From: a virus
Length of the DNA stretch: 33,207 bases
Reading direction: 5' to 3' (one strand)
IMG/VR virus record: IMGVR_UViG_3300037010_001595
Coordinates: 1-33,207 of that record
The notes beneath the pieces are model-generated. The model was given only the letters and a program-made list of their open reading frames with translations, made no database searches and was not told the origin of the DNA. Numbering within the stretch: position 1 is the first letter of the stretch; the number at the start of each line of letters is the position of its first letter. This document shows, piece by piece, positions 1 to 33,207 of the stretch. The translations under genes and the position numbers were made by a program.

Positions 1-31
1 ATGAGCTTGCATTTAAGTTTGAAGCGTTCAT
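1..31 (-). CDS. Start of an unknown gene, cut by the window edge
   Basis: An ATG at 31-29 overlaps the TGA stop of the radC-like gene in an ATGA arrangement, the same coupling seen throughout this operon. The frame stays open to the left edge, giving only ten codons beginning MNASNLN. Nothing can be said about function. The call rests on the overlap pattern alone. Confidence 0.4.
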   Translation of the reverse strand, partial: MNASNLNASS

Positions 32-657
32 CTAACATCCCAGCCCTCCGAGGCTCTGAAACTGTGATAGGTGTCTGCGCCCACAATGATGTGGTCCGCA
101 AGAGGAACTCCGATAGCTTCGCATCCTGAGCGAATACGTTTCGTGAGAGAGATATCTTCGCGGCTAGGGCTTGGATCGCCGCTCGGATGGTTGTGCCACA
201 CGAGCACGGACACGGCCCCTCTAAGAAGCGCTTCTCTAAGAACTTCGCGTGGTCCAACGAGAGTCCCCGTAGACGTTCCTTTTGAGATAATTCTATCAGA
301 TATGATGCGCGCTCTGGAGTTAAGGCACACGACACCAAACACCTCCTCTGTAAGTCCCCTGGCCTTTGGCAGCAGATATTCTCCGGCCAGCCGAGGAGAG
401 TTTACGCACGCGTGTTTTGACATGGCCCCACACCTGCGGACGAATTCACCAAGAGCTACGATCCGAGATGCTTGGAGCTTTGTCAATTCGCACTCTTCCA
501 TAAGCTGCTGCCCACTCATGCTAATGAGTTCGTCGGGGCGCCAAGCGTCCAACTGACCCGGCCCCATACCTGGGAGCAACAGATCAATGATCTGTTTATT
601 TGAGAGCGTCTCGCCGCCATAGGCTCTGATTTGTTCGTGGACAGATGGTGACTTCAC
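28..657 (-). CDS. radC: RadC-family JAMM-domain protein
   Basis: The 209-residue protein has the RadC layout: an N-terminal helical region (about 1-75, with the LTKLQASRIVALGEF segment that resembles a degenerate helix-hairpin-helix) and a C-terminal JAB/MPN domain (about 85-207). The JAMM metal signature is visible as H155-x-H157, S165 and D168, with Glu104 or Glu105 as the likely upstream acid. RadC-like proteins were long called DNA repair proteins; their biochemical role is unsettled, and phage or plasmid copies are often linked to anti-defence or repair regions. The start is GTG at 657, overlapping the stop of the preceding gene as GTGA. Length is typical for the family. Confidence 0.9.
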   Translation of the reverse strand: MKSPSVHEQIRAYGGETLSNKQIIDLLLPGMGPGQLDAWRPDELISMSGQQLMEECELTKLQASRIVALGEFVRRCGAMSKHACVNSPRLAGEYLLPKARGLTEEVFGVVCLNSRARIISDRIISKGTSTGTLVGPREVLREALLRGAVSVLVWHNHPSGDPSPSREDISLTKRIRSGCEAIGVPLADHIIVGADTYHSFRASEGWDVR

Positions 658-851
658 TTAACACGCTCCACATGGTAGGCGATCTTTCCAGACAGAGTTC
701 TGAACAAGGGGCTGAAGGATTGTCCAACTTCAAGAGAATCAAGGATTCCGCGATCTTTTTTACCAAGCGCGGCCCGCATACTCTCAGTGCCATACCTGAT
801 AAGGGGCGCACCGTCTGACGCCCAGCCGTGGATGTGAAATACTTTGTTCAT
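654..851 (-). CDS. Hypothetical small protein (65 aa)
   Basis: ATG at 851 follows a TGAGGTG ribosome site. The stop shares a GTGA overlap with the radC-like gene, so the two are probably translationally coupled. The protein is basic, without cysteine clusters or membrane segments, and begins MNKVFHIHGW. I do not recognise a family. It sits in the last leftward operon of the arm. Confidence 0.65.
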   Translation of the reverse strand: MNKVFHIHGWASDGAPLIRYGTESMRAALGKKDRGILDSLEVGQSFSPLFRTLSGKIAYHVERVK

Positions 852-861
852 TTAATGCACC

Positions 862-1050
862 TCAAACAATGAAAAGAAGTTCTTCGGCACCGAACACCTT
901 ACGCGCCCCGCAGCACTCACACGCGTAGTTCCGTGCGTCTGGTTCAACCCCGTAGGCATCCTCACCGCAGGCTGTGCAGATGCCTTCGCAGTCGTCTCTT
1001 TCAATCATTTCTGTGAGGCGTTCTGTTGTGATGCTTTTGTGGATATACAC
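862..1050 (-). CDS. Small zinc-ribbon protein (62 aa)
   Basis: GTG at 1050 has GGAG six bases upstream, which fixes the start. The protein has two CxxC pairs (CTAC near residue 25 and CECC near residue 45) spaced like the knuckles of a zinc ribbon, with an acidic N-terminal helix. It probably binds one zinc ion. Partner and function are unknown. Neighbouring genes on both sides belong to the same leftward unit. Confidence 0.7.
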   Translation of the reverse strand: MYIHKSITTERLTEMIERDDCEGICTACGEDAYGVEPDARNYACECCGARKVFGAEELLFIV

Positions 1051-1059
1051 ACTGGTCTC

Positions 1060-1434
1060 CTATAGAATCTTGTGTTTGACGAGGGCAGACCCATCGTTGA
1101 GTAAGGTGCGCGTGACTTCTGCCACAGGCACTAAGGTAACATGACGGTAGCAGCAGAACATTTCTCCGCTGAGCACCTTCCCATCGCCACTCGGGACATT
1201 GTAGATCTTAGCACTGTCAGAATAAGGCTGGATCAGTGCAGTTCTACGCGGTTTCACCGCAGGGGTGACATACCCGTGGAGGAATCCTCCATAGGTCTCA
1301 GCCAAGAAGCCCCCATTAGTGCGGACCTCAATCACTTTCAGGAGTGCGCCACGCATCGTGCTGCAAAGGATGCTGCCAACTTCTACCCTTCTGTGAGCAG
1401 CCTGCGTTCTGTAAATAATGTAGGATTCAGACAC
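1060..1434 (-). CDS. Hypothetical protein (124 aa), GTG start
   Basis: The reading frame is open far upstream, but the best start is GTG at 1434, because GGAGG lies seven bases before it and it overlaps the upstream stop by eight bases (GTGTCTGA). The longer version from 1458 or 1566 would overlap the previous gene heavily and lacks a good ribosome site. The product begins VSESYIIYRT, has a glycine-rich beta-type centre and no recognised motif. Function unknown. Confidence 0.65.
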   Translation of the reverse strand: MSESYIIYRTQAAHRRVEVGSILCSTMRGALLKVIEVRTNGGFLAETYGGFLHGYVTPAVKPRRTALIQPYSDSAKIYNVPSGDGKVLSGEMFCCYRHVTLVPVAEVTRTLLNDGSALVKHKIL

Positions 1435-1678
1435 TGGCAGCCCTCCGAACGCAGTCATCACAGGGGCACGGATCAATTTCCGGCTTGGTTTCAATAGGCA
1501 CGAAGAATACTTCCTTCGCAGTATGAAGGATGGTGCCATAGACACGCCCCATCCGGTAAACTTCAAGGCGCACCGTGTCGTGTTTTACCCGCCGGTGGTG
1601 GAAAGTGGCGGTGCCGACAAAGAACACAGGCCCGCGAACTTTAGACTTCTGGTTGCGGGCGATTAGGTCGTGGCCCAT
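1427..1678 (-). CDS. Hypothetical protein with C-terminal cysteine knuckle (83 aa)
   Basis: ATG at 1678 has GGAGG eight bases upstream and is the first gene after the promoter at 1716-1745. The frame is open further upstream to 1720, but that stretch overlaps the promoter. The protein is basic and beta-rich, with a CPCDDC cluster near its C-terminus that may bind metal. No family recognised. It is coupled to the downstream gene by an eight-base overlap. Confidence 0.7.
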   Translation of the reverse strand: MGHDLIARNQKSKVRGPVFFVGTATFHHRRVKHDTVRLEVYRMGRVYGTILHTAKEVFFVPIETKPEIDPCPCDDCVRRAASV

Positions 1679-1715
1679 TGCTGGCCTCCTTGTGTGGGCA
1701 CAATGCCCATATGCA

Positions 1716-1745
1716 AGCATAAATGTCGCAACTACTCAAATGCAA
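1716..1745 (-). promoter_or_regulatory. Leftward promoter with 5'-terminal hairpin
   Basis: On the minus strand a TTGCAT -35 (1740-1745) and TATGCT -10 (1716-1721) are separated by 18 bp. A perfect 6-bp stem-loop, TGGGCA-CAA-TGCCCA (1695-1709), begins at the predicted transcription start and ends just before the GGAGG of the first gene. Confidence 0.6.
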
Positions 1746-1757
1746 TTCTATTTTGCG

Positions 1758-1919
1758 TCAATTATTGCCCCTGCCCCTGCCCCTGATACTCATGCTGGGT
1801 AGTCCTGCCGTCAGAAATTTCACCAAGGAGCCAAGCATTATCAGTCCAAGTATTACCATGATAGCTGGCAATCTGAATCCAAGTAGTAGACACAGAAGAA
1901 TTATCCAGAAGATAATCAC
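1758..1919 (-). CDS. Small membrane protein (53 aa)
   Basis: GTG at 1919 overlaps the upstream TGA as GTGA, with GAGG five bases before it. The frame runs further back to 1940, but without a ribosome site. The product is almost entirely hydrophobic from residue 1 to about 35 (VIIFWIILLCLLLG followed by a second stretch), then ends in an arginine-glycine tail. That predicts one long or two short membrane spans with a cytoplasmic basic tail. Possible roles include holin-like or envelope-modifying proteins, with no direct evidence for either. Confidence 0.6.
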   Translation of the reverse strand: MIIFWIILLCLLLGFRLPAIMVILGLIMLGSLVKFLTAGLPSMSIRGRGRGNN

Positions 1920-2143
1920 TTGACCCTCGAGGCATCCCACCCAAGTTGTGTGAGAAACGACTTATCGAAGTCAGTGAAGGAAACAAGCTGTAGCTCATAG
2001 CGATAAGTGCCCGGATTATACCGAAAGCTCGGCCCCTTGCGGGGGGAGGCCTCGTCGTAGCAGCACTTAGAGGCAAAGCCGCTTGAAGCTTGTGTGATGA
2101 CTTGGTTAAACTCTGGCTCTCTTGATGCGCCCGTCGTTTCCAT
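1916..2143 (-). CDS. Hypothetical protein (75 aa)
   Basis: First gene of a two-gene unit driven by the promoter at 2179-2213. ATG at 2143 follows an AAAGGGA ribosome site, and a GGGCC/GGCCC hairpin lies in the leader. The protein is soluble and mixed alpha-beta, with a pair of adjacent cysteines near residue 27 and the central segment NPGTYRYELQLVSF. No family recognised. Confidence 0.7.
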   Translation of the reverse strand: METTGASREPEFNQVITQASSGFASKCCYDEASPRKGPSFRYNPGTYRYELQLVSFTDFDKSFLTQLGWDASRVK

Positions 2144-2178
2144 GGTTATCCCTTTTTAGGGCCGCTTGGCCCACCTAA

Positions 2179-2213
2179 AGCATACGGCATCAATAATATC
2201 GGCGCAAATCAAC
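2179..2213 (-). promoter_or_regulatory. Leftward promoter with 5'-terminal hairpin
   Basis: Minus strand: GTTGAT box (2208-2213) directly followed by a TTGCGC -35 (2202-2207), 17-bp spacer, TATGCT -10 (2179-2184). A GGGCC-AAGC-GGCCC stem-loop (2159-2172) starts at the predicted +1 and leads into the ribosome site of the gene at 2143. Confidence 0.65.
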
Positions 2214-2376
2214 CTTTTGGTCTATAACACAGGCCCGCAGAGGTGCCTCGACCTGCGCGGGGGTGTACAGGCTTACCACCATGCCCCACACCGCAGAGTT
2301 TGCGCCTGAGGCCATCGGGTGCGCCGTTGAAAGCCCCGCCATACCAGCACCTAGCGCCCCGCAGCCCCGAGCACGC

Positions 2377-2559
2377 TCATAAGTAGGCGTGTTCGTCAAA
2401 ATCAGTGCCCCGCAGCGCTGAGATGAGTTGTGTTCTGGTGAGGCCTGCGGGGCAACCGACCAGTGCCTCGTAGTGTGCTTCCAATTCAGAGTCTGTGAAG
2501 TTGACCCCATACTCCAGACCTAGTGTTTCGCGGGCGAACTCTTCGTGGGGGTTCTCCAT
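2377..2559 (-). CDS. Hypothetical acidic protein (60 aa)
   Basis: ATG at 2559 lies 40 bp inside the end of the upstream gene and has only a weak AGAA-type ribosome site, so translation probably depends on coupling. The protein is acidic and helical, beginning MENPHEEFARETLG, with one cysteine near residue 36. No family recognised. It is the last credible gene before the promoter at 2179. Confidence 0.55.
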   Translation of the reverse strand: MENPHEEFARETLGLEYGVNFTDSELEAHYEALVGCPAGLTRTQLISALRGTDFDEHAYL

Positions 2560-2840
2560 TTGGATTCTATTTCATTGTATACAAGCTGGCCCCCAACCTT
2601 CTTTACATCTTGCGCCCAGAAGTCAATGCTGTGAATCCTCTCCGCACACCAGATCTCATGTGGGAGACCCTTGGCCAGCCTTATGACCAAAGGGTCAAAC
2701 AATGCAGCCAAGCATATCAGATTATTAACCAGTGAAGTTCCGTATTCTAGATCACCAACCCCAATCACTATTTCGTTCTCTCGGGGGCTCGTCGGACCCA
2801 TGGTTGAGGCAGTGAAGCGGTAAAGCGTCGCGTCAGTCAC
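2520..2840 (-). CDS. Hypothetical protein (106 aa)
   Basis: GTG at 2840 has GGAG six bases upstream and overlaps the preceding stop by eight bases. The protein has a central hydrophobic helix (LVNNLICLAALFDPLVIRLA, about residues 37-56) that might be a single membrane span or a buried helix, and a basic C-terminus. No family recognised. Confidence 0.6.
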   Translation of the reverse strand: MTDATLYRFTASTMGPTSPRENEIVIGVGDLEYGTSLVNNLICLAALFDPLVIRLAKGLPHEIWCAERIHSIDFWAQDVKKVGGQLVYNEIESKWRTPTKSSPAKH

Positions 2841-3039
2841 AGCACACTCCGTTGATCAAAAGTTCCCTCTCTGCACGAGGACGATCAGGAAAGATGTTTT
2901 GGATAAGCTCATCACTGTAGCGCCATCTGGCATATTCCCTGATATCCATAGAAACTTCCCAGCTTTTTCCACAGAACGGGCAGCGCCCAGAAACCTTGAC
3001 AGAGTCTCCAATTCGTTCAGCTTGGCGCATCATCACCAT
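2833..3039 (-). CDS. Hypothetical protein with CxxC and CC cysteines (68 aa)
   Basis: ATG at 3039 is chosen because GGAAGGTGG lies just upstream and because the longer frame (from a TTG at 3120) would fully overlap a well-supported small gene at 3017-3172. The product has a CPFC knuckle near residue 20 and a terminal CC pair, consistent with a zinc ribbon that folds back on itself. Function unknown. It couples to the downstream gene by an eight-base overlap. Confidence 0.6.
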   Translation of the reverse strand: MVMMRQAERIGDSVKVSGRCPFCGKSWEVSMDIREYARWRYSDELIQNIFPDRPRAERELLINGVCCD

Positions 3040-3172
3040 GGGGCCACCTTCCTTGTCTTCTTGTGCTCCTACCACTTCGTGCTTCTTTGGCCCTATCGCG
3101 TGCGTCTTTCTTGATGGCAAGGGCCTTGACCTTCTTATCCCGCACCTTCTTCCTGTGCTTTCCGTTGATCAT
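3017..3172 (-). CDS. Small strongly basic protein (51 aa)
   Basis: ATG at 3172 overlaps the upstream stop as ATGA and is preceded by AAGGTG. The product begins MINGKHRKKVRDKKVKALAI and is nearly one third Lys and Arg in its first 40 residues, suggesting nucleic-acid or ribosome binding. It overlaps the start of the next gene by 23 bp in another frame. No family recognised. The case rests on the overlap, the ribosome site and the strong compositional bias. Confidence 0.55.
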   Translation of the reverse strand: MINGKHRKKVRDKKVKALAIKKDARDRAKEARSGRSTRRQGRWPHGDDAPS

Positions 3173-3381
3173 TTCAGCACCTTCACGATGAGACCATCCT
3201 TGAGCTGGACCCGCGCATACCAGGTATGAGGCTTGGGGTAGTGATGGCCTTCCAGCGTGACCATTCCGTTAGCCGGTGGATCATCGCCCAGCCCTGGGTT
3301 GTAGACACCGCCAGCGTTACCCCTTGCGACGATGGCTTCTTTCATGGTCTTCTTGGACTTGTAGTCTACTTCGGAATACAT
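3169..3381 (-). CDS. Hypothetical protein (70 aa)
   Basis: The frame opens at 3402, but ATG at 3381 has GGAG at the right distance and avoids the stem-loop at 3401-3428, so it is preferred. The protein begins MYSEVDYKSKKTMKEAI and ends in a beta-rich segment with HTWYARVQLKDG. It looks like a small alpha/beta domain. Function unknown. The stop is coupled to the basic 51-residue gene. Confidence 0.6.
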   Translation of the reverse strand: MYSEVDYKSKKTMKEAIVARGNAGGVYNPGLGDDPPANGMVTLEGHHYPKPHTWYARVQLKDGLIVKVLK

Positions 3382-3400
3382 GCTCGCTCCAGAATAGGTC

Positions 3401-3428
3401 ATGGGCCAGGGTGTGAACCCTGGCCCAT
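3401..3428. other. Intergenic perfect stem-loop
   Basis: A perfect 12-bp stem (ATGGGCCAGGGT paired with ACCCTGGCCCAT) closes a four-base loop between two leftward genes. No T-run follows on the minus strand, so it looks more like an mRNA processing or stability element, or an attenuator, than a classical terminator. Confidence 0.6.
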
Positions 3429-3438
3429 AGAGGTTTGA

Positions 3439-3852
3439 CTACTTGGCTGCCTTGGTCAGCGTGATGAGCCCGTTGGCTTGAGCGAACCCTACGTCTACCC
3501 GCTTGATGCGGTAGGGCTTGTCCATAGTCTCGTGCTTGCCGGGGCCGTGGACTTCCTTGGCGATGGCTTCAGCCACCGTCTTGGACTCCTGGATGGCCTT
3601 CATGATGTTGTAGCGCAGCGACCCCTGCCGCGCCGTGGTGTCTGCCGCCTTGGTAATGATGTCGCTGTTTGCGATCTCCTTACGGACAGCAGCACAGGTG
3701 GGTCGGTCGGCGAGGTGACTGCGGACAGCCTTGGCAACGCCCTCTGGGACATTGGCCTGCTTGAGGGGCTGCACCTTCGCTTTGGGAGGAGCGGCGGGGA
3801 GCACCGGGGCGGGACGCGAACCGGTGGGGATCTTGGTGGAAGTGGCAGCCAT
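3439..3852 (-). CDS. Hypothetical basic protein with Pro/Ala-rich N-terminus (137 aa)
   Basis: ATG at 3852 has GGAG upstream and is the first gene after the promoter at 3936. The first 35 residues are a low-complexity Pro-Ala-Lys linker (SRPAPVLPAAPPKAKV). Residues 35-137 form a compact domain with helices (GSLRYNIMKAIQESKTVAEA) and a terminal segment FAQANGLITL that resembles a winged-helix turn. The overall charge is positive, so nucleic-acid binding is plausible but unproven. The architecture loosely recalls the protein of the GA-free island (12858-13346). Confidence 0.75.
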   Translation of the reverse strand: MAATSTKIPTGSRPAPVLPAAPPKAKVQPLKQANVPEGVAKAVRSHLADRPTCAAVRKEIANSDIITKAADTTARQGSLRYNIMKAIQESKTVAEAIAKEVHGPGKHETMDKPYRIKRVDVGFAQANGLITLTKAAK

Positions 3853-3935
3853 GATAGGCTCCTTAGTAACAGGGTGGCGTGAGCCACTGGTTAGAAGGGG
3901 CGGCTGCGGGATGCGGCCGTTACCCTACACATACA

Positions 3936-3969
3936 AGCATAAGCTCCACCAAAGCGGGCGCAAGTCAAA
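3936..3969 (-). promoter_or_regulatory. Leftward promoter
   Basis: Minus strand: TTTGAC box (3964-3969) immediately followed by TTGCGC -35 (3958-3963), 16-bp spacer, TATGCT -10 (3936-3941). The leader contains an imperfect GGCCGC/GCAGCC stem-loop (3902-3918). Together with the units at 2179, 8222 and 10940 this defines the shared promoter design of the phage. Confidence 0.7.
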
Positions 3970-4135
3970 GTTGCATCAAACTTTGCTCAATGTTTTGGCT
4001 TGCCTGTGAGCGCCATTGTCAGGAACAGAACCGAAAAAGATGATACAAGAACGCGCTCGGCTACTTGCGTCTGATGCGTAGCTAGAACAGACAGTATCAG
4101 GCCAAAAACGAACCACCCTGATCTTTCCCACCGGC

Positions 4136-4240
4136 TCATTTGTGCAGCCCCTTGAAGTTCTTTCGGTGGTTATCCTGGCGCCTATACCGAAGGTAGGCCA
4201 GCCCCAGAAACACTACGAGGATGATTGCTATTGTGATCAT
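4136..4240 (-). CDS. Single-span membrane peptide (34 aa)
   Basis: ATG at 4240 overlaps the upstream stop as ATGA, with GGTGG before it. The product starts MITIAIILVVFLGLAYLRYR: one hydrophobic helix, then a very basic tail (RYRRQDNHRKNFKGLHK), which predicts an inner-membrane anchor with its C-terminus in the cytoplasm. It is the last gene of a unit that encodes three membrane proteins in a row. Confidence 0.65.
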   Translation of the reverse strand: MITIAIILVVFLGLAYLRYRRQDNHRKNFKGLHK

Positions 4241-4458
4241 ATATCCACCTGAACTGATGGCCCTTGGGCCAAGATCCATTTTGCTAGGCGCTCTGCCTGT
4301 GCAGGGGTTGTGATGCCATCGCACCCGACAAGCATCGTATAACGCTCTGCATCTGCGGGTCTCCAAGATCGCGCAAACACAGTGCTTGAGCACCAGCCTG
4401 TAGACGTTCGTTCGGTGTAGTCAACGCCCACATCTGTTATGAACACTGATTGTATCAT
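4237..4458 (-). CDS. Hypothetical protein (73 aa)
   Basis: ATG at 4458 shares an ATGA overlap with the upstream membrane-protein gene and has GGGGG upstream. The protein appears soluble, with two cysteines and a C-terminal helical segment TPAQAERLAKWILAQG. No family recognised. It lies between two genes for small membrane proteins, so it may work with them at the envelope, but that is inference from position only. Confidence 0.6.
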   Translation of the reverse strand: MIQSVFITDVGVDYTERTSTGWCSSTVFARSWRPADAERYTMLVGCDGITTPAQAERLAKWILAQGPSVQVDI

Positions 4459-4604
4459 TTATTCGGCCCCCAGATCATAAGTGCCAACCCTGTCAGCGCG
4501 GCTTGGATGAGCTTGATTGCAAACCAGCCTAGCGTGTATATAACGACAATTATGCCACAGAACTTCCAAAAGCCAGTAACACAGAATGCCAAGAAGTCAG
4601 TCAT
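4455..4604 (-). CDS. Small membrane protein (49 aa)
   Basis: The gene starts at ATG 4604 and ends at 4455, with ATGA overlaps at both ends, which is strong positional evidence despite its size. The product begins MTDFLAFCVTGFWKFCGIIV and is hydrophobic through residue 45, predicting one or two membrane helices, then ends in MIWGPNK. Function unknown; holin or antiholin roles are possible, but the lysis genes are not identified in this window. Confidence 0.6.
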   Translation of the reverse strand: MTDFLAFCVTGFWKFCGIIVVIYTLGWFAIKLIQAALTGLALMIWGPNK

Positions 4605-4942
4605 AGGCCCGCCGCATTGATCAAGCTTCGGTCAGCTTTCATCTTGGCCACGGCTTCTTTGGCCCTAGCTTCTCCGTAATAATCCCATGGGTGATCAAGG
4701 CTTTTCAGCAGGACCGGAAGTGGGCATAGAGCGACTATCACCCACTTATCATAACCCAGCGGTATTCTCAGGAACACGAACGCCGCCTTCCTGAGATAGC
4801 TGCGACAAGCCTCGTACTGAAATAAAAGACCTGAGTATGCGCAGAGCGCAAACATTCCTACCGAGAGCAGCGCCCCAAGCAGTGTGAGCAGCGCCACAAC
4901 AATGAGCGCCGCAATAATAGCGTCAATAATAGTAGGTGTCAT
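4601..4942 (-). CDS. Membrane protein (113 aa)
   Basis: Starts with ATG at 4942 in an ATGA overlap with the upstream gene. Residues 5-35 form a strongly hydrophobic span (IIDAIIAALIVVALLTLLG onward). A second hydrophobic stretch lies near residues 65-82 (WVIVALCPLPVLL), and the C-terminal 25 residues are charged. Probably two membrane spans with a cytoplasmic tail. No family recognised. Confidence 0.7.
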   Translation of the reverse strand: MTPTIIDAIIAALIVVALLTLLGALLSVGMFALCAYSGLLFQYEACRSYLRKAAFVFLRIPLGYDKWVIVALCPLPVLLKSLDHPWDYYGEARAKEAVAKMKADRSLINAAGL

Positions 4943-5304
4943 GCTTCCTCCTCGTAAGCCCGCGCCAATGCCTCAGCAACTGCATTGCGTGTCATTCCAT
5001 ACATACCATCGTATCCACACTTGCGAGCCAAGGCATTAATGGCCTTGCAGAGAAGGACGTCGTTCCACACCTTCTTGCGACCCCGGTAGTCTAACATATT
5101 AATGAGGCACCAGTAGAGATTCTTGGTCGTCGGGCCTGTCCACATTCCGTACACCTTGCCATCGCTTCCCTTGGCTTTCTGATCGCGGAAGAACGCGCTT
5201 GCCGTTCCCTGCGGATGAGCAACTTTCCATTCCCACGCCCAGTCAAGAATCTGTTTACCGGGGCTTTCCTTGGCGAGCAAGTGCATGAATTCCTTCATCT
5301 CCAT
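4939..5304 (-). CDS. Hypothetical protein (121 aa)
   Basis: ATG at 5304 has a perfect GGAGG five bases upstream, inside the end of the previous gene. The protein is soluble, alpha-helical and rich in tryptophan and lysine (MEMKEFMHLL; DWAWEWKVAHPQG; NLYWCLINMLDYRG), with a C-terminal MTRNAVAEALARAYEEE helix. No family recognised. Confidence 0.7.
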   Translation of the reverse strand: MEMKEFMHLLAKESPGKQILDWAWEWKVAHPQGTASAFFRDQKAKGSDGKVYGMWTGPTTKNLYWCLINMLDYRGRKKVWNDVLLCKAINALARKCGYDGMYGMTRNAVAEALARAYEEEA

Positions 5305-5543
5305 CGATACCTCCTTATGATCGCACCCTTCTGGGCGTAAAGGTCAAACAATACTTCCAAAACCAAGCTGTTCTGCGCGCTCAGCGTGCGGTGTATGGCC
5401 CCGTATAGGGTAAGCTGGTGGAGTGGCAGCCAAGGGCCCTCTGGCGCACGCCTGACATGCTTCAGGGTAAGGCGGGCCACGGGTGCCCCGCTGCGCGACT
5501 TGGCTTCCATAAGCAACTGCTCTGGGGTTGACACGGCGATCAT
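5295..5543 (-). CDS. Hypothetical protein (82 aa)
   Basis: ATG at 5543 overlaps the upstream stop as ATGA, with a GGAA ribosome site. The product is a basic alpha/beta protein without cysteines (MIAVSTPEQLLMEAKSRSG), ending IIRRYRWR. It overlaps the start of the next gene by ten bases. No family recognised. Confidence 0.65.
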   Translation of the reverse strand: MIAVSTPEQLLMEAKSRSGAPVARLTLKHVRRAPEGPWLPLHQLTLYGAIHRTLSAQNSLVLEVLFDLYAQKGAIIRRYRWR

Positions 5544-5923
5544 CGCTTTTTCCTATTCCACTGTAGTGATGCGTTTTGCTGCCTCGCGAAGTCAGCCGTT
5601 AGGGGCGGCCTTTTCCCAGGCCCCGGCTTTGGAACGACAGGTATGGAGGGGTGGGCCACGCACGACAATCTCCGGCGCTCCGACGCCTGCTCCCACTTAT
5701 TCAAAAGTTGAATCTCACTGTGCGGAATATCAGTGCCTGCGACCACGACTGGATGGAACGCATTGTCGCCGTTTATCCTAATGCTGGCCCCGCACTCGCA
5801 TACTCCAATGCTGCGCTGCCCAGCCAAGTCCGTCCATACCAGCAGATGCCCATTACGATGCGCTTCACTCTGCGCCTCTAGGATCTCTGTTATGCTGAGG
5901 GTCAGTCGGGGTGTGCGCGGCAT
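5540..5923 (-). CDS. Hypothetical protein (127 aa)
   Basis: The frame is open to 5959, but ATG at 5923 forms a TAATG junction with the upstream stop and has AGGA upstream, so it is the better start. The N-terminal half reads as a small beta domain (HLLVWTDL, CECGASIRI) with a CEC pair. The C-terminal half is low-complexity and basic (VPKPGPGKRPPL). No family recognised. Confidence 0.65.
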   Translation of the reverse strand: MPRTPRLTLSITEILEAQSEAHRNGHLLVWTDLAGQRSIGVCECGASIRINGDNAFHPVVVAGTDIPHSEIQLLNKWEQASERRRLSCVAHPSIPVVPKPGPGKRPPLTADFARQQNASLQWNRKKR

Positions 5924-6234
5924 TACCGTGGATCCTGGTCGGCAGGCACTTCCATCCACCGCTCAACAAACTGGTAACAGGCTTCTCTGCACTGTTCGTC
6001 GTGGAGTGGCAATGCCCAGAACTTATACTCTGGATTGCCCCAGGCTTGCAGGACATTGATGGTAGTTCCCTCAAACATATAGGTGTCCGCGTGCTCGCTT
6101 GCGGTAGTGAGTGCCTCGGCTAAATAGGTGCCCTCTTTCAACCCCATGACGCCCATGTCAAAGGTTGGGGAATCTTCAGGCGTGCTGCCAAGCTCCCCAT
6201 GGGCTAGGATCATTTGGTAGAAGTCTTTTGCCAT
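5923..6234 (-). CDS. Hypothetical protein (103 aa)
   Basis: ATG at 6234 has GGAGC at ideal distance, while the longer frame from 6267 would start inside the leader hairpin. It is the first gene after the promoter at 6270. The protein is acidic, begins MAKDFYQMILAHGELG and contains two cysteines near residue 82. No family recognised. Confidence 0.7.
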   Translation of the reverse strand: MAKDFYQMILAHGELGSTPEDSPTFDMGVMGLKEGTYLAEALTTASEHADTYMFEGTTINVLQAWGNPEYKFWALPLHDEQCREACYQFVERWMEVPADQDPR

Positions 6235-6269
6235 GCTTGCTCCTTGCGGGCCTAGTGCCCCATGCAATA

Positions 6270-6303
6270 AGTATAAGGCTCGTTGGGCCAGAGGCTAGCT
6301 CAA
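6270..6303 (-). promoter_or_regulatory. Leftward promoter with 5'-terminal hairpin
   Basis: Minus strand: TATACT -10 (6270-6275) with a TTGAGC box 22 bp upstream (6298-6303), the spacing at which the other phage promoters carry their TTGAY box. The hexamer at the 17-bp position is a poor -35 match. The leader forms GGGC/GCCC plus TTGC/GCAA pairing across 6244-6267. The -35 region overlaps the end of the gene at 6300. Confidence 0.5.
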
Positions 6304-6572
6304 CCTTTAGTCAAAGTGTGCCTAGCGCACCAGTTGCCGAAGTTCTCTGGTGGGGGATAGAGTTTGCTTTCCTTATCCATCATCTGCACCAGTTCATCCA
6401 TCTTCCGTTCCTTTAGTTCCATGAACTCTGTGGCGGTGCAGAGCCCGCCCTCAATGCGAATTTCTTCTGCAATGTCGTGGGCAGTGCCCTGGCAGAACAT
6501 GCTGCCAATTTCGTCGTGCTTCAGCAGGAGTTCTAGACACGCTTCAAAACCTGCCCGGTAGTCAGGAGTCAT
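6300..6572 (-). CDS. Hypothetical acidic helical protein (90 aa)
   Basis: ATG at 6572 overlaps the upstream stop as ATGA. The longer frame (from 6620) lies inside the previous gene. The product is helical and acidic with three cysteines; segments such as MTPDYRAGFEACLELLLKHD and MELKERKMDELVQMMDKE suggest a helical bundle. No family recognised. It is the last gene of the unit that starts at 8169. Confidence 0.65.
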   Translation of the reverse strand: MTPDYRAGFEACLELLLKHDEIGSMFCQGTAHDIAEEIRIEGGLCTATEFMELKERKMDELVQMMDKESKLYPPPENFGNWCARHTLTKG

Positions 6573-7267
6573 AGCAGCGCCTTCAGTTGGGACATTGCGT
6601 CGTCGTAGCCACAATCGCAATCATTATTATCATCGATGTCCTGGGTCTTGGGACAGTCCTTGTGGTGCCCGTTGTCATAGATGTATTGGATTACATCTTT
6701 GACACGCGTCGTGTTCTTCTGTGATTCCTCCATTCTCCGCTTGTGGGCCTCTGTCTGCATTTCGCGAAGTATGCGATTCTTACTCTGCAGGTCCGCTATG
6801 GAGGCCACAAGAGACATAAGCTCATTCTGGGCCTCTATAGCCACTAAGAACTCTTCTGCTGGGCTCTCAGGCGTGCCATGCCCGATACCAAGCTGCTCAA
6901 GCATGGCCAGCGCTCTCTTTATCTTTGCTGTCTGCATCACGACATCTCCTTTTTCGTTCATCAGCTCTTCCATGAGAGCTGCATACTCTGGCGATAGTTT
7001 CCTAAAGTCGGTCGGCACGATGCTGCGCCCTAAGCTCTCCGAGTAGGCCCCCTCGGGGCCTACTTCCGACAGCACCATTGCGAACGCATGCTCCTTGCAG
7101 GGGGCGATCAGTGCGACGTCTTGCTCGAAGGCTTCAAGCAGCCATGGCTTGAGCATCCCGTCCGTTGCCTCGCTAGCAATGTCAATGGCAATGGAGAACG
7201 CCCTTGCCTCACGGAGCCTTGCTGCGTAGTCCTCGAGAATACCTATAAGTCGGTGCAGTGCGGTCAT
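6569..7267 (-). CDS. Hypothetical helical protein with Cys-rich acidic tail (232 aa)
   Basis: ATG at 7267 has GGAG upstream, while the frame to 7363 overlaps the previous gene without a ribosome site. The body (residues 1-200) is almost entirely helical with coiled-coil character (QSKNRILREMQTEAHKRRM). The C-terminal 30 residues carry HHKDCPK and NNDCDCGYDD, a compact Cys/His/Asp cluster that could bind metal. Function unknown. Confidence 0.7.
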   Translation of the reverse strand: MTALHRLIGILEDYAARLREARAFSIAIDIASEATDGMLKPWLLEAFEQDVALIAPCKEHAFAMVLSEVGPEGAYSESLGRSIVPTDFRKLSPEYAALMEELMNEKGDVVMQTAKIKRALAMLEQLGIGHGTPESPAEEFLVAIEAQNELMSLVASIADLQSKNRILREMQTEAHKRRMEESQKNTTRVKDVIQYIYDNGHHKDCPKTQDIDDNNDCDCGYDDAMSQLKALL

Positions 7268-7271
7268 GTAG

Positions 7272-7673
7272 CTACTCCTCAGTAAGGATGCCAGCAAAGG
7301 GCTCGTAATACCCAGACCTGCTCGCCAGGATTGCCGTGGGGTGAGCGGCCTTCGCCAAGTCAAGCGTTATGTATGATCCGATAAACTGGCGACACTGCTG
7401 TCCCGCGAGCACGCTGCGCTTGGGATACTTGGAATACTTGTAGACGCCGTATTCTTCGTCATAGTAGGTGGCCCCTCTGCTAGGATACTCGATGCGAAGA
7501 TCCTCTGCGGGCTTACTCACTTCGCCAATAACCGTCACACCAAGCCAGCCATCGCACTGACGCGCCGCAGACGGATTATTCGTTTCCCAGCACCTTAGCG
7601 ACGGATTCCAGCGACAACCAAGTGCCTTGAGCTGTTCTCGGTATGGGAAGGTCTTTCCGTAGACACTGAACAT
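7272..7673 (-). CDS. DUF5710-like protein (133 aa)
   Basis: The N-terminus (FSVYGKTFPYREQLKALGCR followed by WNPSLRCW) matches the short motif of DUF5710-type domains found in phage and plasmid primase- or helicase-linked proteins: a beta-strand, a helix bearing the K-x-L-G-x-R-W pattern, then an aromatic turn. The rest (residues 45-133) is beta-rich and not recognised. ATG at 7673 has a purine-rich GGGGGT site that also holds the previous stop. Biochemical role not established. Confidence 0.7.
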   Translation of the reverse strand: MFSVYGKTFPYREQLKALGCRWNPSLRCWETNNPSAARQCDGWLGVTVIGEVSKPAEDLRIEYPSRGATYYDEEYGVYKYSKYPKRSVLAGQQCRQFIGSYITLDLAKAAHPTAILASRSGYYEPFAGILTEE

Positions 7674-7676
7674 TGC

Positions 7677-7994
7677 CTACCCCCCACGCTTTTCTTGGTA
7701 GATCTCTACGCTCATTTGCACGAGCATGTCGTATTCTTCTTCAGAAACCTTTTCTTCAAAGTTATCGAAGTCCAGGTAGTCGCATCCCTCTGCTTCGATG
7801 ATGTGGGCCAGGTAGGCTCTCAACGCATTATCAAGTGACGTTACGCGCTGCGACAGGTTTCTGATAAGCGCCTTGTCCTCGCTCTCTGTGCGGGTTCGGG
7901 GAGGTATCACTTCAAATAGCGGGGTCTCAGTGGTGTGGGCGTGGTCGGGGTGGACGCAGTCGTCAGCGCAGGGCGAGCGCAGGAACTTAGTCAT
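7677..7994 (-). CDS. Hypothetical protein with Cys/His cluster (105 aa)
   Basis: ATG at 7994 overlaps the preceding stop by eight bases and lies after GGTGGG. The N-terminus holds CADDCVHPDHAHTT, a dense Cys/His cluster likely to bind zinc. The rest is acidic and helical (NLSQRVTSLDNALRAYLAH) with the character of a coiled coil. No family recognised. Confidence 0.65.
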   Translation of the reverse strand: MTKFLRSPCADDCVHPDHAHTTETPLFEVIPPRTRTESEDKALIRNLSQRVTSLDNALRAYLAHIIEAEGCDYLDFDNFEEKVSEEEYDMLVQMSVEIYQEKRGG

Positions 7995-8169
7995 TACCCA
8001 TCCCACCTTCCTTAGCCTGGGCCGCTTGGTCAGCGGCGCTTCCTGACATGACTTTTTCCAGCAGCTGTCGGAGCGCCGCGTTATGGTCTGCGGAAGCTTT
8101 CAAGACGGTGGCTGCGTAGTTCTCCTGCCGCACAAGGATCTCGCGTAGGATTACTTCTCTTAGTTCCAT
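7987..8169 (-). CDS. Hypothetical helical protein (60 aa)
   Basis: First gene of the unit driven by the promoter at 8222. ATG at 8169 has GGAGG five bases upstream. The protein is a nearly continuous amphipathic helix (MELREVILREILVRQENYAA) ending in a glycine-rich tail. It may be a small coiled-coil partner. Function unknown. Confidence 0.7.
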   Translation of the reverse strand: MELREVILREILVRQENYAATVLKASADHNAALRQLLEKVMSGSAADQAAQAKEGGMGND

Positions 8170-8221
8170 GTATTCCTCCAGGGGCCGGTGGTGATGATGG
8201 CTGGCCCAGTTGCCATACCAT

Positions 8222-8256
8222 AGTATAGGGCATGGCTAAGTCGCTTGCCAGTCAAA
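8222..8256 (-). promoter_or_regulatory. Leftward promoter with 5'-terminal hairpin
   Basis: Minus strand: TTTGAC box (8251-8256), TGGCAA -35 (8245-8250), 17-bp spacer, TATACT -10 (8222-8227). An ATGGC/GCCAT stem (8197-8216) begins at the predicted +1, and an alternative GGGCC/GGCCC pairing covers 8182-8207. Confidence 0.65.
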
Positions 8257-8268
8257 GTTAGGCCAAAG

Positions 8269-8361
8269 TTACCTCTGTTTCTGCTCATGCCAAAGATCCC
8301 AGATGACCACGCACAGTAGAAAAGAAACGACCCAGATGACGGTGGCGGCCCAGTAGCTCAT
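8269..8361 (-). CDS. Single-span membrane peptide (30 aa)
   Basis: ATG at 8361 overlaps the upstream stop as ATGA, with AAGGAG before it. The product starts MSYWAATVIWVVSFLLCVVI and ends WDLWHEQKQR: one membrane helix flanked by tryptophans, with a short charged tail. It is the last gene of the unit that starts at 9903. Function unknown. Confidence 0.6.
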   Translation of the reverse strand: MSYWAATVIWVVSFLLCVVIWDLWHEQKQR

Positions 8362-8519
8362 GGCTTCTCCTTGGCCATTTCAATGAGTAGTCTCAGTAGC
8401 CAAGCGATGTAGGCGGGGGAGGTATCCTCTGTCCGGAGCTTCCCCGTCTCGCACTCCTCAGCCAACGCTGCTGACAGCCGCAGCACCCTCTCCTTGCCGG
8501 TCTCATTAAGCTGGGTCAT
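8358..8519 (-). CDS. Hypothetical helical protein (53 aa)
   Basis: ATG at 8519 and the stop at 8358 are both in ATGA overlaps with neighbours, so the gene fits exactly between two others. The product is helical and charged (MTQLNETGKERVLRLSAALA; AWLLRLLIEMAKEKP). No family recognised. Confidence 0.6.
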   Translation of the reverse strand: MTQLNETGKERVLRLSAALAEECETGKLRTEDTSPAYIAWLLRLLIEMAKEKP

Positions 8520-8722
8520 TGTTTCCCCTGATGGTCAGCACTCGGCAACGCGGGTCTCGGCCACCCAAGTTGGTCAGCGAACCGGACCAGGACCTCGTAG
8601 GCCTCAGGCTCCAAATACACCGTGTCTGGCGGTTTCTCAAAGTTGTCAGCGCACAGTTTCACCATGCCGCGCACCGCTACGACATACAACCCATCTCCTA
8701 TGTATTCCCGGTTAGCATACAT
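8516..8722 (-). CDS. Hypothetical protein (68 aa), with HNH-like remnant just upstream
   Basis: ATG at 8722 follows GGAGTATG and is the preferred start. The product begins MYANREYIGDGLYVVAVRG and ends with a helix (EAYEVLVRFADQLG). The same frame extends 23 codons further to an ATG at 8791. That extension reads MSTLCGNALCVSPEHI, the pattern of the second half of an HNH domain, so it may be the relic of a deleted homing endonuclease rather than part of this gene. Confidence 0.6.
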   Translation of the reverse strand: MYANREYIGDGLYVVAVRGMVKLCADNFEKPPDTVYLEPEAYEVLVRFADQLGWPRPALPSADHQGKQ

Positions 8723-8791
8723 ACATACTCCTTTACGATTGATAATATGCTCTGGAGAGACGCAGAGCGCGTTTCCACACAATGTGGACAT

Positions 8792-9046
8792 CTACCGCTG
8801 GGGTTGGTCAGTGAGTTTGTTGAGCTGGTCCGCAAGGGCACGGAGCGCCTGGGCCACTATATCAACCCCATCCAGCATCTTAACTGGAACGAATTGTTCC
8901 TTTATAGCTTCCGCCTGGACTTCGAGGCTGCCATCGAGAACCTTTATAGCGCTCTCATCGGCAGTTGTGACCATGAGACGGATGATTCGAGCGTCTGTGT
9001 TGCAATCCCATGTTGATGTCACCTTGATGTCAATCAGTTTGTGCAT
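8792..9046 (-). CDS. Hypothetical protein (84 aa)
   Basis: ATG at 9046 has GGGAG upstream; a GTG two codons earlier is also possible. The protein begins MHKLIDIKVTSTWDCN, has a beta-hairpin-like N-terminal half and a helical C-terminal half (DIVAQALRALADQLNKLTD). It resembles the many small alpha/beta phage proteins with no assigned function. Confidence 0.65.
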   Translation of the reverse strand: MHKLIDIKVTSTWDCNTDARIIRLMVTTADESAIKVLDGSLEVQAEAIKEQFVPVKMLDGVDIVAQALRALADQLNKLTDQPQR

Positions 9047-9066
9047 GGTCACTCCCCGGATCGGCG

Positions 9067-9248
9067 CTACGGTCTCTTGTGTTTGGGAAGTTGAGCGCAG
9101 TTTTCTTCGTCGTGCTTCTCAGACGGGAAGAACCAGTGGCCGCACTCGGGGGGCACTTCTTCTGTTTGTTCCCGGCATTGGTCTGAGCCTCTGCTCAGTC
9201 ATGCCATGCGATATATCCTTCAGGGGGTGGACCGAACCTGCGTTTCAT
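9067..9248 (-). pseudogene. Broken small zinc-ribbon gene
   Basis: ATG at 9248 with GGAGG upstream starts MKRRFGPPPEGYIAWHD, then meets TGA at 9197-9195. The same frame continues AEAQTNAGNKQKKCP. A shift at a run of six C (9148-9153) leads into ECGHWFFPSEKHDEENC and a TAG at 9069. Joined, the pieces give one coherent zinc-ribbon-like protein in which TGA stands where Trp is expected (WHDWAEAQ) and the C-run is one base short. Either the gene is decayed, or one or both lesions are sequence errors, or it is recoded. Other genes here use TGA as a normal stop. Confidence 0.5.
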
Positions 9249-9372
9249 GGTTCCTCCGGAAGGACATCACTGAACAGGGTCCGGTAGCGTCATAGATGGC
9301 GAGAATCTGGGTGTCGTAAGTATTCCCGCTCTCAATGTGGTGGAAGACATACCAGCGGGAATGGGGCCCCAT
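9220..9372 (-). CDS. Hypothetical protein (50 aa)
   Basis: The frame from ATG at 9372 reads MGPHSRWYVFHHIESGNTYD, followed by a beta-rich stretch (TQILAIYDATG), which looks like real protein, whereas the competing frame from 9391 does not. However, the nearest GGAGG is about 20 bases upstream, at the right distance for the competing ATG, so the start is uncertain. The end overlaps the start of the broken gene at 9248. Function unknown. Confidence 0.45.
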   Translation of the reverse strand: MGPHSRWYVFHHIESGNTYDTQILAIYDATGPCSVMSFRRNHETQVRSTP

Positions 9373-9399
9373 CGGGCATAGCTCATAGGTTCCTCCGGC

Positions 9400-9903
9400 T
9401 CATTCCTTGGCATCTTTCTTCAGGAACTTGGTGCCTTCGATCAGCCCAAACTCTTTACACAATTCTACTTTCCGACGTTTCAGCCTCGCAGCAATGGCCA
9501 CGCCCTCCATACCCTGGGCCGTAAGCTCCGCATGAAGCTCCATGATCTTTTTCTCAATCATGCGCATGTTCGGCTTCATTTCGCGCTCGGGTGCTCCAAC
9601 TTTGGGCTTATATCCTCCGGGGGCGTAAATATACAGATGGGCAGGGTTCATGCAGCGACGGTTCAGGCAGGTGTGCCCGACCCTGATGCCGGCTTCAAGA
9701 GGGCCATGCGTTCGCTCCCACGCATAGCGTCCTGCCTGAACCAATTTGCAGTTTCTTTTTGTGAAAAGGCACTGTCCACCCTTGCCTACCGTTCCTTGCC
9801 ACAGCCAACAGTCGGAGTTTGGGGACTTCACCAGCTTGTCATCGAAGCGCTGTTCCTCCGTAAGCAACGATCTTCGTTTGGGGATATATTCCTCTTCTTC
9901 CAT
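9400..9903 (-). CDS. HNH endonuclease
   Basis: The 167-residue protein carries an HNH domain of the type found in free-standing phage homing endonucleases: the C32-W-L-W motif opens the fold, followed by GRYAWERTHG, then H77-T-C, N81, C84-x-N86-P and H89-L. The residue where the family usually has His before Arg (AHR) is Gly here (AGR), which may lower activity. A basic, helical C-terminal region (about 105-165) could bind DNA or the target site. ATG at 9903 has GGAG upstream, and this is the first gene after the promoter at 9935. It may spread by cutting related phages, or serve in packaging-end processing as some HNH proteins do, though it is not next to the terminase. Confidence 0.85.
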   Translation of the reverse strand: MEEEEYIPKRRSLLTEEQRFDDKLVKSPNSDCWLWQGTVGKGGQCLFTKRNCKLVQAGRYAWERTHGPLEAGIRVGHTCLNRRCMNPAHLYIYAPGGYKPKVGAPEREMKPNMRMIEKKIMELHAELTAQGMEGVAIAARLKRRKVELCKEFGLIEGTKFLKKDAKE

Positions 9904-9934
9904 GTATTTCTCCTTAGGCCACCGGGCCTAGCTA

Positions 9935-9963
9935 AGTATAGGGTATAGTTTACTCGCGCGCAA
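9935..9963 (-). promoter_or_regulatory. Leftward promoter with 5'-terminal hairpin
   Basis: Minus strand: TTGCGC -35 (9958-9963), 17-bp spacer, TATACT -10 (9935-9940). A perfect TAGGCC-CGGT-GGCCTA stem-loop (9915-9930) sits exactly at the predicted +1, followed directly by the GGAG of the HNH gene. Confidence 0.65.
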
Positions 9964-10150
9964 TGGCTTGTTTTACGGAATATCGTGCTTTGGGGGTCCG
10001 CAACGGCTTATTATATAAGGCGGGGCTGGGACTCCCCGAGGCACCTTATGTAATAACATGGTCCCGAGCATTTTGCTCCATAACTAGGCCCGATTCTGGG
10101 CTTCTCGGGTGGGGGGCTGGAAATGCTTTTGAGGCTTAAAACTCAAGCGC

Positions 10151-10165
10151 CCTGTTTGCAACAGG
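10151..10165. promoter_or_regulatory. Operator-like palindrome
   Basis: CCTGTT-TGC-AACAGG is a perfect 6-bp dyad with a three-base centre in the divergent spacer, next to the AT-rich tract. Dyads of this size are typical of repressor sites, but no regulator gene is identified in the window. Confidence 0.4.
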
Positions 10166-10199
10166 TTGAATAACGAAAAAAGGGCTTTTGCGCGGGCCG

Positions 10200-10312
10200 G
10201 TTTTATATTACTTAAATAAAAAAATATAACTATAATTTTATATTTTTCTATTTATATATTTATTATATTTATTTATTTTATTCTAGGTATATATAGTTAG
10301 GGGCAATTAAAA
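10200..10312. other. AT-rich tract, origin-like
   Basis: A stretch of roughly 110 bases is almost wholly A and T, made of TATA, TTTA and A-runs, in an otherwise mixed to GC-rich genome. Such tracts mark easily melted DNA at replication origins. Its place between divergent transcription units supports that reading. No DnaA boxes were recognised. Confidence 0.45.
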
Positions 10313-10721
10313 TAAACTTTTGGAAACCCGGCTCTCTGATGCTTCCTGGCACGGAATATGCCTGCCCATAATTGAGCCGATGATAAGACTCTGTTAAGAT
10401 CTTGATAAGACCCTCGATTCCACGATCTTCGGCGCCGCCATAATCCCCCCCATAGGCGTTGCAACTTTCAATTTTGACGCCAGGTTCTGTTAGCTCCTAT
10501 CTGCGATATGTGCAATTTTTAGTCATTCCGAGTTGACTACTCTGGACTCTGATCTTGGAACGACGAGCGATCTGAGCACAAAGAACCACGTCCACAAAAT
10601 CGGCGTTTTTCTACTCCATAAGTCACTCCAAGGATCCGAGTTTCCACGCTCCACTCTGTTCATTTTTCGTTATAAATACCGAGTAATCCCGAGATCCTAG
10701 CCCCCAATCCACCGACGCACA

Positions 10722-10845
10722 TGGAGTTCACACGCGGAGATCCACGTGTCAACGAAATCCGCTCTTTACCGAGGCCCTCAGCTGACTGGAGTTCACACGC
10801 GCGGATCCACGAGTCCACGAATCTCAGTCTTTTACCGACAACCTC
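10722..10845. repeat. Degenerate tandem repeat (two copies, about 65 bp)
   Basis: Two related units start at 10722 and 10787. Each begins TGGAGTTCACACGCG, continues with a GATCCACG segment and ends with a TTTACCGA segment. The first 14 bases are the R1 motif that recurs in the spacers at 11793-11842 and 12316-12474. Confidence 0.6.
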
Positions 10846-10909
10846 TAATCGAATATCCATTCAACTTGACTCTGTGAGACTCTTAGTGATGAACTAAACT
10901 TGATTAAAC

Positions 10910-10945
10910 TTTGAACTTGCAATTGAGGCACCGAGCAACTATACT
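10910..10945 (+). promoter_or_regulatory. First rightward promoter with 5'-terminal hairpin
   Basis: TTTGAAC box (10910-10916), TTGCAA -35 (10917-10922), 17-bp spacer, TATACT -10 (10940-10945). A TGCAGG-CCCC-CCTGCA stem-loop (10952-10967) begins at the predicted +1 and is followed by GGAGG for the gene at 10981. A variant of the R2 motif lies at 10867-10881, about 35 bp upstream of the -35. Confidence 0.7.
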
Positions 10946-10980
10946 TATAGTTGCAGGCCCCCCTGCACACGGAGGCTATC

Positions 10981-11088
10981 ATGCCTAGATCACAAACACG
11001 CCTCATCAATGCCTGGATCTCAGGCATTGTCCTTGCAATCCTCGCCAGCGCCTTCACGCTGGCCCTCGCAGCGGAGCTGTCACGATGA
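10981..11088 (+). CDS. Small membrane peptide (35 aa)
   Basis: ATG at 10981 has GGAGG five bases upstream, the best ribosome site of the region, and the stop overlaps the next ATG as ATGA. The product is MPRSQTRLINAW followed by a hydrophobic helix (ISGIVLAILASAFTLALAA) and a short ELSR end, with a basic N-terminus: a single-span inner-membrane peptide. As the first product of the first rightward promoter it may act early in infection. No family recognised. Confidence 0.65.
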   Translation: MPRSQTRLINAWISGIVLAILASAFTLALAAELSR

Positions 11089-11366
11089 AACCTTCGGAGT
11101 GGAACGAGAAGATCAAGACCAGAGTGCATGTCAAGTTTGAATTGGAGCTTGACGTCCACACCACTGGGGACACGAATGCCCAGGCTCTGGGCGAGGCCGT
11201 GAAACTCGTAGTGGAGTCATTGAAGAAACATGAACTGGGGTGTCGCTATTCATGGGCTGGAGCCTGGGTTGAAGGTTGTGAGATCAGCAAGATCTCCTGT
11301 GTGTCACTCGTGCCCATCCGATACGAGCCCGAGGAACCCGAGATCGAGGTTCCCGAGGCGCCATAG
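11085..11366 (+). CDS. Hypothetical protein (93 aa)
   Basis: Coupled by ATGA to the membrane peptide upstream. The product begins MKPSEWNEKIKTRVHVKFEL, shows an amphipathic helix in the centre (GEAVKLVVESLKKHELG), three cysteines and an acidic Pro-Glu-rich tail (EPEEPEIEVPEAP). No family recognised. Confidence 0.65.
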   Translation: MKPSEWNEKIKTRVHVKFELELDVHTTGDTNAQALGEAVKLVVESLKKHELGCRYSWAGAWVEGCEISKISCVSLVPIRYEPEEPEIEVPEAP

Positions 11367-11415
11367 GCCCGCGAAACTGGGCAGTAGGCCCTGAACAGCC
11401 CTGCGCCCAGCCCCC

Positions 11416-11449
11416 AGAGCATGGCCCAGAGCTGTCTGGGCCATGCTCT
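11416..11449 (+). other. Perfect 15-bp stem-loop
   Basis: AGAGCATGGCCCAGA (11416-11430) pairs without mismatch with 11435-11449 across a GCTG loop, 50 bases after the stop of the preceding gene. No T-run follows, so it is not a canonical intrinsic terminator. Confidence 0.7.
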
Positions 11450-11462
11450 ACGCTCCTCGAGC

Positions 11463-11514
11463 CCCCGCGCCTAGGCGGTAGCGGTCAGGGCACCGCCTCG
11501 AGGCGCAGAGGGGC
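11463..11514 (+). other. Second GC-rich stem-loop, possibly structured RNA
   Basis: Nested complementary segments (CCCC/GGGG outer, GCGCC/GGCGC middle, GGCGGT/ACCGCC inner) fold this stretch into one long hairpin directly after the 15-bp stem-loop. The pair occupies most of the gene-free gap 11367-11553 and might be a terminator-like block or part of a small RNA. Confidence 0.45.
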
Positions 11515-11553
11515 CTAGTTTATGGAACCATGCTACTAACTCAGGAGTCTAAG

Positions 11554-11793
11554 ATGAAGATGAGTGCTGATACTTTCGCTACGATTCAGTCTGGGGTTAG
11601 GTCCATCATGGATCTGTATCCCCGAGCGTTGGAAAATTATACAAAGGCAGGGAAGTCCGCCATGCGTTATCGCTGGGATCTGTATCATGCGGCGTGCGAC
11701 CGCAAGTTAATTGACTACATGCTGGCCTATCGTGATGGCTTGAATGATTCCCACATTGACACTGCGCTTCGGGCCATCACTGGAACTAAGTAA
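11554..11793 (+). CDS. Hypothetical helical protein (79 aa)
   Basis: The frame opens at 11530, but ATG at 11554 has AGGAG six bases upstream and is preferred. The protein begins MKMSADTFATIQSGVRSIMD and is helical and basic, with the compact pattern of small phage DNA-binding or inhibitor proteins. Its stop lies directly against an R1 repeat array. Function unknown. Confidence 0.65.
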   Translation: MKMSADTFATIQSGVRSIMDLYPRALENYTKAGKSAMRYRWDLYHAACDRKLIDYMLAYRDGLNDSHIDTALRAITGTK

Positions 11794-11842
11794 AGCTCAC
11801 ACGCGGATCCGAGTTCACACGCGGATCCGAGTTCACACGCGC
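11793..11842. repeat. R1 motif array (three copies, 18-bp spacing)
   Basis: AAGCTCACACGCGG at 11793-11806, GAGTTCACACGCGG at 11811-11824 and a third copy at 11829-11842 stand exactly 18 bp apart. The same motif recurs at 10724, 10789, 12316, 12413 and 12461, always in non-coding spacers of the rightward early region, and twice it abuts a stop codon. Confidence 0.75.
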
Positions 11843-11889
11843 CCGCGTGAGAAGAGTCCTTAGGAACTATTTGCGCGCCCTGAACCCTT

Positions 11890-11904
11890 GACTCTGCGCG
11901 ACTC
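11890..11904. repeat. R2 motif GACTCTGCGCGACTC (copy 1)
   Basis: A 15-bp element in which GACTC is repeated around TGCGC. Identical copies lie at 12380-12394 and 12488-12502, with a variant at 10867-10881. Here and at 10867 it sits about 33-36 bp upstream of a promoter -35, so it may be a regulator-binding site. Confidence 0.65.
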
Positions 11905-11930
11905 AGGGGCTAGAAAATCTTTGACAAAAG

Positions 11931-11965
11931 TTTGATGTGCATTTGAGTGGCGCAGGCCCTATACT
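11931..11965 (+). promoter_or_regulatory. Rightward promoter with 5'-terminal hairpin
   Basis: TTTGAT box (11931-11936), GTGCAT -35 (11937-11942), 17-bp spacer, TATACT -10 (11960-11965). A CAGGCA-AGGG-TGCCTG stem-loop (11974-11989) starts near +1 and leads to the AAAGGGG ribosome site of the lipoprotein gene. Confidence 0.65.
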
Positions 11966-12010
11966 ATACATACCAGGCAAGGGTGCCTGTCAAAGCCCAA
12001 AGGGGTCACA

Positions 12011-12148
12011 ATGTCAAAGTTCCGTTGCACCATCCGTGTTGCCCAGCCCATTGCTGTCTGGGCGCTGGCCTGCTCGTATCTCTTCTGCGGGCTCGTCGCC
12101 TGCGGCAACTCCCCCCGCGTCGCGCGGCGCTTGGTCAAGGTGGGCTGA
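12011..12148 (+). CDS. Small predicted lipoprotein (45 aa)
   Basis: ATG at 12011 follows AAAGGGG. The product has a basic N-terminus (MSKFRCTIRV), a hydrophobic core (AQPIAVWALACSYLFCGL) and a lipobox LVAC, after which the mature part would be only CGNSPRVARRLVKVG. This fits a bacterial lipoprotein signal with a tiny basic mature peptide. Phage lipoproteins include Rz1-type spanins and receptor-blocking exclusion proteins. No Rz partner is visible here and the gene is next to an early-type promoter, so exclusion is the more attractive guess, at low confidence. An alternative is a simple membrane peptide with chance cysteines. Confidence 0.6.
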   Translation: MSKFRCTIRVAQPIAVWALACSYLFCGLVACGNSPRVARRLVKVG

Positions 12149-12149
12149 T

Positions 12150-12317
12150 ATGTCAACGCGCATGGTTCGTATCCACAAGACCAACCCCAAGGGTCAGCGA
12201 CTCCGCGCTCTTTGGGTATATCAGCAGCGCATGGCCCGCATGATTGCTGAGCTCTTTTGCCCCGCCTGCCACACTGAGTTGGAACCAGGAGGTTGCCCCC
12301 GCTGCGGAGATTTCTAA
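12150..12317 (+). CDS. Small zinc-ribbon protein (55 aa)
   Basis: ATG at 12150 lies one base after the stop of the lipoprotein gene. The first 35 residues are basic and helical (MSTRMVRIHKTNPKGQRLRA). The C-terminus has two knuckles, CPAC and CPRC, with the spacing of a rubredoxin-type zinc ribbon. Probably a small nucleic-acid-binding or adaptor protein. Its TAA stop runs straight into an R1 repeat. Confidence 0.7.
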   Translation: MSTRMVRIHKTNPKGQRLRALWVYQQRMARMIAELFCPACHTELEPGGCPRCGDF

Positions 12318-12329
12318 GCTCACACGCGG
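12316..12329. repeat. R1 motif (spacer copy)
   Basis: AAGCTCACACGCGG begins inside the TAA stop of the zinc-ribbon gene, exactly as the copy at 11793 abuts the stop of its gene. Confidence 0.65.
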
Positions 12330-12338
12330 GCGCGCAAG

Positions 12339-12366
12339 GAGTTCCTTAGGGGACTCCTTGTTTTGA
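12339..12366 (+). terminator. Intrinsic terminator
   Basis: A stem with AAGGAGT and ACTCCTT arms around a CTTAG-containing centre is followed by GTTTT. It closes the unit of the lipoprotein and zinc-ribbon genes. A degenerate relative (AGTCC-TTAG-GAACT) lies in the previous spacer near 11851. Confidence 0.7.
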
Positions 12367-12379
12367 GCATCTTTGGCTT

Positions 12380-12502
12380 GACTCTGCGCGACTCTTCAGA
12401 GATCGCAGAACGAAGTTCACACGCGGGCGCTCGCTCGAGGAGCCGAGGAGCTCACGGTTTGAGCTCACACGCGGGCGCTCGAGAGGAGACTCTGCGCGAC
12501 TC
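12380..12502. repeat. R2-R1-R1-R2 block before the GA-free island
   Basis: This gene-free spacer holds R2 at 12380-12394, R1 at 12413-12426 and 12461-12474, and R2 at 12488-12502, joined by CGCTCGAG-type segments. It is dense in GA and TC, in complete contrast to the island that begins 12 bases later. Confidence 0.7.
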
Positions 12503-12528
12503 ACGCTCACGCTCACGCTTACTAGCGC

Positions 12529-12538
12529 ATGGGCATAT
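12529..12538 (+). repeat. Left inverted repeat of the island
   Basis: ATGGGCATAT lies 15 bases inside the left limit of the GA-free stretch. Its exact inverse complement is at 13545-13554, the last bases of the island. Confidence 0.6.
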
Positions 12539-12551
12539 AAGTATAAGGTTA

Positions 12552-12584
12552 TATAGTTATATAAGCATAGGTTATATAACTATA
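12552..12584. other. AT-rich 13-bp stem-loop
   Basis: TATAGTTATATAA (12552-12564) pairs perfectly with TTATATAACTATA (12572-12584) across a seven-base loop. It is entirely AT apart from one pair, at the left end of the GA-free island. A related ATATAGTTATAT occurs at the right end, near 13472. Confidence 0.65.
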
Positions 12585-12779
12585 CAAGCATAACCTGTAT
12601 AAACTACCTTGCGGTAAACAATGGCGGGCGGGTGCCGTGCCACGGCATAACATAGCCCCAATACGGCACACACTAACTGGTGCAGTTACTACACTTAGCA
12701 TAAACTGGTGCTTATGCTATGCCGCAATGCGGCACTATAACCAGGTGGTAGTATGGCTAAGTGCTGCAAGCAAAGCACT

Positions 12780-12809
12780 TTGCACTTTGGCCTGCCTTAT
12801 GCTTATACA
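12780..12809 (+). promoter_or_regulatory. Promoter of the island gene, with leader hairpin
   Basis: TTGCAC (12780-12785) and TATACA (12804-12809) are 18 bp apart. A TATGCT, the -10 used elsewhere in this phage, overlaps at 12798-12803. The leader folds as GGCAGG (12811-12816) with CCTGCC (12832-12837). This repeats the promoter-hairpin layout of the other units, but without any GA or TC. Confidence 0.45.
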
Positions 12810-12857
12810 AGGCAGGCCAGGGCAATGCCGCCCTGCCTATTACCCAAGGGGTACACA

Positions 12858-13346
12858 ATGGCCACCAAGCAAACTACCGCTACAAAGCAAACTACCGCTA
12901 CAAAGCAAACTACCGCTGTAAAGGCCCATGCCGTGCCAGCCGTGGCCACACCTGCCACACCTGCCACGCCGTTACAGGGTGCCAGCAGTAGGCAGGCCCA
13001 AGCCGTACTTATGGCCAAACTGTGTGGTGGCGCCATGCCCACGCACAATTTGCTGGTGGCCACCGGCCCCGTGCCGGTACCGGCCAACGGTAGCGTACGC
13101 AGCGCGGGGCACAATGCAATTTTGCAGGCCATGGCACAGTTGGCCAGCAATGGCCAGCCTGTTACCGTGGGCACAGTGCTAGGCTGTACCCTGCCAGCGC
13201 AGGCCAAAGCGCAAGCCGCCGGCCAGTGCAAGGTAAAGGGCCTTGCAGCGCAGCACCCTGCCACGGGCACGTGGTTTAGCATTAATGCCGGTATTGTAAG
13301 GTGTGCGTGGCAAAAACAAGCCATTGTGCTTAGTGTGCCAGCCTAG
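12858..13346 (+). CDS. Acid-free basic protein of the GA-free island (162 aa)
   Basis: ATG at 12858 has AAGGGG six bases upstream, a ribosome site that avoids the GGAGG used elsewhere. The frame is open further upstream, but through the leader hairpin. The protein opens with three TKQTTA repeats, then an Ala-Pro-Thr-Val linker to about residue 45, then a domain rich in Ala, Gln, Gly and Val (HNAILQAMAQLASNGQPVTV; GTWFSINAGIV). It has no Asp, no Glu and no Tyr. Ser uses only AGY, Phe only TTT, Ile only ATT, and the stop is TAG. Codon junctions obey the same ban, so the constraint acts on DNA. The high positive charge suggests nucleic-acid binding. No family recognised. Confidence 0.75.
   Translation: MATKQTTATKQTTATKQTTAVKAHAVPAVATPATPATPLQGASSRQAQAVLMAKLCGGAMPTHNLLVATGPVPVPANGSVRSAGHNAILQAMAQLASNGQPVTVGTVLGCTLPAQAKAQAAGQCKVKGLAAQHPATGTWFSINAGIVRCAWQKQAIVLSVPA
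12864..12917 (+). repeat. Three 18-bp tandem repeats in the island gene
   Basis: The unit AC(C/A)AAGCAAACTACCGCT is repeated three times in frame, encoding TKQTTA each time. It forms the start of the basic protein and probably arose by slippage. Confidence 0.8.
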
Positions 13347-13365
13347 CATAAACACTGTACAAGTA

Positions 13366-13396
13366 AACAATGCCCTGCCTAGCGCGGGGCATTGTT
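13366..13396 (+). terminator. Terminator-like hairpin of the island gene
   Basis: AACAATGCCC (13366-13375) pairs perfectly with GGGCATTGTT (13387-13396), 20 bases after the stop codon. Only a short GTATT follows instead of a T-run, so termination may be partial. Confidence 0.55.
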
Positions 13397-13418
13397 GTAT
13401 TAAAGTGTAACAATGCCC

Positions 13419-13442
13419 ATAGGCTACCAGGTGGTAGCCTAT
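13419..13442. other. Perfect 10-bp stem-loop
   Basis: ATAGGCTACC and GGTAGCCTAT pair without mismatch around an AGGT loop. Part of the arm (ATAGGCTAC) is repeated at 13446-13454. The element lies in the gene-free right part of the island. Confidence 0.65.
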
Positions 13443-13544
13443 GCTATAGGCTACAGTATGCTTTGTTATGCATATAGTTATATGGGCATGTAGCATAGTT
13501 ACTGGCATAACTACTTATGCTTATGTACATATAGGTATATAAGC

Positions 13545-13554
13545 ATATGCCCAT
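13545..13554 (-). repeat. Right inverted repeat of the island
   Basis: ATATGCCCAT is the exact inverse complement of 12529-12538 and ends one base before the first TC outside the island. Confidence 0.6.
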
Positions 13555-13555
13555 T

Positions 13556-13903
13556 CAGTGCCATTACGGCTGCGCCGCGCTCCTAGTCTCGCAGCACTGA
13601 GGAGCTAATACTCTGCACACCTCGGGGTGCATCTATGCTGGTCTTCGGAATGTTCACTCCGCGCCAGAGATCGGAGAAGCTGGGAATCAGAGATCCAAGA
13701 ATCCCAGAGATCCAAGAAGCCCAGAGATCAGCGAAGCTGGTAATAGGAGAAGCACGGTTTCTACACCAATATAGAGTCACAGAAATCCCAGTTCATAGTG
13801 CACACTCCAAATAGAATCACAAAATACTGAGGATCGAACATAAAGGCTTGCTCGCGGAGCCAATCCGCCCTACACTTGGCATTGGACTACCGAGGATCCA
13901 AGC
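13556..13903. other. Gene-free stretch before the terminase genes
   Basis: This stretch holds the four iterons at 13664-13737 and a TGCAC/GTGCA stem around 13613-13630. No gene was found. No promoter of the phage's usual type is visible; TAGAAT near 13814 is the only -10-like hexamer noted and lacks a good -35, so late transcription may need an activator or read-through. Confidence 0.5.
13664..13737. repeat. Four 17-bp iterons upstream of the terminase genes
   Basis: Units with consensus CCAGAGATCCAAGAAGC start at 13664, 13687, 13704 and 13721. The last three are directly abutting, while the first is separated by a six-base TGGGAA. Each contains AGATC. Iterons just before the small terminase gene are candidates for the packaging recognition site. 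A replication origin is the other possibility. Confidence 0.75.
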
Positions 13904-14449
13904 ATGGCGAAGCCTAGGAAAAAACCGGAACCCTTACAAATTCCCCCCGACGCGCCCGATACAGACATGTTTGAGCTCGTGGACGAAGCCTCCCTGGGCA
14001 TTTCGCTCCGAGTGCTCAGAGCCATGCAACTCCGACGGGATGGCCATGACTATATGGAAATCGGTGCTATCATGGAAATTGGCACCGTCATGGCCAGGGA
14101 ACTTGTTAAGACAGGACTGGAGCTTCTGCACAAGGAGCTTCAGGAGACGATTGATGAAGTGATGGTATTGGAGCTCAGCCGACTAGATGCGCTTCATAAG
14201 ATTCACTGGCCCACGGCCAAGGATAGCAAGTCCGCGGATATCATCCTGAAGATTTCTGACCGGCGCTCCAAGTTCCTTGGTATGGACCAGGCCCCCAAGG
14301 GCGACAACGATGGAGCGACTGCGGTTCGCGACTTCCTATATCAGGCAATGAAACAGTCTGGTAAGGAGACTGACTACAATGCCTACCTCGTGAAGCAGAG
14401 GCTTCAGGAAGAAGTAGGTTCCGAGGGCGCGGCGCCCAGCGGCGAGTAG
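13904..14449 (+). CDS. terS: Terminase small subunit
   Basis: The 181-residue protein lies immediately before the large terminase gene. It has a helix-turn-helix-like segment near residues 40-75 (MQLRRDGHDYMEIGAIMEIG, ending in MARELVKTG), a helical oligomerisation region (ETIDEVMVLELSRLDALHKI) and the typical SADIILKISDRRSKFLGM motif of many phage small terminases. It would recognise the packaging site, perhaps the iterons at 13664-13737, and load the large subunit. The start at ATG 13904 has an AGGA-type site; an upstream frame from 13848 belongs to non-coding sequence. Confidence 0.8.
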   Translation: MAKPRKKPEPLQIPPDAPDTDMFELVDEASLGISLRVLRAMQLRRDGHDYMEIGAIMEIGTVMARELVKTGLELLHKELQETIDEVMVLELSRLDALHKIHWPTAKDSKSADIILKISDRRSKFLGMDQAPKGDNDGATAVRDFLYQAMKQSGKETDYNAYLVKQRLQEEVGSEGAAPSGE

Positions 14450-14463
14450 CGGGTAGGCCGCCG

Positions 14464-15807
14464 ATGATCAGCCTCCCCGCTCGTTGGACTCCACTGCGCG
14501 AGATCAAGCCGCAGATGGAGTATGCGAGCTCCCCCCACAGGTTCAATGTGGTGCCTGCGGGGCGACGATCTGGGAAGACAGAGAACGCAAAGCGGAAACT
14601 TGTGCTACGGGCGCTCATGCCGCCAGGGATGCCTGGAGCGAGCAACTTTCCGGACCCGCGGTACTTTTGCGGAGCGCCCACTCGGGATCAGGCGAAGCGC
14701 ATCTACTGGAACGATCTGAAGCTCCTGGTGCCGAAGCGGCTGATCGCCCCCCGTGGGATCTCAGAAACAGAGCTTTCCATCACCACCATTATGAATTCGA
14801 CCATTATGGTCGTTGGCATGGACAAGCCAGAGCGCATTGAAGGATCGCCCTGGGATGGCGGGATCCTTGATGAATACGGCAACATGAAGGCGTCGGCCTG
14901 GAACGCGAACGTCAGGCCTGCGCTGGCCGACCGACAGGGCTGGTGCGATCTGATCGGCGTGCCTGAAGGAAGAAACCACTATTACGATGTGGCCGAGTAC
15001 GCCAAAGCGCAGATGATTGAGTTTGGCGAAGCGAGCGAGTGGGGATACTACCACTGGAAGAGCTCTGAGGTCTTGGACGCGCAGACCGTTGAGTCGGCGA
15101 AGCGTGACATGGATGAGCTTACTTTTCAGCAGGAATACGAGGGATCCTTTGTCAACTTCGTCGGAAGGGCCTACTATAACTACACTGACGCGAATAAGGC
15201 TAGATTGGATTATGATCCAAAAGCTCCAATCGCGTTCTGCTTCGACTTCAATGTGGATCCGGGCGTGGCTGTTATTGCACAGGAGGGCATTCTCCCAAAC
15301 GGCCTCGTCGGGACCAAGGTTATCGGTGAGATCTACATACCTCAGAATTCTAATACCGTGGCCGTATGCCGGAAGCTCATCGAAGTATGGGGTGAGCACC
15401 AGGGCGAAGTTCATGTGTATGGCGACGCCACCGGCGGTAACAGAAAGACGTCGGCGACCCAGGGCTCTGACTGGGATTTGGTCCGGTCGGTGCTTAAACC
15501 GCACTTTGGAGAACGATTCATGTATTTCGTGCCTCGCGCGAATCCCACTGAGCGAGCGCGGGTGAACTGCATGAACAGCCGCATTCTTAACGTCGTCGGG
15601 GAACGCCATCTCTACTGCGACCCGAACCGTGCCCCTATGACATCGCGCGATTTAGACGGGGTGCGCTTGCTTGAAGGCGGCAGTGGCGAGATTGACAAGC
15701 ACCAGGACGCGAAACTGACCCACTTGTCTGATGGACTTGGATACTACATTGTCTATCGTTTTGTTGGTGGACAGAGTCTTTCTGTCACTAAGACTTACTA
15801 CGGCTGA
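14464..15807 (+). CDS. terL: Terminase large subunit
   Basis: 447 residues with both domains of the packaging motor. The ATPase part has a Walker A G33RRSGKT39 and a Walker B ending in ILDE (catalytic Glu137). The RNase-H-like nuclease part shows the acidic residues D261 (FCFDFNVDPG), D321 (YGDATGG) and D423 (HLSDG). The protein cuts concatemers and pumps DNA into the prohead through the portal. It is slightly short compared with many TerL proteins (450-550 residues) but looks complete. It follows terS by 14 bases. Confidence 0.95.
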   Translation: MISLPARWTPLREIKPQMEYASSPHRFNVVPAGRRSGKTENAKRKLVLRALMPPGMPGASNFPDPRYFCGAPTRDQAKRIYWNDLKLLVPKRLIAPRGISETELSITTIMNSTIMVVGMDKPERIEGSPWDGGILDEYGNMKASAWNANVRPALADRQGWCDLIGVPEGRNHYYDVAEYAKAQMIEFGEASEWGYYHWKSSEVLDAQTVESAKRDMDELTFQQEYEGSFVNFVGRAYYNYTDANKARLDYDPKAPIAFCFDFNVDPGVAVIAQEGILPNGLVGTKVIGEIYIPQNSNTVAVCRKLIEVWGEHQGEVHVYGDATGGNRKTSATQGSDWDLVRSVLKPHFGERFMYFVPRANPTERARVNCMNSRILNVVGERHLYCDPNRAPMTSRDLDGVRLLEGGSGEIDKHQDAKLTHLSDGLGYYIVYRFVGGQSLSVTKTYYG

Positions 15808-15818
15808 GGAGGCCAGTC

Positions 15819-15890
15819 ATGAAGAAGACTATCGAGTCGCTTTCAATGAAGAAAATCCAGTTCCGAGCCTACCCCAAGAAGAAAAAGTAA
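15819..15890 (+). CDS. Tiny basic peptide (23 aa)
   Basis: ATG at 15819 has GAGGAGG nine bases upstream, and the gap between terL and the portal gene fits this gene exactly. The peptide is MKKTIESLSMKKIQFRAYPK followed by KKK, strongly basic. It could be a real micro-protein or a leader that couples terL and portal translation. The ribosome site is the main evidence. Confidence 0.45.
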   Translation: MKKTIESLSMKKIQFRAYPKKKK

Positions 15891-15900
15891 CGGAGGAACC

Positions 15901-17436
15901 GTGCCCATTAACTCTCAGCACCCAGAGTATCAGCGAACCCTGCCTCAGTGGACTCGGTGCCGAGACGCCGTCGAAGGACAGGATGTCATCAAAGCCAAGG
16001 GCGACAGTTACCTCCCCCGCCTCAGTGGGCACTTTGAGCCGAATACGGGTGCCCAGGCGTATGAGGCTTACAAGGGGCGTGCCCTGTGGTTTGGGGCCAC
16101 CGATCGAACGCTTAATGGCTATGTTGGGGCCATTCTGCGCAAAGATCCGTCATTCATCGTTCCTGATACTTTGCGGGATCGCATGGAAGACATCACAGAT
16201 GCGGGACAGAATGCTGTTCAGTTCGCCCACGCCCTCACTAAGGAATTGCTGACCACTGGTCGGTGCGGCCTGTTGGTAGATAAACTTAGTGAGGACGCGT
16301 CTGAAGGAGAGCCGGCATTCATCAAACTCTATTATCCAGAAAATATTCTGAACTGGGTGGTAGTTGATGGAAAGTTCATGGCCGTGATCTTGGAAGAAAC
16401 CGTCTTGGTTCCTGACAAAGACAAGTATGATCTTGTTGAAGCCAAACAAATCAGAGAATTGTCTATGGAAACGGGCATCTACACGGTGACCCTGTGGCGA
16501 AAGACAACTGGTGTCACCGCAGGATCAGAAGAATGGATCCCTGGGCAGACCGTGGCCCCCACGATGCGCGGAATTCCAATTGATCACATCCCATTCGTGA
16601 TGATTTCTGCTGACGAGGATTCGATCAGTTGCTCAAAGCCCCCGCTTTTGGATCTAGTGAATGTCAATATCAATCACTATCAGCTAGACGCCGATTATCG
16701 CCACGGCCTGCACTTCACAGCGCTCCCCACACCTGTTTTCACCGGAGTAGATGATAGCAGGGCGTATTATCTTGGCTCAGAAGGGGCCATTAATCTCCGC
16801 GATGTTAATTCCAAAGCGTTTTATCTTGAGTTTAACGGCCAGGGACTCGTGGCAATCAAGGACGCACTGGAAGATCGCACGAAGCAGATGGCGGCGCTAG
16901 GCGCCCAGTTGCTTCAGCGTTCGCAGCGTGGCCGCGGAGTTGAGACCGCAGAAGCGGCCCGCATTCAGCAAAGTGGCGAAACTTCTCTACTTTCCACTAT
17001 TGTGGGCCGAATCGAAGAGGGATTTGAGCGTGCGCTCACGTATATCATGAATTGGGAAGGTGTGACCACCGCTGAAGGCGACATCGAAGTCACTTTGAAC
17101 CGAGATTTCATTGATGCCACGCTTTCTGCGCAAGAAATTACCGCGATCGTGGCCGCTTGGCAGGCAGGTTCTATGAGAAATGAGGATTTGTTCTGGAATC
17201 TTCAGCGCGGGGGCATTGTCAAGCCGAATATTACCTTCGATGAGTTCCAAAAAGTCCTGGATGAAGAAAAAGTTGTCAAAGATGCCGCCATGGCTACCAG
17301 GAAGGCCGCTGCCCAACCCCCTGCCCCTACTATTGGGAGCCAGGACGGTGTGCCAGCCGCAGGGGGCGCCAGTGGGGCAGGTGGTAGCGGCGCTGGGGCA
17401 GGCAAGGGGCCTTCTGGGACCACGTATAACGACTAA
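15901..17436 (+). CDS. Portal protein (DUF4055 type)
   Basis: 511 residues, GTG start with GGAGG six bases upstream. The N-terminal half (MPINSQHPEYQRTL, then the GAILRKDPSF segment) and the middle helical region (GLVAIKDALEDRTKQMAALG; ARIQQSGETSLLS) match the DUF4055 family of siphophage portals. It forms the dodecameric channel at one vertex of the head, through which the terminase packs DNA. The last 40 residues are a flexible Gly-Ala-Pro tail. Position between TerL and scaffold agrees. Confidence 0.88.
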   Translation: MPINSQHPEYQRTLPQWTRCRDAVEGQDVIKAKGDSYLPRLSGHFEPNTGAQAYEAYKGRALWFGATDRTLNGYVGAILRKDPSFIVPDTLRDRMEDITDAGQNAVQFAHALTKELLTTGRCGLLVDKLSEDASEGEPAFIKLYYPENILNWVVVDGKFMAVILEETVLVPDKDKYDLVEAKQIRELSMETGIYTVTLWRKTTGVTAGSEEWIPGQTVAPTMRGIPIDHIPFVMISADEDSISCSKPPLLDLVNVNINHYQLDADYRHGLHFTALPTPVFTGVDDSRAYYLGSEGAINLRDVNSKAFYLEFNGQGLVAIKDALEDRTKQMAALGAQLLQRSQRGRGVETAEAARIQQSGETSLLSTIVGRIEEGFERALTYIMNWEGVTTAEGDIEVTLNRDFIDATLSAQEITAIVAAWQAGSMRNEDLFWNLQRGGIVKPNITFDEFQKVLDEEKVVKDAAMATRKAAAQPPAPTIGSQDGVPAAGGASGAGGSGAGAGKGPSGTTYND

Positions 17437-17448
17437 TAAGGGGCCAGT

Positions 17449-17709
17449 ATGATCATCGAGGCAGGCAGTGTCGTTAATATGGTCATTGATAGCTGTGGGA
17501 TACTTATTCATGACGAAACCGGGAAGCAACTAGACGACGTCGTAAGGCTAAATACTGACACTGGTGAGTATTGGGTCTACACCAGGAACCAAGATGGAAC
17601 CCCCAAAGTCGTAAATGGCGAAGCAGTCCTAGAAAAAAGAGTTTGCATTCAGTTCTGGTTCACCTTTACACTAGAGCCAGCGGTTGCTTGGAAGGAATTT
17701 CAATCATGA
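17449..17709 (+). CDS. Hypothetical protein (86 aa) of the head region
   Basis: ATG at 17449 has AAGGGG upstream. The protein is acidic to neutral and beta-rich (MIIEAGSVVNMVIDSCGILI; YWVYTRNQDGTPKVVNGEA), with two cysteines. It sits between portal and scaffold and overlaps the next small gene as ATGA. It may be a minor head protein, from position only. Confidence 0.7.
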   Translation: MIIEAGSVVNMVIDSCGILIHDETGKQLDDVVRLNTDTGEYWVYTRNQDGTPKVVNGEAVLEKRVCIQFWFTFTLEPAVAWKEFQS

Positions 17710-17795
17710 GCGACTACCCACGCCTCTTCTACTGGATTGTAGCTAGTGTCTTTCCCGAGCATCGTCCAACCATCGTTAGCGGGTCTAACGATTAA
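17706..17795 (+). CDS. Small peptide (29 aa)
   Basis: ATG at 17706 overlaps the previous stop as ATGA. The product MSDYPRLFYWIVASVFPEHR is partly hydrophobic and ends TIVSGSND. A separate ribosome site is not obvious, so it depends on coupling. Function unknown; it could be a vestige. Confidence 0.4.
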   Translation: MSDYPRLFYWIVASVFPEHRPTIVSGSND

Positions 17796-17825
17796 AACGT
17801 CAGCGGAGCTGACAAGGAGTTTCAC

Positions 17826-18578
17826 ATGGCTTTGCCCGCAGTAATCAAATCACTTTCAGAAGTGCCGGAGGCCCTTCAGGGTGAATACAAGCCGGTTGGG
17901 GATGGAACCTTCGCCCTGGACGTCAATGTAGAAGACCACCCCGGCGTTCGTGGGCTCAAGAGTTCTCTGATCAATGTTCGAGAGGAACTCCGAGGCACCA
18001 AGGATGGACTTGCCAAGTTCAAGGATGTTGACCCTGAGAAGTATAAGGTGATGCTTACTCATGAACAGCAGATCCTGGAGGGCCAGCTTATTGCTGCTGG
18101 TAAGGTTGATGAGCTCACCGAACTGAGGACCAAGGCTCTGCGGGATAGTCTTCAGGGAGAACTTGGCAATGAGCGGACCAAAGTCACAGCTTTGGAAACC
18201 CAGCTCAACAAACTGGTTATTGACAACGCAGTTCAGACTGCGGCCACGAAGCACGGTGTTAAGCCCTCGGCCATGGAAGATGTCTTGTTCCGTGCTCGCG
18301 CCACTTTCCAGGTTCGTGACGGTGTGGCCGTTGCCATGGAGGGCAATAACATCAAGTATGGAAAGACAGGAACAGAGCCGCTTGGAATCGACGAGTGGAT
18401 GTCAGGCCTCCCTGCCACCGCAGGGCACCTGTTCAATGAGTCGAAGGGCGGCGGCGCCACCGGAGGGCAGCAGCAGAACAAAGGCACCTCCGCTCCCGGC
18501 ACCATCAGCCGAAACGATCAAATGGGTATCTTGAATAACTTGGATGCCATCGCCAAGGGCCAAATCAAGGTGATTTAG
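17826..18578 (+). CDS. Scaffolding protein
   Basis: 250 residues, ATG with AAGGAG upstream. The layout is that of phage scaffolds: an N-terminal segment resembling GP20-type minor structural proteins (ALPAVIKSLSEVPEALQGEY), a long charged coiled coil (about 45-140, with RDSLQGELGNERTKVTALET) and a C-terminal region ending in helical, basic residues (LNNLDAIAKGQIKVI) that could bind the coat protein. It would guide coat assembly and then leave the prohead. It lies directly before the coat gene, separated by a terminator and a new promoter. Confidence 0.85.
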   Translation: MALPAVIKSLSEVPEALQGEYKPVGDGTFALDVNVEDHPGVRGLKSSLINVREELRGTKDGLAKFKDVDPEKYKVMLTHEQQILEGQLIAAGKVDELTELRTKALRDSLQGELGNERTKVTALETQLNKLVIDNAVQTAATKHGVKPSAMEDVLFRARATFQVRDGVAVAMEGNNIKYGKTGTEPLGIDEWMSGLPATAGHLFNESKGGGATGGQQQNKGTSAPGTISRNDQMGILNNLDAIAKGQIKVI

Positions 18579-18608
18579 AGTCGTATCCCCTAAAAAGGAT
18601 CCGAGTGG

Positions 18609-18640
18609 AAAAGGGCCTCTTCGGAGGCTCTTTTATTTTG
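18609..18640 (+). terminator. Intrinsic terminator after the scaffold gene
   Basis: AAAAGGGCCTC (18609-18619) pairs with GAGGCTCTTTT (18624-18634) across a TTCG tetraloop, with one G-U pair, and is followed by ATTTT. Textbook intrinsic terminator. Confidence 0.9.
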
Positions 18641-18649
18641 CACAAATAC

Positions 18650-18678
18650 TTGCGCGGGGCCAGGAACAGGCTTATACT
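18650..18678 (+). promoter_or_regulatory. Coat gene promoter
   Basis: TTGCGC -35 (18650-18655), 17-bp spacer, TATACT -10 (18673-18678), identical hexamers to the leftward promoter at 9935. The leader has a small CGGA/TCCG loop (18691-18701) and a better stem-loop GTATGG-TGGGG-CCATAC (18722-18738). Confidence 0.7.
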
Positions 18679-18783
18679 TCATTTCAGTTGCGGAGCTTCC
18701 GGTGGTTGCTCGCCCGAAACAGTATGGTGGGGCCATACACGGGATCAAGCATAAACCATCTTCACTTCATAGGAGGCACAGGC

Positions 18784-19941
18784 ATGGCCCTGTCCAACAA
18801 TATCACCGCAATCATCCCTGTGATTTTTGCACAGGGGCTGAATGTTCTCCGGGGCAACTGCGTCATGCCCAGCATGGTGAACAACAGTTTCTCCACCAAC
18901 GCGATGGAAAAAGGCCAGGTGGTGACCGTTCCCATCCCTTCTGCCAATGCGACCAACGACGTCGTTCCTGGCCCCTACGCTCCGGACAGCGGAAATTCCA
19001 CGCCTACCGTCGCGCAGATTTCCCTAGACTACTGGCGCGAGGCTCCCTTCACGCTTACCGAGCAGGAAATGTCTCAGGCTGCTGCGGGTTATCCCGCGCG
19101 TCAGGCCAATGCCGCTGTCGTGGCGCTTGCTGAGTATGTGAACGGCACGATCTTCAGCAAGTACAAGAAGCTCGGCCTCAGCACCGGCACCCCTGGCACC
19201 GCGCCCTTCGCAACCGCTGTTGATAATGCAGTGGACCTGAAGGAACTGCTGACAACCTGGAAGGCCCCCATCGGCGATCGCCGCCTCGTGCTTGATACCG
19301 TTGCCATGGGCAATGCCCTCAAGCTCGGTGCCTTCGCCTACGCGCTCAACAGTAGCGACCCTGCTGTCATGCGCGAAGGTGCAATCGGCCGCAAGTATGG
19401 CTTCGACTGGTTTGAGGACCAGCAGGTTCCTCAGCACACCGCTGGAACCATCACCACTGGCCTGATTGCCAAGGCTGCCACGGGCGTCGCCGCTGGGCTC
19501 AAGACCTTCCTGGCCACGACCGCAGCCTCCACCGGCGCCTGCGCCCTGGTTGCTGGTGATATCATCACCATCGCCGGACATCCGCGGACCTATTCTTTGG
19601 CTGCTGCTGCGACCCAGGCCGCTGCTTCTAGTGATGTCAGCCTCACGATCAATCAGCCGCTCGCTATGCCCTTGGTCGGCTCTGAGTCCATCACTGTGAA
19701 GGCCAGCCACCGAGTGAACCTCGCGTTCCAGGCCGACTGCTTCGGGTTCGCTTCGCGCACCCTGGATCACGTCGCCGGGGCCGAGCCCAACCCAAACTCT
19801 ATGCAGGTTGCCGATCCTGTCAGCGGTCTGACCCTGCGGCTCCAGGTTCGGGAAGAGTTCCACCGTGTTCGGTGGGCCTTCGACCTGCTATGGGGTGTGG
19901 ACATTGTGCGTGAAGAGCTCGGCGCTCGCCTGTTCGGTTAA
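18784..19941 (+). CDS. Major capsid protein, P22 coat type
   Basis: ATG at 18784 has AGGAGG upstream; a longer open frame from 18688 lies in the leader. The 385-residue protein has the hallmarks of the P22 coat family: MALSNNITAIIPVIFAQGLN at the N-terminus, GRKYGFDWFEDQQVPQHTAG in the centre and a C-terminal HRVRWAFDLLWGVDIVREE. An Ala-Ser-Gly-rich insertion (about 225-300) is probably a surface-exposed beta domain. It forms the HK97-fold shell together with the scaffold. Its own promoter and flanking terminators suit high expression. Confidence 0.92.
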   Translation: MALSNNITAIIPVIFAQGLNVLRGNCVMPSMVNNSFSTNAMEKGQVVTVPIPSANATNDVVPGPYAPDSGNSTPTVAQISLDYWREAPFTLTEQEMSQAAAGYPARQANAAVVALAEYVNGTIFSKYKKLGLSTGTPGTAPFATAVDNAVDLKELLTTWKAPIGDRRLVLDTVAMGNALKLGAFAYALNSSDPAVMREGAIGRKYGFDWFEDQQVPQHTAGTITTGLIAKAATGVAAGLKTFLATTAASTGACALVAGDIITIAGHPRTYSLAAAATQAAASSDVSLTINQPLAMPLVGSESITVKASHRVNLAFQADCFGFASRTLDHVAGAEPNPNSMQVADPVSGLTLRLQVREEFHRVRWAFDLLWGVDIVREELGARLFG

Positions 19942-19960
19942 TAACCGGGCGGAGTAACTC

Positions 19961-19998
19961 AGCCGCCTGACGGTTCATACCGTTGGGCGGCTGTTTTT
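19961..19998 (+). terminator. Intrinsic terminator after the coat gene
   Basis: AGCCGCC (19961-19967) pairs with GGCGGCT (19986-19992), with an inner ACGGT/ACCGT stem, followed by GTTTTT. A strong terminator; later genes must be reached by read-through or antitermination. Confidence 0.9.
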
Positions 19999-20024
19999 CA
20001 AATAGCCTTTCTAGGAGGACCAAG

Positions 20025-20195
20025 ATGTCCGATTTCACACCCGGCCCTGTGCCAAAAGATACTGTCAAAGTAGTGGCGCCCTTCGCCGAAGGATTCATGC
20101 TGATCAATAAAGAAGACTTCGTGGAAGGCACTCACGAGATCTTCGTTGAGGTAGATCCATTCAAGGTACCCGAGTCTAAAATCTCGAAGAAGTAG
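20025..20195 (+). CDS. Hypothetical structural-region protein (56 aa)
   Basis: ATG at 20025 has AGGAGG upstream, while the longer frame runs back into the terminator. The product is MSDFTPGPVPKDTVKVVAPF followed by a beta-rich, acidic segment and a basic tail (KISKK). It probably serves at the head or neck, from position only. Confidence 0.7.
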   Translation: MSDFTPGPVPKDTVKVVAPFAEGFMLINKEDFVEGTHEIFVEVDPFKVPESKISKK

Positions 20196-20202
20196 GTGAC
20201 GC

Positions 20203-20697
20203 ATGGCCGTTATCATTGATGCAACTGTGGGAACGCCCACTGCTAACTCTTACTGTTCAGTAAGCGACGCGGAGGACTATTTCCTGACACGGGGCTTCAA
20301 TGATAATTGGACTTCTGCGACCAATGCCGAGAAAGAGTCTTCTCTCATGTGGTCAACCAGAATTCTTGATCAGCAGCCCTGGGCAGGATTCAAGTGGACC
20401 TTGTCGCAGTCACTGAGATTTCCCCGAAGCGGACTTACGGATCGCGATCGTAGGTATGTTCCCTACGATATCATTCCGCAATTCTTAAAGGAAGCGACAG
20501 CGGAGCTGGCCATGGCCTTGCTCGGGGAAGACCGTTCTCTTGACGAAGGCGGGCTGGTGTCCGTTAATGGCAAGGTCGGCCCGGTCAAAGATCCTGATTA
20601 CTACCAGCGAAAACTTCTTCCTGATTCTGTCACTGAAATGATTCTGCCTTATCTAACCGGGCACCCGAATGGTGTGGGCAAGGTCGGTCGTGTATGA
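20203..20697 (+). CDS. Head-tail connector, DnaT-like family
   Basis: 164 residues with the helical-bundle pattern of siphophage adaptors: N-terminal GTPTANSYCSVSDAEDYF, central WAGFKWTLSQSLRFPRSGL and FLKEATAELAMALLG. Such proteins are often annotated as DnaT-like ssDNA-binding proteins by weak similarity, but at this position they are head-completion adaptors that sit below the portal. The start ATG at 20203 follows GGTGACGC, and the end overlaps the next gene as ATGA. Confidence 0.75.
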   Translation: MAVIIDATVGTPTANSYCSVSDAEDYFLTRGFNDNWTSATNAEKESSLMWSTRILDQQPWAGFKWTLSQSLRFPRSGLTDRDRRYVPYDIIPQFLKEATAELAMALLGEDRSLDEGGLVSVNGKVGPVKDPDYYQRKLLPDSVTEMILPYLTGHPNGVGKVGRV

Positions 20698-21047
20698 ATC
20701 TGGCGGCTGTCATCAAACGCAACGGCAAGAAGCTATTGTGGAAAAAGATGTCTGGCTCTAGTGGAGTCTATGACCCAATCACAAGAACTGTTGTCAATGC
20801 AGATCAGCCAGAAGTTCCGATTTACGGCATCATCGATGGGTTCGGGAGCGAAGTAGCGCAGCTTAGGTCGGAGCAGTTCAGAAAAGACGACCTTGATAGG
20901 TCAGGAAGTCTCCGCATACTCACCACTTCGCCGGTTTGTGATGGGGACTATGTGACAGTTGATGGCACCCCCTATACCGTGTTCTACCAGAAGTCCATCT
21001 GGTTTAAGTCAAAGATCATCCTATATGAAATCTTGGTGACTAAGTGA
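20694..21047 (+). CDS. Head closure / neck protein
   Basis: 117 residues, starting in an ATGA overlap. The pattern of a basic N-terminal strand region, a helix-turn segment and a closing beta-hairpin (GDYVTVDGTPYTVFYQKSIW, then IILYEILVTK) is that of small head-tail stopper proteins. Position between the adaptor and the gp10-like gene agrees. No catalytic motif. Confidence 0.65.
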   Translation: MNLAAVIKRNGKKLLWKKMSGSSGVYDPITRTVVNADQPEVPIYGIIDGFGSEVAQLRSEQFRKDDLDRSGSLRILTTSPVCDGDYVTVDGTPYTVFYQKSIWFKSKIILYEILVTK

Positions 21048-21439
21048 ACGGAAAGAATCTGTCATTTCGGTCTTCGGTGGAGAAATTCACCAAGAAGAGA
21101 GCTGACCAGCTCGCTGAGCAGCTAACTGAGATCGTAGAAATAATGCTGGAAGAAGTCCACGATGCGTTCACTAACAGCGGTCATGTAGATTCTGGTTGGG
21201 CACGCGGGTCATGGGATGTTTCAATTGGAGAGCCCAACGAAGGCCTCGCAATGGGTCCGATTCGCCCTCCACGCAAATCCAAGACAGAGCCCCCCGCTAC
21301 TAAGATTCCTAAGATCAAAATGGGCGACAGAATCTTCCTGTGCAACGGTGTGCCTTACATCCGAATAATTGAAAATAAATATGGTATCACAGCGGCTGTA
21401 ATTGCTAGAACTCGCCGAAGAGTTCGGGGTGTGAAATGA
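21044..21439 (+). CDS. HK97 gp10-like neck or tail-completion protein
   Basis: 131 residues, GTG start overlapping the previous stop by four bases. The N-terminal amphipathic helix (FTKKRADQLAEQLTEIVEIM), followed by TNSGHVDSGWARGSWDVSIG and a basic C-terminus, is the usual layout of HK97-gp10-like proteins that help join tail and head. It overlaps the next ATG as ATGA. Confidence 0.75.
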   Translation: MNGKNLSFRSSVEKFTKKRADQLAEQLTEIVEIMLEEVHDAFTNSGHVDSGWARGSWDVSIGEPNEGLAMGPIRPPRKSKTEPPATKIPKIKMGDRIFLCNGVPYIRIIENKYGITAAVIARTRRRVRGVK

Positions 21440-21849
21440 ACTGGAACTCCATCTATTCCGCACTTGAGCAGAAAGTTCAATCCCTTAACCTTGGGTACCC
21501 CGTTTACCCCGAGAACGTCGCATTCTCCTCAACACCCCCCAACCCGTTCATTGAAATTCTTCATATTCCGGTTGATACAGCTCCGCTTACCGTTGGCCGT
21601 GCGGGTGTGATGGAAACCGAAGGCATCATGCGTGTCCTGATTCACTTCCCAGCTGGTTCAGGCGGTGGTGCCGCAACTGAATTAGCTGGGACAATCGCCA
21701 GGGCGCTAAAACCTGGTACTTCCCTCCCCGCTGGCGGCGGCGATGTGGTATTTTATAAGTCTACCCTTGGCACCAAAGCCGCTGATCAAGATACAGATTG
21801 GTGGACCCTGCCAGTCTCCGTTTACTACAACGCGTACCACAACTTCTAG
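21436..21849 (+). CDS. Tail terminator protein (lambda U-like, DUF4128)
   Basis: 137 residues: NSIYSALEQKVQSLNLGYPV and the N-terminal PFIEILHIPVDT segment match DUF4128-type tail terminators, which cap the tail tube and set the attachment interface to the head. The C-terminal half is beta-rich. It starts in an ATGA overlap and ends nine bases before the tail tube gene. Confidence 0.78.
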   Translation: MNWNSIYSALEQKVQSLNLGYPVYPENVAFSSTPPNPFIEILHIPVDTAPLTVGRAGVMETEGIMRVLIHFPAGSGGGAATELAGTIARALKPGTSLPAGGGDVVFYKSTLGTKAADQDTDWWTLPVSVYYNAYHNF

Positions 21850-21858
21850 GAGGGAACC

Positions 21859-23070
21859 GTGGCAACTTATTCTTCTGGCTCTACCGTAACCTGGAGGCAG
21901 GCTCTTGAAACTGTCTACGGAGACAAGGGGCTTTCTCCCACCATCCCAATGAAGACGCTTCGCGCGAAGCCGTCTAATATGAGTCTCAAGAAGGACACTT
22001 ACACCACTGACGAAGTTCGGGCCGATCGTGGTATCAGCGATGTTCGGCACGGAATGCGTAAGGTTGAGGGATCCATCGAGGGCGATCTCATGCTGGGTGA
22101 CTGGGATGATTTCCTTCAGGGCGCTCTCCAGGGAACTTGGTCTAATAAGAATCTGCGCGCTGGCCTCACGCTCCGATCATATGTTTTGGAGCAGTCGTTC
22201 CCTGATCTTACCGCCATTCAGTATCGGTTGTTCTTCGGGTGCAGCTTCTCAAAAATGAAACTTACCATCAAACCCGGGGCCATGGTGGGCATCTCCTTTG
22301 ATATCCTCGGACAGGATGCCACTGCGGGCACTGTTCAGGCCATCAATAGCACTGTCGCTGCTGGGACTTCTAGTCCGGTGAGCTACGCGGGTGGAACGAT
22401 CACTGAGGGCGGCACGGCCATCGCCTACGTCACCGGCTGCGACATCAATCTGGACAATGGCATCGGTCAGGTGGGAGTGATCGGATCCAACACCTCCCCG
22501 GCCACTTTCAATGGGCGCTCCGCCGTCACTGGAACCATCACGGCTCTGTTCAAGGACTTGGTTCTTCTGAATAAGTTTCTGAACGAAACCGAGAGTTCTC
22601 TTAACATGACGTTGGTTGACCCAGCGGGCGGTGCATTCACCATCAATCTGCCGCGCATCAAATACACGGGGGCAGAAATCGCACCTCCCAAGGACGGCGC
22701 GACCATCATGACACTGCCGTTCACGGCACTGCATGACAATGCCATTTCCTCTGCCGCTGGGACCACACTCGCAATAAGCGCGGCTGCCCCCACCACGACT
22801 GCTCTCACGGCCACGCTCACAAAGGCTGTCGGAGGTTCGTTCACTAGTTTCATCACCGAAGGGTTCAATGTCGGCGACATCATCACGCTCAAGAACGCCA
22901 CGACCCCTGGAAACAATGGAGACTGGGTCGTATCGGCCGTGTCGGCCACTGTGTTGACCGTCGTCGTTCCTGTAGGATCCACGATGGTAGCTCAGACTGC
23001 TGCCGCCCCTGGCTCGGCCGCTGGGGATATTTCCCTTCAGTCCACCAACATTGGCATTTCGCGCACCTAA
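21859..23070 (+). CDS. Major tail tube protein
   Basis: 403 residues, GTG start with AGGAGG upstream. The N-terminal part (TYSSGSTVTWRQALETVYGD; VRADRGISDVRHGMRKVEGS) and the IEGDLMLGDWDDFLQGALQG segment are typical of siphophage tail tube proteins. The C-terminal 100 residues form an Ala-Thr-Ser-Val-rich beta domain (VGDIITLKNATTPGNNGDWV) that probably projects from the tube. It polymerises around the tape measure. Confidence 0.88.
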   Translation: MATYSSGSTVTWRQALETVYGDKGLSPTIPMKTLRAKPSNMSLKKDTYTTDEVRADRGISDVRHGMRKVEGSIEGDLMLGDWDDFLQGALQGTWSNKNLRAGLTLRSYVLEQSFPDLTAIQYRLFFGCSFSKMKLTIKPGAMVGISFDILGQDATAGTVQAINSTVAAGTSSPVSYAGGTITEGGTAIAYVTGCDINLDNGIGQVGVIGSNTSPATFNGRSAVTGTITALFKDLVLLNKFLNETESSLNMTLVDPAGGAFTINLPRIKYTGAEIAPPKDGATIMTLPFTALHDNAISSAAGTTLAISAAAPTTTALTATLTKAVGGSFTSFITEGFNVGDIITLKNATTPGNNGDWVVSAVSATVLTVVVPVGSTMVAQTAAAPGSAAGDISLQSTNIGISRT

Positions 23071-23100
23071 TTTCCCACTCAATCCTCCTAGGAGAATACC

Positions 23101-23508
23101 ATGTCTTTGGACCTTTTCAACTACACCTCCGATAAAGCCAACATCCCGGCTGAAGTCGTCATCAAGCACCCCGTAACTGGGGAGCCCACAGACGTCTCCA
23201 TCTTCGTGGTTGGTACGGACTCTACCGCTGCCCAGGCTTGTCTGGATAAGCAACAGGCGCTCCGTTTCAAGGAAATGACGAAGGGGGATGGTGAGATGGT
23301 CCTTCCAGAGTTTGACGCCCAGCAGAACCGGGAAAGTTTCCTGGATCTGCTAGTCGTCTGCACCACTGGGTGGAAGAACATGGCTTGGAAGGGCGAAGAA
23401 CTGGGCTACTCGCCAGAGAACGCCAGGATGATCTATTCCAAGGTTCCTACGATCCGTGATCAGGTCAACAAGGCCACTGGGAGCCGCAAACTTTTTTTCA
23501 AGGACTGA
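23101..23508 (+). CDS. Tail assembly chaperone (lambda G-like)
   Basis: 135 residues from an ATG with AGGAGAATACC upstream. Short, mixed alpha/beta, ending TGSRKLFFKD. At this position, just before the tape measure, it is the lambda gpG equivalent, which coats the tape measure protein during tail assembly. The ribosomes that slip at 23493-23499 make a longer fusion instead. Confidence 0.85.
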   Translation: MSLDLFNYTSDKANIPAEVVIKHPVTGEPTDVSIFVVGTDSTAAQACLDKQQALRFKEMTKGDGEMVLPEFDAQQNRESFLDLLVVCTTGWKNMAWKGEELGYSPENARMIYSKVPTIRDQVNKATGSRKLFFKD

Positions 23509-23846
23509 GGCTGAAGTTAAATGAATTCGCTGAGAAATCATTCGCACTTGATGTCCCGCAGAAAACAGGGGGCACGCTACGAGAACATGTCAAGTTTCTG
23601 CGGGATCAGGGCGTCGATGTCAGTGAGTTTCTTCCGCCTCCAATGCCGTATCAGTGCGCGGAAATTTGGAACTGGTTTTGCGAAATTAGCCTCGGGCGCC
23701 AAAGCAACGGAATGGGTGCCAATCCACTCCCATGCACAGAGATCTTGGCTTGGTCGCAGTTACGAGGAATAAGGCTGGGGGCCTTTGAATTCTCCTGCAT
23801 TCGTGGTCTAGACCTAATGTTTATAAGGACTATGAACAATGGCTGA
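23101..23846 (+). CDS. Frameshifted tail assembly chaperone (lambda GT-like)
   Basis: A -1 slip at T_TTT_TTC adds 115 residues, giving about 248 in all. The extension begins QGLRLKLNEFAEKSFALDVP and ends LRGIRLGAFEFSCIRGLDLM, a segment typical of tail-chaperone T domains. The added frame has no start or ribosome site of its own, remains open exactly to the tape measure gene and overlaps it by eight bases, as in lambda. The fusion would recruit tail tube subunits to the tape measure. Confidence 0.88.
23493..23499 (+). other. Programmed -1 frameshift site
   Basis: The heptamer TTTTTTC is in the right register (zero frame T, TTT, TTC): both tRNAs can re-pair with TTT after a one-base slip. It is three codons before the TGA of the short chaperone. 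Confidence 0.88.
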
Positions 23847-26800
23847 TGTCGCAACCCTCATCTTAGAAGTTGACGGCCGCCCAGTTAGTCAAGCTGAGGC
23901 GGCCCTCTTGTCGTTGAAAAATGCCAGCGACAAAACTGCTGACTCTGCTGATCTTTTAGCGTCAGTGTATGGAAAACTCGCCGGAATTATTTCAACTACA
24001 GTAATTATAGACGCCATCAAAAATGTCGCTATGCTGGGTGCGCGCTACGAGATGCTCGGGGCGACTATGACTGTGATGGCCAACAACGCTGGCATCACTG
24101 GCGATATGATGCAGGCTATCCAGGATAAGATGGAACAAACGGGCATCAGCGCTTTGCGAGCGCGACAAGGTCTTCAGCTCATGGCGGCTGCACAGGTAAA
24201 TCTATCTAAAGCTGCAGAGTTGGGCCGCGTGGCGCAGGATGGTGCGACATTAGCTGGAATCAATAGCTCTGAGGCCTTTGCCAAGCTGGTCCAGGGTATT
24301 TCAACTGGAGAGTCTCGTATCATTCGCCATATGGGCATTATGGTGAATTTTAAATCGGCCATCAATGAATACGCACGCGCTAATCATGTTGCTGTTGAAA
24401 GTATAGACGCTAAGACGCTGGCTGAAATTCGTATGGATGCGGTGTTGGCAGAAGGCGCCAAGCGCCAAGGCGTATATGAAGCGGCAATGACTACTGCTGG
24501 CAAGCAGATGTTGTCAATGGTTCGTTACACAGAGAACCTCCAGGTAAGGTTAGGTGAAACCTTCAACCCCGCTACGACAGAAATTGTCTTTGCGCTGGTG
24601 GGCGCATTCAAGGATGCATCGGAAGCAATGAAGGAGTGGAGAGATTCTGGTGGGCAGGCTACTTTTGCGAATAACTTGGCCGAAGATATCAAGACTGCCA
24701 TCAACTATGTAGAGACTTTTGTAGGCACACTTGCAGAAATGAAAACTTCTCTAGAAGTGTTGGCTGCTGGTTTTGCCGCGTTCAAAGTAGTTCAGTGGTT
24801 ACAGTCGGCCAGCGCAGCTTTCCACAAGTGGGCATCTGGGGGAATAGATTCCTTCCGAACGATGACCATGTCCCAGATTCAGTATGCGGCGTCTGCGAAA
24901 GTAGCCGCACTCGCTGATCATGCCGAAGTCGAGGCTGAGGTTGCGGCTCAGAAGGGCCGTTTTTTGACCAATGATTTAATCAATAGGCGTGCTCTCGCTA
25001 ATCTGCGTGTTGCTGAATCCGATGCTGTTCTGACAGCTGCGGAACTTAGACTGGCCGAAGCAGAGACCCTACGCGGGCAGGCCGCTATCATGGCTAACGG
25101 GGCCCTAGATGCGGCGGGGGGCCCGATGGGACTGATAGCGATTGCTATCACGGGTATTATCTTCTTATATCAGAAATTAAAAGATTCCACCATTGAAGAG
25201 GCCGAAGCGGCAAATACTTCCATGATAGCTAAGGGCAAGGCTCTTGTGGAAGAGACGCGCAATGTTGAAAAATATCTGAATATCCGGGCACACTCTAAAA
25301 AGAAACTATCTGAAGATGAGATCAAAGAAAAGATGTATGACCCACTTGACACACCTGAGGTTAAGGCGCTGGATGCTCAGATCGCTAAGATCCAGGAAAA
25401 GGCGAACGCAGAAATAAAGGCGGCTGGGCTCACAGCAGAAGCGTGGTATAGTGCCGAAGAAGCTCAGGAAATGATGCTTGAGGGGGGTATCGTTACCACG
25501 AAGGAAAGCGTCACGCTCATGGAACAAGAGTTATCTCATCTGAAGGCGTTCCGAGAGTGGTTCCTGAAACTTCAAGCCGATAATAAGGCCGCTACTGATG
25601 CCAAGCAGAAGGTAATGATTCAGGATGCAAAGGATCGTGAGCGTGATCAGGCTGTGGCAGAGAACAAACAGCGCCAGCTATACTTCCTCACGCAAATGGC
25701 CGCAATGCGAGAAAAGATCATGGATGCGGATGAGAAAGGAATTGGGCTCAATAAGCAGGCTCTGGAGTTCAAAAAGTTAGAAGCGGAAACAGCCAAGAAA
25801 ATAGTAGACTGGACCGCCATGTATAACGATGTGAATGAAAAAACTGGCAAGCGCAAGCTGGATAAGGCCCAGCTTGATAAGCTAAAACTGATGCAACAGG
25901 AGGAAGAAGCTAAACAGAAGGCTTCAATAATTCGGGTGGGCGGAGAAGCCGCAGACGAGAACGTGTATTCTGGTATGCAGCAGATGCGCGAAACCTCCGA
26001 CGCGTATAATCGTAGTCTGGAAGAAACTATATCGCTTGAAATGTGGCGCAGCGTAAACCTCGCGGACGGAAACATTACAGAATCAGAGTTCCTAGATCTC
26101 ATTAAGGAAAAGACCAGTCTTACTATACTGGCCAAGCGGCGGGCCAATGACGAGTCCGAGATATATCTGAAGACTATCAAGGATGTAAATGAGCAGGAGC
26201 GGCTAGGAATCATCTCAGCTGAAAAAGCAATGAAATCTAGGTTCGATGCAGACAATACTCGTAGCGGAGGTAGGCTTGCAGCCAACTCCACCCCAGAAGA
26301 AACCTATGCGCGGGAAGTGGCGCAGTTGGAAGCTTATCGGAAGAATGGGGGAGACTTGGTCACATACCAGCGCTCTCTCATTAAACTAAAAGAAGCGAGC
26401 GGTTCAGCGTGGGCTGCCATGGGGGCGGCTGTCAAAGGGTATACAGATCAGACATCTACCTTACTTGCTGACTTCTTCAACGGCACTTCCACAAACTGGC
26501 ACAAGATGTTCTCCAGTATGGTTCGCGACATGGAAATAGCGATCATAAAAGCAATGATCATGAAGCCGATCATGGACGCGCTAGCCGCTTCCCTGACATC
26601 TCTCACCAAGGGTGGAGGCCCAGGCTTCTTTTCCACCTTTGCGTCATACTTCAATGGCAGCACACCCAGCCTAACTCAAGCCCCAACAGGCGTGACGTTC
26701 CCGTATGTTCCAGGAACCCTCAGCACCAGTATTGGTCCAAATATCGGCGCTTCTGCGGCCTTTAGCGGGGCGGGCGCGGCTGCTGGCCTAGCCACAGCGG

Positions 26801-26994
26801 CGCAGCCCAGAGGCACCGGGGACGTTTACCTGAGCGTTTCTGTGGCTGCCAACGGCAGCGCCCAAACCCAGGAAAGCGGCTCTAATGATCAGAGTATCGC
26901 AATGGCCCGCAGTCTTGCTGCTAAGATGCGAGAAGTAATCATGGACGAGCAGCGCCCCAATGGAATAATCTATAACTTTGTGAATGGGCGGTAA
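23839..26994 (+). CDS. Tape measure protein
   Basis: 1,051 residues, ATG with AAGGA upstream, overlapping the frameshift product. Long helical repeats with coiled-coil character dominate (SLKNASDKTADSADLLASVY; EQERLGIISAEKAMKSRFDA). A hydrophobic span near residues 420-440 (GPMGLIAIAITGIIFLY) could insert in the host inner membrane. The C-terminus resembles lambda-type tail-tip interaction ends (MREVIMDEQRPNGIIYNF). By the usual 1.5 A per residue it predicts a tail of roughly 150-160 nm. Confidence 0.93.
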   Translation: MADVATLILEVDGRPVSQAEAALLSLKNASDKTADSADLLASVYGKLAGIISTTVIIDAIKNVAMLGARYEMLGATMTVMANNAGITGDMMQAIQDKMEQTGISALRARQGLQLMAAAQVNLSKAAELGRVAQDGATLAGINSSEAFAKLVQGISTGESRIIRHMGIMVNFKSAINEYARANHVAVESIDAKTLAEIRMDAVLAEGAKRQGVYEAAMTTAGKQMLSMVRYTENLQVRLGETFNPATTEIVFALVGAFKDASEAMKEWRDSGGQATFANNLAEDIKTAINYVETFVGTLAEMKTSLEVLAAGFAAFKVVQWLQSASAAFHKWASGGIDSFRTMTMSQIQYAASAKVAALADHAEVEAEVAAQKGRFLTNDLINRRALANLRVAESDAVLTAAELRLAEAETLRGQAAIMANGALDAAGGPMGLIAIAITGIIFLYQKLKDSTIEEAEAANTSMIAKGKALVEETRNVEKYLNIRAHSKKKLSEDEIKEKMYDPLDTPEVKALDAQIAKIQEKANAEIKAAGLTAEAWYSAEEAQEMMLEGGIVTTKESVTLMEQELSHLKAFREWFLKLQADNKAATDAKQKVMIQDAKDRERDQAVAENKQRQLYFLTQMAAMREKIMDADEKGIGLNKQALEFKKLEAETAKKIVDWTAMYNDVNEKTGKRKLDKAQLDKLKLMQQEEEAKQKASIIRVGGEAADENVYSGMQQMRETSDAYNRSLEETISLEMWRSVNLADGNITESEFLDLIKEKTSLTILAKRRANDESEIYLKTIKDVNEQERLGIISAEKAMKSRFDADNTRSGGRLAANSTPEETYAREVAQLEAYRKNGGDLVTYQRSLIKLKEASGSAWAAMGAAVKGYTDQTSTLLADFFNGTSTNWHKMFSSMVRDMEIAIIKAMIMKPIMDALAASLTSLTKGGGPGFFSTFASYFNGSTPSLTQAPTGVTFPYVPGTLSTSIGPNIGASAAFSGAGAAAGLATAAQPRGTGDVYLSVSVAANGSAQTQESGSNDQSIAMARSLAAKMREVIMDEQRPNGIIYNFVNGR

Positions 26995-26997
26995 TCT

Positions 26998-27330
26998 ATG
27001 GCTACTTTCACTTGGCTGCCATCAACTGGAACTTCTGATGACAAAAAGTTGCGAGTCATAAAAGCGCAGTTCGGCGATGGGTATGCCCAGCGTGCCCGCG
27101 ATGGCCTGAACACGAGTCTCGCCAAGTGGTCAGTTGAATTCAATAACCGGACAACAGCAGAGGCCGACGCCATTGAAGCTTTTCTTGAAGCGCAGCATGG
27201 GACCACCCCATTCGACTGGACACCCCCGAACGGAACTTCGCACAAGTTCATTTGCGATAACTGGAAGCGCACAGAGAACAGTTTCAATCAAGTGTCCATC
27301 TCTGGTGTATTTGAGCAGGTGCCAATGTGA
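26998..27330 (+). CDS. Minor tail protein M
   Basis: 110 residues, matching lambda gpM (Phage_min_tail): TFTWLPSTGTSDDKKLRVIK, FGDGYAQRARDGLN and PFDWTPPNGTSHKFICDNWK are family landmarks. It joins the tail tip complex. The stop overlaps the GTG start of the next gene by four bases. Confidence 0.9.
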   Translation: MATFTWLPSTGTSDDKKLRVIKAQFGDGYAQRARDGLNTSLAKWSVEFNNRTTAEADAIEAFLEAQHGTTPFDWTPPNGTSHKFICDNWKRTENSFNQVSISGVFEQVPM

Positions 27331-28019
27331 CTCTTTCTCGCTTAGATCCCGGGTATGTTGACCCCATTCCGCGCAGGGAAATCGCAAGTCTAGACCCCGG
27401 CGCTGTTATTGAACTGTTCGTTCTAGACGCCAGCGATCCCAGCATCGGGGGCGGGCTGACTTATTTCCACGCCGGAACGAACGATGTGTGGGCCAACATC
27501 GTCTGGCAGGGCAACACCTATCAAGCATTCCCTATCAAGGCAGACGGGTTCGAAATAACCGGAAAAGGCACCCTGCCCCGGCCAAAGATCACAGTTGCGG
27601 CTGTTGATGGTCTGATTGGATTGATGATCCGAGACTACGACGATTTGGTGGGGGCCACACTCATAAGAAAGAGGACACTTGCCAAGTTCCTCCCCACAGG
27701 TTCAAGCCCGAATCCTAATGCCTACCTGCCGGATGATGTGTTCGTCATAGAACGAAAGACCCTTGAAACAAAGGATTTCATCTCCTTTGAGCTTGCCAGC
27801 AAGATGGACGCGCAGGGCCTCAAACTTCCGCGCAGAGTTATCCAGGCAACCATCTGTCCTTGGGTCTACAAGGGATACGAATGCACCTACTCGGGAGCTC
27901 TGGCCACCTGCAATAAAACTCTGAACGATGCAACGGGAGACGGTGGGTGTCTACAGCACTTCTCCCCCGCCACCCCGCTTCCTTATGGTGGATTTCCAGG
28001 CGCGGGGCTGGTGCGATGA
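27327..28019 (+). CDS. Minor tail protein L
   Basis: 230 residues, GTG start. Matches lambda gpL: the N-terminal ELFVLDASDPSIGG, the central YQAFPIKADGFEITGKGTLP and the four cysteines C177, C186, C195 and C208 of the C-terminal domain, which in lambda gpL bind an iron-sulfur cluster. Part of the tail tip. The stop overlaps the next ATG as ATGA. Confidence 0.9.
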   Translation: MTLSRLDPGYVDPIPRREIASLDPGAVIELFVLDASDPSIGGGLTYFHAGTNDVWANIVWQGNTYQAFPIKADGFEITGKGTLPRPKITVAAVDGLIGLMIRDYDDLVGATLIRKRTLAKFLPTGSSPNPNAYLPDDVFVIERKTLETKDFISFELASKMDAQGLKLPRRVIQATICPWVYKGYECTYSGALATCNKTLNDATGDGGCLQHFSPATPLPYGGFPGAGLVR

Positions 28020-28708
28020 CCCCAGAACTTCTATCAAAAGCTCATATCCATGCCATGGAGATGTCTCCCATGGAGTCTGTCGGAGTTGTGCTTGATATCA
28101 AAGGAACCGCAGAGTATCGTAGATGCAAGAATCTTTCAACTGTAGAAGATGAACTTGATCTGTGCCCCGATAGTTTGGTGGCCACGCAGGACGAAGGGTG
28201 CCTGATTGGGTATATCCATAGCCACGTCGGTGGGGACGTCCGTCCCAGCGCCGCTGATGTGAAAAGTTGCAATGCGACAGGTGTGCCCTGGTGGGTAGTC
28301 ACTGACGCAAGCCAATCGTGGAGACGCATAGACCCCGTTGGGCGGCCTATTGAGGGGCGGCAATTCGTGTTTGGCGTGGACGATTGTTGGTCAATTGCAC
28401 GCGAGTGGTATGCCCTTGCCAATGATCAGGAACTGCCGGACTTTCTGCGTAGCGATAAGTTTTGGGAACGCGGCGAAACTCCTCATCTAGATAATCTTCT
28501 TGCAGCGGGGTATTACGAAATCAACATCAAAGATCTGCGGGAAGGCGATGGGATTCTCATGGAAGTTGCGGCTCCAACTATTAACCATTGCGCTATCTAT
28601 GTGGGACATGGTAAGATACTTCATCACCTGCCAAACCGTCTTTCTCACATTGACGAGTATGATGGACACTGGCAGGGTCGGACCAGGATGGTGGTGCGCC
28701 ATGACTGA
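28016..28708 (+). CDS. Tail tip peptidase K (JAMM plus NlpC/P60)
   Basis: 230 residues from ATG 28016; a longer frame lies inside gene L. The N-terminal Mov34/JAMM domain has E20, H68-S-H70, S78 and D81. The C-terminal NlpC/P60 domain has the catalytic C124 (DDCWSIARE), H191 (NHCAIYVG) and a third polar residue near H203-H204. In lambda relatives the protein helps tail assembly and may cut peptidoglycan when DNA enters. It overlaps gene I by eight bases. Confidence 0.92.
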   Translation: MTPELLSKAHIHAMEMSPMESVGVVLDIKGTAEYRRCKNLSTVEDELDLCPDSLVATQDEGCLIGYIHSHVGGDVRPSAADVKSCNATGVPWWVVTDASQSWRRIDPVGRPIEGRQFVFGVDDCWSIAREWYALANDQELPDFLRSDKFWERGETPHLDNLLAAGYYEINIKDLREGDGILMEVAAPTINHCAIYVGHGKILHHLPNRLSHIDEYDGHWQGRTRMVVRHD

Positions 28709-29408
28709 AATCACTGAGATCAGACTGTATGGCCACCTTCGCGCTAAGTTCGGCGCAAGTTTCCGCTTGGCTGTGAGTTCCCCGCAGGAAGCAATTAGAG
28801 CTCTAAGCTGCCAGCTTGAGGGGTTCAAAGAAGCAATGATCAATTATGAATACGGCTACAGAATCCGCATCGGGTCAGAATCTCTTGGAGAAGAGCAGCT
28901 TTTCCTGCCCCACGGTGGGGAGACTATCCGGATTGTTCCATGTGTCGTAGGCGCAAAGAGTTCTTTCGGACAGATTCTTGTGGGTGTAGCTATCGTTGCG
29001 CTGGCCTGGGCCACAGCAGGTACAAGTTTGACTTTAACGCAGGCCATGGCCTCAAGTTGGTACGCATCCATGGCAATATCAATGGGCATGTCAATGGTTC
29101 TTGGCGGGGTAGCGCAGGTCTTGGGCGGAAATCAAAGCATTGATGCAGGAAGTAACAACAAAGGTCCAGATGATAGGCCGACCTTTGCCTTTTCGTCGCC
29201 TCACTTAACAGTTGGGCAGGGAAATCCTGTCGGGCTAGGCTACGGAAAACTCCGCGTTGGAGGAGCCATCGTATCATTGGGCATCTGGGGAGAGGCGTGG
29301 ACTCCGAAAGGATTGGGTGGGCTGGCGGCTGATGAAATTGGCACTCGTAATGGCGATGGAAGAACTGCGCCTTGGATGTGGGCTCTTGCCCCCGCCCCCA
29401 TCGTCTAG
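28701..29408 (+). CDS. Tail assembly protein I
   Basis: 235 residues, ATG at 28701. The N-terminal ubiquitin-like part (ITEIRLYGHLRAKFGASFRL; AIRALSCQLEGF), followed by a glycine-alanine-rich hydrophobic centre (LVGVAIVALAWATAGTSLTL) and a variable C-terminus, is the lambda gpI layout. It is thought to act with K and J in tip assembly. Longer than lambda gpI only through its C-terminal segment. Confidence 0.85.
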   Translation: MTEITEIRLYGHLRAKFGASFRLAVSSPQEAIRALSCQLEGFKEAMINYEYGYRIRIGSESLGEEQLFLPHGGETIRIVPCVVGAKSSFGQILVGVAIVALAWATAGTSLTLTQAMASSWYASMAISMGMSMVLGGVAQVLGGNQSIDAGSNNKGPDDRPTFAFSSPHLTVGQGNPVGLGYGKLRVGGAIVSLGIWGEAWTPKGLGGLAADEIGTRNGDGRTAPWMWALAPAPIV

Positions 29409-29417
29409 GAGTATCAG

Positions 29418-31718
29418 ATGTCTTATTCGCTTCCTTGGCATTTAAGCAGTGATTGGTCTACAGGATTGGGCGGTCTTCTTGGCCTCGACGATAATTTTAC
29501 AACAGAAGCCAATGTTGAGATGGCCCGGATGCTTGTCGCAGTGTGCGAGGGGCCAATCGGAGGTTTAGTCAACGGGCTTAAATCTGTTTATTTAGACGAC
29601 AGCCCCGTTCAAGGCCCTGCCGGAATGAATTTCAAGGGTGTGGCCTTGGCGCTCACTGCGGGTTACAACGACCAAGCCATGATTCCAGACTTCCCGGACG
29701 TGGAAGCTGTCAGAACTTCCGAATTGAATCTACCCTGTGCTGTGACTAATGCTGCCCCACAGACGCGAACGATGATCACACCGAATATTTCTGCTGTTCG
29801 CGTATCAATTTCAATTCCTACACTGAAAGTAGTAAATAAAGAAAATGGAAACGAGAGTGGTTCTTCCTGCCAGATTGAAATTTGGATATATAGAAATGGC
29901 TACAATGGCAGTGTCTTCACTAAGGTTCCGATTGATAATGATGGCCTTGTTCGGAATAAGTTTGGTGACGAGTATGTCAAATCATACAGAATAGACCTGC
30001 CCAATGTAGGAACGGGGCCGTGGCAGATCAGAGTGGTTCGTGTCACCGCCGATCCCCTTGACGCTTATACTCAGAACTTGACCAACTGGAAATCACTGAC
30101 AGAGATCACAGATGCCCTGCTTCGGTATCCTAACACCGCAATGATGGCCCTGAAAGTAGACGCGAAGCAATTCCGCAACGTGCCACGCCTTTCAGCAGAA
30201 TACTATCTCCGATTAGTGAAGATTCCTTCTAACTACACCCCCGCGTTCATGAATGAGGAAACAGGTATCTGGACTCCTGGTGTCTATACTGGTGTGTGGG
30301 ATGGGCTGTTCAAATCGGCGGAAGCGTGGACCTGCAACCCAGCGTGGATTTTCTACGACATCGCAGTCAATACACGCTATGGGGCTGGATCATACTTGGA
30401 CGCCTCTTCTTTGGATAAGTGGGCTCTATACTACATTTCAAAGTTGTGCGACGAAACGCTTATTCCGGATGGAAATGGCGGGTGGGAGCCAAGATTCTCG
30501 TGCAACCTATTTATCCAAGCACAAGAGGACGCGCTCAAAGTTCTGATGACAATGGCCTCAATTTTCCGTGGCATGGCCTATTTCGCAGGCGGGCTAGTCA
30601 CCCCCGTGGCAGATGTTGACGCATCTCCTGTAATGATTTTTAATTCGGCCAATGTTCACGATGGCGTGTTCTCTTATTCAGGCACCGCGAAGAAAGCTCG
30701 CCACACTGCGGCGCTAGTAGCGTGGACTAACCCAGCGATGGGCTACCAGCAGTCTGTTGAATACGTCCAAGATGACGCTGGGGTGGCCAGGTACGGCTAT
30801 CAACCAACGGAGGTGACTGCGTTTGGTTGCACCAGCCAGGGGCAAGCCAGAAGGCTCGGTTTATGGACCTTAGCTACAGAACTTCTTGAAACTGAAGTCG
30901 TGACATTCCGCGCGGGAATGGAGGGCGCGGCCTGCCGACCTGGCGATATCATACAGATAGCCGACCCGTTCAGAGCTGGGAAAACGCGCATGGGCGGGCG
31001 TGTGCTGCCAGGGACTACTGCATCAACTGTGCTTTTAGATGACACAGTCACACTGGTAGCTGGAACCTATACGCTTAAATGCACACTGCCGAGCGGTGTC
31101 GTGGAGGCAAGAACCGTCACCAACGGCACCGGCTCTACGAGCTCGTTGACTGTATCCGCCCCATTTTCTGCTATTCCAGAAACGATGTGGCTTCTACAAT
31201 TATCCACCAATATGGCTCTGTATAGAGTTCTTGGTATCCGTGAAGCAGGGCCAGTAGATTACGAGGTCACCGCCCTTCTGCATGATCCGGCTAAGTACAG
31301 TTATGAGAGCGGACTTCGCATCTCAGCGTCAGGGGGATTGACACAGAGGTCTGCGGCGGCGCCTTTCCCTGTAACGACTAATTCATATGTGAAGATTCTC
31401 AATTCTCGCGCAGCAATTCAGCTGGATGTATCTTGGCCGAATAATACGATGGCGGTGGGTTACGCGTGCGCCTACTCTCGTGACTACCGGCCATTTGTTC
31501 CGATGCAGGTTGCGGGATCATCTGCGTCCGCCGAAGAAGTTCTTCCCGGTGACTATAGAGTTCGTGTGCAGGCTTTCTTCGCTGGCATCACGAATACATT
31601 CGTCACTGAGGTGATACTGACCATTGCAGATCCAAATGGAAACCCGGCTTCTCTAACAATTCCTGCCACGACGCCGGGTAGTATCACCCTTACGGTAACA
31701 ACCACCAAGCCAGTTTAG
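29418..31718 (+). CDS. Central tail tip / host specificity protein J-like
   Basis: 766 residues with AGGAGTATC upstream. Landmarks of gpJ-type proteins: MARMLVAVCEGPIGGLVNGL near the N-terminus, the central IWIYRNGYNGSVFTKV and PAWIFYDIAVNTRYGAG segments, and fibronectin-like beta repeats toward the C-terminus (IQLDVSWPNNTMAVGYACAY). It forms the tail hub and often reaches the receptor. It is shorter than lambda gpJ (1,132 residues); the next gene may carry the receptor-binding part. Confidence 0.88.
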   Translation: MSYSLPWHLSSDWSTGLGGLLGLDDNFTTEANVEMARMLVAVCEGPIGGLVNGLKSVYLDDSPVQGPAGMNFKGVALALTAGYNDQAMIPDFPDVEAVRTSELNLPCAVTNAAPQTRTMITPNISAVRVSISIPTLKVVNKENGNESGSSCQIEIWIYRNGYNGSVFTKVPIDNDGLVRNKFGDEYVKSYRIDLPNVGTGPWQIRVVRVTADPLDAYTQNLTNWKSLTEITDALLRYPNTAMMALKVDAKQFRNVPRLSAEYYLRLVKIPSNYTPAFMNEETGIWTPGVYTGVWDGLFKSAEAWTCNPAWIFYDIAVNTRYGAGSYLDASSLDKWALYYISKLCDETLIPDGNGGWEPRFSCNLFIQAQEDALKVLMTMASIFRGMAYFAGGLVTPVADVDASPVMIFNSANVHDGVFSYSGTAKKARHTAALVAWTNPAMGYQQSVEYVQDDAGVARYGYQPTEVTAFGCTSQGQARRLGLWTLATELLETEVVTFRAGMEGAACRPGDIIQIADPFRAGKTRMGGRVLPGTTASTVLLDDTVTLVAGTYTLKCTLPSGVVEARTVTNGTGSTSSLTVSAPFSAIPETMWLLQLSTNMALYRVLGIREAGPVDYEVTALLHDPAKYSYESGLRISASGGLTQRSAAAPFPVTTNSYVKILNSRAAIQLDVSWPNNTMAVGYACAYSRDYRPFVPMQVAGSSASAEEVLPGDYRVRVQAFFAGITNTFVTEVILTIADPNGNPASLTIPATTPGSITLTVTTTKPV

Positions 31719-31726
31719 GAGTTAAC

Positions 31727-33207
31727 ATGTCTATTGTCATCAGATATGGGGTGGATGATGACGGAGGGGGCAGAGTCGGCCCCTGGGGTGGCCCTGGCGC
31801 AGGCGGAAATCCTACACTTCTCAGTCCAAAATGGCTGGATCTCAATTGGACTCATACAGAGCCCTACCCCGCTGCGCTGAGAATATTCAGGATCATAGTC
31901 TATACTGGCACAGACCCAAATGATGTTTCATCCTACATCATCGCCCCAATTGAAATAGATCCGGGAGCGATCGTAGCTAATACACTGACGAGTTATCGCC
32001 ACGTGAAAAGTATCACTACTGCGACTACGATTGCCAATATCAAAGCCTCCGTGCAGGCTGTGTACCACAGTGGCAACGAGTCAAGTTGGCGATCTCTTGA
32101 TGGAACAGTCCAGCTAGATCCTGATACCGTTGTGCTTGGAACGAAGTCTGCAGTGGATGCGGCGCGGGCCTCCGCCGATGCCGCCGCGCTGGTTATCGCC
32201 AATACCAGCAGCGACTCGATCATTACCAATCTTGAACGCCCCGCTCTGAGAAACCTCCGTGCCAGTCTCTCGGCAAGTGTAGCGTCGTCGCAGGCACAGG
32301 CTGATGCCGTGGTTCCCGCAGTGGCCCATGCCGCGCTGGATTCGGCATGGGCCACATTTACAACCAATGTGGACCCCATCCTCGCTGCTGCTGTAGATTC
32401 AGCCATCAACAAGCCCACCTTTGACGGCTGGTGGAGCTCGGTCTATTCGGCCATCACGGATCTTGCGGGTGTGGTGTCCCGACAGGCTCAGTCCACTGGG
32501 AATACAGCTCAAACTGGTGTCAACACCATCAACGACCCCGACACTCTCACCACGGGCGAAAAGCCGCAGATCATCCTTGACTACAACGCTATCACGGGCG
32601 AGAACGCGGACCTCGTGGCGAAGGCCAATGCCTACAGCGTGAACCACTCCACCTATGACACGGCCTATTCCGCGCTGCTGTCTTACCTAGGCACGCTCAC
32701 CAGCCCCACGGCCTGGAACTCCCTCAGCGGAACCACGGCGCTCGGCACCGGTAATCGCGTGGCCTTATGGAACCCGAAGTGGACCGACGTGAAGAATGCC
32801 GCTGCCGATCTGCGGAACGCCATCGCGGTGGGCACGGCGCAGAGCGCAATCACCACGGCGGCGCAGGATGCCACGAACAAGGCCAATGCCGCGCAACTCG
32901 CATCCCAGCCGCATCAGGTGGCATGGGCCTATGCGTCGAAGCCCGCGCTTCCGAATGCACTCTATCCCGCAGGTTACTACGCCATCACCACGGACTCGCG
33001 CACGGTCCAGGTCAATGAGGCAGGCACAGCATGGACCGACGTGCTGGTGGCGGCAACGGGGCTCTTCGGGAAGTTGTTCGCGGATCAGTTGACGGTCACG
33101 AACTTCGACAACCTGATCCCGAACGGCAACTCAGAGATGGACCTAACAGGGATGCCTCCGGGTTCGATTGAAGGCGCGGGTGTGGCGACTGGCTATGCGT
33201 ATTCCGG
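31727..33207 (+). CDS. Tail tip or fibre protein, cut by the window edge
   Basis: ATG at 31727 with AGGAG upstream opens a frame with no stop to the right edge (493 codons). The N-terminus is glycine-rich (MSIVIRYGVDDDGGG), then a fibronectin-like domain (LDLNWTHTEPYPAALRIFRI), then a long Ala-Ser-Asp helical region with the signature TAWNSLSGTTALGTGNRVAL and AWAYASKPALPNALYPAGYY further on. That is typical of side or central tail fibres. From about 32,120 the base composition becomes more GC-rich, suggesting a swapped module. Confidence 0.85.
   Translation, partial: MSIVIRYGVDDDGGGRVGPWGGPGAGGNPTLLSPKWLDLNWTHTEPYPAALRIFRIIVYTGTDPNDVSSYIIAPIEIDPGAIVANTLTSYRHVKSITTATTIANIKASVQAVYHSGNESSWRSLDGTVQLDPDTVVLGTKSAVDAARASADAAALVIANTSSDSIITNLERPALRNLRASLSASVASSQAQADAVVPAVAHAALDSAWATFTTNVDPILAAAVDSAINKPTFDGWWSSVYSAITDLAGVVSRQAQSTGNTAQTGVNTINDPDTLTTGEKPQIILDYNAITGENADLVAKANAYSVNHSTYDTAYSALLSYLGTLTSPTAWNSLSGTTALGTGNRVALWNPKWTDVKNAAADLRNAIAVGTAQSAITTAAQDATNKANAAQLASQPHQVAWAYASKPALPNALYPAGYYAITTDSRTVQVNEAGTAWTDVLVAATGLFGKLFADQLTVTNFDNLIPNGNSEMDLTGMPPGSIEGAGVATGYAYS

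Follow-up and report, generated by a model that had tools for sequence, protein, structure and literature searches.

A kilobase island free of GA and TC steps upstream of phage terminase genes and its possible link to thymidine hypermodification

Dinucleotide counts over a 33,207-nucleotide viral contig (the window, by which we mean the whole stretch analyzed) reveal an island of 1042 bases, at positions 12514-13555, that contains no GA and no TC step and that is kept in relatives. The avoidance spans coding and non-coding parts and both strands. Islands of this kind are a common feature of viral contigs, and we put forward, a shade short of even confidence, that widespread phages carry a modification-proof gene island whose gene, the first readable from an otherwise poorly readable genome, starts the infection programme.

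Extent and content of the island

An earlier note on the window had placed the GA/TC-free run at these same positions, and the recount agrees exactly, with flanking TC steps beginning at 12513 and 13555. Its descriptions of AG and CT as common inside the island, and of both flanks as rich in GA and TC, also hold: AG occurs 66 times and CT 54 times (AA+TT, 114), and GA/TC-rich repeats lie to the left (12380-12502, plus strand) and GA/TC-rich iterons (AGAGATC) to the right (13664-13750, plus strand; 13664-13737 in the note). Across the whole window GA and TC steps total 4216, and the second-longest run free of them measures 72 bases. The longest runs lacking another dinucleotide class reach 223 bases for TA, 182 for CG and 142 for AT, none of them comparable to GA/TC. 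Counts in 400-base windows, a check of the kind that the note had proposed, single out GA/TC as the most depleted class (0 observed versus 51 expected; Poisson P ~10^-22), and only this class is extreme in the window and the contigs fetched for comparison. With the amino-acid sequence of the island ORF held fixed, synonymous choice yields zero GA/TC with a probability of ~10^-23, and the absence of Asp and Glu from all 162 of its residues has a probability of ~10^-8. Apart from comparisons made directly on alignments, the P values given here take no account of relatedness.

The island comprises a promoter-like site, a 162-codon gene and hairpins, and lies directly upstream of a putative terS (13904-14449, plus strand; assigned by position, its PHROG match being named 'Rnase E') and of terL, the terminase large subunit (14464-15807, plus strand). 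The one plausible gene of the segment occupies 12858-13346 on the plus strand, with a longer in-frame start possible at 12753. Alignment of five relatives locates a sigma-70-like element upstream of it (TTGCAC, 18 nt, TATACA; 12780-12809, plus strand), which is itself without GA/TC, has TATACT in place of TATACA in three relatives and scores under the threshold of a consensus scan. On the 3' side of the gene are a terminator-like hairpin (AACAATGCCC...GGGCATTGTT; 13366-13396, plus strand) and a second set of hairpins, one of them terminator-like (13418-13454, plus strand). AT-rich direct repeats of 23 nt mark the left end of the island (12546-12591, plus strand), and repeats of the same family mark its right end (13467-13546, plus strand); in the relative L005 the right-end repeats are expanded into several copies of tandem GTATATAAGCATATG units (L005 9664-9774). 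Rfam returned no match.

The island product is a paralogue of small proteins encoded in and near the modification cassette, described below, that related phages carry. Members of this family are also encoded inside the cassette in several of these phages, which suggests that the role of the island protein is linked to modified DNA; the distant members are connected by phmmer and alignment only. The window also has a family paralogue outside the island (3439-3852, minus strand), with normal GA/TC content. Structures predicted by AlphaFold for the island protein and for a paralogue are weak (pLDDT 56 and 68, respectively), Foldseek found nothing significant with the model of the modelled paralogue, and no homologues of the island proteins were found in isolate phages.

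Smaller sequence features surround the island. Its ends in the window carry 26-nt inverted repeats (12529-12554 and 13529-13554; 73% complementary), which are absent from the left side of relatives, a GA-rich 27-bp repeat array taking their place there; in L005 (8662-8813, TTGGCACGAAAGATGCTACGACGCGAA) this array has GA and almost no TC. A series of small genes at window positions 11800-12510 and in L004 (8300-9600) shares a leader (CTATACTATAC, hairpin AGGCAAGGGTGCCTG, CCAAAGG), with repeats GTTCACACGCGGGCG in between, and a GA/TC-free version of this leader precedes the island gene. To the right of the island, a motif close to CACTGANGANCTANACTCCGC is common to the window (13590-13640), L014 (340-390), L015 (370-410) and L016 (2060-2100), and is possibly a packaging or promoter element.

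Conservation in relatives and recurrence in other lineages

Alignment of the islands of relatives, which the earlier note had recommended, shows GA/TC to stay absent while the sequence drifts. The window differs from L006 at 232 of 907 aligned positions and from L005 at 174 of 734, yet all three islands are GA/TC-free (free runs of 959 bases in L006 and 780 in L005). Because these relatives differ at so many positions and still stay GA/TC-free, the alignments indicate that the island is under selection, not mere inheritance. Its presence in independent contigs despite large drift also shows that it is no artefact of one contig, and the homologous segment of close relatives keeps the avoidance instead of returning to the normal GA/TC rates that the note had named as contrary evidence.

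Island proteins 88-95% identical were found in relatives. The islands of L004 and G001 contain a few GA/TC exceptions, mostly within the gene, and exceptions in the window clade have no clear strand bias. The more distant terL relatives L014, L015 and L016 have shorter free runs and quite different proteins. Across relatives the avoided steps are swapped for many others (TT, CC, TG, GC, CA and AT), a variety of exchanges that argues against a mutational process. In L004 and L005 the orthologues of the L016 island gene (phmmer E ~1e-17 to 1e-18) are located outside the island, and their GA/TC content is ordinary. Judging from these comparisons, purging seems to follow position and not protein, in that a gene is cleared of GA/TC only when inside the island.

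All dinucleotide classes were scanned in 39 sequences: 34 fetched contigs, the window, M6, RHph_I65, Pam3 and FP1. Extreme local depletion was found only for GA/TC, in the window, G001, G057 and G045 and more weakly in G067. The terL of G057 is unrelated to that of the window, and its 787-base free run stops just before terL; the gene in this island is likewise free of Asp and Glu and has a normal paralogue nearby (E 1.7e-19). In the G057/HTVC023P-type terL clade, GA/TC is strongly depleted upstream of terL at 35 of 40 loci, with runs of up to 1182 bases, and among the five others L300 has just 76 bases of upstream sequence. Upstream ORFs are perfectly GA/TC-free at 26 of 36 loci of this clade, where the ORF taken at each locus was the upstream one with the least GA/TC, a choice that favours low counts and does not affect run lengths. 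Two further lineages, G045 and G067, have weaker, strand-asymmetric islands, and depletion extends to the terL relatives of G045 (L370, which is G045 itself, L371 and L373). The terminases of the window clade, of the G057 clade and of G045 differ, yet all three have the island upstream of these genes. Weak strand-specific dips in G063, G065 and G066 look like low-complexity sequence and were left out of the count. A narrow literature search found no report of such motif-free regions or islands.

The thymidine-hypermodification cassette

The evidence for a modification cassette comes from G001, a 60.5-kb, complete-looking relative whose terL is 98% identical to that of the window, and it applies to the window by proxy, the window contig being a fragment that does not carry the cassette, in agreement with the earlier remark that no modification enzyme is encoded there. 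G001 encodes in a row a TS homologue (46% identity to M6 TS, of the M6 dUMP-hydroxymethylase type; E 1e-100), a PF18723 (HMUDK_hel/aGPT-PPlase) protein (E 2e-44; 35% identical to M6 gp055) and an HD nucleotidase. PF18723 also occurs in G057, G045, G067 and most island-clade contigs, and is carried by 38 of the 40 records that have a relative of the G001-type TS. A cassette of the thymidine-hypermodification type makes T in TC, and not G in GA, the likely target, and we infer that the phages with islands modify T in TC.

Island and cassette are also associated within the G057-type terL clade, where, of 14 long contigs with PF18723, 12 have a strong island, against none of four complete PF18723-negative genomes, HTVC023P, HTVC027P, DSL-LC04 and Pag-Yong1 (Fisher P 0.005, uncorrected for relatedness). 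The island-less complete genomes of this clade are thus also without PF18723. Several shorter contigs have an island and no PF18723 within their sequenced part. Another 15 or so PF18723 contigs that lack the kinase, among them several fragments, have no island, and the cassette is therefore not sufficient for one. HTVC023P-type pelagiphages belong to the terL clade of G057, and the passages of PMC9599517 on modification, terminase and intergenic regions assign TS and aGPT-PPlase1 partner genes to their clades V, VIII and IX, the other clades being without them; islands were not found mentioned in those passages.

The combination of a TS homologue, PF18723 and an HD nucleotidase is shared with M6/YuA, ViI and phiW-14, whose modified bases derive from 5-hmdU. 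The modification of these phages lies at TG/TC: the restriction sites that resist cleavage in the DNA of M6, ViI and phiW-14 have TG or TC in common, and M6 DNA contains 5-(2-aminoethyl)deoxyuridine (PMC6449724). In contrast to M6-type phages, no homologue of the M6-type P-loop kinase was detected in any island phage examined, and the G001 cassette has no Walker A kinase; several cassettes instead contain ORFs that resemble glycosyltransferases by eye, that of G001 having no family match. This gene content points to modification by a kinase-free route in island phages. Unlike the island phages, M6 and FP1 have no GA/TC island, and such islands are missing from all 12 genomes that carry an M6-type P-loop kinase. 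Islands of TG+TC or of other dinucleotides are likewise absent from the kinase-bearing M6, FP1, RHph_I65, Pam3, MW202655 and BouleyBill. Upstream of terS in M6, FP1 and RHph_I65, CA/TG is somewhat low, but GA/TC is also low and TA is high, which makes the dip uninterpretable.

Further observations concern the cassettes of other phages. Two kinase-bearing cassette phages have CA/TG dips, at 40341-40640 in G062 (L254; 9 of 35 expected) and at 24001-24300 in BouleyBill (L289; 11 of 38 expected), which may hint at TG-motif islands or may reflect composition. In G088 (L395) and G085 (L392), a CxxxCxxC radical-SAM-like ORF and a small GT-A-like ORF lie between the PF18723 gene and TS, and these cassettes possibly make a different hypermodified base. 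Both its annotation and PHROG make M6 gp054 (L101 41685-42248) a terminase small subunit; with a P-loop (GCNGSGKT) and the PF18723 gene next to it, however, it is probably the 5-hmdU DNA kinase.

Template-strand bias and competing explanations

Leaky islands exclude TC from the template strand much more strictly than from the other strand. In G045 the plus strand has no TC on the left side of ~25.1 kb, in the direction of the leftward terS; on the right side it has almost no GA, a step that reappears gradually by ~27 kb. Both sides of this hub thus avoid TC in the template strand of the diverging genes. The same template-TC avoidance is found in G067, for a minus-strand gene at the contig end. 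Among the ORFs of the G057 clade, the 10 imperfect ones have GA on the coding strand (template TC) 20 times versus 345 expected and TC on that strand 70 times versus 270 expected; the lean towards template-TC avoidance holds at nine of the 10 loci, without correction for relatedness.

Our preferred explanation, to which we give somewhat more than even credence, is that RNA polymerase is blocked by hypermodified T where C follows it, and that the island, free of TC and hence unmodifiable, is a unit open to transcription on the incoming genome. The phage would replace T before C by a hypermodified base derived from 5-hydroxymethyl-dU, bulky groups on the template strand would hinder RNA polymerase, and most of the incoming virion genome would be a poor template. 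A complete transcription unit of promoter, gene and hairpins, cleared of TC on both strands, could not be acted upon by the modification enzymes and could be read at once by host RNA polymerase. Its immediate-early product, of the same family as a small protein encoded beside the modification enzymes, would probably aid transcription or replication on modified DNA, as a 'bootstrap' gene. According to PMC11550810, bacterial RNA polymerase is blocked at promoters by the bulkier major-groove modifications, and T7 RNA polymerase is inhibited when U in the template strand bears bulky or charged groups but tolerates them on the non-template strand; it is because of this inhibition that we favour an unmodifiable first-expression unit. 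Against the bootstrap reading, perfect islands avoid GA/TC on both strands, whereas template-strand transcription alone needs the avoidance on one.

A place next to the terminase genes is at least as natural for a packaging site or genome end as for an early-expressed unit, and a mixed function of the island is possible. If the island were a packaging start or genome end (pac/cos), the terminase or its small subunit would have to bind and cut unmodified DNA there, the GA/TC-rich flanking repeats would mark the border, and the gene would have been recoded merely through its location. This accords with the position upstream of terminases that differ between the three groups (window clade, G057 clade, G045), with the seeming irrelevance of the protein, only genes inside the island being purged, and with the conserved motif just right of the border; packaging of phage P1 under Dam control at pac is a precedent. 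It predicts neither the strand-split avoidance of G045 nor the template-strand bias found where islands are leaky, it leaves a complete gene with promoter and hairpins unexplained, and the contigs continue through the island with no cut end in the assemblies, and we regard it as unlikely. A replication origin that must be opened, perhaps with RNA-polymerase priming, on fully modified parental DNA would account for the AT-rich iterons at both island ends, the many hairpins, a cumulative GC-skew minimum at 13-14 kb and the divergent strand-split pattern of G045. We rate an origin as rather improbable, given that the skew minimum coincides with a switch in gene direction, the iterons are not evident in L014-L016, and the remaining genome is copied from a modified template anyway.

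Of the causes listed in the earlier note, a segment kept free of a modification target is in general terms the best supported, with the exception of its proposed 7-deazaguanine/DpdA chemistry, the cassette being of the thymidine type. Queuovirinae such as iggy and CAjan are reported to carry deazaguanine in a GA motif, strictly so in iggy, and resemble the proposal for island phages in having a dinucleotide-specific modification; they differ in base and enzymes. The dpdA search suggested in the note came back empty: no TGT/DpdA-type protein scored above the family cut-off in 10 related records including G001, although the Pfam TGT family may miss a divergent DpdA. With the associated enzymes those of a thymidine pathway, avoidance of a GA-specific 7-deazaguanine modification, or of a nuclease reading GA/TC, is very improbable. 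Nuclease escape, like the exclusion of primase or other protein sites, explains neither the strand asymmetry of leaky islands nor the link to the cassette. Enzymes that deaminate cytosine in a TC context exist and would be expected to remove specific sites, but AA/TT is not enriched, relatives replace TC and GA by TT, CC, TG, GC, CA, AT and others, and the amino-acid composition is shifted off Asp and Glu with the frame kept; erasure by a deaminase or another mutational process has next to no probability.

P1 pac, and the leading regions of plasmids and T7-like phages with their scarcity of sites, are comparable as functional segments in which selection acts on modification or on site content. 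Those segments involve a few sites of 4-6 bases, whereas in the island a dinucleotide is cleared from a whole kilobase, gene and all. Discussion of phage base modification usually centres on protection, and the islands suggest a large cost, in which a dinucleotide is cleared from a kilobase and a protein is forced to do without Asp and Glu. If the preferred reading of a modification-proof transcription unit is true, genome-wide base modification would also act as a timer of gene expression. Islands would let the modification target be read from sequence alone and would predict the first-needed gene; they offer a test of how a heavily modified viral genome begins transcription, packaging or replication, with cultured close relatives that lack the cassette as ready controls.

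Two paralogous plus-strand genes of G045 (L224, 5835-7030), which follow the island homologue on its downstream side, are likewise nearly GA-free, though TC-rich.

Follow-up and report, generated by a model that had tools for sequence, protein, structure and literature searches.

Why would a virus keep a kilobase of its DNA, with a whole gene in it, free of one dinucleotide directly before its terminase genes, and crowd the same dinucleotide at the borders of that stretch? We analysed this locus in a 33,207-base virus record (the window, itself a fragment) and in its relatives. On the left, it opens with a flank dense in GA/TC; a transcription unit without GA/TC follows, and then come AT-rich repeats, a conserved core, iterons, the promoter of the small terminase gene (terS), terS and the large terminase gene, terL (Table 1).

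Table 1. Positions and strands of the features discussed in the text
Feature	Position	Strand	Basis or remark
Left GA/TC-dense border	12393..12513		Among the densest 0.15% of windows (23 GA+TC per 100 bp at 12393)
GA/TC-free island	12514..13555		1041 bp between TC at 12513 and TC at 13555
Promoter-like TTGCAC-N18-TATACA of island gene	12780..12809	+	Read from sequence
Island gene, 162-aa protein, Ala/Pro/Thr/Lys-rich N-terminus, no Asp/Glu	12858..13346	+	Codon-position differences
Inverted repeat, terminator-like, after island gene	13366..13396	+	Repeat and terminator inspection
AT-rich TATATAAGCATATG-type repeats, right island edge	13516..13547		Expanded in L005
Conserved core RGTYYSNNNNNMCTGABGASYTWHWMCTCYGC, 32 bp	13585..13616	+	Pattern scan
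Iteron 1, CCAGAGATCGGAGAAGC	13664..13680	+	2 mismatches
Iteron 2, TCAGAGATCCAAGAATC	13687..13703	+	2 mismatches
Iteron 3, CCAGAGATCCAAGAAGC	13704..13720	+	0 mismatches
Iteron 4, CCAGAGATCAGCGAAGC	13721..13737	+	3 mismatches
terS/late promoter-like TTGCTC-N17-TACACT	13848..13876	+	Kept in 8/8 relatives aligned
Small terminase subunit (phrog_645)	13904..14449	+	Same-place gene of MW202621 annotated terS
Large terminase subunit (terL)	14464..15807	+	
GA-containing homologue of L013 island protein, 36% identity	3439..3852	-	Such a gene need not be GA-free

The island contains no GA or TC, against 129.7 sites expected. In 2000 shuffles of its bases, the minimum was 102 sites, and no other trinucleotide fell below 0.73 of expectation. 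The avoidance is a property of the DNA duplex, concerns exactly one dinucleotide and includes the noncoding flanks within the island. Avoidance at the RNA level is unlikely, because GA and TC both vanish beyond the transcribed part as well; an Rfam search of positions 12300-14000 gave no match to an RNA element. To the left, the spacer at 12318-12514 has a GA/TC observed/expected ratio of 1.59, the other spacers being near expectation (0.81-1.22), and in relatives L005-L008 this border is replaced by about five 27-bp GA-rich tandem repeats. Within our limited knowledge of the literature, we know of no described case of kilobase-long protein-coding DNA purged of one dinucleotide under selection, and a selection-kept kilobase of this kind with dense borders fits no system known to us.

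An earlier note had described the right-hand border as four 17-bp iterons, three of them abutting, 166 bp before terS and 108 bp from the island. The copies are present, the last three adjoining one another, with five matches in the window at three mismatches or fewer for 0.09 expected, and both their contiguity and the two distances are correct. That they are 'packed with GA and TC' proved an understatement, as their 74 bp hold 20 such sites for 9.6-9.7 expected, and no stretch of the window is denser. The observed/expected ratio of the block is 2.07, and its 25 sites in 100 bp are the highest density for that length in the window; in G002, L005 and L008 the block is likewise the GA/TC-densest place, and in G003 it comes second. 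The repeat array is real, and its unit needs correcting: the relatives show a true unit of 8-9 bp, a half-unit (CCAGAGATC / CAAGAATC), with resulting periods of 17 and 25 bp. Copy number ranges from two full units (L007) to approximately 14 half-units (L006), and L013 has no recognisable iteron repeat family at the locus.

There is nothing unusual in direct repeats before terS as such. Here, they bound on the right a locus that is larger and conserved. The proposal that iterons and island form one functional locus is well supported, as relatives carry the two together and the peak of GA/TC density adjoins the stretch from which GA/TC is missing. On the conservation that the note wished to see checked, the answer is split, since the core and the terS promoter are kept and the number, phase and sequence of the iterons are poorly kept. 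From these alignments, the simple view that TerS binds 17-bp iterons appears disfavoured, because a different element, the core, is conserved instead, together with the terS promoter. In all of IMG/VR, the core pattern matched seven contigs, every one in the island clade, and it is absent from the remaining loci compared outside that clade; the L006 core has one base changed. Proximity to terS and conservation with the same terminase, as sought for a pac site, are found for the core and the terS promoter, and only loosely for the iterons. Several contigs run unbroken through the locus. A search of the genome contigs returned no relatives of terS among them.

A search of IMG/VR with TerL yielded 73 loci. 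The island is present in L005, L006, L007, L008, L011, L012 and L013, which have at least 67% TerL identity and reach far enough upstream, and it is absent from L014 (63%) and more distant loci. A search for more distant islands by the core pattern and by the island protein returned only contigs that were already known. Between each pair of the five closest islands there are 104-232 substitutions; their random placement would create 30-60 GA/TC sites, and one to nine are seen. Judged from this comparison, the GA/TC-free state is maintained by ongoing selection. In L006, the island gene is nearly free of GA/TC except for a short patch (6787-6859), which holds most of the eight sites of the gene and looks like a recombined or relaxed segment.

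The pattern of substitutions also indicates that the island gene is under protein-level selection, with 54-72 differences at third codon positions versus 9-29 at first and 4-20 at second positions. Asp and Glu, all of whose codons start with GA, are absent from its product, for which the AlphaFold model is unusable (mean pLDDT 35). The island protein of L013 has homologues at other places in these phages, encoded by ordinary GA-containing genes; the avoidance is thus tied to the place and not to the protein family. The promoter-like site, the Shine-Dalgarno sequence, the gene and the terminator-like hairpin all lie inside the GA/TC-free stretch. This promoter (counterpart in L007, CTTGCAC...TTATACT) fits the recurring CTTGC-N-TATACT type of the phage, and the consensus promoter scan did not list it. 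Sites of the same type at 10916, 13847 and 18649 precede the first plus-strand gene, terS and the capsid gene region, respectively.

Genes for DNA modification were read in relative G003 (TerL 98%), whose ends overlap by 247 bp at 95.5% identity, far from terS; its map is therefore circular and complete. A single cluster in G003 codes for a glycosyltransferase (GT)-like protein, a 5-hmdU DNA kinase helical-domain protein (HMUDK_hel match, E 2e-44), a dUMP hydroxymethylase with 46% identity to the M6/MP1412 enzyme, and an HD protein; a separate P-loop kinase was not identified in this genome. The combination of dUMP hydroxymethylase and 5-hmdU kinase-pathway protein was thus found in G003 and not in the 33-kb window. 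L011-L013 are likewise fragments, and the kinase domain is linked to the window through G003. The large relatives without an island (G009, G010, G011, G013 and G015; 53-87 kb) lack the kinase-domain family. The GT-like gene of G003 lies directly before the helical-domain gene (L081:16552-18350), and homologues of the two also occur together in L101 and L102. The pair may represent a pathway to glycosylated 5hmdU; the model of the GT-like protein is weak (pLDDT 55).

In M6, ViI and phi W-14, 5hmdU-derived modifications occur at TG/TC, a placement ascribed to the 5hmdU DNA kinase (Flodman et al., PMC6449724). G003 encodes homologues of the dUMP hydroxymethylase, HMUDK helical-domain and HD proteins of these phages, and because the published context includes TC, the simplest reading by analogy is that TC/GA would be the modified word in this clade. 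Two observations count against the explanation built on this reading: TG/CA is not avoided in the island, yet the published context is TG or TC, and other phages with these genes (M6, RHph_I65, Bhz59 and G014) have no such island. M6-type phages also differ in that G003 has the GT-like gene beside HMUDK_hel, and M6 and the relatives examined are without a TC- or TG-free island. MW202897 has no GA/TC-free island either.

Deazaguanine modification was considered and rejected, as DpdA, FolE, QueC, QueD and QueE of JG012 have no match in the complete relative G003; a Pfam TGT search was uninformative for DpdA, having missed the annotated enzyme of JG012 as well. The Iggy lineage reportedly carries deazaguanine DNA modification with a GA motif. 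Iggyvirus Knedl has 15 long GA/TC-free runs versus 3.6 expected, the longest of 181 bp, some coding for Ala/Pro/Gln-rich linkers and some noncoding. Among the noncoding patches (L140/L141; e.g. record positions 3151-3311 and 58499-58651), the first contains a promoter and a terminator-like hairpin.

The island is probably a site that has to stay clear of the DNA modification which the phage itself carries out. The island and its upkeep by selection, the dense borders, the core, the promoter and, in a complete close relative, the modification genes are observed; we infer that modification in this clade falls on TC, that it spares the island and that the locus serves the terminase. Our tentative first choice, which we hold at below even confidence, is that a pac-like control locus is organised around DNA beyond the reach of the modification system, with the iterons as its modification-dense border; serious rivals are an early transcription unit and a replication origin. 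The phage would make 5-hydroxymethyl-dUTP, and after replication, the base would be hypermodified at TC (GA on the opposite strand). The 1-kb island would stay plain because it has no TC/GA, and the iterons would become the most heavily decorated DNA of the genome. The sharp transition between plain and decorated DNA, with the core in between, would be the site of TerS assembly, and TerL would make the first cut there, adjoining the terS promoter. In addition, the island would hold all the parts of a small transcription unit, with a DNA-binding-like protein as its product.

We prefer packaging because the locus lies directly before terS, because of parallels with two pac sites, and because the modified base is required for packaging in phi W-14 and SP-15, the two classical phages with this chemistry; in SP-15, DHPU is needed for packaging and not for expression (PMC5977210). 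The mapped pac of 9g, a headful phage of the Queuovirinae with modified DNA, has two 21-bp direct repeats in a divergent intergenic region (PMC5567051). In a setting similar to that of our locus, its repeats lie by the cut, where the arms diverge, upstream of a rightward operon, and its sequence (L151:3301-3800, record nt about 27800-28300) is poor in GA/TC to the left of the mapped cut and dense at the cut. In contrast, the 9g repeats are of unrelated sequence, the site is about 4.6 kb from terS, and there is no GA/TC-free island, the longest run in the 9-kb region being 56 bp. The SPP1/SF6 pac (pacL-pacC-pacR, with box A/B/C repeats) lies directly where terS begins and takes in the terS promoter as well as direct repeats, and there too the repeats vary and the promoter is conserved (PMC4737164); unlike at our locus, neither dinucleotide-free DNA nor a link to modification is reported for it.

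Two points count against packaging: a pac site does not obviously need an entire GA/TC-free gene, and iteron copy number is not conserved. On the broader proposition that the contrast between a plain gene-bearing domain and saturated borders, and not base sequence alone, signals an essential step (packaging start or first transcription), we would put the chances not far below even. If the preferred reading is true, hypermodified phages need specific places left unmodified, and this locus names the place: the phage purges its own modification dinucleotide from a 1-kb gene-bearing domain and brackets that domain with saturated blocks. Why packaging in phi W-14 and SP-15 depends on thymine hypermodification, and whether it matters where the modification lies, are questions that the literature has left open and that this locus makes testable.

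The strongest rival, somewhat unlikely in our view, holds that the island is an unmodified transcription unit, which plain host RNA polymerase could transcribe although the incoming genome is decorated. Its basic, DNA-binding-like product would help the phage to use or regulate decorated DNA, and the iterons, upstream of the late promoter, would be operators for this protein or for another regulator of the terS/late promoter. This rival better accounts for an entire gene, under protein selection, being plain from promoter to terminator, and the Knedl patches, including the one with promoter and hairpin, speak in its favour. However, the island extends about 270 bp upstream of its promoter and about 160 bp beyond the hairpin, and dozens of other genes are not GA-free. 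Modification in SP-15 is reported to be unnecessary for gene expression, although inhibition was not thereby tested (PMC5977210).

A replication origin, in which the iterons and AT-rich TATATAAGCATATG repeats would be kept free of modification to let the strands part, is less likely still. In G003, the minimum of the cumulative GC skew falls inside the island (31126, with the core at 31492), but this turn coincides with the switch in gene orientation. AT-rich repeats occur at both island edges; on the other hand, iteron number and phase vary among relatives, and there is no DnaA-like box at the locus. The lambda origin, which we take as a lead only, likewise has four repeats of similar length adjoining AT-rich DNA; it differs in that iteron copy number is variable here and no initiator was identified. 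In favour of an origin, phi W-14 DNA melts at a higher temperature because of its PutThy (PMC5977210). The window also offers another candidate melting region or origin, approximately 85 bp of nearly pure A/T at 10200-10286 (8% G+C per 100 bp), intergenic between the two arms.

It is quite improbable that a host or phage nuclease cuts or nicks plain GA/TC, so that the island must survive while unmodified. Avoidance of exactly one dinucleotide in double-stranded DNA would suit such an enzyme, but GA/TC abounds elsewhere in the genome, the island borders are enriched in it and no GA/TC-specific enzyme was identified. A compositional artefact or mutational footprint (Ala/Pro-rich coding, a TC deaminase or low complexity) can practically be dismissed, for despite the Ala/Pro/Thr-rich N-terminus of the protein, the noncoding flanks are also without GA/TC, same-base shuffles never came near zero and the state has been kept through heavy substitution. 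The deaminase version was rejected in its own right, as AA and TT are not in excess, contrary to a TC-to-TT change.

Farther to the left, dispersed repeats (GAGTTCACACGCGG, GACTCTGCGCGACTC) recur at 10629-12480 in successive spacers between small plus-strand genes and are likely to be shared regulatory signals.
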